A stretch of DNA of 64,000 bases from Streptomyces sp. YIM 121038 (GTDB taxonomy: Bacteria; Actinomycetota; Actinomycetes; Streptomycetales; Streptomycetaceae). Position numbers and translations under genes: made by a program. Each line of letters begins with the position of its first letter. Position 1 is the first letter of the stretch. The notes beneath the pieces are model-generated. The model was not told where the DNA came from and did no database searches. It saw only the letters and a list, made by a program, of their open reading frames with translations. Where the stretch lies: positions 5,785,501-5,849,500 of the forward strand of contig NZ_CP030771.1 in the NCBI RefSeq assembly GCF_006088715.1, written 5' to 3'. Shown here in pieces: positions 1-64,000 of this stretch.

Positions 1-1
1 G

Positions 2-286
2 GACCCGCACGTGCTGAACTACGTGGAGCGGCGGCGCGGGCGCGGGCCCAAGCTGGTGCCCGGGTTCTGCCTCGCGATCGAGCCGATGGTGTCGCTCGGG
101 ACCGCGAAGACCGAGACCCTGTCGGACGACTGGACGGTCATCACCACGGACGGCACCTGGTCCTCGCACTGGGAGCACTCGGTCGCGCTGACCGAGCAGG
201 GGCCGCTGGTCCTCACCGCGCCCGACGGCGGCAAGGCGAAGCTCGCCGAGTACGGCGTCACCGCCGCGCCCGACCCGCTGGGCTAG
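2..286 (+). CDS. map: methionine aminopeptidase, C-terminal part (5' end outside window)
   Basis: The frame is open from the left edge and ends at TAG 284-286. The visible 94 residues hold the C-terminal end of a type I methionine aminopeptidase: a PGFCLAIEPMV stretch, carrying the metal-binding Glu of the family, followed by TSSHWEHSVALTEQGP, where WEHS supplies the second late metal ligand region. The enzyme removes the initiator methionine from nascent proteins. In Streptomyces map normally precedes infA, as here. The GTG at position 11 is internal and not a start. Seen: motifs and position. Known: family and operon order. Confidence 0.93.
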   Translation, partial: DPHVLNYVERRRGRGPKLVPGFCLAIEPMVSLGTAKTETLSDDWTVITTDGTWSSHWEHSVALTEQGPLVLTAPDGGKAKLAEYGVTAAPDPLG

Positions 287-419
287 ACCCGGCCGCGCCG
301 CGCACCGGTCCACGTGTGTGCGGCCTCTGGGCACAGTGGGTGAGGGCTGCCGCGGTGCCGCTTAAGGATCTTCCCGGGCGGGCATTCTTTCTCGATTCGT
401 CTTTCCGGGTGCACTGACG

Positions 420-425
420 TAGACT
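420..425 (+). promoter_or_regulatory. candidate -10 element upstream of infA
   Basis: TAGACT in the 218-bp map-infA gap resembles a vegetative -10 hexamer. The best -35 candidate (TTCGTC, 18 bp upstream) is poor, so the call rests on the -10 alone. Confidence 0.3.
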
Positions 426-504
426 GACGCGTCGGCTCTCGTGCATCCGCATGTCTGCGTCTCCGCAGAGAGTCGATCAAGGTAGTCGATTCGAAGGGCG
501 AAGC

Positions 505-726
505 GTGGCCAAGAAGCAAGGTGCCATCGAGATCGAGGGCACTGTCGTCGAGTCTCTGCCGAACGCCATGTTCAAGGTCGAGCTCCAGAACGGCCACCAG
601 GTCCTGGCACACATCAGCGGCAAGATGCGCATGCACTACATCCGCATCCTCCCTGACGACCGGGTCGTGGTGGAGTTGTCTCCGTACGACCTGACGCGTG
701 GCCGGATCGTCTACCGGTACAAGTAG
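505..726 (+). CDS. infA: translation initiation factor IF-1
   Basis: GTG start at 505 gives 73 residues, the exact usual length of IF-1, beginning [14 protein letters not shown] and ending GRIVYRYK. It is a single OB-fold protein that binds the 30S A site with IF-2 and IF-3 during initiation. The purine-rich GAAGGG lies 6 nt before the GTG. An in-frame upstream start at 451 would add residues unlike any IF-1, so it is rejected. It is followed by rpmJ and rpsM as in other actinobacteria. Confidence 0.97.
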
Positions 727-785
727 ATCTTGCCTGTATCCCGCTCCGGCGGGGTGGTGGCACTGACCCGGAGAACCTCACACCC

Positions 786-899
786 ATGAAGGTCAAGCCG
801 AGCGTCAAGAAGATCTGCGACAAGTGCAGGGTGATCCGCCGTCACGGCCGGGTCATGATCATTTGCGACAACCCGCGCCACAAGCAGCGCCAGGGCTGA
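786..899 (+). CDS. rpmJ: 50S ribosomal protein L36, zinc-ribbon form
   Basis: This short gene encodes 37 residues ([14 protein letters not shown]...), the canonical L36 length. Cys11, Cys14, Cys27 and His32 form the CCCH zinc ribbon, so this is the zinc-containing (C+) form. Known: many Streptomyces carry a second, zinc-independent L36 elsewhere that is induced under zinc limitation by Zur; that copy is not in this window. L36 sits in the 50S subunit near the peptidyl-transferase centre. It lies 59 nt after infA and is probably cotranscribed with it. Confidence 0.97.
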
Positions 900-1089
900 C
901 GCACGTACTGCACTCGCAGATTTTCGCGCGACGCACGTAACAGCACATATGCAGGACCCGTCCCTCTCTAGGTCCATCAGGTAATGGAGGGCGACACCCC
1001 CGGTCGGAGGCCGGGGACCCAGTACGTACCTCATACGGCGGCTGGGAGTGGTTCTGCTGAAGACCTCCGTAGATTCACAGGAGCCATGA
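900..1089 (+). promoter_or_regulatory. rpmJ-rpsM spacer, possible leader of the rpsM operon
   Basis: 190 bp without a gene. It contains a small GC hairpin (CCCCGG 998-1003 with CCGGGG 1011-1016) and ends in a strong AGGAG (1079-1083) 6 nt before the rpsM ATG. The length suggests a separate promoter or leader for rpsM-rpsK-rpoA-rplQ, but no clear -35/-10 pair is visible. Confidence 0.35.
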
Positions 1090-1470
1090 ATGGCACGCGT
1101 TGAAGGTGTTGACCTCCCGCGCGACAAGCGCATCGAGGTCGCCCTCACCTACGTGTTCGGCATCGGCCGGACGCTGTCCCAGCAGACGCTGGACGCCACT
1201 GGTGTCGACCGCAACACCCGTGTTCGCGACCTGACCGAGGAAGACCTCGTCAAGATCCGCGAGTACGTGGACCAGAACGTCAAGACCGAGGGTGACCTCC
1301 GTCGCGAGATCCAGGCCGACATCCGCCGCAAGGTCGAGATCGGCTGCTACCAGGGTCTGCGCCACCGTCGTGGCCTGCCCGTCCGCGGTCAGCGCACCAG
1401 CACCAACGCTCGCACCCGCAAGGGCCCGCGTCGCGCCATCGCCGGTAAGAAGAAGCCGGGCAAGAAGTAG
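1090..1470 (+). CDS. rpsM: 30S ribosomal protein S13
   Basis: 126 residues starting [21 protein letters not shown], typical of S13. It has the helix-two-turns-helix region, the conserved [20 protein letters not shown] segment and a basic Lys-rich tail (KKKPGKK). S13 is in the 30S head, contacts 5S/23S bridge elements and the P-site tRNA. ATG at 1090 is preceded by AGGAG 6 nt upstream; the ATG four bases earlier is out of frame. It is followed after 65 nt by rpsK. Confidence 0.98.
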
Positions 1471-1535
1471 TCCTCGCTCAGCGGTCTATCGACAGCTGAC
1501 GCTGCAGGACCGACCACCTCCCGTAGGAGTTAAAG

Positions 1536-1940
1536 ATGCCCCCCAAGGGTCGTCAGGGCGCTGCCAAGAAGGTGCGCCGCAAGGAAAAGAAGAACGTCGC
1601 TCACGGCCACGCGCACATCAAGAGCACGTTCAACAACACGATCGTGTCCATCACGGACCCGACCGGCAACGTGATCTCCTGGGCCTCCGCCGGCCACGTC
1701 GGCTTCAAGGGCTCGCGCAAGTCCACCCCGTTCGCCGCGCAGATGGCCGCCGAGTCGGCCGCGCGTCGCGCGCAGGAGCACGGCATGCGCAAGGTCGACG
1801 TCTTCGTGAAGGGTCCGGGCTCCGGCCGCGAGACCGCGATCCGCTCCCTCCAGGCCACGGGCCTCGAGGTCGGTTCGATCCAGGACGTCACGCCGACCCC
1901 GCACAACGGCTGCCGCCCGCCGAAGCGTCGCCGCGTCTGA
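1536..1940 (+). CDS. rpsK: 30S ribosomal protein S11
   Basis: 134 residues with the S11 hallmarks: [20 protein letters not shown] near the N terminus, the [11 protein letters not shown] helix, [17 protein letters not shown], and the C-terminal [13 protein letters not shown]11 lines the 30S platform where mRNA and S18 bind. The start is set by GTAGGAG just upstream. rpsD, which follows rpsK in many bacteria, is absent here; the next gene is rpoA, as is usual in Streptomyces. Confidence 0.98.
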
Positions 1941-1965
1941 CGCACGTCGCTTGACTTGAGGTTTT

Positions 1966-1999
1966 CGGGCGGTATGGCTCCTTAGGGCCGTGCCGCCCG
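1966..1999 (+). promoter_or_regulatory. 13-bp RNA hairpin in the rpsK-rpoA spacer
   Basis: CGGGCGGTATGGC (1966-1978) can pair over all 13 positions with GCCGTGCCGCCCG (1987-1999). Two of the pairs are G-U wobbles, so the stem forms in RNA of the + strand specifically. The loop is 8 nt. It could be a partial terminator, a processing site or a leader setting the rpoA:ribosomal protein ratio. TTGACT at 1951-1956 may also be a -35 for an rpoA promoter, but its -10 is weak. Confidence 0.5.
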
Positions 2000-2058
2000 T
2001 ACCCTTGTACTACTCAGGGCATCAAATAGTGGGTGCCCCTGACTGAAGGAATCACTTC

Positions 2059-3081
2059 ATGCTGATCGCTCAGCGTCCCTCGTTGACCGAAGAGGTCGTC
2101 GACGAGTTCCGCTCCCGGTTCGTTATCGAGCCGCTGGAGCCGGGCTTCGGCTACACCCTCGGCAACTCCCTGCGTCGTACGCTCCTCTCCTCGATCCCGG
2201 GTGCGGCGGTCACGTCCATCCGCATCGACGGTGTCCTGCACGAGTTCACCACCGTGCCGGGCGTCAAGGAGGACGTCACCGACCTCATCCTCAACATCAA
2301 GCAGCTGGTCGTCTCCTCGGAGCACGACGAGCCGGTCGTGATGTACCTGCGCAAGCAGGGCCCGGGTCTGGTCACCGCCGCCGACATCGCGCCGCCGGCC
2401 GGTGTCGAGGTGCACAACCCCGACCTCGTCCTCGCCACGCTCAACGGCAAGGGCAAGCTGGAGATGGAGCTGACCGTCGAGCGCGGTCGCGGCTACGTCT
2501 CCGCCGTGCAGAACAAGCAGGTCGGCCAGGAGATCGGCCGCATCCCGGTCGACTCCATCTACTCGCCGGTCCTCAAGGTGACCTACAAGGTCGAGGCCAC
2601 CCGAGTCGAGCAGCGCACCGACTTCGACAAGCTGATCGTCGACGTCGAGACCAAGCAGGCCATGCGCCCGCGCGACGCCATGGCGTCCGCCGGCAAGACC
2701 CTGGTCGAGCTGTTCGGTCTGGCCCGCGAGCTCAACATCGACGCCGAGGGCATCGACATGGGTCCGTCCCCGACGGACGCCGCGCTCGCCGCCGACCTGG
2801 CGCTGCCGATCGAGGAGCTGGAGCTCACGGTCCGCTCCTACAACTGCCTCAAGCGTGAGGGCATCCACTCCGTGGGTGAGCTCGTCGCCCGCTCCGAGGC
2901 CGACCTCCTGGACATCCGCAACTTCGGCGCGAAGTCCATCGACGAGGTCAAGATGAAGCTCAACGGGATGGGTCTGGCCCTCAAGGACAGCCCGCCCGGA
3001 TTCGACCCGACCGCCGCGGCCGACGCCTTCGGCGCCGACGACGACGCGGACGCCGGGTTCGTCGAGACCGAGCAGTACTAG
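2059..3081 (+). CDS. rpoA: DNA-directed RNA polymerase subunit alpha
   Basis: 340 residues. The N-terminal domain (about 1-230) carries the dimerisation motif [20 protein letters not shown] that nucleates polymerase assembly. The C-terminal domain (about 245-315) has the ERIDF-like region represented by [16 protein letters not shown] and [14 protein letters not shown], the helix-hairpin-helix that touches UP elements and activators. An acidic tail rich in Asp/Ala (residues about 318-340) is typical of streptomycetes. The ATG follows GAAGGA. It lies between rpsK and rplQ in the alpha operon. Confidence 0.98.
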
Positions 3082-3121
3082 AGCTCGGGCCCGACGGTCT
3101 GATTTCGGCTGCGCGCGCGTT

Positions 3122-3164
3122 GTGGTTGCTCGCGCAGTTCCCCGCGCCCCTTACGGGGCGCGGG
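3122..3164. repeat. dispersed intergenic palindromic repeat, copy A
   Basis: It contains CGCGCAGTTCCCCGCGCCCC followed by TTAC and the return arm, giving a perfect 10-bp stem (3141-3150 with 3155-3164). It lies in the rpoA-rplQ spacer and is a diverged relative of the copies at 3745-3786 and 50499-50540. Confidence 0.75.
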
Positions 3165-3218
3165 TGCCGCTGACCCCGGTACCTGATACGGCCGGGGCAG
3201 ATCACTAGGAGAAACACC

Positions 3219-3707
3219 ATGCCGAAGCCCACCAAGGGTGCCCGTCTGGGCGGCAGCGCCGCGCACGAGAAGCTGATGCTGGCGAACCTCGCCAAGGATC
3301 TCTTCGAGCACGGCCGCATCACCACGACCGAGGCGAAGGCCCGCCGCCTGCGCCCGTTCGCGGAGCGTCTGGTCACCAAGGCGAAGAAGGGCGACCTTCA
3401 CAACCGCCGTCAGGTGCTCCAGGTCATCACGGACAAGAGCGTCGTCCACACGCTCTTCGCCGAGATCGGCCCGCGCTACGAGAACCGCCCGGGTGGCTAC
3501 ACCCGTATCACCAAGATCGGTAACCGCCGTGGCGACAACGCGCCCATGGCCGTCATCGAGCTGGTGGAGGCCCTGACCGTGGCCCAGCAGGCCACCGGTG
3601 AGGCCGAGGCGGCCACGAAGCGCGCCGCTAAGGACGCCGAGGTTTCTGACGCCAAGGTCGACACGACCAAGGGCGAAGAGGCTGCCGAGGAGTCGAAGGA
3701 CGCGTAA
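3219..3707 (+). CDS. rplQ: 50S ribosomal protein L17
   Basis: 162 residues. The first 120 or so are the L17 core ([25 protein letters not shown], then [23 protein letters not shown] and [24 protein letters not shown]). Actinobacteria carry an additional C-terminal tail; here it is about 40 residues, charged and Ala/Glu/Lys-rich, probably disordered. L17 is located around the nascent-chain exit tunnel. ATG is preceded by AGGAGA. Confidence 0.97.
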
Positions 3708-3744
3708 GCGTTCTCGGGTACTGCGCGTCGTCGACTGCGGCCCC

Positions 3745-3786
3745 GTCGTGGCTGGTCGCGCAGTTCCCCGCGCCCCTTCAGGGCGT
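3745..3786. repeat. dispersed intergenic palindromic repeat, copy B
   Basis: It begins GTCGTGGCTGGTCGCGCAG and runs to GCGCCCCTTCAGGGCG. The reverse complement matches the copy at 50499-50540 with essentially one difference over about 41 bp. It lies in the rplQ-truA spacer and may act as a terminator for the alpha operon. Confidence 0.8.
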
Positions 3787-3843
3787 CGCGGGCCCGTCCC
3801 CTGCGGGGCGGGCCCGCTTTCGTGTGCCTGAGAGGATTGCGGT

Positions 3844-4698
3844 GTGAGTGAGGAAGTGAAGCCCGGGTTCGTCCGGGTGCGCCTTGACCTGTCGTACGAC
3901 GGCCGGGACTTTTCCGGGTGGGCGAAGCAGCGCGAAGGCCAGCGGACCGTCCAGGGCGAGATCGAGGACGCGCTGCGCACGGTCACGCGGTCGGGCGAGA
4001 CGTACGAGCTGACCGTGGCCGGGCGGACCGACAGCGGGGTGCACGCGCGCGGCCAGGTCGCGCACGTCGACCTGCCGGAGAGCCTGTGGGCCGAGCACCG
4101 CGAGAAGCTGCTGCGGCGGCTCGCCGGACGGCTGCCGCACGACGTGCGGATCTGGCGGGCGGAGGAGGCCCCGGCCGGGTTCAACGCGCGGTTCTCGGCG
4201 ATCTGGCGGCGGTACGCGTACCGCGTGACCGACCACCCCGGCGGCGTCGATCCGCTGCTGCGCGGCCACGTCCTGTGGCACGACTGGACGCTCGACCTGG
4301 ACGCGATGAACGAGGCCGCGCAGGCGCTCATCGGCGAGCACGACTTCGCCGCGTACTGCAAGCGGCGCGAGGGCGCGACGACCATCCGCACGCTCCAGGA
4401 GCTGCGCTGGGAGCGGCGCCCCGACGGGATCCTCGAAGCGACCGTGCGGGCGGACGCCTTCTGCCACAACATGGTGCGGTCCCTGGTGGGGGCCATGCTG
4501 TTCGTGGGGGACGGACACCGGCCGCCGGACTGGCCGGGCAAGGTGCTCGCGGCCGGGGTGCGGGACTCGGCGGTGCACGTGGTGCGGCCGCACGGGCTCA
4601 CGCTCGAAGAGGTCGGCTATCCGGCGGACGAGCTGCTCGCGGCGCGCAGCGCGGAGGCGCGGAACAAGCGGTCGCTGCCGTCGGCGGGTTGTTGCTGA
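3844..4698 (+). CDS. truA: tRNA pseudouridine(38-40) synthase TruA
   Basis: 284 residues from a GTG start. TruA converts uridines 38-40 in the anticodon stem of tRNAs to pseudouridine. The catalytic motif [10 protein letters not shown] is present, with the nucleophile Asp at about residue 63. Other family blocks seen are [12 protein letters not shown] near the N terminus, [15 protein letters not shown] in the middle and [13 protein letters not shown] near the C terminus. Length matches the family. It follows rplQ, a common actinobacterial arrangement, with a repeat element between them. Confidence 0.96.
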
Positions 4699-4719
4699 GC
4701 GCTGGATAGAGCGTTCGTT

Positions 4720-5577
4720 CTATTCGGGGTTGTTGGCGGCGGCCGACGCCTGCGTCTCGCCCCGGCGGTTGATCTGGTTGAAGGCGAAGCGGGCGAGGTC
4801 GTCGCCGACCTCGTACGCCTTGCGGTCCTTCTCCGTGACGTCCTTGCCGCCCAGGAAGCCGGTCGTCGTGAAGTACGCGTAGCGGCCGTACGCGTTGTAC
4901 GTGCCGCGGCAGACGGCCGTGCGGCAGAACGGGGCGACGCCCTTGCCGGGCAGCGAGGTGACCAGGCCCTTGTCGGCCTGCTTCTTGACCTTGGCGGCCT
5001 GGGCCTCGGTGTCGAAGACGGCCACGCCGACGGTGACGGCGATGCCGCGGCGGGCGTAGGTGACGCGCATCAGCTTGGTGCACTTGTTCTTGGTGAGGAC
5101 CCGGCCGAGGACCGGCTGGGTCACCGAGGCGCACCGCTTGGTGTCGGCGGTGGCGCCCTTCTTGTAGACCTTGGCGCCGGAGGTCAGCTTCGTGCCGGGG
5201 AAGAGGATCGCGGCGCTCAGGGGCGCCTTGTCCTTGTCCGCGTCGGAGATGTAGTCCTTCGGGTCCGGCGGCGGCGGGGGAGTGGTCGCCTCGAAGGACG
5301 GCTCCGGAGCCGAGGAGGCGCCGGGGATGTCCGGGGACGAGGGCAGCTCGCTCGCGGGCTTGTTGGAGGCGGCGGCGTCGTCGCCGTTCGCGGAGACGAC
5401 GGCGACGGCCACGGCCGTGGCGACGGCGACGGTGGCGAGGGCACCGCCGCCGAAGAGGAGCCATTTGCGGCGGCGGGCGCGCTTCTCGGACGCTTCGGCC
5501 AGCGCCGCCCAGTCCGGGGTCGTTGAGCCCCCCGGACCCCACTGAGGTCCCCCTTGCCCAAAGCTCATGCGCGGCAT
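4720..5577 (-). CDS. single-pass membrane protein of unknown function
   Basis: 285 residues. A short Gly/Pro-rich cytoplasmic start is followed by an RRRKW basic anchor and one membrane helix at about residues 39-62. Then comes a Pro/Ser/Thr-rich linker (about 65-105) and an extracytoplasmic domain of about 170 residues. That domain contains at least four Cys (C-ASV, KNKC, FCRTAVC), suggesting disulfides. I do not recognise a catalytic motif. A second in-frame ATG three codons downstream is an equally good start. It is convergent with truA and divergent from the GT87-like gene. Confidence 0.85.
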   Translation of the reverse strand: MPRMSFGQGGPQWGPGGSTTPDWAALAEASEKRARRRKWLLFGGGALATVAVATAVAVAVVSANGDDAAASNKPASELPSSPDIPGASSAPEPSFEATTPPPPPDPKDYISDADKDKAPLSAAILFPGTKLTSGAKVYKKGATADTKRCASVTQPVLGRVLTKNKCTKLMRVTYARRGIAVTVGVAVFDTEAQAAKVKKQADKGLVTSLPGKGVAPFCRTAVCRGTYNAYGRYAYFTTTGFLGGKDVTEKDRKAYEVGDDLARFAFNQINRRGETQASAAANNPE

Positions 5578-5642
5578 CTTAGACGGGGCGGTGGGGATGT
5601 TGAGCCGGGGCCGGGGCGGGTTCTCGCCCTAGCCTGAGCCGC

Positions 5643-6869
5643 ATGAACGCGGGCAAATGTGATGTTTCCGGCGGTACGGGGTGGTGGCTGCGGCCCGCCG
5701 CGTGGCAGGCGTGGGCGGTGCTCGGGGTGGTCCTCGGCGCGCTGGTGCTGCGCGTCGCCTGCCGCGTGCCGGACGGCGGCATGGACAACGGGATCGTGGT
5801 GCGGGCGGCCGGGGCCTGGCTGGAGGGGCGCTCTCCGTACGCGGACCGGCACTTCCTGTACCTCCCGGGGGCCGTGCTCGCGGCGGTGCCGCAGGCCGTC
5901 CTTCCGCAGGGGGTGGTGCGGGCCCTCGTGCCGCTGGGGGTGGTGGGGGCCCTCGCGGGCGGCTGGGCGGGTGCGCTGCGTATCCACGGGGTGCCGCTGG
6001 GGAGCCGCTTCGCGGTGTTCGGCCTGCTCGGCCTCGCCCTGGGCTTCGCGCCCTTCGGGCACCTGGTGGAACTCGGGAACTGGACCGTGGCGTCGGCGGC
6101 CGCGCTTCCGGTGGCGCTGCTGTGCGTGTGCCGTGGCCGGTGGGGGCGGGCGGGGGCGGTGCTCGGGGTCGCGGTGGCCGTGAAGCCGCTCCTGGTGCCG
6201 GTGCTGCTCCTCTTCGTCTTCGCGCGGCGGTGGCGGGAGCTGGGGATCGCCGTGGGGGTGCCGGTCGCGGTCTCCGCCGCCGCGGCGCTCCTGCTGCCCG
6301 ACCCGGCGGGCTTCCTCACCCGTACGCTCCCCTTCCTCCTGCGCGGCGGTGACAGCTTCGTGCGGCTCTATGAGGCCTCGCCCGCGGCCGTCCTTCCGCG
6401 CCTCGGGGTGCCGGGTGCCGTGGCCTCGCTGGTGGCGGGGGCGGGGGCCGTGGTGGGGGTGGGGTGTGCGTGGCGGCGCTGGGGGCGCGGGGACGCGGGG
6501 GCCGGGCGGGTCGTGGAGACGGCCGTGGCCCTGATGCTGGCGGCGTTCCTGGTGTCCCGGCCCTCGTACGACCACTATCTGCTGGTCGTGGTGCCGCTGC
6601 TGCTCGCGGGGGCGGGGGAGGCGGGGGCCGTGGTGCGGGGGGCCGGGTTCTGGGTGGCGCTGGTGCCGCAGGTGCCGGGGTTCGCGTGGGTGGGTCTTGA
6701 GCCGGGGGTGCGGCGGGCCTTCAAGGATTGCGTCACGCTCTGTGTGCTGGCCTTCGCGGTCGCGCGGTGCTGTCTCCGGCCGAGGGCGGTTACTGTGGAT
6801 GACGCAGGACCAGCAGGACCGCCCGAGGCGGTGGGGTCGGCGGTGCCGGTCTCCAGGGCCGCGTTTTGA
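5643..6869 (+). CDS. polytopic membrane glycosyltransferase-like protein (GT87/DUF2029 type)
   Basis: 408 residues with about ten hydrophobic helices. An early loop reads DNGIVVRAAGAWLEGRSPYADRHFLYLPG: an Asp at the end of the first helix followed by a GxSPY loop. This is the layout of GT-C polyprenyl-phosphate-mannose-dependent mannosyltransferases of the GT87 family (cytoplasmic membrane, lumenal active site). A PSYDHYLL motif near residue 310 also fits that family. The acceptor cannot be told from sequence. The last codons overlap the -35 element of the rplM promoter. Assignment is by motif layout and is moderately sure. Confidence 0.75.
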   Translation: MNAGKCDVSGGTGWWLRPAAWQAWAVLGVVLGALVLRVACRVPDGGMDNGIVVRAAGAWLEGRSPYADRHFLYLPGAVLAAVPQAVLPQGVVRALVPLGVVGALAGGWAGALRIHGVPLGSRFAVFGLLGLALGFAPFGHLVELGNWTVASAAALPVALLCVCRGRWGRAGAVLGVAVAVKPLLVPVLLLFVFARRWRELGIAVGVPVAVSAAAALLLPDPAGFLTRTLPFLLRGGDSFVRLYEASPAAVLPRLGVPGAVASLVAGAGAVVGVGCAWRRWGRGDAGAGRVVETAVALMLAAFLVSRPSYDHYLLVVVPLLLAGAGEAGAVVRGAGFWVALVPQVPGFAWVGLEPGVRRAFKDCVTLCVLAFAVARCCLRPRAVTVDDAGPAGPPEAVGSAVPVSRAAF

Positions 6870-6895
6870 CCCATACGGGGCGGCGCGGGTAGTCT
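6866..6895 (+). promoter_or_regulatory. vegetative promoter of rplM-rpsI
   Basis: TTGACC (6866-6871), an 18-bp spacer, then TAGTCT (6890-6895). The hexamers and spacing are identical to those of the groES promoter in this window. The -35 box overlaps the stop codon of the preceding membrane protein gene. The predicted transcript has a leader of about 180 nt before rplM, long enough for autoregulation. Confidence 0.75.
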
Positions 6896-7079
6896 CGGGG
6901 ACTGATACGTATTGGCTTCCTCGTTCTCACGCGAAAGGGCCCATACGTAGGTTCCCTGGAGCAGTTACCAGTGGCTCGCATACGGGCAGCGTCCCCGGCA
7001 CTGTGAGCCCCAGCTGCATGATCGCTTCCTGGGTGCCGTGTGTCTGGACCCCATCCACTGAAGAAGCGAAGGCTACGAA

Positions 7080-7523
7080 GTGCGTACGTACAGCCCCAAG
7101 CCCGGCGACGTGACCCGTCAGTGGCACGTCATCGACGCCCAGGACATCGTCCTGGGACGTCTGGCGACCACCGCCGCCTCTCTCCTGCGCGGCAAGCACA
7201 AGCCGATCTACGCGCCCCACGTCGACACCGGTGACTTCGTCGTCATCATCAACGCCGACAAGGTGCACCTGTCCGGCAACAAGAAGACCCAGAAGATGGC
7301 CTACCGTCACTCTGGCTACCCGGGCGGCCTCCGCTCGGTGCGCTACGACGAGCTGCTCGAGAAGAACCCCGAGAAGGCCATCGAGAAGGCCGTCAAGGGC
7401 ATGCTCCCGAAGAACTCGCTGGGCCGTCAGATGCTCTCGAAGCTGAAGGTCTACAAGGGTGACCAGCACCCGCACGGCGCGCAGCAGCCGCAGCCGTTCG
7501 AGATCACCCAGGTCGCGCAGTAA
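7080..7523 (+). CDS. rplM: 50S ribosomal protein L13
   Basis: 147 residues from a GTG start: [20 protein letters not shown], then [27 protein letters not shown] and [20 protein letters not shown], all standard L13 blocks. It is an early assembly protein of the 50S subunit. It is followed after 42 nt by rpsI, the universal rplM-rpsI pair. Confidence 0.97.
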
Positions 7524-7565
7524 GTCCGGCCACCCCCTAAGCCTGAAGAGAATCTGAGGATCATC

Positions 7566-8081
7566 GTGGCCGAGACCACCGCTGAGCAGCCGATCGACGA
7601 GACTGTCGACATCGAGCACTACACCACCGAGTCCGAGGCGCCCGTCGAGGGCGAGTACACCTCGGAGTCGAACGCCGCGCGCTTCGGCGACCCGCAGCCG
7701 GCCGCCGGCCTGGGCCGTCGCAAGAACGCGATCGCCCGCGTCCGGATCGTCCCGGGCACCGGCAAGTGGAAGATCAACGGTCGCACCCTTGAGGACTACT
7801 TCCCCAACAAGGTGCACCAGCAGGAAGTCAACGAGCCGTTCAAGGTCCTCGAGCTCGAGGGCCGCTACGACGTCGTCGCCCGCATCGCGGGTGGCGGTGT
7901 CTCCGGTCAGGCCGGCGCCCTGCGCCTCGGCGTGGCCCGTGCCCTGAACGAGGCCGACGTGGACAACAACCGCGGCGCCCTCAAGAAGGCCGGCTTCCTC
8001 AAGCGCGACGACCGTGCGGTCGAGCGCAAGAAGGCCGGTCTCAAGAAGGCCCGCAAGGCCCCGCAGTACAGCAAGCGCTAA
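7566..8081 (+). CDS. rpsI: 30S ribosomal protein S9
   Basis: 171 residues. The C-terminal 130 form the S9 domain ([23 protein letters not shown] through [12 protein letters not shown]); the extreme C-terminal SKR reaches the P-site tRNA anticodon. An acidic N-terminal extension of about 45 residues (Thr/Glu-rich) is usual in actinobacteria. GTG start preceded by CTGAGGA. The transcript is closed by the terminator at 8107-8149. Confidence 0.97.
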
Positions 8082-8106
8082 ACATCGCTGCCTGCTAGTA
8101 CTCACG

Positions 8107-8149
8107 AACGCCTCGGCGGCACCCTGTGTGCTGCCGGGGCGTTTCGTTT
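8107..8149 (+). terminator. terminator after rpsI
   Basis: AACGCCTCGGCGGCAC pairs with GTGCTGCCGGGGCGTT (8107-8143, one or two mismatches) and is followed by TCGTTT, the closest thing to a T-tract in this GC-rich DNA. Confidence 0.8.
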
Positions 8150-8209
8150 ATCAGCGCCCCGTCGATCCGGGGTGGACGCTCGGAATGTCGGAATGTTCGG
8201 AGGACAGCA

Positions 8210-9568
8210 GTGGGACGACTCTTCGGCACGGACGGCGTGCGCGGTGTCGCCAACGCCGATCTGACGGCGGAGCTCGCGCTCGGTCTCTCGGTCGCCGCGG
8301 CACACGTGCTCGCCGAAGCGGGCACCTTCGAGGGCCATCGCCCGACAGCGGTGGTGGGGCGTGACCCGCGCGCGTCCGGGGAGTTCCTGGAGGCCGCGGT
8401 CGTCGCGGGCCTGGCGAGCGCGGGCGTGGACGTCCTGCGCGTCGGTGTGCTGCCCACCCCGGCGGTGGCCCACCTCACCGCGGCGCTCGGCGCCGACCTC
8501 GGCGTGATGCTGTCCGCCAGCCACAACGCCATGCCCGACAACGGCATCAAGTTCTTCGCCCGCGGCGGCCACAAGCTCGCCGACGACCTGGAGGACCGCA
8601 TCGAGTCCGTCTACGAGGAGCACCGCACCGGCGCTCCCTGGGAGCGGCCCACCGGTGCCGGGGTCGGCCGGGTCACCTCGTACGACCAGGGGCTCGACCA
8701 GTACGTGGCGCATCTGATCGGCGTGCTGCCGAACCGCCTCGACGGGCTGCGGATCGTCCTGGACGAGGCGCACGGCGCCGCGGCCCGGGTCTCCCCGGAG
8801 GCCTTCGCGCGCGCGGGCGCCGAGATCGTCACCATCGGCGCGTCCCCCGACGGCCTGAACATCAACGAGGGCTGTGGCTCGACCCATCTGGAGCTGCTCC
8901 GGGCGGCCGTCGTCGAGCACGGCGCCGACCTCGGCATCGCGCACGACGGCGACGCCGACCGCTGCCTCGCCGTGGACCACACGGGCGCCGAGGTCGACGG
9001 CGACCAGATCCTCGCCGTGCTCGCGCTCGGCATGCGCGAGCGCGGGGTGCTGCGCCGCGACACCGTTGTCGCCACGGTCATGTCGAACCTGGGCTTCAAG
9101 CTCGCCATGGAGCGCGAGGGCCTGCGGTTCGTCCAGACCGCCGTCGGCGACCGGTACGTCCTGGAGGAGATGAAGGCCAACGGCTACGCGCTCGGCGGCG
9201 AGCAGTCCGGGCACGTCATCGCCCTGGACCACGCCACCACCGGCGACGGCACCCTCACCGGGCTGCTGCTCGCGGCCCGCGTCGCCGAGACCGGCCGCAG
9301 CCTCAAGGAGCTGGCCGCCGTCATGGAGCGCCTGCCGCAGGTCCTCATCAACGTGCCGGACGTGGACCGGACCCGGGTGCGGACCTCGACGGAGCTGGCC
9401 ACCGCGGTCGCCGACGCCGAGCGCGAGCTCGGCGAGACCGGCCGGGTGCTGCTGCGCCCCTCCGGCACCGAGCCGCTGGTGCGCGTGATGGTGGAGGCCG
9501 CCGACATCGAGCAGGCCCGCTCGGTGGCCGGGCGCCTCGCGGACGTGGTGAAGTCCGCGCTCGGCTAG
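8210..9568 (+). CDS. glmM: phosphoglucosamine mutase
   Basis: 452 residues from GTG at 8210, beginning [15 protein letters not shown]. It interconverts glucosamine-6-P and glucosamine-1-P on the route to UDP-GlcNAc for peptidoglycan. The active-site loop [11 protein letters not shown] contains the phosphoserine at about residue 104. Also seen are the Mg-binding DGDADRC and the phosphate-binding [12 protein letters not shown] near the C terminus. Start choice: GGAGGA at 8199-8204, 5 nt before GTG. The longer in-frame reading from 8126 would run through the rpsI terminator. Its stop codon overlaps that of the convergent DUF389 gene in the palindrome CTAG. Confidence 0.96.
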
Positions 9569-10515
9569 GGCAGGCCGAACTTCTTCGCGGTGCGTTCGCG
9601 CTGCCGGGCCCAGAGCAGCTTCTGGGTGAGCAGCGTGAACGTACCGGCGAGGACGATGCCGAGCAGATTGAGCAGGAGCTGCTCGGTGGAGCCCCAGGCC
9701 TGGCGGTACTCGTCGTAGCTGAAGGCCACCGCGGCGTTCGCCGCCGCCGGGACCGTCGTCACCGAGATGGCGACGCCCACGAGCGCGCCCGACTTCGCCG
9801 ATGTGAGCGAGAGGGTGCCCGCGGCGCCCGCGAGGACGGCCACGACGAAGGAGAACCAGTCGGGCCGGTAGATGAAGTTGGTGTTGGGGCGCTTGGCCTC
9901 CAGCGCCGCCTGGTCGAAGAGATCGACCGCGTCCATGAAGAAGCTGAAGGCCACCGTGACCGCCATGGCGATCGCGAAGCCCGCGATCAGCGCGATCAGG
10001 GAGCGCAGCGCCAGGCGCGGGGCGCGCTGCACGAGCGCCGTGCAGAAGCCCGCGAGCGGGCCGAACTCCGGGCCCACCGCCATCGCGCCCACGATGAGGA
10101 TCGCGTTGTCGAGGACGACGCCGCAGGCGGCGATCATCGTGGCGAGCGTGATGAAGGCGACGTACGTGATGGAGAGCGTGGACTCCTCGTGCGTGGCGTC
10201 CGCCAGGTGCTCCCACAGGACCGCGTCCGCGCCCTCGCCCGGCGCCTCGTCCTCCGCCTTGTCGGCGCGCAGGGACAGCGACAGGTCGATGTTCTCCAGG
10301 GCGATCGAGCCGTGCTTGTCGATCTCCAGGGCGCGCAGGCCGCCGAGCAGTTCGTCGCCCGCCTCCCGGGCCACGTCGCACATCACGATGTCGCCCGACG
10401 GGTTGCGGGCCGCGCCCGGCACGACGGCGAGGTGGGTCGTGCCGGGCGTCTTCTCGATCAGACGCACCACGGCGTCCGTCCGGTCCGCCGGGGTGATCAG
10501 GCGCAGATGGAGCAT
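9565..10515 (-). CDS. DUF389 family integral membrane protein
   Basis: 316 residues. An N-terminal soluble part (about 1-110) resembles the ACT-like region of DUF389 proteins. It is followed by about six membrane helices containing the family's conserved stretches [19 protein letters not shown] and [21 protein letters not shown]389 proteins are widespread in actinobacteria and their function is not established. It converges with glmM, sharing the four-base CTAG at the two stop codons. It lies downstream of coaA on the same strand with a 55-bp gap. Confidence 0.88.
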
Positions 10516-10570
10516 GCCCGCACCTTAACGCCCGGCTGACGCGTCCCCTTCAGGCTTGGCGCGGGCCGGT

Positions 10571-11569
10571 TCAGAGCTTGCGCAGGCTGAGCCGGCGCAC
10601 CTTGTGGTCGGGGCCCTTGCGGATGATGAGCGTGGCGCGGCCGCGCGTGGGCGCCACGTTCTCCACCAGGTTCGGCTTGTTGATGGTCCGCCAGGTGGTG
10701 CGGGCGTAGTCGAGCGCCTCCTCCTCGGAGACCTGCGTGTACTTCCGGAAGTACGACGACGGGTTCTGGAAGGCGGTCTCGCGCAGCTTGCGGAACCGGT
10801 TCAGGTACCAGCGCTCGATGTCCTCGGCGCGGGCGTCGACGTACACGCTGAAGTCGAAGTAGTCGGCCAGGCCCACGCGGGTGCGGCCGTCCTTGCCGGG
10901 CAGGGCGGGCTGCAGCACGTTCAGCCCCTCGACGATGAGGATGTCCGGGCGGCGGACCGTCAGGCGCTGGCCGGGCACGATGTCGTAGATCAGGTGGGAG
11001 TAGACCGGCGCCGTCACCTCGTCCTTGCCCGCCTTGATGTCGGCGACGAAGCGGGTCAGCGCCCTGCGGTCGTACGACTCGGGGAAGCCCTTGCGCGACA
11101 TCAGGCCGCGCGCCTGGAGCTCCTTGGTGGGCAGCAGGAAGCCGTCCGTGGTCACCAGCTCCACGCGCGGGTGCTCGGGCCAGCGCGAGAGCAGGGCCTG
11201 GAGCAGCCGCGCCACCGTCGACTTGCCCACGGCGACGGAGCCCGCGACCCCTATGACGAAGGGCGTGCCCGACTGGGAGCCCTTCTCACCGGTGTCGCCC
11301 AGGAAGGTGTTGAGCGCTCCGCGCAGGCCGTCGGTGGCGCCCACGTAGAGGTTGAGGAGACGGGAGAGCGGGAGGTAGATGTCCCGCACCTCATCGAGGT
11401 CGATGACGTCGCCGAGGCCGCGCAGCTTCTCCAGCTCGGCGGCGGTCAGGGGCAGCGGCGTCTTTTCGCGCAGCGCGCTCCACTCGGAACGGGTGAGGTC
11501 GACGTAAGGGGTCGCCTCCGGCTTGTGCCGGTTGGCGCCCCGTGGCGGCGAGGAGACCAAAGAGATCAC
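10571..11569 (-). CDS. coaA: pantothenate kinase, type I
   Basis: 332 residues. It phosphorylates pantothenate with ATP, the first and rate-setting step of coenzyme A synthesis, and in the family is feedback-inhibited by CoA. The P-loop [12 protein letters not shown] is at about residues 105-116. The [17 protein letters not shown] and YSHLIYDI blocks typical of type I (prokaryotic) CoaA are all present. It is divergent from acpS across a 118-bp region containing tandem GGGGTG/CACCCC dyads. The pairing is sensible: CoA is the donor substrate of AcpS. Confidence 0.95.
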
Positions 11570-11597
11570 AGTCCATTGTTACGGCAGTTTGAACGTC

Positions 11598-11646
11598 CGT
11601 GCGGGTGGGGTGTGTCACCCCCCGTGCGGGTGGGGTGTGTCACCCC
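11598..11646. promoter_or_regulatory. two tandem 15-bp dyads between coaA and acpS
   Basis: GGGGTG-TGT-CACCCC occurs twice (11607-11621 and 11632-11646) inside a 25-bp direct repeat. It lies in the divergent promoter region of coaA and acpS. It could be an operator pair; no regulator is identified. Confidence 0.45.
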
Positions 11647-11687
11647 CGTGCGGCTTCGTCGTCGGGGTGCCGTGATTAGCTGCCGCC

Positions 11688-12056
11688 GTGATTATTGGTG
11701 TGGGCATCGACGTGGCCGAGATCGATCGGTTCGCGGCCTCCCTGGAGCGGACGCCGGGGATGCGGGAACGGCTCTTCGTGGAGCGGGAGTTGCATCTGCC
11801 CGGCGGGGAGCGGCGCGGGGTCGCCTCGCTCGCCGCCCGGTTCGCCGCCAAGGAAGCCTTGGCCAAGGCCCTGGGTGCGCCGCCCGGGCTGCGCTGGACC
11901 GACGCCGAGGTGTACGTGGAGGAGACCGGGCAGCCCCGCCTTCGGGTCTCCGGGACCGTGGCCGCGCGGGCCGAGGCCCTGGGGGTGCGCGGGTGGCACG
12001 TCTCCCTGAGCCATGACGCGGGGGTGGCCTCCGCGGTCGTCATCGCGGAGGGGTAG
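11688..12056 (+). CDS. acpS: holo-[acyl-carrier-protein] synthase
   Basis: 122 residues from GTG at 11688. AcpS moves 4'-phosphopantetheine from CoA to the conserved Ser of acyl carrier proteins. Family motifs: [12 protein letters not shown] at the start (metal-binding Asp) and [13 protein letters not shown] in the middle (catalytic Glu/Lys). The C-terminal [18 protein letters not shown] ends the fold. Length fits the small trimeric AcpS type rather than Sfp-type enzymes. Confidence 0.96.
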
Positions 12057-12059
12057 TCC

Positions 12060-12129
12060 GTGTCCGGCGCTTCGTGTCCGGCGCTTTGTGTCCGGTGCCT
12101 CGCGTCCCGTGCCTCGCGTCCCGTGCCGC
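12060..12129. repeat. five 14-bp tandem repeats between acpS and nnr
   Basis: Five 14-bp units drift from GTGTCCGGCGCTTC to GCGTCCCGTGCCGC. They fill most of the 112-bp gap and probably vary in number between strains. Confidence 0.8.
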
Positions 12130-12168
12130 GGCGCTGCCGGGGCGCGCGGTGTGCGCGAGACTTGGTGG

Positions 12169-13656
12169 ATGCGTACTGCGTATCGCGTGGAGGACGTACG
12201 GGCGGCCGAGCGCGCGCTGATGGCGCGGGTTCCCGAAGGGGCGCTGATGCAGCGGGCCGCGGCGGGGCTCGCCGTGGCCTGCGGGCAGCTGCTCGGGAAG
12301 GTGTACGGGGCGCGTGTCGCGCTCCTGGTCGGCAGCGGGGACAACGGCGGTGACGCGCTCTACGCCGGCGCGCGGCTCGCCCGGCGCGGGGCCGGGGTGA
12401 CGGCCGTGCTGCTCTCGCCGGAGCGGGCCCACGCGGGCGGGCTCGCGGCGTTGCGGGGGGCCGGGGGGCGGGTGGTCGACGGCTCGGGGGCCGGTTCCGG
12501 CTCTGGTTCCGCGGCCGATGCCGCGTTCGCTTCCCTCTCGGGTGCCGATCTCGTCGTCGACGGGATCGTGGGCATCGGCGGCAAGGGCGGCCTGCGGCCC
12601 GGCGCCGCCGAACTCGCCCGTGCCGCCGAGGAGTCCGGGGCCCTGGTCGTGGCCGTCGACCTGCCGAGCGGGGTCGACGCCGACACCGGCGAAGTGCGCG
12701 GCGCGGCCGTGCGCGCGGACGCGACCGTGACGTTCGGGGCGTACAAGCCGGGGCTCCTCGTCGATCCCGCCCGGGAGTACGCCGGGGCCCTGCGGCTCGT
12801 GGACATCGGGCTCGGCGGTGAACTCTCCGCGTACGCGCCCGCGGTGGAGGCCCTGCAGTACGCCGATGTGGAGCAGCTTCTTCCGGTGCCGGGGGCCGAG
12901 AGCGACAAGTACCGGCGCGGGGTCCTCGGGGTCGTCGCCGGGTCCGCCCGCTACCCGGGCGCGGCCGTCCTCACCGTCGCCGGGGCGCTGCGCGGGGGCG
13001 CCGGGGCCGTGCGGTACGTGGGGCCCGCCGCGGACGCCGTCATCGCCCGCTTCCCCGAGGCGCTGGTGTCGGCCGGGCCGGTGCCCCGGGCCGGGCGCGT
13101 GCAGGCCTGGGTGGTGGGGCCGGGACTCGGGGACGGGCACGGGGACGCGGGGGAGCGGCTGCGGGACGTGGTCGCCGCGGAGGTGCCCGTGCTCATCGAC
13201 GCGGACGGGCTGCGGCTCGTGGACGCCTCGGCCGTGCGGGAGCGGGGCGCGCCGACGCTGCTCACGCCGCACGCGGGGGAGGCCGCCGCGCTGCTCGGGG
13301 TGGGGCGGGCGGAGGTCGAGGCGGCCCGGCTCGACGCGGTGCGGGAGCTGGCCGGGCGGTACGGGGCCACGGTGCTGCTCAAGGGGTCCACGACGCTGGT
13401 CGCCGGGGCCGGCGGGGGTGTCGTACGGGTCAATCCGACGGGGACCGGGTGGCTGGCCACCGCGGGGAGCGGGGACGTGCTGTCGGGGCTTGCCGGGGCG
13501 CTGCTCGCGGCGGGGCTCGGGGCTCGGGACGCGGGGGCCGTGGGGGCGTTTCTGCACGGGCTCGCGGGGCGGCTCGCGGCGGAGGGGGCGCCGGTGGGCG
13601 CGCAGGACGTGGCGGAGGCCGTTCCGGCGGCCTGGCGGGACGTGCGGCGCGGCTAG
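12169..13656 (+). CDS. nnr: bifunctional NAD(P)H-hydrate epimerase / ADP-dependent NAD(P)H-hydrate dehydratase
   Basis: 495 residues from ATG at 12169. The enzyme repairs hydrated NAD(P)H. The N-terminal YjeF_N domain (about 1-215) epimerises it; it shows GSGDNGGDALYAGARLARRG and VAVDLPSGVDADTGEV. The C-terminal ribokinase-like dehydratase domain (about 225-490) shows SDKYRRGVLGVVAGS, IDADGL, TPHAGEAAALLG and the catalytic GTGWLATAGSGDVLSG. The start is chosen because MRTAYRVEDVRAAERALM matches the family N terminus; no strong ribosome site is visible. Longer readings would pass through the repeat array. Confidence 0.93.
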   Translation: MRTAYRVEDVRAAERALMARVPEGALMQRAAAGLAVACGQLLGKVYGARVALLVGSGDNGGDALYAGARLARRGAGVTAVLLSPERAHAGGLAALRGAGGRVVDGSGAGSGSGSAADAAFASLSGADLVVDGIVGIGGKGGLRPGAAELARAAEESGALVVAVDLPSGVDADTGEVRGAAVRADATVTFGAYKPGLLVDPAREYAGALRLVDIGLGGELSAYAPAVEALQYADVEQLLPVPGAESDKYRRGVLGVVAGSARYPGAAVLTVAGALRGGAGAVRYVGPAADAVIARFPEALVSAGPVPRAGRVQAWVVGPGLGDGHGDAGERLRDVVAAEVPVLIDADGLRLVDASAVRERGAPTLLTPHAGEAAALLGVGRAEVEAARLDAVRELAGRYGATVLLKGSTTLVAGAGGGVVRVNPTGTGWLATAGSGDVLSGLAGALLAAGLGARDAGAVGAFLHGLAGRLAAEGAPVGAQDVAEAVPAAWRDVRRG

Positions 13657-14040
13657 CGCGGGGCGCTTCGCGTTTCTGGGGTGTGCCGTCCGTCCGTCTT
13701 CTGGGGTTTGCCGTCCGTCCGTCTGCTGGGGGCGTGTCGGCCGTCCGTTCTCTGGGGTGTGCCGGCCGGCCGTGGTGGGGCGGGGCCGCCCCGGTATGTC
13801 CGTCCTCGCCGTCATCTGCGCGGGGCGGCCATCCCGCCCGACGCGGTGTACTCGGGGTGCTCCGGGCGGACATACCGGTGCGTCCCCTCTTGTTTCGTCG
13901 GCGGCTTTCCGCCGGTGGACCGGGAGCTCCCTCCCTGCGTGCGCCCTCTTGTTTCGTCGGCGGCTTTCCGTGCGTGGTGGCTTGCGCGGTGACGTCCCGT
14001 GCCGTCGTCCTTCTCCGCCGCTCTGAGAGACTGTTCGACG
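13657..14040. repeat. 384-bp repeat-rich spacer between nnr and alr
   Basis: No convincing gene. It contains drifting copies of a CCGTCCGTCCGT-TCTGGGG unit (about 13683-13765). There is a perfect 12-bp inverted repeat (CCGGTATGTCCG 13791-13802, CGGACATACCGG 13867-13878). A perfect 27-bp direct repeat (13885-13911 and 13944-13970) includes TCTTGTTTCGTCGGCGGCTT. The 59-bp spacing of the last repeat and the inverted repeat suggest a mobile or recombining intergenic element. Confidence 0.7.
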
Positions 14041-15198
14041 ATGACTGATACTGCACTGCCGCGTGTGCGCGCTGAGATCGACCTCGCTGCCCTTCGGGCC
14101 AACGTGCGGGCGCTGCGTGCGCACGCGCCCGGGGCCGCGTTCATGGCCGTCGTGAAGGCGGACGGGTACGGGCACGGCATGGTGCCGTGTGCCAAGGCCG
14201 CGTTGGACGCGGGGGCCGACTGGGTCGGGACCGCCACGCCGGAGGAGGCGCTCGCGCTGCGGGCCGCGGGTGTCGGTGGGCGCTTGATGTGCTGGCTGTG
14301 GACGCCGGGGTCGCCCTGGCGGGAGGCCGTCGAGGCGGACATCGACGTGTCGGTGAGCCGGGTGCAGGCCCTGGCCGAGGTCGCCGCCGCCGCGCGGGCC
14401 GCCGGGCGCACGGCCCGGGTGCAGCTCAAGGCCGACACCGGTCTCGGGCGCAACGGGTGCATGCCCGACGACTGGCCGGAGCTCGTGGGCGAGGCCCTGC
14501 GCGCGGAGGCCGACGGCCTGGTGAAGGTCACGGGCCTGTGGTCGCACTTCGCCTGCGCCGACGAGCCGGGGCATCCGTCGATCGCGCCGCAGCTGGGCAC
14601 GTTCCGCTCGATGGTCGGGTACGCCGAGGAGGCGGGCCTCCGCCCCGAGGTGCGGCACATAGCCAACTCCCCGGCCACGCTCACCCTGCCCGAGACGCAC
14701 TTCGACCTGGTGCGGCCGGGCATCGCGATGTACGGGGTCTCGCCCAGCCCCGAGATCGGGACGCCCGAGGACTTCGGGCTGCGTCCGGTGATGACGGTCG
14801 CCGCGGCCCTGGCCCATGTGAAGCGCGCCCCGGCGGGACACGGGGTGAGCTACGGACACCTCTACACCACGGCGGGCGAGACGACCCTGGGCCTGGTGCC
14901 CGCGGGCTACGGGGACGGCATCCCGCGGCACGCCTCCGGCACGGGCCCGGTGCTCGTCGGCGGCAAGTGGCGGACCGTCGCCGGACGCATCGCCATGGAC
15001 CAGTTCGTGGTGGACCTCGGCGGTGACGAGCCCGAGGTCGGCGCGGAGGCCGTGCTCTTCGGGCCAGGCGATCGCGGGGAGCCCACCGCCGAGGACTGGG
15101 CGCGGGCCGCGGGCACCATCGCGTACGAGATCGTGACGCGCATCGGCGCGCGCGTCCCGCGCGTCTATGTGAACGAGCGGCCGGGCACCGGCGACTGA
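14041..15198 (+). CDS. alr: alanine racemase
   Basis: 385 residues from ATG 14041 (MTDTALPRVRAEIDLAALRANV). This PLP enzyme makes D-alanine for peptidoglycan. The PLP-binding lysine is K39 in AVVKADGYGHG. The opposing catalytic tyrosine lies in GVSYGHLYTT, and the C-terminal active-site loop in GRIAMDQFVVDLG. The fold is a TIM barrel (about 10-245) plus a beta domain. In-frame residues upstream of 14041 come from the repeat region and are not included. It is followed 13 nt later by the hydrolase gene, probably in one operon. Confidence 0.96.
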   Translation: MTDTALPRVRAEIDLAALRANVRALRAHAPGAAFMAVVKADGYGHGMVPCAKAALDAGADWVGTATPEEALALRAAGVGGRLMCWLWTPGSPWREAVEADIDVSVSRVQALAEVAAAARAAGRTARVQLKADTGLGRNGCMPDDWPELVGEALRAEADGLVKVTGLWSHFACADEPGHPSIAPQLGTFRSMVGYAEEAGLRPEVRHIANSPATLTLPETHFDLVRPGIAMYGVSPSPEIGTPEDFGLRPVMTVAAALAHVKRAPAGHGVSYGHLYTTAGETTLGLVPAGYGDGIPRHASGTGPVLVGGKWRTVAGRIAMDQFVVDLGGDEPEVGAEAVLFGPGDRGEPTAEDWARAAGTIAYEIVTRIGARVPRVYVNERPGTGD

Positions 15199-15211
15199 AG
15201 AGGAGCGGCAC

Positions 15212-16411
15212 GTGGGCGAGGGCAGCACGGGGGCGGCCGCCGAGGTGGTCGGGGCGGTGGCGGGACGGCCGGGCGGCGCGGTGACGACGTGGCGGCGGGC
15301 CGGGGTCGCGGGCGCCGCCATAGGAGTCATCGCGGCGGGCGCCGCGGCCGGGGTCGCCATCGAGCGGCTCACGGTCGGGCGCGGCATGCGCAAGAAGGCC
15401 CGTCTCGCCCTCGACGCCTCGGGGCCGTACGGCTCCCTGCGCGGCACCCCCGGCAAGGCGTACGCCGACGACGGCACGGAGCTCGCCTTCGAAGTCGACG
15501 AGGTGGGCGCGGAGGGCTCCCAGGCCGCTCGGCGGCGCCGGCTGTTCGGGCGGCGGGCGCCCGCCCCCGTCACCGTCGTGTTCAGCCACGGCTACTGCCT
15601 CAGCCAGGACTCCTGGCACTTCCAGCGCGCCGCCCTGCGGGGCGTCGTCCGGGCCGTGTACTGGGACCAGCGCAGCCACGGGCGCTCGGGGCGCGGCGCG
15701 GCCCGCCTTCGCGACCGCGAGCCGGTCACCATCGACCGGCTCGGCCGGGACCTGAAGGCCGTCATCGACGCGGCCGCGCCCGAGGGGCCGCTGGTCCTCG
15801 TCGGGCACTCCATGGGCGGCATGACGACGATGGCCCTCGCCGACCAGTTCCCGGAGCTGATCCGGGAGCGGGTGGTGGGCGTCGCGCTGGTCGGTACGTC
15901 CGCCGGGGGGCTCGGGGAAGTCAACTTCGGGCTGCCGGTCGCGGGGGTGAACGCCGTGCGGCGCGTCCTGCCCGGCGTCCTGCGGGCGCTCGGCTCGCAG
16001 GCCGAGCTGGTGGAGCGCGGGCGGCGGGCCACGTCCGACCTGTTCGCGGGCATCATCAAGCGGTACTCGTTCTCGTCGAAGGACGTCGACCCGGCGGTCG
16101 CCCGGTTCGCGGAGCGCATGATCGAGTCCACGCCGATCGACGTGGTCGCGGAGTTCTACCCGGCGTTCACCGAGCACGACAAGGCCGACGCCCTCAAGCA
16201 CTTCGCCGAGCTGCCCGTGCTCGTGCTCGCCGGGGACAAGGACCTGGTCACGCCGAGCGAGCACAGCGAGGTGATCGCCGACCTGCTGCCGGACGCGGAG
16301 CTCGTCCTGGTGCCGGACGCCGGTCACCTGGTCATGCTGGAGCACCCGGAGGTGGTCACCGACCGCCTGGCGGACCTGCTGGCACGGACGGGCGCGGTCG
16401 GCACCGGCTGA
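15212..16411 (+). CDS. alpha/beta hydrolase with N-terminal membrane anchor
   Basis: 399 residues. A hydrophobic Ala/Gly helix (about residues 30-51) is followed by an alpha/beta hydrolase domain. The nucleophile is Ser200 in GHSMGG, the oxyanion region is FSHGYCLSQDSW, the acid is in GDKDLVTP and the catalytic His in DAGHLVMLEHP. Substrate unknown. GTG start after AGAGGAG. It lies between alr and tsaE, as in other streptomycetes, closely spaced with both (13 and 18 nt), so it is probably cotranscribed. Confidence 0.9.
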   Translation: MGEGSTGAAAEVVGAVAGRPGGAVTTWRRAGVAGAAIGVIAAGAAAGVAIERLTVGRGMRKKARLALDASGPYGSLRGTPGKAYADDGTELAFEVDEVGAEGSQAARRRRLFGRRAPAPVTVVFSHGYCLSQDSWHFQRAALRGVVRAVYWDQRSHGRSGRGAARLRDREPVTIDRLGRDLKAVIDAAAPEGPLVLVGHSMGGMTTMALADQFPELIRERVVGVALVGTSAGGLGEVNFGLPVAGVNAVRRVLPGVLRALGSQAELVERGRRATSDLFAGIIKRYSFSSKDVDPAVARFAERMIESTPIDVVAEFYPAFTEHDKADALKHFAELPVLVLAGDKDLVTPSEHSEVIADLLPDAELVLVPDAGHLVMLEHPEVVTDRLADLLARTGAVGTG

Positions 16412-16429
16412 CCGGTTACCGTGGGGCCC

Positions 16430-16945
16430 ATGGAAGCACCGCACAGCCCGGCCGTCCCCGCCGCCACCCTGAAGATCGCCGTCAACTCACCGGAGCAGAT
16501 GGGTGAGTTGGGCCGCCGCCTGGCCAAGATCCTGCGTCCGGGCGATCTCGTCATGCTCACCGGCGAGCTCGGCGCGGGCAAGACGACGCTGACGCGCGGC
16601 CTCGGCGAGGGCCTCGGCGTGCGCGGTGCCGTCACCTCGCCGACGTTCGTCATCGCCCGCGTCCACCCGCCCCTCGGCGACGGTCCCGCCCTGGTGCACG
16701 TGGACGCGTACCGCCTGGGCGGCGGGCTCGACGAGATGGAGGACCTGGACCTGGACGTGTCGCTTCCGGACTCCGTGGTCGTCGTCGAGTGGGGCGACGG
16801 CAAGGTCGAGGAGCTGTCGGACGACCGGCTGCACCTGGTCATCCACCGGGCCGTGGGAGACACCACGGACGAGGGACGCGAGATCACGGTGCACGGGATC
16901 GGGGCGCGCTGGCAGGACGCCGACCTGAGCGTCCTGGCCGTCTGA
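16430..16945 (+). CDS. tsaE: tRNA threonylcarbamoyladenosine biosynthesis ATPase TsaE
   Basis: 171 residues from ATG 16430; an in-frame GTG at 16421 would add three. TsaE is the ATPase that with TsaB and TsaD installs t6A37 in ANN-reading tRNAs. Walker A GELGAGKTTLTRG is at about residues 42-54. Other family blocks are VTSPTFVIAR, HVDAYRLGG and VVVEWGDGKVEE (Walker B-like region). The partner genes tsaB and tsaD follow within 3.5 kb on the same strand, separated by a small gene and an oppositely oriented gene. Confidence 0.93.
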   Translation: MEAPHSPAVPAATLKIAVNSPEQMGELGRRLAKILRPGDLVMLTGELGAGKTTLTRGLGEGLGVRGAVTSPTFVIARVHPPLGDGPALVHVDAYRLGGGLDEMEDLDLDVSLPDSVVVVEWGDGKVEELSDDRLHLVIHRAVGDTTDEGREITVHGIGARWQDADLSVLAV

Positions 16946-16947
16946 AA

Positions 16948-17039
16948 TTCCTTCGCCGGGTCGGCTGAGGTTCCTTCGCCGGGTCAGCTGAGGTCGTCTC
17001 TCCTGGCCGTCCGAGGTCGTCTCTCCGCGCCGTCCGGGG
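16948..17039. repeat. four 23-bp tandem repeats after tsaE
   Basis: Units at 16948-16970, 16971-16993, 16994-17016 and 17017-17039. The first two are near-identical (TTCCTTCGCCGGGT...GCTGAGG) and the last two share TCGTCTCTCC. This is an intergenic minisatellite. Confidence 0.75.
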
Positions 17040-17168
17040 TCGTTCTCCGGCTGCTCGACCCGTTCGGCCGTCCCGCCGGTTCGTCCTCGCCGCCCGGTCG
17101 GGGACTGCTGCCGTCCACATTTTCCGACAAGGCGTCGGTAAGATGTTGCGTGGCGGGTGCCGGGCGTG

Positions 17169-17207
17169 TTCACATGGATACCGGTACTGGTTAGGTCTAC
17201 CTAACCA
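17169..17207 (+). promoter_or_regulatory. candidate promoter with overlapping 20-bp palindromic operator
   Basis: TTCACA (17169-17174) and TTAGGT (17191-17196) with a 16-bp spacer form a possible promoter. Overlapping the -10 is a palindrome, TGGTTAGGT-CT-ACCTAACCA (17188-17207): nine-base arms around a 2-nt centre with no mismatch. Each half matches 13 of 19 positions of the Streptomyces DmdR/DtxR iron box as I recall it. The site is 31 nt upstream of the small gene at 17238. Operator function is inference. Confidence 0.55.
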
Positions 17208-17237
17208 CGTCTGCTCCCGAAGCCCCAGGAGGCGTCC

Positions 17238-17417
17238 ATGCCGGCTTCAGAACGAGACGTACAGCCCCGGCCGCAGGGGCTGACGGCGCAGCCGTCCAGT
17301 TGCTCGATGCGTGAGCTGCTCGCGTCGTGCGCCGCCGCGAGCGCCGTCTCCACGCCTCCGGCCGCACCTGTGCCCCAGGAAGCCCCCGTGGACGAACCGC
17401 GGCGCGACGCCGCGTGA
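17238..17417 (+). CDS. small 59-residue protein with MRELLASCAAASAVSTPP motif
   Basis: This short gene is not obvious from length alone but has an ideal ribosome site, AGGAGG at 17227-17232, 5 nt before ATG. The product has a polar N-terminal third, then SSCSMRELLASCAAASAVST, a short Ala-rich amphipathic stretch with two Cys seven residues apart, then a Pro-rich tail ending EPRRDAA. Codons are Streptomyces-like. I recall similar small proteins at this locus in other streptomycetes but know no function. The palindrome at its promoter suggests it is tightly regulated. Confidence 0.7.
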   Translation: MPASERDVQPRPQGLTAQPSSCSMRELLASCAAASAVSTPPAAPVPQEAPVDEPRRDAA

Positions 17418-17462
17418 CGCGATCAGGCGCCGCGTAACGGGGTCAGGCGCCGCGTAACGGGG

Positions 17463-18011
17463 TCACTTGACGACGACGACCGGCGTTTCGATGATCGCGA
17501 AGTCCCACATCGCGTTGCCGTCCTCGCGGGAGGAGCGGATGCCGCCGGTCTTCTTCGCCGGGTCCGGCTTCTCCGTGGAGCCGTTGAGCGCCGCGCTGAA
17601 CCCGACCGTTATGCCGTCGACCGTCGTGAAGCGCACGACGTGCTCGATCTGCCTGCCGTCCGAGCCGGTGACCTGGCCCTGGCGCGAGGTGACCTCGTAG
17701 GTGCCGGGCTCGGGGTCGACGGTGCTCGGCGTGACCTTGTACGTGCGCTTCGCCTTGCCGGAGTCGCCGACCAGCCAGACCCGGTCGCCCTCCAGCGAGT
17801 ACACGACCCGTTTGCCGGTGCCCGAGCGGTCCGGAAGGGCCAGCGAGCCGCCCTTGCCCTTGGGGGACTTCGTGGGGGTCGTGGGGGACTTGTCCGGCCG
17901 CGCGTTCAGGTCGTCCGGCGCGCTCGCGGAGGCCTGGTAGGCGAGGAATCCGACCACGGCGAGGGCGGCGGCGGTGAGCCCGGCCACGAATCCCGAGCTG
18001 GTCCTGGACAC
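17463..18011 (-). CDS. secreted/anchored L,D-transpeptidase-like protein lacking the catalytic cysteine
   Basis: 182 residues from GTG 18011. One N-terminal membrane helix or uncleaved signal (about 8-28) is followed by a Pro/Lys/Thr linker and a domain of about 120 residues. The domain has the YkuD L,D-transpeptidase outline: VVYSLEGDRVWLVGDSGKA at its start, DPEPGTYEVTSR, then GGIRSSREDGNAMWDFAIIETPVVVV at the end. In active enzymes the last block begins SHGCIRL; here it is KTGGIRSS, so the nucleophile Cys is Gly (about residue 157) and its partner His is Thr. Probably a structural or binding derivative. Longer upstream starts lack the signal-like N terminus. Confidence 0.75.
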   Translation of the reverse strand: MSRTSSGFVAGLTAAALAVVGFLAYQASASAPDDLNARPDKSPTTPTKSPKGKGGSLALPDRSGTGKRVVYSLEGDRVWLVGDSGKAKRTYKVTPSTVDPEPGTYEVTSRQGQVTGSDGRQIEHVVRFTTVDGITVGFSAALNGSTEKPDPAKKTGGIRSSREDGNAMWDFAIIETPVVVVK

Positions 18012-18113
18012 TGAGCCACCTTCCCTACGTACGGCTATGGAGTGACGGTAGCAGCAGGCGCACCCCTGGCCGGTGCGGCCGTGCGCGGGGCCTCGGAGCC
18101 GTAGGCTGTTCGC

Positions 18114-18770
18114 GTGCTCTTGCTCGCTCTGGATACCGCAACCCCCGCCGTCACCGTCGCGCTGCACGACGGCACGTCCGTCGTCGCCGAGTCGAGTCAG
18201 GTCGACGCGCGCCGCCACGGCGAGCTGCTGCTGCCCGCCGTCGACCGCGTCCTCGCCGACGCGGGCGTGAGACTCGACGCGGTCACCGCCGTCGTCACCG
18301 GGGTGGGCCCCGGGCCGTACACCGGTCTGCGGGTGGGTCTGATGACGGCCGACACCTTCGGCCTCGCGCTCGGCGTGCCCGTGTACGGGGTGTGCACGCT
18401 CGACGGTCTGGCGTACGCCTCCGGGATCGAGGACGGCCCCTTCGTCGTGGCCACGGACGCGCGCCGCAAGGAGGTCTACTGGGCCCGGTACGAGGACCCG
18501 CGCACGCGCGTCGCGGGGCCCGCCGTGGACCGGCCCGCCGACATCGCCGAGCAGGTCGCCGGGCTTCCGGCCGTCGGCGCGGGCGCCACGCTCTACCCGG
18601 AGACCTTCCCCGACGCCCGCGGGCCCGAGCACGTGGCGGCCGCGGCCCTCGCCGGGCTCGCGGCCGAGAAGCTGGCCGCGGGGGAGGAGCTCCTGGAGCC
18701 CCGCCCGCTGTACCTGCGCCGCCCGGACGCGCAGGTGCCCAAGAACTACAAGGTGGTCACCCCCCAGTGA
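18114..18770 (+). CDS. tsaB: tRNA threonylcarbamoyladenosine biosynthesis protein TsaB
   Basis: 218 residues from GTG 18114. TsaB is the non-catalytic partner of TsaD in t6A synthesis, an ASKHA-fold protein. It shows LLLALDTATPAVTVALHDG at the N terminus, ELLLPAVDRVL, and the family signature GVGPGPYTGLRVGLMTADTFGLAL. Its stop codon lies within the start of rimI (GTGA overlap), indicating translational coupling with rimI and tsaD. Confidence 0.94.
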   Translation: MLLLALDTATPAVTVALHDGTSVVAESSQVDARRHGELLLPAVDRVLADAGVRLDAVTAVVTGVGPGPYTGLRVGLMTADTFGLALGVPVYGVCTLDGLAYASGIEDGPFVVATDARRKEVYWARYEDPRTRVAGPAVDRPADIAEQVAGLPAVGAGATLYPETFPDARGPEHVAAAALAGLAAEKLAAGEELLEPRPLYLRRPDAQVPKNYKVVTPQ

Positions 18771-19357
18771 CCACCGTGACGACCCAAGCCGCCGTGCTGC
18801 GCGAGATGCGCTGGTGGGACATCGATCCCGTCCTCGCCCTGGAGAAGGAGCTCTTCCCGGAGGACGCCTGGTCGCGCGGCATGTTCTGGTCCGAGCTCGC
18901 GCACGCGCGCGGGCCGGGCTCGACGCGCCGCTATCTGGTGGCGTACGACGGCGCGCGCCTGGTCGGCTACGGCGGGCTCGCGGTGGCGGGCACCGACTCC
19001 GACGGCGGCGACGCGCTGGCCGCCGACGTGCAGACCATCGCCGTCGCCCGGGACCAGTGGGGCACCGGGCTCGGCGCGCGGCTGCTCACCGAGCTCCTGC
19101 GGCACGCGACCGCCTTCGAGGCCACCGAGGTGATGCTCGAGGTGCGCGTGGACAACACCCGGGCGCAGAAGCTGTACGAGCGCTTCGGGTTCGAGCCGAT
19201 CGGCTTCCGCCGCGGCTACTACCAGCCGGGGAACGTGGACGCGCTGGTGATGCGCCTCTCGGACCCCTCAGCCCTGCCGCAGGCCCCGCACCCCTCCCCG
19301 AACGGCCGGGCCGACGGCCCCGTGAACGGCGTACAAGGAACCGAGATCCATGGCTGA
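18767..19357 (+). CDS. rimI: ribosomal protein S18-alanine N-acetyltransferase RimI-like
   Basis: 196 residues; GTG at 18767 overlaps the tsaB stop by four bases (a second in-frame GTG follows nine bases later). GNAT fold: [27 protein letters not shown] at the start matches RimI. The acetyl-CoA loop is [13 protein letters not shown] and the C-terminal [27 protein letters not shown] is characteristic. A Pro-rich tail of about 30 residues extends beyond the usual length and overlaps tsaD by 8 nt. Location between tsaB and tsaD is the classic RimI context. Confidence 0.92.
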
Positions 19358-20465
19358 CCTCCGCGACGAGCCCCTCGTCCTCGGCATCGAGACCTCCTGC
19401 GACGAGACCGGCGTCGGCATCGTGCGCGGCACCACGCTGCTCGCCGACGCCGTCGCCTCCAGCGTCGACGAGCACGCGCGCTTCGGCGGCGTCGTGCCCG
19501 AGGTCGCCTCGCGCGCGCACCTGGAGGCGATGGTCCCGACGATCCAGCGCGCCCTGAAGGACGCGGGCGTCGCCGCCTCCGACCTCGACGGGATCGCCGT
19601 CACCGCGGGGCCCGGCCTCGCGGGCGCGCTGCTCGTCGGCGTCTCGGCCGCGAAGGCGTACGCGTACGCGCTCGGCAAGCCGCTGTACGGCGTCAACCAC
19701 CTGGCCTCGCACATCTGCGTGGACCAGCTGGAGCACGGTGCGCTGCCCGAGCCGACGATGGCGCTCCTCGTGTCCGGCGGGCACTCCTCGCTGCTGCTCT
19801 CCACGGACATCACCGCCGACGTCCGGCCCCTCGGCGCCACCATCGACGACGCCGCGGGGGAGGCCTTCGACAAGATCGCGCGGGTGCTGAACCTGGGCTT
19901 CCCCGGCGGCCCCGTCATCGACCGCTACGCGCGCGAGGGCGACCCCGAGGCGATCGCCTTCCCGCGCGGTCTGACCGGTCCGCGCGACCCCGCGTACGAC
20001 TTCTCCTTCTCCGGCCTGAAGACGGCCGTGGCGCGCTGGATCGAGGCGAAGCGGGCCGCGGGCGAGGACGTGCCGGTGCGGGACGTGTCCGCGTCCTTCC
20101 AGGAGGCGGTCGTCGACGTGCTCACCCGCAAGGCCGTCAGGGCCTGCAAGGACGAGGGCGTCGACCACCTCATGATCGGCGGCGGCGTGGCGGCCAACAC
20201 CCGGCTGCGGGCGCTCGCCCAGGAGCGGTGCGAGCGCGCGGGCATCCGCCTGCGGGTGCCGCGGCCCAAGCTGTGCACGGACAACGGCGCGATGGTCGCC
20301 GCGCTCGGCGCGGAGATGGTGGCACGCAACCGGCGGCCGTCCGACCTCGGGCTCTCGGCGGACTCCTCCCTGCCGGTGACCGAGCCGCACGTGCCGGGCG
20401 CGCACGCCCACACCCACGATCACGACCACGTGCACGAGGTCAGCAAGGACAACCTCTACTCATGA
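19350..20465 (+). CDS. tsaD: tRNA N6-adenosine threonylcarbamoyltransferase TsaD
   Basis: 371 residues. The catalytic subunit of t6A37 formation transfers the threonylcarbamoyl group to A37. It begins [17 protein letters not shown]. The iron-binding HxxxH is in [13 protein letters not shown] (about residue 116), [11 protein letters not shown] carries the nucleotide loop and the late metal-binding Asp is in [14 protein letters not shown]. The C terminus carries an unusual His-rich run ([13 protein letters not shown]) that could bind metal. Overlaps rimI by 8 nt and the next small gene by ATGA. Confidence 0.96.
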
Positions 20466-20716
20466 GCGTCGCGCTGATGTGGGAGGCCCGCGCCGCCGAG
20501 GGGCGCGGGCCCGAGCTGCTCGCCTGGGCGCGCGCCCAGGGCCTGGCGGCCGCGCCGGTGCGCCGTGAGACCTTCCGCGCGCCCCAGGACCGCGTCCTCG
20601 TCATCACCTGGTGGGACGCCGCGTACGACGCCGAGCTGCCGGAGCTGCCCGCGCCGCCCGCGGACCTGGTGTCCCGCCCGCCGCACCGCTGGCGCTTCGA
20701 GCCCGTCGACTCCTGA
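20462..20716 (+). CDS. small conserved-looking protein translationally coupled to tsaD
   Basis: 84 residues. ATG at 20462 overlaps the tsaD stop (ATGA). The sequence [26 protein letters not shown] through [19 protein letters not shown] looks like a small alpha/beta ferredoxin-like (dimeric alpha-beta barrel) protein with a WWD motif, but I cannot name the family. Coupling to tsaD suggests coexpression rather than a known role in t6A synthesis. Confidence 0.8.
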
Positions 20717-20733
20717 CGGGCCCCCGGGCGGGG

Positions 20734-21939
20734 TCAGGGGGCCGGGTGCCCCACGAGCATGGTGGGCGCGCCCGCGACCCGGGTGAGGAAGACCGTGGCG
20801 GAGCCGGGGCCCCGGGGCTTCACCTTGCGGCGGAGCTCCTCCGGCTCCACGGCCGAGCCCCGCTTCTTGACCGTGAGCACACCGACCTCACGCTCCCGCA
20901 GCAGCGCTTTGAGCTTCTTCACGTTGAACGGCAGCTGGTCCGTGATCTCGTACGCGCTGGCGTACGGCGTCGTACGGGCCACGTCGGAGGTGACGTAGGC
21001 GATCGTCTCGTCGACGAGCCCGCCCTCGACCCGCGCGGCGACCTCCGCGACGAGATGGGCGCGGATGACGGCGCCGTCCGGCTCGTACAGATAGCGGCCG
21101 ACGGGGCGCACATCGGGGTCCGGGAGCATGACCGCGCGCCCCGCGCACAAAGTGGCGCGTGAAGGCAGAAGGGTCGCCCGGTGCGAGCCGGGCGCGTCCG
21201 TGCCGAACCACAGCACCGCTTCCTTCACGTCCCCGCCGTCCGAGATCCACTCGGCCTCCGCCTCCTCGGGCACCGCCTCGTGCGGGATGCCGGGGGCGAT
21301 CTTCAGGGCCGCGCGCGGGGCCTTCCGCGCGGCCGCCACCGCCCAGGACAGCGGGGGCGAGTACGCCTCCGGGTCGAAGATCCGCCCGCGCCCGCCGCGC
21401 CGCGCGGGGTCCACGAAGACCGCGTCGTACCCGGCCGTGTCCACCTCCGTGACATCCGCCTCACGGACCTCGATGAGGTCCTCCAGCCCGAGGGCGGCGG
21501 CGTTCGCGCGGGCGACCGCGCAGGTCAGCGGATCGTGGTCGACCGCGAGGACCTCGATTCCGGCGCGTGCGAGCGCGATCGCGTCGCCGCCGATGCCGCC
21601 GCACAGATCGGCGATCCGCCGCACGCCGAGCTCCTTGAACCGCTCCGCCCGGTACGTCGCGACGGACGTGCGCGTGGACTGCTCGACGCCGTTCGGCGTG
21701 AAGAACATCCGCGCGGCGTCCCCGGCGCCGAACTTCGCCACCGCCCGCTGTCGCAGCCGCGCCTGGGCGAGCGCCGCCGAGACCAGGTCGGCGGGGTGGT
21801 CGCGGCGCAGCCGGGTCGCGACCGCGAGCTCCGCGGCCGGTTCGACCTCCCGTACGGCGTCGAGGAGGGCGGTGCCCTCGGCGGTGAGGAGCGCGGCGAA
21901 GGCCGTCGTGGCGGGCTGCGGATCGTGCGGAGCGTTCAC
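20734..21939 (-). CDS. class I SAM-dependent methyltransferase with THUMP-like C-terminal domain
   Basis: 401 residues. The SAM-binding core (about 105-215) has motif I ADLCGGIGGDAIALARAG, VLAVDHDPLTC (acidic loop) and VFVDPARRGGRGR (motif IV-like). The C-terminal part (about 310-395) with PFNVKKLKALLREREVGVLTVKKRG corresponds to the THUMP-like domain of a family of predicted RNA methyltransferases. The methyl acceptor is not known; a tRNA or rRNA substrate is inferred from the domain. It converges with the tsaD operon 18 bp away. Confidence 0.88.
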   Translation of the reverse strand: MNAPHDPQPATTAFAALLTAEGTALLDAVREVEPAAELAVATRLRRDHPADLVSAALAQARLRQRAVAKFGAGDAARMFFTPNGVEQSTRTSVATYRAERFKELGVRRIADLCGGIGGDAIALARAGIEVLAVDHDPLTCAVARANAAALGLEDLIEVREADVTEVDTAGYDAVFVDPARRGGRGRIFDPEAYSPPLSWAVAAARKAPRAALKIAPGIPHEAVPEEAEAEWISDGGDVKEAVLWFGTDAPGSHRATLLPSRATLCAGRAVMLPDPDVRPVGRYLYEPDGAVIRAHLVAEVAARVEGGLVDETIAYVTSDVARTTPYASAYEITDQLPFNVKKLKALLREREVGVLTVKKRGSAVEPEELRRKVKPRGPGSATVFLTRVAGAPTMLVGHPAP

Positions 21940-22029
21940 CGGCCCATTGTGGGCCAGTCGGTGGAAGGTGCGCGTCCGGCGGCGGTGTCGAGCCCTCGGC
22001 AGGGCTCTGAACTGCGAGGATCCGGCGCC

Positions 22030-22971
22030 ATGCGACTAGTACGACAAAATGGAGAATGGGTACGAATGGTGAGGGGGCGGGCGCTGCTCGCCCTTGCCGC
22101 GCTCGGCGTCGGCGCGGTCGCCTCCGGCTGCGCGTCGGACCCGGACGCCGGTGCGGGGCGCGAGCACGGGGCGCCCGCCGCCCACGGCCAGCAGCCGCGC
22201 CTCGCCCCGCCCGCCCAGGCCCTGCGCGAGTACGCCCAGCGGCTGCGCGCCAGCCAGGCCGCGCGGGCCGCCGCCGCGAAGCGCTGGGGACTCGCCGAGG
22301 TCCCGCTCACGGCGCCCGCCGCGCCCGCCGTCAAGACGCGTCCCGCCACGCGCAAGGGCTTCGAGGTGCGGGGGCAGGCGGAGCTGCCGCCGGTGTTCAC
22401 CACGGTGCCGACCAAGGACAAGGTCGTCTTCCTGACCGTCGACGACGGCGCCGAGAAGGATCCGGCCTTCCTGCGGATGATGAGCGACCTGAAGATCCCG
22501 TACACCGCGTTCCTCAGCGACTACCTCGTCAAGGAGGACTACGGCTACTTCAAGCGGATGCGGGACCACGGCGTCACGCTGAACAACCACACCCTCAACC
22601 ACCGCTATCTGCCCGGTCTCTCGTACGAGGCCCAGCGGCACGAGATCTGCGGCATGCAGGACGTCATCGAGCGGCGGTACGGCAAGCGCCCCGAGCTCTT
22701 CCGGCCGCCGTACGGCAACTACAACCGCGACACCCTGCGCGCCGCCAGGTCCTGCGGCGTCAAGGCGGTGCCGCTGTGGGCGTCCGAGGGCTTCGCCGAC
22801 CACATGGAGTGGCGCGAATGGGACAAGGACCTGCACCCCGGCGACATCATCCTCACGCACTTCCGGGGCCGCGAGGACTGGAAGGGCACGATGCCCGACA
22901 TGGTCCGCACGGTCCTGAAGACGGTCACCGACAGGGGGTACGCGGTGGCCCGCCTGGAGGACTACCTGTGA
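22030..22971 (+). CDS. polysaccharide deacetylase (NodB/CE4), lipoprotein
   Basis: 313 residues from ATG 22030 (GAGGA 9 nt upstream); ATG 22066 is an alternative. A lipoprotein signal ends in VASGC. The CE4 deacetylase domain (about 120-310) has motif 1 LTVDDGAE (Asp138/139), metal-binding motif 2 NNHTLNH, motif 3 RPPYGNYN and motif 5 ILTHF, so the catalytic set is complete. It likely N- or O-deacetylates cell-wall or extracellular glycan at the outer face of the membrane. Coupled through GTGA to the next small lipoprotein. Confidence 0.9.
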   Translation: MRLVRQNGEWVRMVRGRALLALAALGVGAVASGCASDPDAGAGREHGAPAAHGQQPRLAPPAQALREYAQRLRASQAARAAAAKRWGLAEVPLTAPAAPAVKTRPATRKGFEVRGQAELPPVFTTVPTKDKVVFLTVDDGAEKDPAFLRMMSDLKIPYTAFLSDYLVKEDYGYFKRMRDHGVTLNNHTLNHRYLPGLSYEAQRHEICGMQDVIERRYGKRPELFRPPYGNYNRDTLRAARSCGVKAVPLWASEGFADHMEWREWDKDLHPGDIILTHFRGREDWKGTMPDMVRTVLKTVTDRGYAVARLEDYL

Positions 22972-23240
22972 GGCGCGCCGCCACCGCGGTGCTCCTCCTG
23001 GCCCCCCTCCTGCTGACGGGCTGCGCCCAGTCGGTGGACCCGATCGAGAGGCTGGGGAGGAAGGCGGCCGAGAAGATGTCTCCTGGCTGTGCCGAGCGAC
23101 CGTTGGCCGGACCCCGGGCGGAGAGGCCCCCCTCCGGGCGGAGCCCCAGCGCCCCCGCGCCCCGCGCGGAACCCACCCCGCACGCGAAACGTTGCCCGAA
23201 GGAGCACCCGCCCACGGCCTCGCCCGGAGCCCCCCGCTAG
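22968..23240 (+). CDS. small putative lipoprotein
   Basis: 90 residues. GTG at 22968 overlaps the deacetylase stop (GTGA). A strong lipoprotein signal (RRAATAVLLLAPLLLTGC, Cys19) is followed by AQSVDPIERLGRKAAEKM and then a Pro/Arg/Ser-rich tail with two further Cys. I do not recognise the family beyond that. The coupling suggests it works with the deacetylase at the membrane surface. Confidence 0.7.
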   Translation: MRRAATAVLLLAPLLLTGCAQSVDPIERLGRKAAEKMSPGCAERPLAGPRAERPPSGRSPSAPAPRAEPTPHAKRCPKEHPPTASPGAPR

Positions 23241-23293
23241 CCCCTCGCCCACCCCTCGCGGAGGGGGAAACCTGCCAAGCCGGCGGCAGTCAA

Positions 23294-23320
23294 TTGGCAC
23301 TCCGCTTGACCGAGTGCTAA
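23294..23320. promoter_or_regulatory. CIRCE element 1 (HrcA operator) of groES-groEL
   Basis: TTGGCACTC, 9 bp, GAGTGCTAA: one mismatch from the consensus inverted repeat bound by the heat-shock repressor HrcA. It overlaps the -35 region of the groES promoter. Confidence 0.92.
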
Positions 23321-23335
23321 TCGCCGTCCTAGTCT
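23306..23335 (+). promoter_or_regulatory. groES-groEL promoter
   Basis: TTGACC (23306-23311), 18 bp, TAGTCT (23330-23335). It is embedded between two CIRCE elements, so HrcA binding would block polymerase. Confidence 0.85.
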
Positions 23336-23340
23336 CGGGC

Positions 23341-23367
23341 CTGGCACTCCCACCTGGAGAGTGCCAG
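23341..23367. promoter_or_regulatory. CIRCE element 2 of groES-groEL
   Basis: CTGGCACTC, 9 bp, GAGTGCCAG: a perfect inverted repeat, slightly off the CIRCE consensus at the outer bases. It sits just downstream of the predicted transcription start. Confidence 0.88.
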
Positions 23368-23466
23368 AAGCGACGGGCAGGTCCGGCACCCGCGACGACG
23401 GATCGACCTGGTCGCCACCTCTAGATCAGTTAACCCCGCGAGATCTCCGAAGGGGGAGGTCGGATC

Positions 23467-23775
23467 GTGACGACCGCCAGCTCCAAGGTTGCCATCAAGC
23501 CGCTCGAGGACCGCATTGTGGTCCAGCCGCTCGACGCCGAGCAGACCACGGCCTCTGGCCTGGTTATTCCGGACACCGCGAAGGAGAAGCCCCAGGAGGG
23601 CGCCGTCCTCGCCGTGGGCCCGGGCCGCTTCGAGAACGGCGAGCGCCTGCCGCTCGACGTGAAGGTCGGCGACGTCGTGCTCTACAGCAAGTACGGCGGC
23701 ACCGAGGTGAAGTACAACGGCGACGAGTACCTGGTGCTCTCCGCCCGCGACGTGCTCGCGATCATCGAGAAGTGA
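23467..23775 (+). CDS. groES: co-chaperonin GroES
   Basis: 102 residues from GTG 23467. GroES caps the GroEL ring in ATP-dependent protein folding. The mobile loop is [20 protein letters not shown]. The beta-barrel core [32 protein letters not shown] is complete. Purine-rich GGGGGAGG precedes the start. Heat regulation by HrcA is implied by the two CIRCE elements. Confidence 0.97.
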
Positions 23776-23818
23776 TCGAGCGCTAGTCACCTGCTTCACC
23801 CAGCAGATTTGTTTCGCG

Positions 23819-23865
23819 CTGCGCCCCTGGTCACCCCGCTGATTGCCGGGCGGCGAGGGGCGCAG
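23819..23865 (+). promoter_or_regulatory. intercistronic stem-loop between groES and groEL
   Basis: CTGCGCCCCT (23819-23828) pairs perfectly with AGGGGCGCAG (23856-23865) around a 27-nt structured loop, inside a 130-bp spacer. It is a candidate processing or attenuation point that would let groES and groEL mRNA levels differ. Confidence 0.65.
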
Positions 23866-23896
23866 TTCGTTCACCCGAGTTTTCCGAGAGGGCTGA

Positions 23897-25534
<1,638 letters not shown>

Positions 25535-25568
25535 GCATGACCTGAGCCGAGCGGTCGGCCAGAACCGA

Positions 25569-25607
25569 CGAAGGCCCGGTATCCCGTCGCGGGATACCGG
25601 GCCTTCG
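25569..25607. terminator. perfect 18-bp hairpin after groEL
   Basis: CGAAGGCCCGGTATCCCG (25569-25586) pairs without mismatch with 25590-25607 around a TCG loop. Symmetric, so it can stop transcription in both directions. Confidence 0.9.
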
Positions 25608-25710
25608 CGCTGTCCGCCCCGCCCTGCGGCTCCGCGTCCGCCGGGGTGCGCGGTCCCGTCGGCCGCGGGGGGCCGGTCGCGCCCACGCGGCGGAGCCGCA
25701 CATGGATACA

Positions 25711-25735
25711 GCCCCGCGCCCCTTTCGGGGGCGCC
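25711..25735. repeat. short variant of the intergenic GCGCCCC repeat / SDR terminator
   Basis: GCCCCGCGCCCC followed by TTTC and GGGGGCGCC forms a GC hairpin just after the SDR gene stop. It shares the palindromic core but not the CAGTTCC flank of the other copies. Confidence 0.55.
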
Positions 25736-25737
25736 TT

Positions 25738-26511
25738 CTAGCGCGGCTCGTACTTGCGGCCGGTCCTCGACGTCACCCCGCCGAGCAGGGCGCGCGGCGT
25801 CACCTTCACCACGCCCATCATCGCCTTGTAGCGGGGGTCGGGCACGGAGAGGGACTTGCCGCGGGCCAGGTCGGTGAGGGCGGTGGAGACCAGTTTGTCC
25901 GCGTCCAGCCAGAGCCACTTGGGGATGTTGTCCGTGCCCATGCCCGCCCGCTCGTGGAACTCGGTGCGGACGAAGCCGGGGCACAGGGCCATCAGCCGCA
26001 CCCCGGACCCGGCGAGGTCCCGCGCCGCGCCCTGGGTGAACTGCGCGATCCACGCCTTCGACGCCCCGTAGGTGCCGCGCGGCACGAAGGCGGCCACCGA
26101 CGCCACGTTCACGACGCCCCCGCGCCCCCGCTCCCGCATGGTCCCGACCGCCGCCGACGTCAGCCGGAGCACCGCCTCGCAGTGCACCTTCAGCATCGTC
26201 AGCTCGTCGGCCATGGGGACTTCCAGATAGCGGCCCTTGTTGGCGAAGCCCGCGTTGTTGACGAGCAGGTCGACCGGGTCGCGCCGGTTCGCGAGCCGCT
26301 GTTCGACGGCCGCGATCCCGTCGTCCGTGGAGAGGTCCGCGGTCAGTACCTCCACCTCGTTCCCGTGCCGGTCGTGCAACTCGGTCGCCTGCTCCCGCAG
26401 CCGCTTCGTGTCACGTGCCACCAGGACGAGGTTGTGGCCGTCGGTGGCCAGGCGCCGTGCGAAGGCGGCACCGATGCCCGAGGTCGCACCCGTGATGAGA
26501 GCCGTAGTCAT
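25738..26511 (-). CDS. short-chain dehydrogenase/reductase
   Basis: 257 residues, the classical SDR length. Cofactor motif TGATSGIG (about 7-14), NNAG (about 87-90), catalytic Ser in VNVASVAAF, and YGASK with the catalytic Tyr and Lys. The basic residues ARDTKRL after beta 2 suggest NADP(H). Substrate unknown. It is convergent with groEL and upstream of nothing obvious in an operon sense (81 bp after the MOSC gene on the same strand). Confidence 0.92.
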   Translation of the reverse strand: MTTALITGATSGIGAAFARRLATDGHNLVLVARDTKRLREQATELHDRHGNEVEVLTADLSTDDGIAAVEQRLANRRDPVDLLVNNAGFANKGRYLEVPMADELTMLKVHCEAVLRLTSAAVGTMRERGRGGVVNVASVAAFVPRGTYGASKAWIAQFTQGAARDLAGSGVRLMALCPGFVRTEFHERAGMGTDNIPKWLWLDADKLVSTALTDLARGKSLSVPDPRYKAMMGVVKVTPRALLGGVTSRTGRKYEPR

Positions 26512-26591
26512 GGACCAAGGCTAGTGAGGCCACGGGCGTCCCCGCGCCACGTGCTCCGCGCACCAGGCCGGCGCGGGCGCCCCGGCGCGCG

Positions 26592-27260
26592 TCAACCGCC
26601 GTGCTTCTCCACGTACTTGAGGGCCTTCTCCGTCGCCTCGGGGTGCAGCGCGTCCCCGGCCGCGAGCAGCCTCGGCAGCAGCGAGCGCTCCGAGGTCACC
26701 GCCCTGAACTGCAGCGCGACGGTGACGTCGTGGTCGGGGCGGTGCGCGATCTCGACCGTGTCGCCCGCCTGGATCGCGCCCGGTTCGAGCACCCGCAGAT
26801 ACGCGCCGGGCAGCAACGCCTCGGTGAACCGCCGCACCCAGGCCTGCTCACCCATGTGGCCCTGGAACGTACGGCAGGGGATGCGGGACGAGGTGACCTC
26901 CAGGAGCAGGTCCTCGCCGACGCGCCAACGCTCCCCGATCAGCGCGCCGTTCACGTCGACGCCGGTCGTGGTGAGGTTCTCGCCGAACCCGCCGTTGGGG
27001 AGCTCGCGGCCGAGCCGGCGCCCCCAGGCGTCGAGGTCCTCGCGCGCGAAGGCGTACACCGCCTGGTCGTTCCCGCCGTGGTGGCGCAGTTCGCCGATCG
27101 AGTCGCCCGCGAGTCCGCTGCCGCCGGTGCCCTTGGGGCCGGGCGCCGTCACCCGAACGGGCTCGTCCACGGGCTGTTTGTCGATCCCGGTGAGGTTGCT
27201 GGGGGCGCTGGTGTACGGGACGGACTTCAGACGGCCCACATTCACGGAGAGAAGCTTCAT
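26592..27260 (-). CDS. MOSC domain protein (YiiM-like)
   Basis: 222 residues. The MOSC domain contains GDSIGELRHHGGNDQAVYAF, GENLTTTGVDVNGALIGERW and the conserved cysteine in SSRIPCRTFQGHMG, followed by the helical C-terminal 3-alpha region (about 165-220) of YiiM-type proteins. Family role: molybdenum-cofactor-dependent reduction of N-hydroxylated compounds. It is divergent from a LysR regulator 79 bp away, which is the likely controller. Confidence 0.88.
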   Translation of the reverse strand: MKLLSVNVGRLKSVPYTSAPSNLTGIDKQPVDEPVRVTAPGPKGTGGSGLAGDSIGELRHHGGNDQAVYAFAREDLDAWGRRLGRELPNGGFGENLTTTGVDVNGALIGERWRVGEDLLLEVTSSRIPCRTFQGHMGEQAWVRRFTEALLPGAYLRVLEPGAIQAGDTVEIAHRPDHDVTVALQFRAVTSERSLLPRLLAAGDALHPEATEKALKYVEKHGG

Positions 27261-27339
27261 GCGGTCAGGCTAAGGGAACGTGCTCAAAGCAGCTACGCAA
27301 TATTATGCATTCCTCCCAAGGGTCACTTATGCTCGACGC

Positions 27340-28236
27340 ATGATCGAGGCCCGTCATCTCCGTGTCCTGCGCGCCGTGGCCGCCACCGGCTCCTTCTCGG
27401 CCGCGGCCCGCGAGCTCGGCTGCACCCAGCCCGCCGTCAGCCAGCAGATGAAGGCCCTGGAGGCGTCCACGGGCACCCCGCTGCTCATCCGTGCGGGCCG
27501 CGAGATGCGCCTCACGCAGGCGGGCGAGGCCCTGGTCAGGCATGCCGCGGGCATCCTCGCCGGGCTGACCGCGGCCGAGGAGGAGGTCGCCGCGATCGCG
27601 GGCCTGCGCGCGGGCCGGGTCCGGCTCGTCTCCTTCCCCAGCGGCTCCTCCACGCTCGTCCCCGGCGCACTCGCCGCCCTGCGCGCCGCCCACCCAGGTA
27701 CCCGCGTCTCCCTGGAGGAGGCCGAGCCGCCGCGCTCGGTGGAGATGCTCCGCGAGGGCGACTGCGACGTGGCCCTCGCCTTCCGGTACGAGGGGGCGGG
27801 CGCCGCCGAGGAGTGGGACGACCTCGTCGTACGGCCCCTGCTCGCCGACCGGCTCGTCGGCCTCGTCCCGGAGGGGCACCGCCTGGCGAAGGCGGACGCC
27901 GTCACCATCGGCGAGCTGGCCGGCGAGTCGTGGATCGCGGGCTGCCCGCGCTGCCGCCGCCAGCTCGTCGAGGTCTGCCGCGGCGCCGGCTTCGAGCCCC
28001 GCATCGACTTCGCGACCGACGACTACCCGGCGGTGATCGGCCTGGTCGGCGCGGGCCTCGGCGTCGCGGTCCTGCCCGAGCTCGCCCTTGAGTCGGTGCG
28101 GCCCAAGGGGGCCCGCGCGGTGGTGGTGGAGCCCGCCGTGCGCCGGGAGATCGTCGCGCTCACGCTGCCGGACCTGGCCCAGGTGCCGGCGGTCGCGGCG
28201 ACCCTCGACCGGCTGGCCCGCGCCGCCGAGCGCTGA
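27340..28236 (+). CDS. LysR-family transcriptional regulator
   Basis: 298 residues from ATG 27340, the usual LysR length. The winged helix (about 1-60) shows MIEARHLRVLRAVAATGSFSAAARELGCTQPAVSQQMKALE. The effector domain (about 90-295) includes a CPRCRRQ stretch. An upstream in-frame start at 27280 would add 20 residues not expected for the family. Divergent from the MOSC gene; the 79-bp intergenic region contains an unusually A/T-rich patch (GCAATATTATGC at about 27296-27307) that could be part of the operator. Confidence 0.9.
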   Translation: MIEARHLRVLRAVAATGSFSAAARELGCTQPAVSQQMKALEASTGTPLLIRAGREMRLTQAGEALVRHAAGILAGLTAAEEEVAAIAGLRAGRVRLVSFPSGSSTLVPGALAALRAAHPGTRVSLEEAEPPRSVEMLREGDCDVALAFRYEGAGAAEEWDDLVVRPLLADRLVGLVPEGHRLAKADAVTIGELAGESWIAGCPRCRRQLVEVCRGAGFEPRIDFATDDYPAVIGLVGAGLGVAVLPELALESVRPKGARAVVVEPAVRREIVALTLPDLAQVPAVAATLDRLARAAER

Positions 28237-28254
28237 GTACGCCACCGGGCGCCC

Positions 28255-28311
28255 GGCGACGCGCTGGGGGCTCGGCGACGCGCTGGGCGCTCGGCGACGC
28301 GCTGGGCGCTC
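28255..28311. repeat. three 19-bp tandem repeats after the LysR gene
   Basis: Units of GGCGACGCGCTGGGCGCTC at 28255, 28274 and 28293; the last two are identical, the first differs by one base. It lies between the convergent LysR and whiD genes. Confidence 0.85.
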
Positions 28312-28366
28312 GGCCCGCGTGCATGCGAGAGGAAACGTTCCTTCTCGGTGCCGGGCCCGCGCGGTG

Positions 28367-28693
28367 TCAGGGGGAAGCGGCGCCCCCGCCCCCGGCCGAC
28401 GCCGCGACCAGCCGGTTGCGCGCGCGTCCCATCAGCTCTTCCCGTTCGTCCTCGGTGAGGCCGCCCCACACGCCGTACGGCTCCCGTACGGCGAGCGCGT
28501 GCGCGGCGCACTCCGCGCGCACCGGGCAGCGCATGCAGACCTCTTTGGCCGAGTTCTCGCGCGCGCTCCGTGCCGCGCCGCGCTCGCCCTCCGGGTGGAA
28601 GAAGAGCGAGCTGTCCACCCCGCGGCAGGCCGCGAGGAGCTGCCAGTCCCACAGATCTGCGTTCGGTCCGGGGAGGCGGGAGAAATCTGCCAT
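28367..28693 (-). CDS. whiD: sporulation regulator WhiD (WhiB-like, 4Fe-4S)
   Basis: 108 residues from ATG 28693, with AGGAG 7 nt upstream. Residues Cys23, Cys53, Cys56 and Cys62 form the iron-sulfur ligand set, and EPYGVWGGLTEDER carries the GVWGG turn. The sequence MADFSRLPGPNADLWDWQLLAACRG matches WhiD of Streptomyces coelicolor as I recall it. WhiD is needed for late spore maturation; WhiB-like proteins act by binding sigma factor. Neighbour bldM, divergent, supports the identity. A longer reading adding 18 residues is rejected because of the ribosome site. Confidence 0.94.
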   Translation of the reverse strand: MADFSRLPGPNADLWDWQLLAACRGVDSSLFFHPEGERGAARSARENSAKEVCMRCPVRAECAAHALAVREPYGVWGGLTEDEREELMGRARNRLVAASAGGGGAASP

Positions 28694-28770
28694 TGCGTGT
28701 CTCCTGGTAGCCGTCGTGACGCGGATACGGTGCCCATGACCGTACATCTACTGTCTAAGGAGATGAAAAT

Positions 28771-28896
28771 ATGACTCATTGCGAATCTAGCCACAGACAC
28801 CGGGAAAAGGGAAGAAAAGCCGCTAAATGGGGCATAGCCCTCAACCAGGTATGTGCGGTTTCATGCCGCCTGTGCCGTGTCCGCGCCCTCACGTAG
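28771..28896 (+). CDS. possible 41-residue small ORF between whiD and bldM
   Basis: ATG 28771 is preceded by AAGGAG 8 nt upstream, a near-ideal ribosome site. The peptide MTHCESSHRHREKGRKAAKW... is basic with four Cys. Codon use (AAA, AGA, GGA, ATA, TCT) and base composition are far less GC-rich than surrounding genes. So it may be a regulatory upstream ORF or chance rather than a functional protein. It ends 25 nt before the bldM promoter. Confidence 0.3.
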   Translation: MTHCESSHRHREKGRKAAKWGIALNQVCAVSCRLCRVRALT

Positions 28897-28920
28897 AGTG
28901 CCGAAGGCGGCAGTCCGACC

Positions 28921-28948
28921 CGTAACTCTTTCGAGTGACCATCGTTGA
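28921..28948 (+). promoter_or_regulatory. sigma-BldN-type promoter of bldM
   Basis: CGTAAC (28921-28926), exactly 16 bp, CGTTGA (28943-28948), which is the consensus of the developmental ECF sigma factor BldN as I recall it; bldM is its known target. Within it is an imperfect dyad GTAACTC-TTTC-GAGTGAC (28922-28939) that could be an autoregulatory site. The resulting bldM leader would be about 115 nt. Confidence 0.85.
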
Positions 28949-29071
28949 GAGTGCGGAGGCGGTTGAAACAACAAGCGCTCGGGCAGGTGTCCGAGAGCGT
29001 CAACCGCACAGGTGACGACTTGTACCAGCCTGGAGGCTCAAGGTGACGCGCATCAGCTGCGGAGGACGGCC

Positions 29072-29683
29072 ATGACATCCGTCCTCGTCTGCGACGACTC
29101 CCCGCTCGCCCGAGAGGCGCTGCGCCGCGCGGTCGCGACCGTGCCCGGCGTGGAGCGCGTGACGACAGCGGCCAACGGCGAGGAAGTCCTCCGCCGCTGG
29201 GGCGCCGACCGCTCGGACCTGATCCTGATGGACGTACGCATGCCCGGACTGGGCGGCGTCGAGACCGTGCGGCGGCTGCTCTCCGCCGACCCCGGCGCGC
29301 GCATCATCATGCTCACCGTCGCCGAGGACCTGGACGGGGTCGCGCTCGCGGTCGCCGCGGGCGCCCGCGGCTATCTGCACAAGGACGCCTCGCGCGCCGA
29401 GCTGCGCGCGACCGTCACCCAGGCCCTGGCCGACCCGACCTGGCGGCTCGCGCCGCGGCGGCTGAGGTCGGCCGAGATGGGGGCCGCTCCCACGCTCACC
29501 GCGCGGGAGATCCAGGTCCTGGAAGGCATGAGCCACGGCCGGTCCAACGCGGAGATCGGGCGCGAGCTCTTCCTCTCGGAGGACACGGTGAAGACGCACG
29601 CCAGGCGCCTCTTCAAGAAGCTCGGCGCCTCGGACCGGGCGCACGCGGTGGCGCTCGGCTTCCGCTGGGGCCTGGTTCGCTAG
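29072..29683 (+). CDS. bldM: developmental response regulator BldM
   Basis: 203 residues from ATG 29072, GGAGGA 5 nt upstream. Receiver domain (about 1-120) with D8, D9 and D54 (ILMDVRMPG) and Lys in GYLHKDAS. LuxR-type HTH (about 143-203) [39 protein letters not shown]. Known: BldM is an orphan, phosphorylation-independent regulator acting as homodimer or with WhiI in aerial hyphae formation and sporulation. Position beside whiD and the BldN-type promoter support the name. Confidence 0.95.
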
Positions 29684-29710
29684 ACGGGTTGTCGCGGGGG
29701 GCATGGCGAT

Positions 29711-29736
29711 CCCCGCCCGCCGTGCGGCGGGCGGGG
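29711..29736. terminator. hairpin after bldM
   Basis: CCCCGCCCGCC (29711-29721), GTGC loop, GGCGGGCGGGG (29726-29736): perfect 11-bp stem, no T-tract. Confidence 0.75.
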
Positions 29737-29951
29737 CCATGGACGCCCGCAATCGCCCGCCGCGGGAGCGGCTTGTGGCGCTTCGTCGCCGATGCCGCAT
29801 CCTTGAAGGTGTGGAGTTCCTTGGGGACGAGTCGGCCGAGCGCAAGGGGAGGGTGCGGGAGATGAGTTTCGGCGCACCTGCTCATAACGCTTCGGTGCAC
29901 AACTATGGACGCGGTGCCACAGATCAGTCAGCGCCGAGGCACCATGGACCG

Positions 29952-30527
29952 ATGCGCGAGGACAAGACGACGGTGATCGGTGCCCTCGTCCTTCGCGCTG
30001 TCGAGGGTGACGAGCAGGCCACGCACGACCTCCTGGCCCATGTGCACCCCCTCGCCATCCGCTACTGCCGCACCCGGCTCTCCCGACTCCCGGGTGACGC
30101 CCGCCACTTCGTGGAGGACCTCGCGCAGGAGGTCTGCGTCGCGGTCCTGCTCGCCCTGCCGCGCTACCGCGACACCGGGCGGCCCTTCGAAGCCTTCGTC
30201 TTCGCCATCGCCGCGCACAAGGTCGCGGACCTCCAGCGGGCGGCGATGCGCCACCCGGGGTCGACCGCCGTGCCCTCGGACGAGATGCCCGAGCGGCCCG
30301 ACGACTCCCTCGGACCCGAGGAGCGCGCGCTGCTCAGCAGCGACGCGGAATGGGCCAAGAAACTCCTGGCGAACCTCCCCGAGAACCAGCGCGAGCTGCT
30401 GCTGCTCCGCGTCGCCGTCGGCCTCACGGCCGAGGAGACCGGGCAGATGCTGGGCATGTCGCCCGGTGCGGTCCGGGTGGCGCAGCACCGGGCGCTGAGC
30501 CGTCTGCGGGCGCTGGCCGAGCAGTAG
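29952..30527 (+). CDS. shbA: RNA polymerase ECF-type sigma factor ShbA
   Basis: 191 residues from ATG 29952. Sigma region 2 (about 20-90) includes [54 protein letters not shown]. Region 4 (about 130-188) shows [47 protein letters not shown]. Known: in Streptomyces griseus ShbA drives transcription of hrdB, the principal sigma gene. Location between bldM and guaB matches that gene. Upstream in-frame sequence back to 29703 includes the bldM terminator and is not coding. Confidence 0.88.
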
Positions 30528-32357
<1,830 letters not shown>

Positions 32358-32429
32358 CGGCCACGCGCGCGTGTCGGGGATACTGGAACGGCATACGGAG
32401 TGCCGTAGGAAAGCTGAAGGGCCACACAC

Positions 32430-33554
32430 GTGACTGAGATCGAGATCGGGCGCGGCAAGCGCGGCCGCCGGGCGTACGCCTTCGACGACATCGCCGTCGT
32501 ACCGAGTCGGCGCACCCGCGACCCGAAGGAGGTCTCGATCGCCTGGCAGATCGACGCCTACCGCTTCGAGCTGCCCTTCCTCGCGGCCCCCATGGACTCC
32601 GTGGTGTCGCCGTCGACCGCCATCCGCATCGGCGAGCTCGGCGGCCTCGGCGTGCTGAACCTGGAAGGCCTGTGGACGCGGTACGAGGACCCGCAGCCGC
32701 TGCTCGACGAGATCGGTGAGCTGCCCGCCGAGGCCGCGACGCGCCGCCTCCAGGAGATCTACGCCGCCCCCATCAAGGAAGAGCTGATCGGGCAGCGCAT
32801 CAAGGAGGTCCGCGACGCGGGCGTCGTCACCGCCGCCGCGCTCTCCCCGCAGCGCACCGCGCAGTTCTCCAAGGCCGTCGTGGACGCGGGCGTGGACATC
32901 TTCGTGATCCGCGGTACGACGGTGTCGGCCGAGCACGTCTCCGGCGCCGCCGAGCCGCTGAACCTGAAGCAGTTCATCTACGAGCTGGACGTCCCGGTCA
33001 TCGTCGGCGGCTGCGCCACGTACACGGCCGCCCTGCACCTGATGCGCACCGGCGCGGCCGGTGTCCTCGTCGGCTTCGGCGGCGGCGCCGCCCACACCAC
33101 GCGCAACGTCCTGGGCATCCAGGTTCCGATGGCCACCGCCGTGGCCGATGTCGCCGCCGCCCGCCGCGACTACATGGACGAGTCCGGCGGCCGCTACGTG
33201 CACGTCATCGCGGACGGCGGCGTGGGCTGGTCGGGCGACCTGCCCAAGGCCATCGCCTGCGGCGCGGACGCCGTGATGATGGGCTCCCCGCTCGCACGCG
33301 CCACGGACGCCCCGGGCAAGGGCCACCACTGGGGCATGGAGGCCGTCCACGAGGACGTGCCGCGCGGCAAGAAGGTCGACCTGGGCACCGTCGGCACCAC
33401 CGAGGAGATCCTCACGGGCCCGTCGCACATCCCGGACGGCTCGATGAACTTCTTCGGCGCCCTGCGCCGCGCGATGGCCACGACCGGCTACAGCGAGCTC
33501 AAGGAGTTCCAGCGCGTCGAGGTGACGGTGGCGGACTCGCAGCACAAGCGGTGA
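32430..33554 (+). CDS. guaB3: IMP dehydrogenase family protein, GuaB3 type
   Basis: 374 residues from GTG 32430. An IMPDH/GMPR barrel without the CBS module: YAFDDIAVVPSRRTRDPKEVSIAWQIDAYRFELPFLAAPMDSVV, then IADGGVGWSGDLPKAIACGADAVMMGSPLA. The loop equivalent to the IMPDH catalytic GSICTTR reads GGGAAHTTR, so the Cys position appears to be His (about residue 222). Known: actinobacteria keep a GuaB3 paralog next to guaB; GMP reductase activity has been reported for a cyanobacterial member. Function here remains open. Confidence 0.88.
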   Translation: MTEIEIGRGKRGRRAYAFDDIAVVPSRRTRDPKEVSIAWQIDAYRFELPFLAAPMDSVVSPSTAIRIGELGGLGVLNLEGLWTRYEDPQPLLDEIGELPAEAATRRLQEIYAAPIKEELIGQRIKEVRDAGVVTAAALSPQRTAQFSKAVVDAGVDIFVIRGTTVSAEHVSGAAEPLNLKQFIYELDVPVIVGGCATYTAALHLMRTGAAGVLVGFGGGAAHTTRNVLGIQVPMATAVADVAAARRDYMDESGGRYVHVIADGGVGWSGDLPKAIACGADAVMMGSPLARATDAPGKGHHWGMEAVHEDVPRGKKVDLGTVGTTEEILTGPSHIPDGSMNFFGALRRAMATTGYSELKEFQRVEVTVADSQHKR

Positions 33555-33576
33555 CGTCGCACCGCGCTTGAGCAGC

Positions 33577-33620
33577 GCGAAGGGGCCCGGTCCGCCAGCA
33601 GGCGGGCCGGGCCCCTTCGC
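33577..33620. terminator. bidirectional terminator after guaB3
   Basis: GCGAAGGGGCCCGGTCCGCC pairs with GGCGGGCCGGGCCCCTTCGC (33577-33620) with one mismatch and an AGCA loop. It serves the two convergent genes. Confidence 0.88.
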
Positions 33621-33633
33621 GTGTGTGCGCGCT

Positions 33634-34299
33634 CTACTGCGCGGCGCGCTTGGCACCGCCGAAGGCGGCCACCGCGGCTATCGCGAAGAACACGAACGTC
33701 ATCGCGTCGGCGTCTTCCTTCCAGCCCTTCTGGAGCGCGTCGAAGTGGTCGAAGAACACCGTCGAGAAGCTGGTGTTGAACTTGTCGGAGATGACCATGG
33801 CGGCGCCGACCAGCTGGCCCAGGTAGACGGCGCCGAGGGACAGGGCGGCCGAGATCACCGCGAGGGCGGGGTTGCGGCCGCCGGCCTTGCCCGTGGCGAG
33901 GCCCACGACGAAGCCGACGCCCACGGCGGCCCAGCCGATCTCGTGCTCCGTGGCGCCGATGACGGCTCCGTAGACCCCGGCCGCGACGAGGGCGGTCACG
34001 AAGGCCACGACGATGCCGAGGCCCACGTTGCCCCGGGCGGGGGCGGGCGGCGCGGGCACCGTGTACGGGGGCTGGAAGCCGTTCTGGTGCTGCTGCGGGA
34101 ACGGGGCGTACGGCTGCTGGGGCTGCGGCTGGCCGTAGGGCTGCTGCGGCTGCTGGGGGTAGCCGTAGCCCGGCTGGCCGTACGGTTGCTGCGCGCCACT
34201 CTGGCCGTACGGTTGCTGAGCGCCGCCCTGGCCGTACGGATCGGCTCCGCCCTGGCCGTACGGGTAGCCGGGCTGGCCTGGAGGCGTGGGCTGCGTCAT
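33634..34299 (-). CDS. membrane protein with Pro/Gln/Tyr-rich N terminus
   Basis: 221 residues from ATG 34299 (AGGGGGA upstream). The first 90 residues are low complexity with repeated PYGQ/GQPGY units, likely disordered and cytoplasmic. Then come about four membrane helices (GNVGLGIVVAFVTALVAAGVYGAVIG; EIGWAAVGVGFVVGLATG; PALAVISAALSLGAVYLGQLVGAAMV; AMTFVFFAIAAVAAFGG). I do not recognise a catalytic motif. Such proteins with PQGY-rich tails are common near kinases in streptomycetes and may be phosphorylation or condensation scaffolds; that is inference. Confidence 0.85.
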   Translation of the reverse strand: MTQPTPPGQPGYPYGQGGADPYGQGGAQQPYGQSGAQQPYGQPGYGYPQQPQQPYGQPQPQQPYAPFPQQHQNGFQPPYTVPAPPAPARGNVGLGIVVAFVTALVAAGVYGAVIGATEHEIGWAAVGVGFVVGLATGKAGGRNPALAVISAALSLGAVYLGQLVGAAMVISDKFNTSFSTVFFDHFDALQKGWKEDADAMTFVFFAIAAVAAFGGAKRAAQ

Positions 34300-34402
34300 G
34301 TGGTTTCCCCCTGGGACATCTGAGTGCACTGGTGTGCGGTAAATGGCTGGATCCGCACGGTAGCAGCAGCGGCGGGCGTGCCCCAGGGGGTCGGACGAGG
34401 GG

Positions 34403-35656
34403 TCAGAGGCGGTGGGCGGCGCCCGCCGGGGTCGCGCCCCGGGTGTCGAGCAGGAGTTGGGCCTTCACGGCCAGGCCCTGGAGGTCGTAGGTGCGGTGCT
34501 GCTGGAGCAGGATCGTCAGATCGGCGTCGGCGGCCGCTTCGTAGAGGCTGTCCGCGCGCGGGACGGGATGGCCGAGAACGTTCCAGTGGGCCACGTACGG
34601 GTCGTGGTAGCTGACGGCGGCGCCGAGCTGCATGAGGCGGACCGCGATCTCCTGGGCGGGGGCGCCCTGCTGGTCGGCGACGTCCGGCTTGTACGTGACG
34701 CCGAGCAGCAGCACGCGCGCGCCGCGGGCGGACTTGCCGTGTTCGTTGAGCAGGGTCGCGGCGCGCTGGATGACGTAGCCGGGCATGCGGTCGTTGACCT
34801 GCTGGGCGAGCTCGACCATGCGCAGGGGGCGGGCTCCGTGGGCCGGGCCGGGCACTTCCAGGGGCGCGCCGTGGCCGCCGACGCCGGGGCCGGGGCGGAA
34901 GGCCTGGAAGCCGAACGGCTTGGTCTCGGCGCAGCGGATGACGTCCCAGAGGTCGATGCCGAGGTCGTGGCAGAGCACGGCCATCTCGTTGACCAACGCC
35001 ATGTTCACGTGGCGGTAGTTGGTCTCCAGGAGGTGCACGGTTTCGGCCTCCCGCGGCCCACGCGCGCGTACGACCTTGTCGGTGAGGCGGCCGTAGAAGG
35101 CGGCGGCGGACTCGGTGCAGGCGGGGGTGAGGCCGCCGATGACCTTGGGGGTGCCGGCGTAGCCGTGGGTGCGGCTGCCGGGGTCGAGGCGGCCGGGGGA
35201 GTAGGCGAGGTGGAAGTCGCGTCCGGCGCGCAGGCCCGAGCCCTCTTCGAGGAGGGGGCGGAGGAATTCCTCCGTGGTTCCCGGGTAGGCGGGCGATTCG
35301 AGGATGACCGTGGTGTGCGGGCGCAGGCGTGCGGCCAGGGCACGGGCGGCCTCGGCCACCGGGCCGAGGTCGAGCGTGCGGTCGGCCGCCTGCGGCGTGG
35401 GCGCGCAGATGACGGCGGTGCGGACCCGGCCGAGCTCGGCCGGGTCGGTGGTCGGGCGGAAGCCGCCCGCGAGCATGCGGCGGACGTCGGCGGCGGTGAG
35501 GGTGCCCTCCGCGCCGTCGCCGGGAAGGCGGCCGCTCGCGAGCTCGGGTGCGCGGGCGGGGTCGTAGCCGATGGTGGCGATGCCGCTGTGGGCGGCGGCC
35601 TGGGCCAGGGGCAGGCCGAGGTGGCCGAGGCCGATGACGGCGAGGTCTGCTGGCAT
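34403..35656 (-). CDS. UDP-glucose/GDP-mannose dehydrogenase family protein, catalytic Cys absent
   Basis: 417 residues from ATG 35656. N-terminal Rossmann domain LAVIGLGHLGLPLAQAAAHSG; VILESPAYPGTTEE; AYSPGRLDPGS; middle domain KVIGG and ETNYRHVNMALVNEMAVLCHDLGIDLWDV; C-terminal VLLLGVTYKPDVADQQGAPAQEI. In active nucleotide-sugar dehydrogenases GVGGHC carries the thiol nucleophile; here it is GVGGHGAPLE, Gly at about residue 263. Oxidation of C6 to the acid by the standard thiohemiacetal route should be impossible, so it may be a partial oxidase, another sugar-nucleotide enzyme or a binding protein. Confidence 0.88.
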   Translation of the reverse strand: MPADLAVIGLGHLGLPLAQAAAHSGIATIGYDPARAPELASGRLPGDGAEGTLTAADVRRMLAGGFRPTTDPAELGRVRTAVICAPTPQAADRTLDLGPVAEAARALAARLRPHTTVILESPAYPGTTEEFLRPLLEEGSGLRAGRDFHLAYSPGRLDPGSRTHGYAGTPKVIGGLTPACTESAAAFYGRLTDKVVRARGPREAETVHLLETNYRHVNMALVNEMAVLCHDLGIDLWDVIRCAETKPFGFQAFRPGPGVGGHGAPLEVPGPAHGARPLRMVELAQQVNDRMPGYVIQRAATLLNEHGKSARGARVLLLGVTYKPDVADQQGAPAQEIAVRLMQLGAAVSYHDPYVAHWNVLGHPVPRADSLYEAAADADLTILLQQHRTYDLQGLAVKAQLLLDTRGATPAGAAHRL

Positions 35657-35884
35657 GGCGGTGAGCCGTCCTTCCCAATAGCCGGAGCGGGACGAGGGCG
35701 CAAGCCCTGTGGACAAGATGGGGCAGCGCAATGTCAGACTAGGAGTAAATATGACCGATTTGCGGCATTGGGCCCCGCCCGTCGTCGGAGTGTTGTCCAC
35801 AGGCGGTGGCTGAACCCGGCGAGCGCGACAAGAATCTGGGCATGATGTGAGCGCGACCACACCCGACGACCACGGGAGGCAGCG

Positions 35885-37591
35885 GTGAGGACAGCGACTC
35901 TGGGGCCGGCGGAGCGTGCCGAGTCACTCGCGAGCATGGCCGAGCGCGAACTGGACATTCTCGTCGTGGGCGGCGGTGTGGTGGGCGCGGGCACCGCGCT
36001 CGACGCCGTGACGCGCGGCCTGAGCACGGGCCTGGTGGAGGCCAGGGACTGGGCGTCGGGCACGTCGAGCCGGTCGAGCAAGCTCATCCACGGCGGCCTG
36101 CGCTATCTGGAGATGCTGGACTTCGCGCTGGTCAGAGAGGCCCTGAAGGAGCGCGGCCTGCTGCTGGAGCGCCTCGCCCCGCACCTGGTGAAGCCGGTGC
36201 CGTTCCTGTACCCCCTCCAGCACCAGGGCTGGGAGCGGCTCTATGCCGGATCGGGCGTCGCGCTGTACGACGCGATGTCGATGGCGCGCGGCCACGGCCG
36301 GGGCCTGCCCATGCACCGCCACCTGACCCGGCGTCACGCCCTGCGCGTGGCCCCCTGTCTGAAGCGGGACGCCCTCGTCGGGGCCCTCCAGTACTACGAC
36401 GCGCAGATGGACGACGCCCGCTATGTGGCCACCCTCGTGCGCACCGCGGCGGCCTATGGCGCCCAGGCTGCCAACCGCGCGCGGGTGACCGGCTTCCTCC
36501 GCGAGGGCGAGCGGGTCGTCGGCGCCCGCGTCCAGGACGTCGAGGCGGGCGGGGAGTACGAGATCCGCGCGAAGCAGATCGTCAACGCCACCGGGGTGTG
36601 GACCGACGACACCCAGGCGATGGTCGGCGAGCGCGGCCAGTTCCACGTCCGGGCGTCCAAGGGCATCCATTTGGTCGTACCGAAGGACCGGATCAATTCG
36701 ACGTCGGGTCTGATCCTGCGCACGGAGAAGAGCGTCCTGTTCGTCATCCCCTGGGGCAGGCACTGGATCGTCGGCACCACCGACACGGACTGGGACCTGG
36801 ACAAGGCCCACCCGGCGGCCTCCAGCGCGGACATCGACTACCTCCTGGAGCATGTGAACTCGGTCCTCGCGGTCCCCCTCTCCCGTGACGACGTCCAGGG
36901 GGTGTACGCGGGCCTGCGCCCGCTGCTCGCCGGGGAGTCGGACGCCACCAGCAAGCTCTCCCGGGAGCACACGGTCGCGCACCCCGCGCCCGGCCTGGTC
37001 GTGGTGGCGGGCGGCAAGTACACGACGTACCGCGTCATGGCCAAGGACGCCGTGGACGAGGCGGTGCACGGCCTGGACCAGCGCGTCGCGGAGTGCGTCA
37101 CCGAGGACATCCCCCTGGTCGGCGCCGAGGGCTATCGCGCGCTGTGGAACGCCCGCGCGGGCATCGCCGCGCGCACCGGACTGCACGTGGTGCGCGTCGA
37201 ACACCTGTTGAACCGCTACGGCTCGCTGGCCGAAGAGGTCATCGAGCTGATCGAGGGCGACGCCTCGCTCGGCGCCCCGCTGCACGCGGCCGAGGACTAT
37301 CTGCGCGCCGAAGTCGTCTACGCGGCCTCGCACGAGGGCGCCCGGCACCTGGACGACGTGCTGACCCGCCGCACCCGCATCTCCATCGAGACCTTCGACC
37401 GGGGCACGCGCAGCGCCCGCGAGTGCGCCGAGCTGATGGCGCCCGTGCTCGGCTGGGACAAGGACCAAGTCGAGCGCGAGGTCCAGCACTACGAGAAGCG
37501 GGTGGAGGCCGAGCGTGAGTCCCAGCGCCAGCCGGACGACCTGACGGCGGACGCGGCCCGCCTCGGGGCGCCGGACATCGTCCCCCTGTAG
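35885..37591 (+). CDS. glpD: glycerol-3-phosphate dehydrogenase (FAD)
   Basis: 568 residues from GTG 35885, with GGAGG 4 nt upstream. It oxidises sn-glycerol-3-P to DHAP at the membrane. The FAD motif is DILVVGGGVVGAGTALDAVTRG at about 24-45. RDWASGTSSRSSKLIHGGLRYLE is the GlpD/FAD-GPDH signature, and the second flavin block is VVVAGGKYTTYRVMAKDAVD. A C-terminal helical domain (about 415-540) is present. It starts 228 bp from the divergent dehydrogenase and is followed by the kinase cluster. Confidence 0.95.
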   Translation: MRTATLGPAERAESLASMAERELDILVVGGGVVGAGTALDAVTRGLSTGLVEARDWASGTSSRSSKLIHGGLRYLEMLDFALVREALKERGLLLERLAPHLVKPVPFLYPLQHQGWERLYAGSGVALYDAMSMARGHGRGLPMHRHLTRRHALRVAPCLKRDALVGALQYYDAQMDDARYVATLVRTAAAYGAQAANRARVTGFLREGERVVGARVQDVEAGGEYEIRAKQIVNATGVWTDDTQAMVGERGQFHVRASKGIHLVVPKDRINSTSGLILRTEKSVLFVIPWGRHWIVGTTDTDWDLDKAHPAASSADIDYLLEHVNSVLAVPLSRDDVQGVYAGLRPLLAGESDATSKLSREHTVAHPAPGLVVVAGGKYTTYRVMAKDAVDEAVHGLDQRVAECVTEDIPLVGAEGYRALWNARAGIAARTGLHVVRVEHLLNRYGSLAEEVIELIEGDASLGAPLHAAEDYLRAEVVYAASHEGARHLDDVLTRRTRISIETFDRGTRSARECAELMAPVLGWDKDQVEREVQHYEKRVEAERESQRQPDDLTADAARLGAPDIVPL

Positions 37592-37749
37592 GGGCCGAGT
37601 CCGGAGTTGTCAAGGAAGGACACGCCAGAGATCTGGCGGTTTGACCGGAGCGGGGTGGCCAAGGAGGGTATGACCAGGGGGGTTTGGGGTGGTGCGCAGG
37701 GGTTCGCGAGGCGACGAAGTCCACCATGTGGGACATCCGACCCGCGGCG

Positions 37750-37776
37750 TTGACCGGTCCTCGGGTGAGGGACAAT
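37750..37776 (+). promoter_or_regulatory. candidate promoter of the first kinase gene
   Basis: TTGACC (37750-37755), 15 bp, GACAAT (37771-37776), 44 nt before the start codon. Spacing is short, so moderate confidence. Confidence 0.45.
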
Positions 37777-37820
37777 GAAGGCTCTGTCAGGGCGGGTTGT
37801 GCGGGTAGTTGAGGGGACGC

Positions 37821-40061
37821 ATGTCGGAGGCGGAGCAGACGGGCGGGGCCCGTCAGGATCAGAGCGCGCGTCTCCTCGCGGGCCGGTACCGGCTCGGTGA
37901 CGTGCTCGGCCGGGGCGGCATGGGCACGGTCTGGCGGGCGAAGGACGAGACGCTGGGCCGCACGGTCGCCGTGAAGGAGCTGCGCTTCCCTTCCAGCATC
38001 GACGACGAGGAGAAGCGGCGCCTCATCACCCGCACCCTCCGCGAGGCCAAGGCGATCGCCCGGATCCGCAACACCGGCGCGGTGACGGTCTATGACGTGG
38101 TCGACGAGGACGACCGGCCGTGGATCGTGATGGAGCTCGTCGAGGGCAAGTCCCTCGCCGAGGCCGTCCGCGAGGACGGGCTGCTCACACCGCGGCGTGC
38201 GGCCGAGGTCGGGCTCGCCGTGCTCGACGTGCTGCGCTCCGCGCACCGCGAGGGCATCCTGCACCGCGATGTGAAGCCGTCCAACGTCCTCATCGCCGAG
38301 GACGGCCGGGTGGTCCTCACCGACTTCGGCATCGCCCAGGTCGAGGGCGACCCGTCCATCACCTCGACGGGCATGCTCGTCGGCGCGCCCTCGTACATCT
38401 CGCCGGAGCGGGCGCGCGGCCACAAGCCCGGCCCAGCGGCCGACATGTGGTCGCTCGGCGGGTTGATCTACGCGGCGGTGGAGGGCGTGCCGCCGTACGA
38501 CAAGGGTTCGGCCATCGCCACGCTCACCGCCGTCATGACCGAGGCGGTCGACCCTCCGGAGAACGCCGGTCCGTTGCTGGAGAAGGTCATCTACGGCCTG
38601 CTCGCCAAGGACCCCGAGCAGCGGCTCGACGACGCGAGCGCGCGGGCCCTGCTCCAGGAAGTGATCAACTCCCCGGACGGCGCGGCGGACAGGCGCCCCG
38701 AGGACCCGGCGGACGCCACGAAGGTCGTGCCCCTGCCGCCGGTGCCTCCCGTGCCCGCACAGGGTGCCGGGACCTCCGGCGGCCGTAAGGGCGAGGAGGC
38801 GGCGGAGCGGCTGAAGGGCGCGTTCCGTTCGGTGCGCAAGAAGGCGGCCGCGGCGGCGACGTCCCGGGGCGCGGGAGCCGCGGCGGCCGGTGGTGCCACG
38901 GCACTCGGCGGTTCCGCCACGGGCCGGGGCACGGGCGGCGGCGCGCCCGCGACGGGTTCCCCGGCCGGAGCCCCGCCCGGAACCCCGGCGCCCGGAGCCG
39001 TGGGCGGAGCGGTCGCTCCGGGGAACCGTACGACGGGCACGAGCACCGGCACCGGTGTTCCGGCACGGCCCACGACGGGCCCGGCGGCGACGCGTGCCAC
39101 CGCGGCGGGCTCCGGCACGGGCGCGGTCACCGGCCTCGGCGCCGGTGCTGGTACCGGTGCCGCTTCCGGTGTCGGTGCCGGGATGAACTCCGCCGCCGCG
39201 GGGGGCGGTTCCCCGCACGGCGCCCACGTGCCCGCCCAGCCCGGGACGCCGCCCGGCACACCGCCCAGACCGCCCGCCAGGGCGCCGCTCACGGACGTGG
39301 TGCCCCGGCGCACGCTGGTGATCATCGCGGTGGTCGTCGTGCTCGCCGTGCTCGGCACGGTGCTCGCCTTCGCGCTCAACGGCGACGAGGGCGACAAGGG
39401 CGGCAAGGGCACCGGCACCTCCGCCTCCAGCGGCGCGAGCGCGGGCGGCGAGGGCAAGGGCAAGGACGCGGACGACGAGAAGTCCGGCGGTTCCGGCTCG
39501 GGCAAGGACGACGGCGCCAAGGGCGACCAGGGCGAGGGCCAGGGTTCCGGCAAGGACGACGGCGCGGGCCAGGGCGCCCCCATCGGCGGGGACGGCAAGG
39601 AAAAGGGCAAGGGCAAGGGCAGGGGCGACGGCGCCGAGACGACGCACAAGCACCCGCAGGGCTTCTCGATCGGCCTGCCCAAGGGATGGTCGTTCAAGAG
39701 CACGGACCGCGCGGGCGCGCGCTTCACCGGCCCGGACGACCAGCGGCTGCTCGTCGGCTGGACCACCACGCCCAAGGACAACCCGGTGGCCGACTGGAAG
39801 AACCAGGAGTCGGGCATGCGCCGGGCGGCGTACAAGCGGATCCGAATAGAGAAGGTGGACTTCCGCGGCTGGCTCACGGCCGACTGGGAGTTCACCTACG
39901 TCGACGGCGGCACCAAGTACCGCTCGGTCGACCGCGGCTTCGTGGTCAACGGCGGTCTCGGCTACGGACTGATGTACACGTCGAAGGCCGACCGCTGGGA
40001 CGATGACCAGCGCCGGGACACCTGGCGGACGTTCACGCGCACGTTCGAGCCCAAGAAGTGA
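37821..40061 (+). CDS. membrane Ser/Thr protein kinase, cluster gene 1
   Basis: 746 residues from ATG 37821 (GAGGGG upstream). Kinase domain about 18-285: GRGGMG loop, AVKE lysine, HRDVKPSN, DFGIAQ and SPERARG all intact. A long Ala/Gly/Thr/Pro linker follows (about 290-490), then one membrane helix (about 494-518), a Lys/Gly/Asp-rich spacer, and an extracytoplasmic domain starting HPQGFSIGLPKGWSFK. Hanks-type PASTA-less kinase. By synteny it belongs to the five-kinase cluster known in S. coelicolor as SCO4775-SCO4779 (recalled), whose kinases have been linked to spore-wall complex phosphorylation. Confidence 0.93.
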   Translation: MSEAEQTGGARQDQSARLLAGRYRLGDVLGRGGMGTVWRAKDETLGRTVAVKELRFPSSIDDEEKRRLITRTLREAKAIARIRNTGAVTVYDVVDEDDRPWIVMELVEGKSLAEAVREDGLLTPRRAAEVGLAVLDVLRSAHREGILHRDVKPSNVLIAEDGRVVLTDFGIAQVEGDPSITSTGMLVGAPSYISPERARGHKPGPAADMWSLGGLIYAAVEGVPPYDKGSAIATLTAVMTEAVDPPENAGPLLEKVIYGLLAKDPEQRLDDASARALLQEVINSPDGAADRRPEDPADATKVVPLPPVPPVPAQGAGTSGGRKGEEAAERLKGAFRSVRKKAAAAATSRGAGAAAAGGATALGGSATGRGTGGGAPATGSPAGAPPGTPAPGAVGGAVAPGNRTTGTSTGTGVPARPTTGPAATRATAAGSGTGAVTGLGAGAGTGAASGVGAGMNSAAAGGGSPHGAHVPAQPGTPPGTPPRPPARAPLTDVVPRRTLVIIAVVVVLAVLGTVLAFALNGDEGDKGGKGTGTSASSGASAGGEGKGKDADDEKSGGSGSGKDDGAKGDQGEGQGSGKDDGAGQGAPIGGDGKEKGKGKGRGDGAETTHKHPQGFSIGLPKGWSFKSTDRAGARFTGPDDQRLLVGWTTTPKDNPVADWKNQESGMRRAAYKRIRIEKVDFRGWLTADWEFTYVDGGTKYRSVDRGFVVNGGLGYGLMYTSKADRWDDDQRRDTWRTFTRTFEPKK

Positions 40062-40319
40062 TCCGAGGGGTGCCCCAGGAGTGATCCGAGGAGTGATCCG
40101 AAGCGCGGGCCGGGCGGAGACCCGGGAGGTGGCCCCGCGGATGATCCGCGAGTGGGCCCCGAGAAGAGCCGGAACCGGTGGTTGACGATCCGGTGAGATC
40201 TGGCATCCCGTCAATACGGTCCGGCCTGGAGACGTATCGTGAGTGCTTGCGGAGGGTAAGCAAGCGCAACGAGCCGTAAAACGAACGGAATTGACCACCG
40301 GGCGGTTGGGGGAGGCATC

Positions 40320-43076
40320 GTGGACGACTATGCGGGACGGGTGCTCGCCGACCGCTACCGCCTGCCGCTGCCGCCGGCCGATGAGTACGAGTTCGCCGAG
40401 ACCCGCGCCTTCGACACCTACAGCGGTCAGGAAGTCCTGGTCAGGCAGGTCCCCCTGCCGGAGGTCGTCGAGGCGGAAGTGGTCGGCGACGAGGGCTATG
40501 GCGACGGCGACCTGAGTGACGTCCTGCCCGGCGGGCTGCCCGAGGGCTTCAGGAGCGCGGGCTCCGGCGCGCGGACCACCAGGCGCCCCGGCGCGCGGGC
40601 CACGCGCAGGCCCAGCGACCCCGCGGTGCGCCGGGCCATAGAGGCCGCGCAGGCCGCCGCGCGCATCCCCGACCATCCGCGTCTGGACCAGGTCTTCGAC
40701 GTGTTCGCGGAGGACGGCTCGCTGTGGATAGTCAGTGAGCTGGTGGCGGCCCGGCCGCTCGCGGCGCTGCTCGCCGACAAGCCCCTGAATCCGTTCCGCG
40801 CGGCGGAGGTCGCCGCCGACGTCGTGACCGCGCTGCGCGTGCTGCACGCGCACGGCTGGGTCCACCGGAACATCACCGTGCGCACGGTGCTCGTCTGTGA
40901 CGACGGGCGCGTGCTCCTCACGGGGCTCGCGGCGGGCGCGGCGGAGGAGGCCCTGTGCGGGTACGACCCGCGGCCCGAGGGCGAGGACTTCTCCGGCTTC
41001 ACGGAGCCCGCGGGCGCCCTCGCGGACGGTGCGGGCGGCGCGGACGGACGGGCCCGCGGCGTGGCGGCGGCCCCGGAGCCCGCGTACGAGCCCGACCCGC
41101 CGTACGAGTCCCACGAGTCCGACGCCTCCTACGAGTCCGACGCCTATGCGCCCGACGCGTACGAGCCCGGAGCCGCGTACGAGACCGGGCCCGCCCACGA
41201 GCCGGACGCCCGGCCCGGGCCCGACTACGAATCCGACCTGCGGGCGGCGCGAGCCGGTGCGATCGCCGCGTACCGCGCGGGCGCGGCCCGGGCGGCGGCC
41301 CAGGTCAGCGAGGCCGACACCGGCAGCGTCACCGGCCGGATCGCGGATCCGTACGGAGTGCGCGGAGCGCGCGAGACCCATGGCAAGGGCGCGCGGGAGA
41401 GCTGGAACGGCGGCGCGCGCAAGCAGTGGCACGGCGCCGTCCCCCGGGCCGGAGTGCCCGCGCAGGGCGACGCCCCGGCCCCGAGCCTGGCCAAGCGGTC
41501 CGCGCCGCCGCAGCGGCAGGCCCCGCTGGACGACGACGCGTACGACAGGTACGAGACGCGCGACACCTACGACACGTACGACGCCCACGATGGGCACGAC
41601 AGGTACGGCACCTCGGCGGAGGAGGCCGAGGAGGCCCAGGAGACCGCCGAGTACGAGGGCTCCGAGCCGGACGGCCACGCGCTCAGCGGCCGTTGGGACG
41701 ACCCCGCGGCCGAGCGGCGTCCCCGGCGCGGCCCCGCCACCGCGCTGGCCGCCGAGCGGGCCCGGCACGCGCGGATGACGGTCGTGGGCGCGGTCACCGA
41801 GCGCTGGGCCCCCGAGCAGGCCGGTCCCGTGCACGAGAACTGGCAGCTCGCCGCGCCCATCGGACCCGCCACCGACCTGTGGGCGCTCGGCGCACTGCTC
41901 TTCCGCGCCGTCCAGGGCCACGCGCCCTACCCGGAGGAGAGCACCGCCGAGCTGGTGCAGATGGTGTGCGCGGAGCCGCCCGCGTTCGCCGAGGAGTGCG
42001 GGCCGCTGCGGCCGGTCGTGGAGTCGCTGCTGCGTCAGGACCCGACCGAGCGCATCGACTTCGAGGAGCTGAGCGGCTGGCTGCGCTCCCTGGTGCGGTC
42101 GGCGCCGGAGCCGGACGCGGGCACGCACGTGGTCCCGGCACCGCCGTACGACGGCGGCAGGCTGCCCGTCGTGCGCCGCCGCGGCGAGGTCGTGCGCAAG
42201 CGGCGCCCGCCCGCGCCGGTCGCCACGGGCACCGGCCACGGCCGCCACAAGCGCGGCCGGGAGCACACCCGGGACACCAAGCCGGTGCGGGCGCCCCGCC
42301 CGGAGCGGGAGCCGCGCCCCGCGCAGGGGCCGCGTTCGCTGGGCCGGGTGCTGCTCCTGGTGATCCTCGCGGGGCTCGTGGCGGCGGTCACGTACGCGAT
42401 GCTGTTCATGCCCAAGGCCGATGAGAACGAGGGCGCGGGGCGCACGGGCAACGCGGGCGAGTCAAGCACCGCCCCGGACGACCGCCCCGCGGGCAACGGC
42501 AAGCCGGGCCAGGGCGGCGACCCCGACGACAAGGGCGAGGGCCAGGACGACAAGCCGGGGAAGTCGCCCGACGGCGAGAAGACCCCCGGCTCGCAGCAGC
42601 CGCAGACCACCGCGCCCGACCTGGCGCCCGGCTTCACGCTGCGCAAGGACACGGAGGGCTTCCGCGTCGCCGTGGCCAGCGGCTGGCAGCGCCAGGCGAT
42701 GAACGGCCGGGACCAAGTGCTCTACACCCACGGCAGGTTCGAGCTCCTCGTCGTCCCGGGCCGGGACAGCACCGGGGACTACGGCACGGACCCGATGAAG
42801 TACCAGAAGGAGGACGAGCGCGAGCTCCAGCCGTTCCGGGACTCCTCCTGGGCCACGTCCAGCGGGATGCGCCGGGTCGACGTGGGCGGCCGCGCCATGG
42901 CGGAGGGCCAGTTCACCTGGCAGGGTTCGGACGGCACGGAGGTCTTCGTGCGCAATCTGGCGCTGATCGTGGACGGCAAGTACCACGTGGTGCAGGTGCG
43001 CGGCCCGGAGGCCGAACGGGACGAGGTGGACCGGCTGTACGAGCAGGCGTCGAAGTCGTACCAGGCCACCGGCTGA
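40320..43076 (+). CDS. membrane pseudokinase with long disordered insertion, cluster gene 2
   Basis: 918 residues from GTG 40320. Kinase-like but degraded: no Gly-rich loop, the ATP Lys is Arg (EVLVRQV, about residue 40), HRD is HRN (HGWVHRNIT, about 182) and DFG is TGL (VLLTGLAAG). About 290 residues of Asp/Tyr/Glu/Ser-rich low-complexity sequence are inserted before a recognisable C-lobe (ERWAPEQAG, PATDLWALGALLFRAVQGHAPYP). One membrane helix (about 677-700) and an extracytoplasmic domain (DTEGFRVAVASGWQRQ) related to those of its neighbours follow. Likely a receptor-like scaffold or allosteric partner of the active kinases. Confidence 0.9.
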   Translation: MDDYAGRVLADRYRLPLPPADEYEFAETRAFDTYSGQEVLVRQVPLPEVVEAEVVGDEGYGDGDLSDVLPGGLPEGFRSAGSGARTTRRPGARATRRPSDPAVRRAIEAAQAAARIPDHPRLDQVFDVFAEDGSLWIVSELVAARPLAALLADKPLNPFRAAEVAADVVTALRVLHAHGWVHRNITVRTVLVCDDGRVLLTGLAAGAAEEALCGYDPRPEGEDFSGFTEPAGALADGAGGADGRARGVAAAPEPAYEPDPPYESHESDASYESDAYAPDAYEPGAAYETGPAHEPDARPGPDYESDLRAARAGAIAAYRAGAARAAAQVSEADTGSVTGRIADPYGVRGARETHGKGARESWNGGARKQWHGAVPRAGVPAQGDAPAPSLAKRSAPPQRQAPLDDDAYDRYETRDTYDTYDAHDGHDRYGTSAEEAEEAQETAEYEGSEPDGHALSGRWDDPAAERRPRRGPATALAAERARHARMTVVGAVTERWAPEQAGPVHENWQLAAPIGPATDLWALGALLFRAVQGHAPYPEESTAELVQMVCAEPPAFAEECGPLRPVVESLLRQDPTERIDFEELSGWLRSLVRSAPEPDAGTHVVPAPPYDGGRLPVVRRRGEVVRKRRPPAPVATGTGHGRHKRGREHTRDTKPVRAPRPEREPRPAQGPRSLGRVLLLVILAGLVAAVTYAMLFMPKADENEGAGRTGNAGESSTAPDDRPAGNGKPGQGGDPDDKGEGQDDKPGKSPDGEKTPGSQQPQTTAPDLAPGFTLRKDTEGFRVAVASGWQRQAMNGRDQVLYTHGRFELLVVPGRDSTGDYGTDPMKYQKEDERELQPFRDSSWATSSGMRRVDVGGRAMAEGQFTWQGSDGTEVFVRNLALIVDGKYHVVQVRGPEAERDEVDRLYEQASKSYQATG

Positions 43077-43482
43077 CGCTCCCCGGGGCCGGAGGGCCAG
43101 CAGGCCAGGCCGGAGGGCGCAGGGCCGCACCGGATGCACCCCGGACCGCACCGGAAGCGCCCCGGACCGCACCGGATGCACCCCGGACCGCACCGCATCG
43201 ATGGCGGACCGATGGCGGATCGACGGCGGACCAACGGCGGATTGACGGCGGATCGAACCAAACCGCCCCAGCCGTCGTCTTCGTCGGCGCCGGACACAAC
43301 TGGAAGCGCCCTCTCCGTACGCGTGGGTAATGCGGGGATTCGCGGTGGAACGGCGAAGAACCGGGACCGCATCCGTCACAGTGCGGCTTCCGGCCACCCC
43401 CTCCCGTTCCCTGCCTCCCCACGCCTCCTTACCCTTGGCTCTGTCAGAACCTGGGCCCTGTCAAGACCAACTGCGGGGGAAC
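43077..43482. repeat. kinase 2-kinase 3 spacer with two tandem repeat arrays
   Basis: 406 bp without a supported gene. It holds three and a half 21-bp units (CCGCACCGGATGCACCCCGG type, 43125-43200) followed directly by five 11-bp units (GATGGCGGACC type, 43200-43254). The remainder up to 43482 is unique; the promoter of the next gene should lie here but is not clear. Confidence 0.8.
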
Positions 43483-45066
43483 GTGAATCAGATGCAGGGC
43501 CTGCTCCTCGCCGGCCGCTACCGGCTCGGTGAGTCCATCGGCAGCGGTGGCATGGGGCGGGTGTGGCGCGCGCGGGACGAGGTGCTGCACCGGGCCGTTG
43601 CCGTCAAGGAGCTGACGGCCGCCCAGTGGGTGCAGGAGGCCGACCGCGCGGTCCTGCTGACGCGCACCCAGACGGAGGCGCGGGCCCAGGCGCAGATCAA
43701 CCACTCCGCCGTCGTCACCGTCCACGACGTACTCGAGTACGACGACCGGCCGTGGATCGTGATGGAGCTCGTCGAGGGCTGCTCGCTCGCCGACGCGGTC
43801 AAGGAGCGGGGCCGCGTCGAGGCGCGCGAGGTCGCCCGCATCGGCCTGTGGGTGCTGCGCGCCCTGCGGGCCGCGCACACCGCCGGGGTCCTGCACCGCG
43901 ACATCAAACCGGGCAACGTCCTGCTGTCGGACGACGGCCGGGTGCTGCTCACCGACTTCGGCATCGCGGCGATCGAGGGCGACAAGACCATCACGCGCAC
44001 CGGCGAAGTGGTGGGCTCCGTCGACTATCTGGCGCCCGAGCGGGTCAGCGGCGCCAACCCCGGCCCGGCAGCCGACCTGTGGGCGCTCGGCGCCACGCTG
44101 TACACGGCGGTGGAGGGCAACTCGCCGTTCCGCCGCACCTCGCCGCTCGGCACCATGCAGGCCGTGGTGACGGAGGAGCCCGCGGCGGCCGCGCACGCCG
44201 GAGCCCTCGGCCCGGTCATCGCCGCGCTGCTGCGCAAGGACCCGACCGCGCGGCCGAGCGCGGACGAGGCGGAGCAGATGCTCGCCGAGGCCGCGGAGGG
44301 GCGCAGGCCCAGCACCGCGCAGGCGTACGTACCGACGCGGACCAACCAGCTGCCGCCGCCCGTGGCCCGGCCCGTGGCCCAGCCCGCGACCGCGCAGCAG
44401 ACGGCCCCCGCGACCCCCACGCCCGCCCCGGCGCCCGGCAGGGGCCGCTGGGCCAGGCGGCTCGCGCTGGTCGCCGCGGCGGCGCTGCTCGGCGGCGGCG
44501 CGGTGTTCGGATACCTGCAGTTCGGCGGTGACAACGGCGACCGCGCCCGCGCCGAGGCCAGCGAGGGGCAGGAGACCAAGGGCGGCAAGGACGGCAAGGA
44601 CGGCGACCGGATCGTCGGCGGCATCCCCGCCGACTGGGAGCGGGTGCGCGACGCCGAGGGCTTCAGTCTGATGCTGCCCAAGGGCTGGTCGCGACGCGTC
44701 GACGGCAACCAGATCGACTACACGCCGGACAACGGCCGCCACTTCGTGCGCATCGCCATCGACCGCAGCCCGGACTTCGACAGCCCCTACGCCCACCAGA
44801 TCGACCTGGAGCGGCAGCTCAAGCTGCCGAACTACCAGCGCCTGCACCTGAACTCCAACAACTTCCGCGACCACCCCGGCGCGCTGTGGGAGTTCCGCTG
44901 GACGGCGGGTTCGAGCGACACCACCAAGGGCCCCCGGCACGCCATCGAGCAGGGGTACATCAACGGGGACGGTGTCGAGTACATGATCTACATGTCGGGC
45001 CCCGAGGCGAGCTGGGACACGACGCGGGAACAGTTCGACGCGGTGCTGCGCGGCTGGCGCGACTGA
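43483..45066 (+). CDS. membrane Ser/Thr protein kinase, cluster gene 3
   Basis: 527 residues from GTG 43483 (ATG 43492 possible; GGGGGA sits just upstream). Kinase domain about 10-275 with GSGGMG, AVKE (Lys about 43), HRDIKPGN (about 138), DFGIAA and APER intact, so active. Pro/Ala/Gln linker, membrane helix at about 325-346, short Gly/Lys/Asp spacer and an ectodomain of about 150 residues beginning DAEGFSLMLPKGWSRR. The ectodomain is homologous in outline to those of the other four kinases. Confidence 0.92.
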   Translation: MNQMQGLLLAGRYRLGESIGSGGMGRVWRARDEVLHRAVAVKELTAAQWVQEADRAVLLTRTQTEARAQAQINHSAVVTVHDVLEYDDRPWIVMELVEGCSLADAVKERGRVEAREVARIGLWVLRALRAAHTAGVLHRDIKPGNVLLSDDGRVLLTDFGIAAIEGDKTITRTGEVVGSVDYLAPERVSGANPGPAADLWALGATLYTAVEGNSPFRRTSPLGTMQAVVTEEPAAAAHAGALGPVIAALLRKDPTARPSADEAEQMLAEAAEGRRPSTAQAYVPTRTNQLPPPVARPVAQPATAQQTAPATPTPAPAPGRGRWARRLALVAAAALLGGGAVFGYLQFGGDNGDRARAEASEGQETKGGKDGKDGDRIVGGIPADWERVRDAEGFSLMLPKGWSRRVDGNQIDYTPDNGRHFVRIAIDRSPDFDSPYAHQIDLERQLKLPNYQRLHLNSNNFRDHPGALWEFRWTAGSSDTTKGPRHAIEQGYINGDGVEYMIYMSGPEASWDTTREQFDAVLRGWRD

Positions 45067-45193
45067 CCCCGCGTTGGCGGCCTGAAGCGGTGCCGCGCGA
45101 CTGCCCCCGCGCGGGCGGCCTGAACTGGCCGGTCTCCGGCCCCACCTGCGGTGGTCCGGATCGATGGCCACACCTCTGGGGCATGATGGCCGC

Positions 45194-46864
45194 ATGGGGA
45201 GCCTGGGTGACAGCACCCGTGTGATCGCCGGTCGTTACCGCATCGAAGCGCGGCTCGGCCGGGGCGGCATGGGTGTCGTGTGGCGGGCCAGTGACCAGCT
45301 CCTCGGCCGCCGGGTCGCCGTCAAGGAGCTCGCGGTCGACGAGACCCTCTCCGAGGAGGAGGCCGCCCGGCAGCGCGAGCGCACCCTGCACGAGGCGCGC
45401 GCGGTGGCGCGGCTGAGCCATCCGCACATCGTGGTCGTGCACGACGTGGTGGTCCAGGACGGCCACGCGTACCTCGTCATGGAGTACGTCGACGGCGTGT
45501 CGCTCGCGCGGCGCATCGCCCGCTCGGGGCCGCTCGGCCCGCACGCGGCGGCCCGGGTCGGTCTCGATCTGCTCGGCGCGCTGCGCACCGCGCACGCCGC
45601 CGGGATCCTGCACCGCGACCTGAAGCCCGCGAACGTGCTCATCGAGGAGGCCACCGGCCGCGTCGTCCTCACGGACTTTGGAATAGCGCAGGTCAGCGGG
45701 GCTACGACACTCACCGAGAGCGGGTCGTTCGTCGGTTCGCCGGAGTACACCGCGCCCGAGCGGATGTCCGGCGAGCGGACCGGGCCCGCGTCCGACCTGT
45801 GGTCGCTCGGGGCGCTGCTCGTCACGGCGGTCACCGGCGAGTCGCCGTTCCGCCGCGACTCGATCGGCGGGGTGCTGCACGCCGTCGTCTTCGACGAGAT
45901 ACGCCCGCCGCCCGCCGCGGCACCACTCGCGCCCGTCGTCCTCGGGCTGCTCGAACGCGACCCGGAGCGACGGCTCGACGCGGCCTCGGCGGAGCGGCTG
46001 CTGCGGACGTACGTCGTGACCGGCACGATGCCGAGGCTCGACGGGGACCGGTCGGGCTCCGGTCTGCTGCCTGCCGCGTTATGGCCGGGCCGCCAGCCGT
46101 CTACCCCCCGTGACCTGCCCCGATACCAGCGGACCAGGGCCGCGGTGCTGCTGCCGCTGCCGGCGGATCCCTACGAGCCCGGACCGGTCACCCGGCAGCG
46201 GCTGAACCGGCGGCAGGGCCGCACCATGCTCATCGCCGCCGTCCTGGTCGCCGCCGTGGCGGGCGGCGCGGTCTCGGCCGCCGCGCTCCTGCTCGGCCGC
46301 GACGGCGAAGGGGAGGGGGGAAATCCGGCCACGTCGGCCACGCGGGACGTGCCCGGCACCGCGGCCACCGGCGCTCCCCGGCCCACGGCCACCTCCACGG
46401 TCACCAAGACGCCGGACTCCGTGCGGCCCTCCACGCCCGACGCCCCGCGCGGCTACCGCCTGGCGAAGGACCCGCGCGGCTTCACGCTCGCCGTGCCCAC
46501 GGGCTACCGGCGCACCACGGACGGACCGCGCACCTACTACACCTCCCCGGACGGCGCCTTCCGCGTCGGCATCGAGGCCGCGGCCCCGGTGCCCGGCGGC
46601 CCGTCCGCGGCCCAGCGCCGCGCGCACGCGGCGGGCCCCGAGCGCGTCCCCGGCTACCGCGACGGGCAGGTCACCGAGACCACCCGCAACGGCCGCCCCG
46701 CCGCGCTGTGGCAGTTCACCCGGGACGGCCCGCTCCGCACCTACGACCTGTGCTGGGAGGAGGGCGGGCGGATGTACGACGTGTGGGTGTCGGCTCCGCT
46801 GCCCGAATCCGGGCGGGGGCGGCGGTACTTCGACACCGCGGTCGACACGTTCGTACGCCGCTGA
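45194..46864 (+). CDS. membrane Ser/Thr protein kinase, cluster gene 4
   Basis: 556 residues from ATG 45194; an in-frame ATG ten codons upstream is possible, no strong ribosome site for either. Kinase domain about 10-270: GRGGMG, AVKE (Lys about 45), HRDLKPAN (about 140), DFGIAQ, APER intact. One membrane helix at about 344-369. Ectodomain about 390-556 beginning DPRGFTLAVPTGYRRT. Separated by 127 bp from gene 3, by 102 bp from gene 5. Confidence 0.92.
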   Translation: MGSLGDSTRVIAGRYRIEARLGRGGMGVVWRASDQLLGRRVAVKELAVDETLSEEEAARQRERTLHEARAVARLSHPHIVVVHDVVVQDGHAYLVMEYVDGVSLARRIARSGPLGPHAAARVGLDLLGALRTAHAAGILHRDLKPANVLIEEATGRVVLTDFGIAQVSGATTLTESGSFVGSPEYTAPERMSGERTGPASDLWSLGALLVTAVTGESPFRRDSIGGVLHAVVFDEIRPPPAAAPLAPVVLGLLERDPERRLDAASAERLLRTYVVTGTMPRLDGDRSGSGLLPAALWPGRQPSTPRDLPRYQRTRAAVLLPLPADPYEPGPVTRQRLNRRQGRTMLIAAVLVAAVAGGAVSAAALLLGRDGEGEGGNPATSATRDVPGTAATGAPRPTATSTVTKTPDSVRPSTPDAPRGYRLAKDPRGFTLAVPTGYRRTTDGPRTYYTSPDGAFRVGIEAAAPVPGGPSAAQRRAHAAGPERVPGYRDGQVTETTRNGRPAALWQFTRDGPLRTYDLCWEEGGRMYDVWVSAPLPESGRGRRYFDTAVDTFVRR

Positions 46865-46966
46865 CGGGCCCGGCGGGGGCGTGAGTTCCCGGGCCGTGCA
46901 TCACCCCGGTCACAAGTGGGGACCCCGGCTGGAATCAGACACGTCAGGCAAGGTAGTCATGGGTCC

Positions 46967-48700
46967 ATGAGCAACGACGGGGGAGCCGGGCACGGCCCGC
47001 AGGACACCACCAGTTACGGGCTGCAGCCGCCACGGCCCGCCGATCAGGGCGGGACGCCGTACCCCCATCCGTACGGGGAGCCGGCGCAGGCCGTCCCGGG
47101 CCAGCAGGCGCCGTACGGCGGGCAGTCGCCGTCCGGACCGCAGGCGTCGTCCGCGCGGCCCACCCGGTCCGACCCGGGTACGGGACGGCTCGTGGGCGGC
47201 CGCTACCGGCTGCTCTCCAAGCTCGGGCACGGCGGCATGGGCACGGTCTGGCGCGCCAAGGACGAGACCGTCGACCGCGAGGTGGCCGTCAAGGAGCCGC
47301 GCCTGCCCGACCACCTGCCCGACCGCGAGCGCGCCAACGCCTTCGAGCGGATGCGCCGCGAGGCCCGCGCCGCCGCCCGCCTCGACCACCCGGCGGTCGT
47401 GAACGTCCACGACGTCGTCGTCGAGGACGACCAGCCGTGGATCGTCATGGAGTTCGTACGGGGGCGCTCGCTCGGCGCCGCGCTGCGCGAGGGCACCCTC
47501 GGCGCGCGGGAGGCGGCGCGCGTCGGCCTCGAAGTGCTCGGCGCCCTGGAGGCGGCGCACGCGGCGGGCATCCTGCACCGCGACGTGAAGCCGGACAACG
47601 TGCTGCTCGGTGACCACGACCGCGTCGTCCTCACCGACTTCGGCATCGCCCAGATCGAGGGCGAGACGAATCTGACGGACACCGGCGGCTTCGTCGGCTC
47701 GCCCGAGTTCATCGCCCCCGAGCGCGTCCTCGGCCAGCGCCCCGGACCGGCGTCCGACCTGTGGTCGCTCGGCGTCGTCCTGTACGCGGCGACGGAGGGC
47801 GTGTCGCCGTTCCGCCGCAGCAACACGCCCGCGACTCTGCAGTCCGTCCTGAACGCCACGCCCGCGGCGCCCGCCTCCGCGCAGGGACCGCTCGCCGACG
47901 CCATCAACGGCCTGCTGCACAAGGACCCCGCGCACCGCCCGAACGCGGGGCGGGTGCGGGCGCTCCTGGAGGAGGCCGTGCGGCCGCCGCAGCCCCCGCC
48001 GACGCAGGTGGTCACGGTCGCGGGCGACCCGGGCGGGCCGGGCGCGCCGCGCGGCAAGGGCGTCTTCCTCGGCCGCAAGGCGCTCGTGGTGATCGGCGCC
48101 GCGGTGGCCGCGGCGGTGGTGGCGGGCGTGCTCGTCGCGGTGAACCCGTTCGGCGACGGCTCGTCGGACGCCGGGCCGTGGGAGGAGCACGCCGAGAAGA
48201 AGCTCGGCGCCACCGTCTCGGCGCCCGAGGGCTACGACAGATGGGTGCCCGGCGACGACGCGGCACCGAAGGAGCACTGGGTCTCGTTCCGGGACTCCAG
48301 CGGTCAGATCTCGGTGACGCTGACCCTGGACAAGAAGTCCGAGGACGACCTCAACTACATCGCGGGCACCTCCATGGCCGAGGCGTACGAGGACATGAAG
48401 GACCTGGACCAGGGCAGTTCGGTGCTCGGCTCGTCGCTGAGCCCGGACGAGCTGCGGCCGGGCAAGAAGACCACGCAGAGCGACTACCGGGGCAGCCAGT
48501 CCGCGGAGAACCTCATTCCGTACACGAACAAGGAGAGCGAGACGGAGTACCCGCGCGAGGCCACGATCTTCTACTACCGGACCAAGTCCGGCGACATGTA
48601 CAAGCTGTGGATCGACTACCCGGCCAAGAGCGACTTCACCGAGCGCGGCCGTGAGGTGGCGCGGAAGGCCATCGAGGATCTGGAGATCAGCAAGCCCTGA
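46967..48700 (+). CDS. membrane Ser/Thr protein kinase, cluster gene 5
   Basis: 577 residues from ATG 46967 (AAGGTAG upstream). A Gly/Pro/Gln-rich N-terminal 75 residues precedes the kinase domain (about 80-345): GHGGMG (about 88), AVKE (about 109), HRDVKPDN (about 204), DFGIAQ, APER intact. Membrane helix about 373-395. The ectodomain (about 400-577) begins AEKKLGATVSAPEGYDRW and is the most diverged of the five, with a Tyr/Glu-rich second half. Confidence 0.92.
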   Translation: MSNDGGAGHGPQDTTSYGLQPPRPADQGGTPYPHPYGEPAQAVPGQQAPYGGQSPSGPQASSARPTRSDPGTGRLVGGRYRLLSKLGHGGMGTVWRAKDETVDREVAVKEPRLPDHLPDRERANAFERMRREARAAARLDHPAVVNVHDVVVEDDQPWIVMEFVRGRSLGAALREGTLGAREAARVGLEVLGALEAAHAAGILHRDVKPDNVLLGDHDRVVLTDFGIAQIEGETNLTDTGGFVGSPEFIAPERVLGQRPGPASDLWSLGVVLYAATEGVSPFRRSNTPATLQSVLNATPAAPASAQGPLADAINGLLHKDPAHRPNAGRVRALLEEAVRPPQPPPTQVVTVAGDPGGPGAPRGKGVFLGRKALVVIGAAVAAAVVAGVLVAVNPFGDGSSDAGPWEEHAEKKLGATVSAPEGYDRWVPGDDAAPKEHWVSFRDSSGQISVTLTLDKKSEDDLNYIAGTSMAEAYEDMKDLDQGSSVLGSSLSPDELRPGKKTTQSDYRGSQSAENLIPYTNKESETEYPREATIFYYRTKSGDMYKLWIDYPAKSDFTERGREVARKAIEDLEISKP

Positions 48701-48830
48701 TGCGGTGTCGCACGCGGGCAAGGCGTGACCGACGTCGACTAACGCGCTGATCAGCGGCTTTGCTGCCAGCAGGCACTGGCGCGGTGTCGGGCGGCCGTCG
48801 GGCCCGCGTGCGAGACCGGTGAAAGCTCGT

Positions 48831-48867
48831 TACCCATGGGTACCCAAAGCGTCCGCCCAGGCATACG
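48831..48867 (+). promoter_or_regulatory. overlapping palindromes at the aldehyde dehydrogenase promoter
   Basis: TACCCATGGGTA (48831-48842) is a perfect 12-bp palindrome that overlaps a second, TGGGTACCCA (48837-48846). A -10-like CATACG follows at 48862-48867, about 10 nt before the ATG, which has no Shine-Dalgarno, so the mRNA may be nearly leaderless. The palindromes would cover the -35 region, suggesting a repressor site. Confidence 0.5.
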
Positions 48868-48876
48868 CTCACCGTC

Positions 48877-50493
48877 ATGACGGACTCGCAGGCCCCCGCG
48901 GCACCCCTCGGTACGAACCCGATCGCCCAGGCCCCGCGCGGCGCCCGCACCGCCGCCGACGTGGTCACGCCCGAACTGGTCGCCCAGCTCACCCGCGATG
49001 TGCTCGGCTCGGGTCGCACGGCCAACCACACGCCGTTCACCGGCGAGCGGCTCGCCGAACTGCCCGAGTCCACGCCCGAGGACGTCGCCACCGCCTTCGA
49101 GCGGGCCCGTACCGCGCAGATCGCCTGGGCGCGCACGCCCGTGCGCCGGCGCGCCGCGGTGCTCCTGCGCTTCCACGACCTGCTGCTCCAGCGCCAGGGC
49201 GAGGCGCTCGACCTGATCCAGCTGGAGACCGGCAAGGCGCGCCTGCACGCGCACGAGGAGATCCAGGCCGTCGTCGTCGCGGCCCGCCACTACGGCCGCC
49301 GCGCGCCCGCCTATCTGAACCCCAAGCGCCACACCGGTGTCGTACCGGCCCTGACGAAGGTCACCGAGCTGCGCCAGCCGCGCGGCGTCGTCGGCCAGAT
49401 CGCGCCCTGGAACTACCCCCTTGAGCTGTCCATCGGTGACGCCCTGCCCGCGCTCGTCGCGGGCAACGCCCTGGTCATGAAGCCGGACACGGAGACCGCG
49501 CTGACCGCGCTGTGGGCCCGGGACCTCATCATCGAGGCGGGTCTGCCCGCCGAGGCGTTCCAGGTCGTGCTCGGCGACGGTCCCGTCGTGGGCCCCGAAA
49601 TCGTCAAGCACGCCGACTACGTCTCCTTCACCGGCTCGACGCGCACCGGGCGTGAGGTCGCCACGGGCGCCGCCGCCCGGCTGGTCGGCGTCTCCCTCGA
49701 ACTCGGCGGCAAGAACGCCATGCTGGTCCTGCACGACGCCGACGTGGACAAGGCCGCCGCGGGCGCGGTCCGCGCCTGCTTCTCGTCCGCGGGGCAACTG
49801 TGCATCTCCATCGAGCGGTTGTACGTCCACGAGTCGGTCGCGGACGCCTTCGTCGAGCGGTTCGCCGCGCGCACCAGGGCGATGCGGCTCGGGCGCTCGC
49901 TCGCGTACGGCGCCGAGATGGGCTCGCTGGTCGGCGAGCGGCAGCTGGAGACCACCCGGCGGCACGTCGACGAGGCCGTCGCCAAGGGCGCCACCCTCGT
50001 CGCGGGCGGCACGGCCCGGCCCGACATAGGCCCGTACTTCTACGAGCCGACCATCCTCGACGGCGTCGAGGCGCCTATGGCCGTGTGCACGGAGGAGACC
50101 TTCGGCCCGGTCGTCTCGATCTACCGCTTCACCGACGAGAACGAGGTGGTGGAGCTCGCCAACGCGACGCCCTACGGCTTGAACTCCTCGGTGTGGACGA
50201 AGGACGGCAAGCGCGGCCGCGCCGTCGCCGCCCGTCTGCGCACCGGCACCGTCAACGTCAACGAGGGCTTCGCGCCCGCCTACGGCAGCGTGCAGTCGCC
50301 GATGGGCGGCATGAAGGACTCGGGCCTCGGCCGCCGCCACGGCTCCGAGGGCATCCTCAAGTACACCGAGGCACAGACCGTGGCCCACCAGCGCCTCATC
50401 CCGCTCGCACCGTCCTTCGGCATGGACGACGAGAAGTACGCGAAGTTCATGACGACGAGCCTGAAGGTGATGAAGGCCTTGCGGCTGCGTTGA
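48877..50493 (+). CDS. NAD(P)-dependent aldehyde dehydrogenase, succinate-semialdehyde type
   Basis: 538 residues. Complete ALDH: cofactor block GVVGQIAPWNYPLELSIGDALPALVAGNALVMKPD, SFTGSTRTGR, catalytic Glu in SLELGGKN, nucleophile Cys309 in SSAGQLCIS and EETFGPVVSIYRF. Overall closest in feel to succinic-semialdehyde dehydrogenases of the actinobacterial GabD2 type, which feed GABA or 2-oxoglutarate carbon into succinate. The substrate is inferred. Followed by a GMC oxidoreductase on the same strand 73 nt later. Confidence 0.9.
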   Translation: MTDSQAPAAPLGTNPIAQAPRGARTAADVVTPELVAQLTRDVLGSGRTANHTPFTGERLAELPESTPEDVATAFERARTAQIAWARTPVRRRAAVLLRFHDLLLQRQGEALDLIQLETGKARLHAHEEIQAVVVAARHYGRRAPAYLNPKRHTGVVPALTKVTELRQPRGVVGQIAPWNYPLELSIGDALPALVAGNALVMKPDTETALTALWARDLIIEAGLPAEAFQVVLGDGPVVGPEIVKHADYVSFTGSTRTGREVATGAAARLVGVSLELGGKNAMLVLHDADVDKAAAGAVRACFSSAGQLCISIERLYVHESVADAFVERFAARTRAMRLGRSLAYGAEMGSLVGERQLETTRRHVDEAVAKGATLVAGGTARPDIGPYFYEPTILDGVEAPMAVCTEETFGPVVSIYRFTDENEVVELANATPYGLNSSVWTKDGKRGRAVAARLRTGTVNVNEGFAPAYGSVQSPMGGMKDSGLGRRHGSEGILKYTEAQTVAHQRLIPLAPSFGMDDEKYAKFMTTSLKVMKALRLR

Positions 50494-50498
50494 CGGGA

Positions 50499-50540
50499 GC
50501 GCCCCGAAGGGGCGCGGGGAACTGCGCGACCAGCCACGAC
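50499..50540. repeat. dispersed intergenic palindromic repeat, copy C
   Basis: GCGCCCC-GAA-GGGGCGC hairpin followed by GGGGAACTGCGCGACCAGCC. It is in reverse orientation relative to copies A and B and nearly identical to copy B. It can terminate the aldehyde dehydrogenase transcript. Confidence 0.85.
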
Positions 50541-50566
50541 GAGCCCGCAGATGCGAGGAGACCCCC

Positions 50567-52399
50567 ATGCCGCAGGAGAACTCCGTCCAGAGCGAGGACA
50601 GCGAGGGCGACTACGACGTCATCGTCATAGGATCCGGCTTCGGCGGATCCGTGGCCGCGCTGCGGCTCACGGAGAAGGGCTACCGCGTCGGCGTGCTGGA
50701 GGCGGGCCGCCGCTTCACGCGCGCCACCCTGCCCAGGAACTCCTGGGACCTGAAGAACTACCTCTGGGCTCCCGCCCTCGGCCTGTACGGCATCCAGCGC
50801 ATCCATCTGCTCGGCAACGTGATGGTCCTGGCGGGCGCGGGCGTGGGCGGCGGATCGCTGAACTACGCGAACACGCTCTACGTACCGCCTGCGGCGTTCT
50901 TCGACGATCCGCAGTGGAAGGACATCACGGACTGGCAGGACGAGCTGCGTCCGTACTACGAGCAGGCCGAGCGCATGCTCGGGGTGCGGCTCAATCCGAC
51001 GACGACTCCTTCCGACGTCCATCTCAAGGCGGCCGCCGAGGCCATGGGGGTGGGCGACAGCTTCCACATGGCACCGGTCGGTGTCTTCTTCGGTGACGGA
51101 CGGGACGCCACCGGTGAGTCAACGGCCAGACCCGGCGCGGAAGTTCCCGACCCGTACTTCGGCGGCGCGGGCCCCGCGCGCCGGGCCTGCACCGAGTGCG
51201 GCGAGTGCATGACGGGCTGCCGCCACGGCGCGAAGAACACGCTCACCGAGAACTACCTGTACCTCGCCGAGAAGGCCGGCGCGGTCATCCACCCGATGAC
51301 GACCGTCGTCGCCCTCACCGAGGACTCGCGCGGCGGCTACGCGGTGGCCACGCTGCCCACCGACAACAAGCGCAAGGGCAAGGGCCACACGTTCCGGGCC
51401 CGCCGGGTCGTCCTGGCCGCGGGCACCTACGGCACACAGACGCTGCTGCACCGCATGAAGGACAGCCATCTGCTGCCCCGCGTGTCCGGGCGGCTCGGCG
51501 AGCTGACCCGCACCAACTCGGAGGCCCTGGTGGGCGCGCAGACCTCCGACCGGCGCTACCGCAAGCGCCACGGGGGTGCCCCGGGCGGCCGGGCCGACTT
51601 CAGCCGGGGCGTGGCCATCACCTCGTCCATCCATCCGAACGGCTCCACCCACATCGAGCCCGTCCGCTACGGCAAGAAGTCCAACGCCATGGGCAGCCTG
51701 ACCCTGCTCCAGGTGCCGTACACCGCCAAGGGCGGCAAGGCGCGGGTCGCGGGCTGGCTCGCCAACTCCGCCCGGCACCCGGTGCTCACGCTGCGCTCCC
51801 TGTCGAACCGCCGCTGGTCGGAGCGGACCATCATCGGCCTGGTCATGCAGACCCTGGACAATTCGCTGACCACGTACCGCAAGGAGAAGGGCCTGGGCAA
51901 GGGCCTGCTGACGGCCCGGCAGGGCCACGGCGCGCCCAACCCGGACCAGATCCCGGAGGCCACGCGTGCCGCGACCCTCATCGCCCAGGAGATCAACGGC
52001 TTCCCCGGCTCGAACGTCGGCGAGCTGATGGGCACCCCGCTCACCGCGCACTTCCTGGGCGGCTGCCCGATCGGCGACTCCCCCCGGACGGGCGTCATCG
52101 ACCCGTACCACCGGCTGTACGGGTACCCGGGGATCTCCGTGGTCGACGGCTCGGCGGTGTCCGCGAACCTCGGTGTGAACCCGTCGCTGACGATCACCGC
52201 GCAGGCGGAGCGCGCCATGTCGTTCTGGCCGAACAAGGGCGGCACCGATCCGCGTCCCGCACAGGGCACGGCGTACGCACGTCTCGCACCGGTCGAGCCG
52301 AAGTCCCCGGCGGTCCCCGCGGACGCGTTCGGGGCGCTGCGGCTGCCGTTCCTCGGGGTGCCGGTGGTGCCGCCCAAGGGCGGATCCGCGGCGCCTTAG
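50567..52399 (+). CDS. GMC-family FAD oxidoreductase (cholesterol-oxidase-like)
   Basis: 610 residues; ATG after GAGGAG. FAD motif DVIVIGSGFGGSVAALRLTEKG (about 17-38), LAGAGVGGGSLNYANTLY, flavin-contact VVLAAGTYGTQTLLHRM, and C-terminal HFLGGCPIGDSPRTGVID with GYPGISVVDGSAVSANLGVNPSLTITAQAERAM. A Cys cluster CTECGECMTGC at about 208-218, ferredoxin-like, is found in a subfamily of these proteins related to cholesterol oxidases but longer. Substrate probably a sterol or long-chain alcohol; inference. Possible pathway link with the preceding aldehyde dehydrogenase (alcohol to aldehyde to acid). Confidence 0.9.
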   Translation: MPQENSVQSEDSEGDYDVIVIGSGFGGSVAALRLTEKGYRVGVLEAGRRFTRATLPRNSWDLKNYLWAPALGLYGIQRIHLLGNVMVLAGAGVGGGSLNYANTLYVPPAAFFDDPQWKDITDWQDELRPYYEQAERMLGVRLNPTTTPSDVHLKAAAEAMGVGDSFHMAPVGVFFGDGRDATGESTARPGAEVPDPYFGGAGPARRACTECGECMTGCRHGAKNTLTENYLYLAEKAGAVIHPMTTVVALTEDSRGGYAVATLPTDNKRKGKGHTFRARRVVLAAGTYGTQTLLHRMKDSHLLPRVSGRLGELTRTNSEALVGAQTSDRRYRKRHGGAPGGRADFSRGVAITSSIHPNGSTHIEPVRYGKKSNAMGSLTLLQVPYTAKGGKARVAGWLANSARHPVLTLRSLSNRRWSERTIIGLVMQTLDNSLTTYRKEKGLGKGLLTARQGHGAPNPDQIPEATRAATLIAQEINGFPGSNVGELMGTPLTAHFLGGCPIGDSPRTGVIDPYHRLYGYPGISVVDGSAVSANLGVNPSLTITAQAERAMSFWPNKGGTDPRPAQGTAYARLAPVEPKSPAVPADAFGALRLPFLGVPVVPPKGGSAAP

Positions 52400-52479
52400 G
52401 GGCGACCGGGTTTCAGGGCTCCCGCGACGCCCCGGGGCCTCAGGGCTCCCGACGGCCACTCCCGGAGTCCGGACAGCGA

Positions 52480-52513
52480 AAGGACCTGCACCCCCCTCCG
52501 AGTGCAGGTCCTT
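52480..52513. terminator. bidirectional terminator after the GMC gene
   Basis: AAGGACCTGCAC (52480-52491) pairs perfectly with GTGCAGGTCCTT (52502-52513) around a 10-nt loop, between convergent genes. Confidence 0.88.
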
Positions 52514-52558
52514 CGCGTCCATGGGTGGCCGCGTGGTCACACGCGCGCGTGGAGCGCG

Positions 52559-53725
52559 TTACGCGGCGTCCGAGTTACCACGGCGGCGCACTACGAACAC
52601 GGCGCCCGCGCCCGCGACGACGGCGACGCCGCCGACGATGCCGATGGTCGGCAGCGCGGAGCTCGACCCGGTCGCGGCGAGGCTGCCGCTGGGCGTCGGG
52701 GCCGTCGTGACGGTGGTGTGCTTGATGGGCTTGGCGCCGCCCTGCGGCTTGGGGGCGGGGCGCGGGGCGGGCCGGTCCGGCAGCTCGACGGCCTCGCCCG
52801 GGTAGTCGATGTCGCTGCCCGGCTTCAGGACCGTGAACTCGAAGAAGTCGAACGAGCTGTGCGTGCATTCGAGCTCGGCGTCCGTGTAGCCGCCGAGGCC
52901 GAGCGCGTAGCCCGGGCCCGCCGGGGCCTTGGCGCTGATGTCGAGGCGGAGCTTGAGCTCGATCTGCTCGTGGGCGCCGAGCGTGGTCTTCCCGAAGTAG
53001 CTGCCGTCCGAGACCTCGTCGATGATCGACTTCCAGCCACCGGCCGTCGGGTCGAGGTACTGGATGCGCGCGTACGTGCTCAGCCAGTTCCGCTCGTGCT
53101 CGCTGTTGGAGAAGTTGTCCACGGCCGCGAGCCAGTTGACCTCGCCGAGCTCGTCGTCGCTGGAGTTGGCGGCGGTCAGCGTGAACTCGTGCCAGCCGCT
53201 GCCCGCGGCGATCTTGCGGGGCAGGCCCTTGAGGCTCAGTTCGAGGCGGCTCTCAAGGTCGTCGCCGGTCTTGTCGTCGACCTCGCAGGGCTCCGGCGTG
53301 GGGTCCTTCTCGTGGTCCTTGCCCCGGGACGGGGGCTTGTCGCCCTCTTCGCCGCCGGGCTTGGTGGCGTCGTCACCGGGCTTGCCGCCGGGGTCCTCGC
53401 CGGGCTTGTCACCTGGCTTGTCGCCCGGCCTGTCACCCGGCTTTTCGCCGGGCTTCTGGGCGTCGCCGGGCTTGCCGCCGGCCTCACCGGGCTTGTCACC
53501 CGGCTCATCCGGCTCGGCGCCGCTGTCGCCGGGCTCGCCGGGCTTCTCCGTCGGCTCCTGCGTGCCCGGCGTGGGCGTGCCGGAGGTCTCCGGGGTCTCG
53601 CTCACGCTCGTGCCCGGCGTCACGGCATCGCCCTCGGTCGCGAGCGCGGCCGGGGCCGAGAGCAGCGCGAGCGGGGCGAGCGCGGCAGTCGTGGCCGCGA
53701 CGGCCAGGGCACGGCGAAGCTTCAT
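52559..53725 (-). CDS. cell-wall-anchored surface protein with LAxTG sorting signal
   Basis: 388 residues from ATG 53725. Signal peptide MKLRRALAVAATTAALAPLA with cleavage near LATEG. Then a long Pro/Gly/Asp/Lys/Glu low-complexity region with repeated KPGD units (about 35-145), and a compact domain (about 155-310) with GSGWHEFTLTAANSSDDELGEVNWL. A second Pro-rich spacer and a C-terminal sorting signal follow: LAATG, hydrophobic helix, VVRRRGNSDAA. Known: Streptomyces class E sortases cut LAxTG. So the protein is predicted to be covalently attached to peptidoglycan. Confidence 0.9.
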   Translation of the reverse strand: MKLRRALAVAATTAALAPLALLSAPAALATEGDAVTPGTSVSETPETSGTPTPGTQEPTEKPGEPGDSGAEPDEPGDKPGEAGGKPGDAQKPGEKPGDRPGDKPGDKPGEDPGGKPGDDATKPGGEEGDKPPSRGKDHEKDPTPEPCEVDDKTGDDLESRLELSLKGLPRKIAAGSGWHEFTLTAANSSDDELGEVNWLAAVDNFSNSEHERNWLSTYARIQYLDPTAGGWKSIIDEVSDGSYFGKTTLGAHEQIELKLRLDISAKAPAGPGYALGLGGYTDAELECTHSSFDFFEFTVLKPGSDIDYPGEAVELPDRPAPRPAPKPQGGAKPIKHTTVTTAPTPSGSLAATGSSSALPTIGIVGGVAVVAGAGAVFVVRRRGNSDAA

Positions 53726-54004
53726 GAAGACCTCGGTGAGTCCGGCGTACCGCGCGTCCCGCGTGGTACGAAGCTGGGGCCTCCGCGCCGGGGCACGGAA
53801 GTGGCCGTAGTTACGCATGCATGACTTGTGTTTCCTGTGAATGGTTGCATCCGAACTCACGGAAACTTTATGTGCGTTGGGTCACATCTCTGGAGGATGT
53901 GAAGAGCCCGGGCTTGTGCGGTCCTCATGGGGTGTCGTAGAACTTCCCCCGTTTGCAAGCGAGATGGAACCTGCCGCCGGGCAACGGGCGGGGGAGGGGG
54001 CACA

Positions 54005-54406
54005 GTGTCCGTACAGTCGCCGCGTGAGCCCGATGACGAGGCGCCCATACCCGACGAGGTGTGGCGGAGGTTCGCGGAGGACAGCGAGCGCGAGATCCGC
54101 GCGTCGGCGCCCAAGGAGCCGTCGGCGCGGGCGCGCATGGTGGCCGAGCGGCTGCGCAAACTGGACGCCGAGGCGGCCCGGCAGCAGGCCGAGGGCACGG
54201 TGGGGCGCAAGCGCCGCAAGCGCAAGGAGGCGGCCGCGGAGCCCTGGCGCCCGGACGACTGGCGGTCCGCGCCCGTGGGGCCGCGCCGCGGCGGCGGCCG
54301 TTCCGGACGGTGGCGCCAGGCCCGCAGCGTGGTGATCGTCGTGGGCTTCATGGTCCTCGCGATCCTGCTCCTGAGCCCGTACCGGTTCTGGCCCTGGCTC
54401 GGCTGA
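54005..54406 (+). CDS. small tail-anchored membrane protein
   Basis: 133 residues from GTG 54005 (GGGGGAGGGGG upstream). Charged, mostly helical cytoplasmic part with a basic patch GRKRRKRKE, then a single C-terminal membrane helix VVIVVGFMVLAILLLSP ending YRFWPWLG. I do not recognise the family; the arrangement is that of a tail-anchored protein. Confidence 0.82.
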   Translation: MSVQSPREPDDEAPIPDEVWRRFAEDSEREIRASAPKEPSARARMVAERLRKLDAEAARQQAEGTVGRKRRKRKEAAAEPWRPDDWRSAPVGPRRGGGRSGRWRQARSVVIVVGFMVLAILLLSPYRFWPWLG

Positions 54407-54590
54407 CCGTTTGCAATTCGATGCCGATCCGTGGAACCGCCCGCGGCGATCTTCGGTCGTAGAAGGGGTGCGGGTGACTCCGCACGCAGGGCTCCGTGGC
54501 GACGGGCAGGGCTCCGCCGGGGCGAGACGGGTCCGCGGGGGCGATAGGTCCGCAAGCCCGCGGGGCGAGCAAGGGTGAAAGTGGGGGAAC

Positions 54591-55466
54591 GTGAAGTCAG
54601 CTGTGTCGCGTGTGGTGGTGGCCGCCTCGGTCGTGGCGACGCTGGGCCTGACCGCGGCGTGCGGCGGCGGTGACGGCGGCGGCCGCGACGGAGCCAAGTC
54701 GTCGACGGAGCAGGCGAAGCCGAAGGGGTCGGGCGGCGGCGAGTCGGGCGGCGGGGAGTCGGGCGGGACCGGCGCGGCTGACGGAGGCGGTGGGCCGGGT
54801 GGTACGTCGGGCGGCTCGTCGGGCGGTGGTCGCGCACCGGCGAAGCTGACGGCCGCCTCCCTGGCCAAGGGCGACGTCCGCGGCCACGACGTGGCGCCGC
54901 GCAGGCCGAACAAGCTGGAGGCCGCGTGGGCCGGCGCGCCGGCCTCCCCGGCCGCCTGCGCCCCGTTGGCGGACCTCCTGACGCCCGCCACGCCGCCCGG
55001 GGCGAAGGGGCACGTCGGCCGCACGGTCACCGGCAAGAGCACCCGCGCCATGTCGACGACGGACGTCGAGCTGTACGCGTACGACGACGAGGACGCGGCC
55101 GAGCGGGCCCTCGCGGATCTGCGCGCGGCGACCAAGGCCAAGAGGTGCTCCGCCTTCCGCACGGGCGACCTGCGCTACTCGGGCGTCAAGACGCTGACCG
55201 CGCCGGACAAGGGTGACGGGGCCGTCAGCTACCGCCTCGGCGGCCGTCAGGGCGAGTTCGTGAAGCGCTGGACGGTCACCGTCGTGCGCAAGGGATCCAC
55301 GCTCGTGTCCTTCGCCGCGTCGAGCCTGTACGACCCCCAGAGCGTGGCGCGCGACGACGAGAGCCGGGAGGACGGCGGGTTCGACCAGCCGACGGCGGAC
55401 AGGGCGGACACCCAGCCGAAGGTTCCGGCGGCGGTCATGGACGCGCAGCTGGCCAAGGTGAAGTAG
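54591..55466 (+). CDS. lipoprotein of unknown function
   Basis: 291 residues from GTG 54591. Lipoprotein signal with LTAAC (Cys24), a Gly/Ser/Lys-rich linker (about 25-80), then a domain of about 200 residues (KLTAASLAKGDVRGHDV... VSYRLGGRQGEFVKRWTVTVVRKGSTLVSFAASSL) with two Cys. The domain outline resembles the sensor-like lipoprotein domains common in streptomycetes, but no function can be assigned. It may be exported and tethered to the membrane outer face. Confidence 0.85.
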   Translation: MKSAVSRVVVAASVVATLGLTAACGGGDGGGRDGAKSSTEQAKPKGSGGGESGGGESGGTGAADGGGGPGGTSGGSSGGGRAPAKLTAASLAKGDVRGHDVAPRRPNKLEAAWAGAPASPAACAPLADLLTPATPPGAKGHVGRTVTGKSTRAMSTTDVELYAYDDEDAAERALADLRAATKAKRCSAFRTGDLRYSGVKTLTAPDKGDGAVSYRLGGRQGEFVKRWTVTVVRKGSTLVSFAASSLYDPQSVARDDESREDGGFDQPTADRADTQPKVPAAVMDAQLAKVK

Positions 55467-55486
55467 CGGACGCGGGCGGCGCCGCC

Positions 55487-55562
55487 GGGGGAGCCCCGGG
55501 TCGGGGGCCCCAGGTCGGGGGAAGCCCTGCGTCGGGGGGAGCCCCGGGTCGGGGGAGCCTCG
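55487..55562. repeat. GGGGGAGCCCCGGGTC tandem repeats
   Basis: About four imperfect units of 16-19 bp with alternating GGGGGAG and CCCCGGGTCG, directly after the lipoprotein gene. Confidence 0.65.
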
Positions 55563-55587
55563 GCGACACCGCCCGCCGAAACGAGCG

Positions 55588-55620
55588 AAGGGCCCCGCGG
55601 GACGGATCCGCGGGGCCCTT
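55588..55620. terminator. terminator after the lipoprotein gene
   Basis: AAGGGCCCCGCGG (55588-55600) pairs perfectly with CCGCGGGGCCCTT (55608-55620), 7-nt loop. Confidence 0.85.
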
Positions 55621-55627
55621 GGCTGTC

Positions 55628-55656
55628 AGCACCGACGTCAGGGCAGCGTCGGTGCT
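55628..55656. terminator. second hairpin after the lipoprotein gene
   Basis: AGCACCGACG (55628-55637) pairs perfectly with CGTCGGTGCT (55647-55656). With the previous hairpin it isolates the following region from upstream transcription. Confidence 0.7.
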
Positions 55657-55739
55657 TCGGGGCGGCGCCGGGGGGAGTGCGCCGCTGGTTCGTGTGCCGG
55701 TGGCCGACCCGGCGCGCAAGGGGCGCACGGCTGGTTTAG

Positions 55740-56024
55740 ACCAATGGCAATGAAGTTCTGCAAGGGGCGGCTGCCCGCTCGCCCTCTACGCATCGTGGAG
55801 GATGGCTGGTTCTCTGCGCAACCGTTTCGACTACATCCACTTGTGCCCGAGGGGAACACCCGGGCGGGAGGCCTGGAGGCCGGTCGGCTCCGGGCGTCCC
55901 CGGAGCCGACCGTTCCCTGGGTGACCGGGCTGCTGTCCCCTGCCGTCCGGTCACATCTCTGGGGCGAGGTCCCACGGCGTACGGGTGATCCGTACGCCTC
56001 ATCGCCCCAGCGGAGGAGCCACGC
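55740..56024 (+). other. unassigned structured region upstream of a possible ORF
   Basis: No convincing gene. It contains a perfect 14-bp hairpin (55881-55894 with 55899-55912, CGTC loop). A composite hairpin has outer arms CTGGGGCGA/TCGCCCCAG (55959-55967, 56002-56010) and inner arms GGCGTACGG/CCGTACGCC (55976-55984, 55990-55998). The second hairpin ends 1 nt before GGAGGAG (56012-56018). A short ATG-initiated frame (55802-55921) reads MAGSLRNRFDYIHLCPRG. The layout resembles a leader or regulatory RNA. Confidence 0.45.
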
Positions 56025-56375
56025 GTGGTTCTTTCGGGCCGCCCGCCCCTGGCTGGCACGGACACCGGGACCAACGAAGCCCGTCGGGAACCGGTCACGC
56101 GCCGTACGGGTGAGAAGGCGTCCGAACTCAGGTCCGTGGCGCAGTGGTTCCGCGTGCGCACGTGCCCGCGCGGGACGGCCCTTGCGGTGGGCTGCGGTGG
56201 GCTGCGATGGGTCTCGGCGTGGCCGCGGCGTGGCCGCCGTGCGACTGCCGTGCGACTGCCGTGCTGCTGGGGTGCGGCTGCCGTGCGGGCCGGGTGGCCT
56301 CAGACCCGGCCGCGGCACAGCTCCAGGAGCGTCATCGCGAGCGCGGTGCCGGGCTTGCCGAGCGCGTCCCGGTAG
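56025..56375 (+). CDS. possible small ORF behind a structured leader
   Basis: GTG 56025 has a strong ribosome site, GGAGGAG 6 nt upstream. The first 55 or so residues (VVLSGRPPLAGTDTGTNEARREPVTRRTGEKASELRS...) have plausible codon use. After about 56190 the frame enters short tandem repeats and finally runs antisense into the chorismate mutase gene, which argues against the full length being functional. No family recognised. Confidence 0.25.
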   Translation: MVLSGRPPLAGTDTGTNEARREPVTRRTGEKASELRSVAQWFRVRTCPRGTALAVGCGGLRWVSAWPRRGRRATAVRLPCCWGAAAVRAGWPQTRPRHSSRSVIASAVPGLPSASR

Positions 56376-56605
56376 TGGGCGAGGATCTCCATCTCGCGCG
56401 AGAGGTTCACGCGCCGCCCGCCCGAACTGATGCGGGCCTCCTGGATCACCGCGGAGACCGCCATCCGCTCCTGGACCAGACCAATGATCCGGTCATCGAG
56501 CGCGTCGATCCGTTCACGGGCACCGCCGATCAGCTCGGCGGCTTCGGGCGTACGGGCACCCGTCCGCTCGGCGGGGGTGGTGGGCTGCTGCGTGGTGGCG
56601 GTCAT
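56300..56605 (-). CDS. chorismate mutase, AroQ class
   Basis: 101 residues; GAGGAG 7 nt before ATG. The all-helical AroQ fold is seen: ARERIDALDDRIIGLVQERMAVSAVIQEAR with the catalytic Arg/Lys-equivalent positions, then NLSREMEILAHYRDALGKPGTALAMTLLELCRGRV. It converts chorismate to prephenate, the branch to Phe and Tyr. Monofunctional and cytoplasmic (no signal). Upstream is a transcription leader with a Phe/Tyr-containing mini-ORF and terminator, strongly suggesting attenuation control. Confidence 0.92.
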   Translation of the reverse strand: MTATTQQPTTPAERTGARTPEAAELIGGARERIDALDDRIIGLVQERMAVSAVIQEARISSGGRRVNLSREMEILAHYRDALGKPGTALAMTLLELCRGRV

Positions 56606-56672
56606 GGTGGGGCTCCTCGCTGGAGTCGTCTGGCGGGGGTGCCCCGGAGCGAAGGACCCGGAAACGACAGGA

Positions 56673-56698
56673 CGCCCCGGGCCTTTCGGCCCGGGGCG
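56673..56698 (-). terminator. attenuator hairpin of the chorismate mutase leader
   Basis: On the minus strand CGCCCCGGGCC, GAAA loop, GGCCCGGGGCG: perfect 11-bp stem with a GNRA tetraloop, followed by TCCTGTCGTTTCC. It lies 24 nt after the leader-peptide stop and 67 nt before the chorismate mutase ATG. Confidence 0.75.
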
Positions 56699-56722
56699 CC
56701 TGGGAAGTCGCTTGTCAGGAGA

Positions 56723-56794
56723 TCAAGCAGCTCGACCATGGCAGCCGGCGGGCCGGTTGCCATAGGTAAAGAGGAAGCCGAGGTGCTTGTTCAC
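56723..56794 (-). CDS. 23-residue leader peptide with Phe-Leu-Phe-Thr-Tyr run
   Basis: GTG 56794 to TGA 56723-56725; the peptide contains GFLFTYGN. Phe9 and Tyr11 use TTT and TAT, rare codons in this genome. Directly after the Tyr codon is a self-complementary stretch (56738-56763, ten pairs around one A-C mismatch). One of its segments (CGGCCCG) can alternatively pair with the 5' arm of the terminator (CGGGCCG). No Shine-Dalgarno precedes the GTG, which coincides with the predicted transcription start, so translation would be leaderless. Confidence 0.65.
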   Translation of the reverse strand: MNKHLGFLFTYGNRPAGCHGRAA

Positions 56795-56831
56795 GGAGCC
56801 AGTATGCCCCCAGGCGTGCGCGGCGGGTCAA
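56795..56831 (-). promoter_or_regulatory. promoter of the chorismate mutase leader transcript
   Basis: On the minus strand TTGACC (56831-56826), 19 bp, CATACT (56806-56801). Start of transcription is expected about 7 nt downstream, at the GTG of the leader peptide. Confidence 0.55.
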
Positions 56832-57255
56832 ACCGGGTGTGAGCTGGCTCGCATACTGAGACGCACGCTCGGTCATGGCGCCCCTGCCTCCCTACGGGCG
56901 GCCCCTCCGCTCTGCGGGGCCCTCCGCCCCGGGGGGAGAGAGAGCGGGCGGGCACAGGGCGGACCGCCGCCGCGCCTGCTCCCCGCCCTCGCCCCCCACC
57001 TCGGCGGACCTCGGCCCAGCCTCCAGCGGGCCCCGTGCAGGGGCGGAGCGGTTCCCTGAGCGGGGTCGGGGGCGGCCGCCGAGGGGCCCCGCCACCGGGG
57101 CCGCGGGCCCGTCGTCCGTCGGATACGACGAAGGCGCCACGGCCGGGCCCGTTAGAATCGACAAAACAACCCCAGCTCCAACCGCGCGCGCACCCCTCGT
57201 GCACCCTTCCGCTCACGAACCTCCTGCGCACGCTCAACGCCGGAAGGCCGCCGCC
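56832..57255 (+). promoter_or_regulatory. guaA upstream region
   Basis: 424 bp with no supported gene. TAGAAT (57153-57158) is a good -10; the -35 is indistinct. GGAAGG (57242-57247) is the guaA ribosome site. The open frame extending guaA upstream is an artefact of GC-rich DNA. Confidence 0.5.
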
Positions 57256-58845
57256 GTGTCCTCAGCGACTCCCGCTGCCGCCGCTCCCGACACCGTTCTG
57301 GTCGTCGACTTCGGAGCGCAGTACGCCCAGCTCATCGCCCGCCGCGTCCGCGAAGCCCGGGTCTACAGCGAGATCGTGCCGAGCACCATGCCGGTCTCCG
57401 AGATGCTCGCCAAGAACCCCGCGGCGATCATCCTCTCCGGCGGCCCGTCTTCGGTGTACGCGGAGGAGGCCCCCTCGGTCGACCGCGCCCTGTTCGAGGC
57501 GGGCGTCCCCGTCTTCGGCATGTGCTACGGCTTCCAGCTGATGGCCACCACCCTCGGCGGCACCGTCGACAACACCGGTGCCCGTGAGTACGGCCGCACC
57601 CCGCTCAGCGTCTCCAAGCCCGGCTCGACCCTCTTCGAGGGCACCCCGGCCGAGCAGTCCGTGTGGATGTCGCACGGCGACGCGTGCAGCGCGGCCCCCG
57701 AGGGCTTCGCCGTCACCGCCTCCACGGACGTCGTCCCCGTCGCCGCCTTCGAGAACGACGAGAAGAAGCTCTACGGCGTCCAGTACCACCCCGAGGTCAT
57801 GCACTCCACGCACGGCCAGCAGGTCCTGGAGCACTTCCTCTACCGCGGCGCGGGCCTGAAGCCGAGCTGGACCACCGGCAGCGTCATCGACGAGCAGGTC
57901 ACCGCCATCCGCGCCCAGGTCGGCACCAAGCGCGCCATCTGCGGCCTGTCCGGCGGCGTCGACTCCGCGGTGGCCGCCGCCCTGGTGCAGAAGGCCATCG
58001 GCTCCCAGCTGACCTGCGTGTACGTCGACCACGGCCTGATGCGCAAGGGCGAGACCGAGCAGGTCGAGAAGGACTTCGTGGCCGCCACCGGCGTGCAGCT
58101 GAAGGTCGTCGACGCCCAGGAGCGCTTCCTCACCGCCCTCGCCGGTGTCTCCGACCCGGAGACCAAGCGCAAGATCATCGGCCGTGAGTTCATCCGCGTC
58201 TTCGAGCAGGCGCAGGCCGACATCATCGCCGAGGGCGCCGCCGACGGCGAAGAGGTCGCCTTCCTCGTCCAGGGCACGCTCTACCCGGACATCGTCGAGT
58301 CCGGCGGCGGCACCGGCACCGCCAACATCAAGTCCCACCACAACGTGGGCGGCCTCCCCGAGGACCTGGAGTTCGAGCTCGTCGAGCCGCTGCGCCAGCT
58401 CTTCAAGGACGAGGTGCGCATGGTCGGCCAGGAGCTCGGCCTGCCCGACGAGATCGTCCAGCGCCAGCCCTTCCCGGGCCCCGGCCTCGGCATCCGCATC
58501 GTCGGCGAGGTCACCAAGGACCGCCTCGACCTGCTGCGCGAGGCCGACGCCATCGCCCGCGAGGAACTCACCGCCGCCGGTCTCGACCGCGAGATCTGGC
58601 AGTGCCCCGTGGTGCTCCTCGCCGACGTCCGCTCCGTGGGCGTCCAGGGCGACGGCCGCACCTACGGCCACCCGATCGTGCTGCGCCCCGTCTCCTCCGA
58701 GGACGCGATGACGGCCGACTGGTCCCGCCTGCCGTACGACGTGCTCGCCCGCATCTCGACCCGCATCACGAACGAGGTCGCCGACGTCAACCGCGTCGTC
58801 CTCGACGTGACCAGCAAGCCGCCGGGCACCATCGAGTGGGAGTGA
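57256..58845 (+). CDS. guaA: GMP synthase (glutamine-hydrolysing)
   Basis: 529 residues from GTG 57256, GGAAGG 8 nt upstream. It aminates XMP to GMP. The class I glutamine amidotransferase domain (about 10-205) shows the nucleophile in GMCYGFQLM and YHPEV. The ATP pyrophosphatase domain (about 215-400) has the P-loop [12 protein letters not shown]. The C-terminal dimerisation domain ends with [12 protein letters not shown]. Upstream readings that lengthen it by 127 residues lack any GuaA homology. It completes, with guaB, the guanine branch represented in this window. Confidence 0.97.
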
Positions 58846-58912
58846 CCCGACCGTCGGGGCCCCGCCCCACGACAGGTCCGGGCCGCACGGCCCGCCCGCG
58901 CGCCCAGGTCTG

Positions 58913-58957
58913 AACGCCGGTGCCGCCGTCCCCGCCGGGGACGGCGGCACCGGCGTT
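58913..58957. terminator. perfect 21-bp bidirectional terminator after guaA
   Basis: Bases 58913-58933 (AACGCCGGTGCCGCCGTCCC plus C) pair without a mismatch with 58937-58957 around a 3-nt loop. It lies between guaA and the convergent oxidoreductase gene, whose stop is one base away. Confidence 0.93.
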
Positions 58958-58958
58958 C

Positions 58959-59438
58959 TCACGTCCGCCGTGTCGTGCGCACCGGCTGCCCCGGCTTCCA
59001 CAGCTGCACGGCCAGGTACTTCTCGTCCTCGATGGCCGTCCGCACGACCTCCGTCAGCTCCACCCGGAACAGATGGAACGCCGACGGGTCCGGCGGCCGC
59101 ACCTCGTCCGTGTACCGCTTCACGGTCTCCGGGTCGCGCACCTCCACCGCCCGGCCGGAGATCCGCACGTCCCCGCCGCCCATCTCCGTGCCCGACCCCA
59201 GGTTCGCCTGGAGCGTGCACCGCGGATCGCGCCGCAGGTCGAGCGCCTTGAGCGAACCCGGCATCATCCCGAGCCACAACTCGCCGTTCAGGAACCTGAC
59301 TTCCAGTCCCGACGTGCGCGGCGACCCGTCCTTGCGCAGCGTCGCCAGAACGTGGTGCGTGAACGCTCCGAACCGCTCCTCGACCGTGCGGGCCAGCTCG
59401 GGTTCCGCGGTCGCGAAGGCCTTCCAGTTGTCTGTCAT
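58959..59438 (-). CDS. pyridoxamine 5'-phosphate oxidase-family protein
   Basis: 159 residues from ATG 59438 (an in-frame ATG six codons upstream is possible). A split-barrel flavin-binding fold: FGAFTHHVLATLRKDGSPRTSGLEVRFLNGELWLGMMPGSLKALDLRRDPRCTL, typical of the PPOX/F420-binding superfamily. Actinobacterial members often use F420 or FMN, or bind heme; the cofactor cannot be read here. Confidence 0.85.
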   Translation of the reverse strand: MTDNWKAFATAEPELARTVEERFGAFTHHVLATLRKDGSPRTSGLEVRFLNGELWLGMMPGSLKALDLRRDPRCTLQANLGSGTEMGGGDVRISGRAVEVRDPETVKRYTDEVRPPDPSAFHLFRVELTEVVRTAIEDEKYLAVQLWKPGQPVRTTRRT

Positions 59439-59601
59439 GCCGACAGTCTGACGCATATACCCGACAGCTCCTGTCTCCTTTTCCTGGCCGCCGCACTACC
59501 ACCCGGCACACCCGGCTCCAGACTCTCTTCACAGAAGGCCCCTGTCGCCCTTCGCTGACCGGCGGTAACTTCCGCTCCGTACGGCCAGGAACGGAGGACA
59601 G

Positions 59602-60387
59602 ATGCGGGCGCCCACACCCATACCCGTCGAGCGGCTCCAGTTCGCCATGCCCCCGGTGCACGACAGGCCGGAGGACGAACGGCGCCACCGCAAGGAACGC
59701 CTCGCCGGTGCCCTGCGCGTCTTCGGCCGCCTCGGCTACGAGGACGGCGTCTCCGGCCACATCACCGCGCGCGACCCCGAACACCCGGACTGCTTCTGGG
59801 TGAACCCCTTCGGCATGCCCTTCAAGCACATCACCGTCAGCGACCTCGTCCTCGCCAACGCGGCGGGGCAGGTCGTGGAGGGGCGCCACCACGTCAACCA
59901 GGCCGCGTTCACCGTCCACGCCGAGGTCCACCGGGCCCGGCCCGACGCCGTCGCCGTCGCGCACTGCCACTCCGTCCACGGCCGCGCCCTCGCCGCCCTC
60001 GGTGAACTCCTGGAGCCGATCACCCAGGAGTCCTGTGCCTTTTACGAGAGCCATGCCCTGTACGACACCTACACGGGCGTCGCCGTGGACGCCGTCGAGT
60101 GCCGCCGCATCGCCGCCGCCCTCGACGACCACAAGGCGCTCGTCCTGCGCAACCACGGCCTGCTCACCGTGGGCGGCTCCGTCGACGCCGCCGCCTGGTG
60201 GTTCATCTCCATGGAACGGTCCTGCCAGGTCCAGCTCGCCGCCCGGGCCGCGGGCCGCCCGGTGCTCATCGCCCACGACGAGGCCGTACGGACCCGGGAG
60301 CAGCTCGGCGGCGACCTCGTGGCCTGGATCAACTACCAGTCCCTGTGGCAGGACATCAGCCGCTCCGAACCCGATCTGCTCGCCTGA
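59602..60387 (+). CDS. class II aldolase/adducin-domain protein
   Basis: 261 residues; GGAGG just before ATG. The domain has GRLGYEDGVSGHITARDPEHPDCFWVNPFGMPFKHIT. Zinc-ligand histidines are in AVAHCHSVHGRALAAL and LRNHGLLTVGG; the early EDGVSGHIT supplies the phosphate/loop region. Closest to the subfamily of aldolase-like proteins without a fixed phosphosugar substrate; reaction unknown. Confidence 0.88.
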   Translation: MRAPTPIPVERLQFAMPPVHDRPEDERRHRKERLAGALRVFGRLGYEDGVSGHITARDPEHPDCFWVNPFGMPFKHITVSDLVLANAAGQVVEGRHHVNQAAFTVHAEVHRARPDAVAVAHCHSVHGRALAALGELLEPITQESCAFYESHALYDTYTGVAVDAVECRRIAAALDDHKALVLRNHGLLTVGGSVDAAAWWFISMERSCQVQLAARAAGRPVLIAHDEAVRTREQLGGDLVAWINYQSLWQDISRSEPDLLA

Positions 60388-60607
60388 ACCCGTCGCACCC
60401 ACCGCCCGGCCGGGCCCGACCGGGCCCCACGTCAACACGCGTGACCTCCGACCACCCCCGCTGACCTGACCCGCGGAACGCGCACAGGCGTCCGTACGGC
60501 ACAATTCCCAGTCATTGCAAGGTAGTTCGCGGGCGCGTGGGCGGCGGCAGAGCCGGTCACGAGTTCGATCACGGCCTCGGCCGAGGGCGGGGAAGGCGGG
60601 GTACGCG

Positions 60608-61873
60608 GTGGCGGTGCAGGAAGCCAGGCAGAGTACGCACGGGGGTGGCTGCACGTGCGGCGACTGCCCGCACGGCGCACGCGAGGGGCACCGGCGCGCC
60701 GTGGCCGCGTTCCTCGCCAAGCGCGACGAGTTGGCGGCCGGGCACGGGGTGCCCGCGGCCGTCGTGCACTCGGCGGGCGCGTCCCGCCAGTGGGTGTCGG
60801 ACGAGCTGACCCAGTCCGCCAGGGCCGTCGCCGAACGCGGGCGCGCCGAGGGGGCGGCCTGGCTCGCCCGGCTGTGGCGGTACACCCTCGTCGCCGTCTG
60901 GACGGGCGTCGTCGCGCTCCTGCTCGTCCAGGCGCTCACGGCCGTCGGCAGCGGCTGGACGGACACGCGCACGGCCGGACTGCTCGCGGCGCTCGCCGTG
61001 GCCTTCCTGCTGTCCGGTGCCGCGTATCTGCACCGCGCGCGCGGGGGCGTGCTCGCGCCCGTCATCGGTGAGGACAACCGTCTGTCCACCTCGCGTGCCG
61101 TCGCCGCCTCCTGGGTGTTGCTCGTCGTCTTCGCCGTGCTCGTCCTCGCGGGTGAACTCGCCGCGGCCACCGGTGACGACGAGCGCGACGCCCTCATCGA
61201 CGGCCTCCAACTCGACCGCGTCGCGGGCCTGGTGACCGTCCTCGCCGTCGTCTGCGCCGTCGCCGTGCTGGTGCGGCGGGTCGTGGGCCTCAGGGTCCTC
61301 GCGCAGAAGCTGCAGAAGGTGCGCGCCGACCGGCCCAGGGCCGCCGATCTCCTCACCGACGACTCGGGCCGCGGCCACTTCGCTGACGCCCAGTACCTCC
61401 TCGTCAGCACCGCCGCCGTCGTCTTCGTCGCCGTCCGGCTGGCCCGTCGGCCCGAGCAGCTGCCCGACCTGCCGTGGGGGCTCGCCCTCCTCGTGCTCGT
61501 ATCGGCCGCCACATACGTGGCGGGCAAGTACTCCGAGGGCGGCCGACCCGTGATCCTCTCCGTCGTCCGGGCCCGGGAGGCGGGCGATCTGGACGCGCCG
61601 ATCCGCACCGGCGACGACATCGAGATCCGCGGCGCGGGCTTCGTGCCCCCCGGCGCGCAGAACGCGGACCGTCTCGCCCGGATGGCCGTCCGCATCGGCG
61701 CGGTCCACGTCCACGTGCCGCTCGTGCCGGTCGCCGGGGGCTTCACCAACCCGTCGGACACCGTCCTGACCGTGCCCGTGCCCGTCGACGTCGAGCCCGG
61801 CCGCGTCGACGTCCAAGTGATCACGGCGGCGGGTGTTGAGACCAACCGCTGCACCATCGACGTGACGGACTGA
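60608..61873 (+). CDS. multi-pass membrane protein with C-terminal Ig-like (IPT/TIG-type) domain
   Basis: 421 residues from GTG 60608. A Cys/His-rich start (GGGCTCGDCPHG) could bind a metal. An amphipathic helix follows, then about six membrane helices between 95 and 305, and a C-terminal domain (about 320-421) with DDIEIRGAGFVPPGAQNADRLARMAVRIGAVHVHVPLVPVAGGFTNPSDTVL. That tail has an all-beta IPT/TIG look. Function unknown. Confidence 0.82.
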   Translation: MAVQEARQSTHGGGCTCGDCPHGAREGHRRAVAAFLAKRDELAAGHGVPAAVVHSAGASRQWVSDELTQSARAVAERGRAEGAAWLARLWRYTLVAVWTGVVALLLVQALTAVGSGWTDTRTAGLLAALAVAFLLSGAAYLHRARGGVLAPVIGEDNRLSTSRAVAASWVLLVVFAVLVLAGELAAATGDDERDALIDGLQLDRVAGLVTVLAVVCAVAVLVRRVVGLRVLAQKLQKVRADRPRAADLLTDDSGRGHFADAQYLLVSTAAVVFVAVRLARRPEQLPDLPWGLALLVLVSAATYVAGKYSEGGRPVILSVVRAREAGDLDAPIRTGDDIEIRGAGFVPPGAQNADRLARMAVRIGAVHVHVPLVPVAGGFTNPSDTVLTVPVPVDVEPGRVDVQVITAAGVETNRCTIDVTD

Positions 61874-61966
61874 CCGCCCCGCCGCACCCGCTTCCGCACG
61901 GACCGCGCGATCCACCGCCCGGCAGTCCGCACCGCGCCGAATGGACGCATGTGCTCCCCCTCCCGC

Positions 61967-62004
61967 GTGCCCGGAACCGCCAACCCCCCGCGGTTTCCGG
62001 GCAC
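61967..62004. terminator. terminator after the IPT-like membrane protein
   Basis: GTGCCCGGAACCGC (61967-61980) pairs with GCGGTTTCCGGGCAC (61990-62004) with a single bulged base. Confidence 0.8.
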
Positions 62005-62096
62005 ACCTCACGCAATCCGCCGCACGCCACTGAGCGGCGGCTCCCTTTCCTACGTATCGTCAGTTGACGGCTCAACGGGAGAGGCGGCGGACAGCC

Positions 62097-62624
62097 ATGG
62101 TTCACGGCATGCGCACGGACACCCACACCGGCTATGCCCGGCGGACCGGCTGGCGGGACACCGCCACCCGCTACGCCCTGCTCCCGTTGAGGATCTTCCT
62201 CGGAGTCACCTTCATCTACGCGGGCCTGGACAAGCTCACCGACAGCGCCTTCATGAAGGAGAGCGGCGCCGGCTCGATCGGCGAGCAGATGCACAACATC
62301 CGCGACATCTCCGCCCTCCCCGAACTCGTCGACCTCGCCCTGAAGAGCCCCGTCGGCTTCGGCTACGCCATCGCCCTCGGTGAACTGGCCGTCGGCATCG
62401 GCACCCTGATCGGCCTGCTCGCCCGGGTCGCCGCGCTCGGCGGCGCGCTGATCTCGCTCAGCCTCTGGCTGACCATGAGCTGGTCCGCCGAGCCCTACTA
62501 CTACGGCAACGACCTCGCCTATCTGATGGCCTGGCTGCCTCTCGTGCTCGCCGGGGCGTCCTTCCTCTCCGTCGACGCCTGGATCGCCCAACGCCGCGAT
62601 GCCTCCGGGCTACGGCTGCGCTAG
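62097..62624 (+). CDS. DoxX-family membrane protein
   Basis: 175 residues from ATG 62097 (GGGAGAGG upstream); starts at 62064 or 62109 cannot be excluded. Four helices in the DoxX pattern: LLPLRIFLGVTFIYAGLDKLTDSAFM, FGYAIALGELAVGIGTLIGLLARVAALGGALISLSLWLT, YYYGNDLAYLMAWLPLVLAGASFLSVDAWI. DoxX proteins are small quinone- or thiol-redox-linked membrane subunits; role here unknown. Its stop shares CTAG with the convergent next gene. Confidence 0.9.
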   Translation: MVHGMRTDTHTGYARRTGWRDTATRYALLPLRIFLGVTFIYAGLDKLTDSAFMKESGAGSIGEQMHNIRDISALPELVDLALKSPVGFGYAIALGELAVGIGTLIGLLARVAALGGALISLSLWLTMSWSAEPYYYGNDLAYLMAWLPLVLAGASFLSVDAWIAQRRDASGLRLR

Positions 62625-62896
62625 CCCCGGCCCGACCCGCTCGTGCGCGTCTCGCCCGGGCCCATGGTGCGCGTCCCGTCCTCGCGGCCTGCGGCGCGGG
62701 CCCGGCGGCCCTTGCGTATGCCGTGGGCCACGGTCGCCGTGGCGCCCGCGAGGCACAGACCTCCCGTCACGATCGGGATGATCACGAACCAGGGCGTGTC
62801 CCACAGACCGCCCGCGTCGCCCGCGTAGACGAGCCCGGCGAGCGTCACGAAGAAGCCCGCGACCAGCCGGCCCGGCTGGAACTCATGACGCAGCAC
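62621..62896 (-). CDS. small two-helix membrane protein
   Basis: 91 residues. Two hydrophobic segments (LVAGFFVTLAGLVYAGDAGG; PWFVIIPIVTGGLCLAGATATVAHGI) followed by a basic, Arg/Gly-rich tail. Its start overlaps the end of the upstream PspC-type gene by 14 nt, indicating translational coupling, so it probably works with it. Stop codon overlaps the DoxX stop in CTAG. Confidence 0.85.
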   Translation of the reverse strand: MLRHEFQPGRLVAGFFVTLAGLVYAGDAGGLWDTPWFVIIPIVTGGLCLAGATATVAHGIRKGRRARAAGREDGTRTMGPGETRTSGSGRG

Positions 62897-64000
62897 GTGC
62901 CACCTCCGCCTGCCCGACGCCGACCTCGAGCCGCAGGTCGAGCGTGCCTTCGCCCTTGACGCCCGCGGGCGGGTCCAACGTCACCGTCTTCTGCTTGCCG
63001 GGGGCGATGTCCACGTCCTGGCTGTCGTCGCTCGGCAGCTGGATGTCGCCGACACCCACCTCGATCCTCACGTCCACCTTGGTGTCCTCCGGCACGATCA
63101 CCTTCAGCTTTCCGGCGCCCACCTCCGCCCGCGTGCGCACCGTCTGGTCCTTGCGGAGGTCGACCCGGCTCAGATCCAGGGTGGCGACGCCCGTCCCCAG
63201 CTCGTACCGAGGGCGGATGTCCGAGGCCGTGGCCGGGGTCCAGTCCTTGCGTATCCAGTCCGCCGTGATGTTCTTCGGCAGGGCCGCGGAGGTGGCGACG
63301 AGGGCGGCGGTGATCACCGCGAGCACGAGGGAGCCCGCACCCGTGCGCCCCAGGAACGAGCTGATCGCGATGCCGAGGCCGAGCACGCCGAGCGCACAGG
63401 CGAACCCGGTCTCCAGGCTGGTGCCCAGCGGCTGGTCCTCCCAGGTCAGGCTCGTGCCGAGGCCGGCCGCGAGCAGGGCGGCCAGAAACACCCAGCCACC
63501 GATCCAGCGCGGCCCGCGGCGCCCCGGCGGCTCCTTGTCCAAGGGAGGCGCACCCCACGCCGAGGTGTGCCCCGGGGGCGGCTGATACTCCACCGCGACC
63601 GGCTCGGGGCCCCAGAAGTACTTCGGCGGGCCCTCCTCGCCGGCGGGGGTGCGCCACCAGGACGGGGCCCCGGTCACGGGCGGCGCCTTCGTCTCCGGCG
63701 GGGCGTCCGCGACGGCCTGGGCGGCCGCGGGGTCCGGGTCCGGGGTGCCGCGCTGGCGCGACCAGTACCCCGCGCCCGCGAGGAGGACGCCGAGGACGGC
63801 GGCGAAGGTCAGCGCCCCGCTGTTGCCGATCAAGGTCAGGAACACGCCGCAGCCGACGAGGGCGAAGAGGACGGCGGTCAGGGCGTGGCCGTCCACGCGG
63901 GCGGTCAGCAGCCGTCGCGCCTCGTTCTCCTCCTCTCCCTCGTAAGGGATGAGCAGCCAGGCGAAGCCGTAGAAGACCAGGCCGAGACCGCTGGTGACCG
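62883..64000 (-). CDS. PspC-type membrane protein, 3' part (start outside window)
   Basis: The frame is open to the right edge: before the internal GTG at 63896 it reads VTSGLGLVFYGFAWLLIPYEG, the end of a PspC domain, so the gene begins beyond base 64000. Then come further membrane helices, a Pro-rich linker and a pair of helices. The C-terminal beta-rich domain (GTGVATLDLSRVDLRKDQTVRTRAEVGAGKLKVIVPEDTKVDVRIEVGVGDIQL) is of the kind found in cell-wall-active antibiotic response/LiaF-like proteins. PspC-domain proteins in actinobacteria often belong to envelope-stress systems, commonly beside a two-component pair. Confidence 0.88.
   Translation of the reverse strand, partial: VTSGLGLVFYGFAWLLIPYEGEEENEARRLLTARVDGHALTAVLFALVGCGVFLTLIGNSGALTFAAVLGVLLAGAGYWSRQRGTPDPDPAAAQAVADAPPETKAPPVTGAPSWWRTPAGEEGPPKYFWGPEPVAVEYQPPPGHTSAWGAPPLDKEPPGRRGPRWIGGWVFLAALLAAGLGTSLTWEDQPLGTSLETGFACALGVLGLGIAISSFLGRTGAGSLVLAVITAALVATSAALPKNITADWIRKDWTPATASDIRPRYELGTGVATLDLSRVDLRKDQTVRTRAEVGAGKLKVIVPEDTKVDVRIEVGVGDIQLPSDDSQDVDIAPGKQKTVTLDPPAGVKGEGTLDLRLEVGVGQAEVARAAS

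What the first reader, a model, noticed from the sequence alone, without database searches (positions are those of the whole stretch)
56606..56831. Leaderless Phe/Tyr attenuator in front of chorismate mutase
The minus-strand leader of the AroQ gene has every part of a classical attenuator. A promoter is placed so that transcription starts on the GTG of a 23-codon ORF. The ORF contains GFLFTYGN with two rare codons (TTT, TAT). A self-complementary segment begins at the Tyr codon, and an 11-bp GAAA-capped terminator lies 24 nt after the ORF stop. A 7-nt segment inside the ORF (CGGCCCG) can pair with the terminator's 5' arm (CGGGCCG). A ribosome stalled for Phe- or Tyr-tRNA would favour read-through. 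I do not know of a description of such control for a Streptomyces chorismate mutase.
Basis: partly seen in the sequence, partly recalled or inferred. Interest (0 to 1): 0.82.

Follow-up and report, generated by a model that had tools for sequence, protein, structure and literature searches.

The report
Leader-peptide switch controlling chorismate mutase
In front of a Streptomyces gene needed to make phenylalanine and tyrosine lies a tiny gene whose translation speed probably decides whether the RNA is finished or cut short, and the same arrangement stands before the same enzyme gene in many other actinobacteria.

Summary
At 56794-56723 (minus) a 23-codon mini-ORF begins 6 nt after a -10 hexamer, carries Phe TTC, Phe TTT and Tyr TAT, and is followed by an 11-bp terminator, 67 nt before aroQ (chorismate mutase).

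The leader lies upstream of aroQ in 46 of 46 Streptomyces-genus loci with upstream sequence and in 35 of 42 loci from other families, some weak. TTT and TAT are fixed in the 46 although both codons are rare. A DNA pattern for the divergent version found 119 stretches in named genomes (Mycobacterium, Mycolicibacterium, Mycobacteroides, Rhodococcus, Pseudonocardia, Actinomycetospora and others); 115 of 119 have aroQ just downstream.

One correction: the antiterminator is a long nested helix between the 3' half of the ORF hairpin and most of the terminator's 5' arm, not only 7 bp.

Best explanation: classical ribosome-mediated transcription attenuation sensing charged tRNA-Phe (perhaps also tRNA-Tyr), from a leaderless leader ORF: a new, taxonomically broad member of a known kind. 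My searches found no description in open-access papers and no Rfam family; one specialised 2010 survey could not be read. No expression data were available, so regulation itself is inferred.

The parts
56826..56831 (-). weak -35-like TTGACC, 19 nt from the -10
   Evidence: sequence; spacing variable in relatives
56801..56806 (-). -10 hexamer CATACT, 6 nt before the mini-ORF start
   Evidence: sequence; -10-like hexamer 6 or 7 nt before an in-frame start in 151 of 159 leaders
56723..56794 (-). leader ORF VNKHLGFLFTYGNRPAGCHGRAA, predicted leaderless
   Evidence: 46 of 46 genus loci with upstream DNA
56762..56776 (-). control codons TTC-CTC-TTT-ACC-TAT (Phe, Leu, Phe, Thr, Tyr)
   Evidence: TTT and TAT in 46 of 46 genus leaders against 11 of 356 and 28 of 351 in coding-like frames of the window
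56736..56765 (-). hairpin P1 (segments 1:2), starts at the Tyr codon
   Evidence: pairs near-invariant in the genus, Tyr wobble base and partner change together between lineages
56736..56755 (-). segment 2, 5' side of the antiterminator
   Evidence: ribosome-masked folding; pair counts
56687..56703 (-). segment 3, 3' side of the antiterminator, overlapping the terminator 5' arm
56673..56698 (-). intrinsic-terminator-like hairpin, 11 bp, GAAA loop, weak U-tract
   Evidence: stem kept in relatives
56300..56605 (-). aroQ, monofunctional chorismate mutase, the regulated gene
   Evidence: NF005894 125.6 bits over cut-off 73; Pfam CM_2; nearest solved relative Rv0948c

Best explanation
A classical ribosome-mediated transcription attenuator with a leaderless leader ORF. 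Transcription starts on or next to the GTG of the mini-ORF and a ribosome begins at once. When Phe-tRNA (and possibly Tyr-tRNA) is plentiful the ribosome runs through TTC-CTC-TTT-ACC-TAT to the stop codon; segment 2 is then covered or locked in P1, the terminator 56698-56673 folds and RNA polymerase stops before aroQ. When the ribosome stalls at the Phe/Tyr codons it covers the 5' side of P1; segment 2 (56755-56736) is freed and pairs with 56703-56687, most of the terminator's 5' arm, so polymerase reads into aroQ. Shown: anatomy, conservation, link to aroQ, a helix with the antiterminator's logic that covaries between lineages. Inferred: the real transcription start, translation, termination, read-through on starvation, and which amino acid counts.
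For: Leader in 46 of 46 genus loci and 35 of 42 loci of other families. TTT/TAT fixed though rare. -10 hexamer 6-7 nt before an in-frame start in 151 of 159 leaders. 115 of 119 pattern loci have aroQ 124-263 nt after the motif. One strong full-length copy in 36 of 37 genus genomes, 35 of them upstream of aroQ on the same contig. Antiterminator helix: 84.4% of cells paired on 71 divergent leaders against at most 57.6% when slid, pair 25-80 GC 35, GU 17, CG 10, covariation score reached by 0 of 500 shuffles. Terminator arm more occupied with the ribosome at Phe than at the stop in 46 of 46, 13 of 13 and 71 of 75 leaders of three groups; 20 of 23 representatives above their shuffle mean. Experiment-backed analogue: C. 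glutamicum aroR (Phe-Tyr-Phe) before aroF (PMC11802643 passages).
Against: No transcript, termination or starvation data. Only 2 Phe and 1 Tyr codon, no run. Weak U-tract. In the remaining 20 leaders (mostly Pseudonocardiaceae and smaller families) only 10 show the stalled/stop difference; L065, L066 and L123 fall below their shuffle mean. Within the genus the antiterminator shows no covariation. Own-versus-swapped arm energies give at most a weak preference. Without a ribosome the window's RNA cut at the terminator loop already prefers the antiterminator at equilibrium (0.86 against 0.87 occupied), so P1 must act by forming first. In S. coelicolor ilvB, changing leader codons had no effect (PMC1262725 passage), so look-alikes can mislead.
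Confidence: 0.85

Rival explanations
1. Nascent-peptide arrest: the peptide F-x-F-T-Y-G (RRFFYGYR in other families) itself stalls the ribosome in response to a pathway metabolite, and that stall, not tRNA charging, drives the same RNA switch.
For: The core peptide is conserved across families, and Arg-Phe-Phe-Tyr-Gly-Tyr-Arg is longer than simple codon sensing needs.
Against: Codons as well as residues are fixed (TTT, TAT). After Tyr-Gly the Streptomyces peptide shifts frame in L013 with the hairpins kept and is unrelated between families. Leader length before the core varies.
Confidence: 0.06
2. Translational control: the leader mainly hides or frees the aroQ ribosome-binding site, or feeds ribosomes to it by reinitiation, and the hairpin before aroQ is not a true terminator.
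For: U-tract is weak in Streptomyces. Mean Shine-Dalgarno accessibility is slightly below shuffles (0.29 against 0.38 in 44 genus loci; 0.45 against 0.52 in 68 others). Reinitiation after leader peptides is proposed for actinobacteria (PMC4833913, passages).
Against: No consistent sequestering structure in the folds shown. The stop codon lies 117 nt from the aroQ start here, far beyond the 10-11 bp at which that paper sees its peak (abstract passage). The hairpin with the arm-sequestering helix fits termination.
Confidence: 0.06
3. A trans-acting small RNA or small protein whose position before aroQ is incidental.
For: A short terminated leader RNA with a conserved peptide is predicted; the S. 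meliloti trp leader peptide acts in trans (PMC7298713, abstract start in listings).
Against: aroQ follows in 115 of 119 pattern loci and in the 35 genus genomes where both lie on one contig; codons match the pathway.
Confidence: 0.02
4. A metabolite-binding riboswitch.
For: A conserved structured leader before a biosynthetic gene.
Against: Conservation is explained by an ORF with pathway codons plus three simple helices; no Rfam match.
Confidence: 0.01

Closest known systems
aroR leader of aroF, Corynebacterium glutamicum (Neshat et al. 2014, not read; known here from passages of PMC11802643 and PMC4046766)
   Same: Actinobacterial leader peptide with Phe and Tyr codons (Phe-Tyr-Phe), attenuation of an aromatic amino acid gene.
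   Different: Controls DAHP synthase, not chorismate mutase; responds to Phe, not Tyr. I did not compare its sequence with this leader.
pheL-pheA attenuator, Escherichia coli (passage of PMC11802643; details recalled)
   Same: Phe leader peptide before a chorismate mutase activity.
   Different: Bifunctional chorismate mutase-prephenate dehydratase; run of Phe codons and a ribosome-binding site (recalled).
Leaderless leader peptides of Streptomyces (leuL, trpL, ilvL, metL, thrL; PMC8079986, passages)
   Same: Leaderless leader ORF, hairpins, in several cases a Rho-independent terminator.
   Different: Other amino acids and genes; 8 are listed in Table 4 and none is for chorismate mutase or Phe/Tyr.
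uORFC-13-1 motif before aroF (PMC8632094) and two shikimate uORFs of Fig. 6b (PMC6429828); passages
   Same: Predicted uORF regulation of shikimate genes with Phe (and Tyr) codons.
   Different: uORFC-13-1 is before aroF and has a ribosome-binding site; genes and hosts of Fig. 6b are not given in the passages I saw.

Membership tests
Classical ribosome-mediated transcription attenuator | Short leader ORF with codons for an end product of the regulated pathway | tested here: met
   2 Phe and 1 Tyr codons, aroQ feeds Phe/Tyr; conserved
Classical ribosome-mediated transcription attenuator | Rho-independent terminator between leader ORF and gene | tested here: met
   11-bp GC stem, weak U-tract; a hairpin passing my thresholds in 154 of 159 leaders. 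Termination itself not measured.
Classical ribosome-mediated transcription attenuator | Mutually exclusive antiterminator sharing sequence with terminator and with the ORF hairpin | tested here: met
   By computation only; weak or absent in about half of 20 leaders of smaller groups
Classical ribosome-mediated transcription attenuator | Control codons placed so that a stalled ribosome blocks segment 1 | tested here: met
   P1 starts 1 nt before the Tyr codon; masked folding
Classical ribosome-mediated transcription attenuator | Read-through rises when the cognate tRNA is uncharged | not testable with these tools
   needs expression data
Leaderless leader ORF (actinobacterial type) | -10 hexamer 6-7 nt before the start codon | tested here: met
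   151 of 159 leaders
Leaderless leader ORF (actinobacterial type) | Mapped 5' end on the start codon | not testable with these tools
   no transcript data; supplementary files not available
C. glutamicum aroR-aroF type leader | Regulated gene is DAHP synthase | tested here: not met
   regulated gene is aroQ; no Phe/Tyr leaderless ORF found at the best DAHP synthase locus of this genome, L211
Any Rfam 15 family (T-boxes and known amino acid leaders included) | Score at or above a family's gathering threshold | tested here: not met
   window 55000-58500: 10 matches with E up to 5, every one below its gathering score; 0 matches in 8 loci of several families

The most novel reading that the evidence does not exclude
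An ancient, class-wide regulator: one Phe/Tyr attenuator on the chorismate branch-point enzyme, kept as a single copy from Streptomyces to Mycobacterium, that reads two amino acids at once through Phe and Tyr codons held in rare wobble forms, and that is the RNA-level control point of this branch in these bacteria.
Probability: 0.3. Interest if true: 0.72.

Novelty: new member of a known kind. Interest (0 to 1): 0.56.

Why it matters
The 2005 survey of actinobacterial RNA regulation reported no conserved RNA structures upstream of phenylalanine or tyrosine operons (PMC1262725, passage). This leader fills that gap at the branch point where chorismate goes to Phe/Tyr instead of Trp. It gives a testable handle on aromatic precursor supply in antibiotic producers and an RNA family that could be annotated across the class.

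Tried and rejected
Own-versus-swapped duplex energies as a test of the antiterminator: too blunt because all arms are GC-rich; gave at most a weak preference. Replaced by pair counts on alignments and ribosome-masked folding with shuffles. My first automatic finders picked wrong hairpins or a wrong Tyr frame for several loci; corrected. Shine-Dalgarno sequestration: no consistent structure. Other Phe-pathway genes of this genome: no leaderless Phe/Tyr ORF at the prephenate dehydratase locus or the best DAHP synthase locus (2 of the 6 fetched loci scanned, L210 and L211). Further hits of the RNA model start at E 6.6e-6; most cover only the terminator part (about positions 70-106), a few weak ones span the model; none was followed up. 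Ten paper searches showed no description of a chorismate mutase attenuator in actinobacteria; 'SCO4784' (recalled name of the S. coelicolor gene) gave 0 papers. Not readable: Lopatovskaya et al. 2010, D'Halluin et al. 2023, all supplementary tables.

Rows dropped before counts: L010 (98 nt upstream) and L070 (73 nt) from conservation counts; L105 from the leader set. The leader set of 159 was built from L001-L170; L171-L209 were checked only for aroQ and promoter. Five of 159 had no terminator by my thresholds (L072, L110, L127, L129, L142). A3 has 71 of the 73 references made (L128 and L157 left out by hand for long tails); A4 has 45 of 46 (L089 dropped as identical). The pattern loci were chosen by their 5' sequence, so their core codons and most of the P1 5' arm are fixed by the search. 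The 5-codon core was also part of the regular expressions used to find genus leaders, but no genus locus with upstream DNA failed them in the end.

Full report
What is there. On the minus strand, 189 nt upstream of the aroQ start, a -10 hexamer CATACT (56806-56801) lies 6 nt before a GTG that opens a 23-codon ORF, VNKHLGFLFTYGNRPAGCHGRAA (56794-56723). Codons 7, 9 and 11 are Phe TTC, Phe TTT and Tyr TAT. A hairpin P1 (56765-56736) begins one nucleotide before the Tyr codon. After the stop come 24 nt and an 11-bp GAAA-capped stem (56698-56673); aroQ begins at 56605. The leader folds far better than shuffles (z -5.08, 0 of 200). The gene is a monofunctional chorismate mutase (NF005894, 125.6 bits, cut-off 73; Pfam CM_2); its nearest solved relative by sequence is the intracellular chorismate mutase Rv0948c. 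A GMP synthase gene is divergent on the other side.

Conservation in the genus. Protein searches over 61 genomes and 148 genomes of the class supplied aroQ loci. Of 47 loci taken from the genus (L001-L036, L080-L090) L010 ends 98 nt upstream; the other 46 carry the leader. The usual peptide is M(L/R)xHxTF(L/V)FTYGxRPxGCHGRAA; variants replace the first Phe (L023 Tyr, L028 Leu, L036 Val) or shorten the core (L080 WFSYG). TTT and TAT are fixed in 46 of 46, whereas coding-like frames of the window use TTT 11 times in 356 Phe codons and TAT 28 times in 351 Tyr codons. TAT is also part of P1; TTT is not, so its fixation points to decoding. A covariance model of 45 leaders found a strong full-length copy (E below 1e-14) in 36 of 37 genomes of the genus; comparing coordinates, 35 lie upstream of aroQ on the same contig. 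In G002 the copy is on another contig and the aroQ contig ends in the terminator region (L010); in G008 aroQ itself is a fragment.

Beyond the genus. Of 43 aroQ loci from other families (L037-L079), L070 is truncated; 35 of the other 42 have a Phe/Tyr leader, 7 do not (L055-L058, L060, L061 in one family; L079, a second aroQ copy). Cores include FRFSYGF, RRFFYGYG, RRFSYGH, RRFGYGF, RRFFYGYR, SYFYYG and RFFYGGR. L063, L065, L066 and L072-L074 are weak (fewer aromatic codons), and the -10 test found nothing in L064, L065 and L072-L074. aroQ-coding sequence starts 124-263 nt after the motif in 115 of 119 (77 of the 80 listed). The other four are three stretches that end 102-116 nt after the motif (L124, L147, L195) and one Chitinophagaceae MAG without leader context (L105). 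In 151 of 159 leaders (44 of 46 and 107 of 113) a -10-like hexamer lies 6 or 7 nt before an in-frame start: the geometry of leaderless transcription. By eye L029 and L036 also have -10-like hexamers (AATAAT, GATACT).

The switch. Folding the RNA up to the terminator loop with a ribosome over the Phe codons gives one nested helix: CGGCCCG, GGC, GCC and UGG of the ORF with CCA, GGC, GCC and CGGGCCG at the terminator, the stop codon lying in the apical hairpin. This explains why CCATGG and CCCAGGCGCCCCGGG are conserved. The same topology appears with different letters in Rhodococcus, Pseudonocardia and mycobacterial leaders.

Tests of the helix. On 71 divergent leaders 84.4% of cells pair, against at most 57.6% when slid; the pair of columns 25 and 80 is GC in 35, GU in 17, CG in 10 and unpaired in 9 of 71; the covariation score is reached by 0 of 500 shuffles. 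The GC/CG change follows one clade, so it may be few events. On 45 Streptomyces leaders 91.4% of cells pair against at most 50.3% slid, but there is no covariation; the 7-bp part alone pairs in 83.8%, the other part in 97.3%. P1 changes in step between lineages: Tyr codon TAT with partner A in the genus (46 of 46), TAC with partner G in 77 of 85 leaders of the mycobacterial/pseudonocardial set; in the two nearest families my simple search found the A partner in 5 of 13 and none in 7. With the ribosome on the second Phe codon the terminator arm is more occupied than with the ribosome on the stop in 46 of 46 genus leaders, 13 of 13 of the two nearest families and 71 of 75 pattern loci, but only 10 of 20 others; 20 of 23 representatives exceed their shuffle mean (0.71 against 0.50 on average), while L065, L066 and L123 do not. 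Against this: own-versus-swapped duplex energies give at most a weak preference, and without a ribosome the window's RNA cut at the terminator loop already prefers the antiterminator at equilibrium, so P1 must act by forming first; that is inferred from the general attenuation model.

Mechanism. Plenty of Phe/Tyr-tRNA: the ribosome reaches the stop, segment 2 is covered or locked in P1, the terminator forms, aroQ is not made. Scarcity: the ribosome stalls on TTC/TTT (or TAT), P1 is blocked, segment 2 takes the terminator arm, aroQ is transcribed. Shown: anatomy, conservation, compatible pairing. Inferred: transcription start, translation, termination, response. Phe is the likelier signal, since in the C. 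glutamicum aroR leader (Phe-Tyr-Phe) Phe and not Tyr availability matters (PMC11802643, passages).

Rivals. Arrest peptide: the tail after Tyr-Gly shifts frame in L013 with the hairpins kept and is unrelated between families; codons, not only residues, are fixed. Translational control: no consistent Shine-Dalgarno sequestration. Trans-acting RNA: the place before aroQ hardly varies. Riboswitch: no Rfam match.

Novelty. The kind is known: leaderless leader peptides of other Streptomyces genes (8 in Table 4 of PMC8079986, none for chorismate mutase), the C. glutamicum aroF leader, Phe uORFs before aroF elsewhere (PMC8632094; PMC6429828). The 2005 survey saw no conserved structures before Phe or Tyr operons (PMC1262725). 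Of the papers named I saw passages only. Ten paper searches found no description of this leader, but subscription papers, notably Lopatovskaya et al. 2010, and supplementary tables were out of reach; the premature transcripts tabulated for S. clavuligerus (PMC8269248, passages) may include it unlabelled. That the window is from Streptomyces is my inference from the genome's kin and genes; no call names it.

Noticed in passing
L037, L039, L041, L049, L050-L054, just before the core Phe codon: In the protein-retrieved loci of several families the Phe codon TTT is preceded by the Arg codon CGA (rare in the window: 33 of 1336 Arg CGN codons). Why CGA-TTT is kept is unexplained.
   Followed up: no
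L055 and L057, the 230 nt upstream of aroQ: These two loci lack the Phe/Tyr leader core but share another conserved stretch (CAGGTCTGTTTCACGGTGAA...GTTCTGACACGAGGAGATGAATG) and have leaderless-type mini-ORFs of their own.
   Followed up: no
L079 (genome G135) against L069: A genome with two aroQ copies keeps the leader only before one; G145 also has two copies, of which one was fetched.
   Followed up: partly
L210, 1466-1482: The prephenate dehydratase gene of this genome looks leaderless itself (TAGGGT, 6 nt, ATG) and has no Phe/Tyr mini-ORF by my scan.
   Followed up: partly
window 56672-56606: Between terminator and aroQ the genus keeps a GTCGCTCCGGGGC-like stretch complementary to parts of the aroQ ribosome-binding region; folding showed no consistent structure.
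   Followed up: partly
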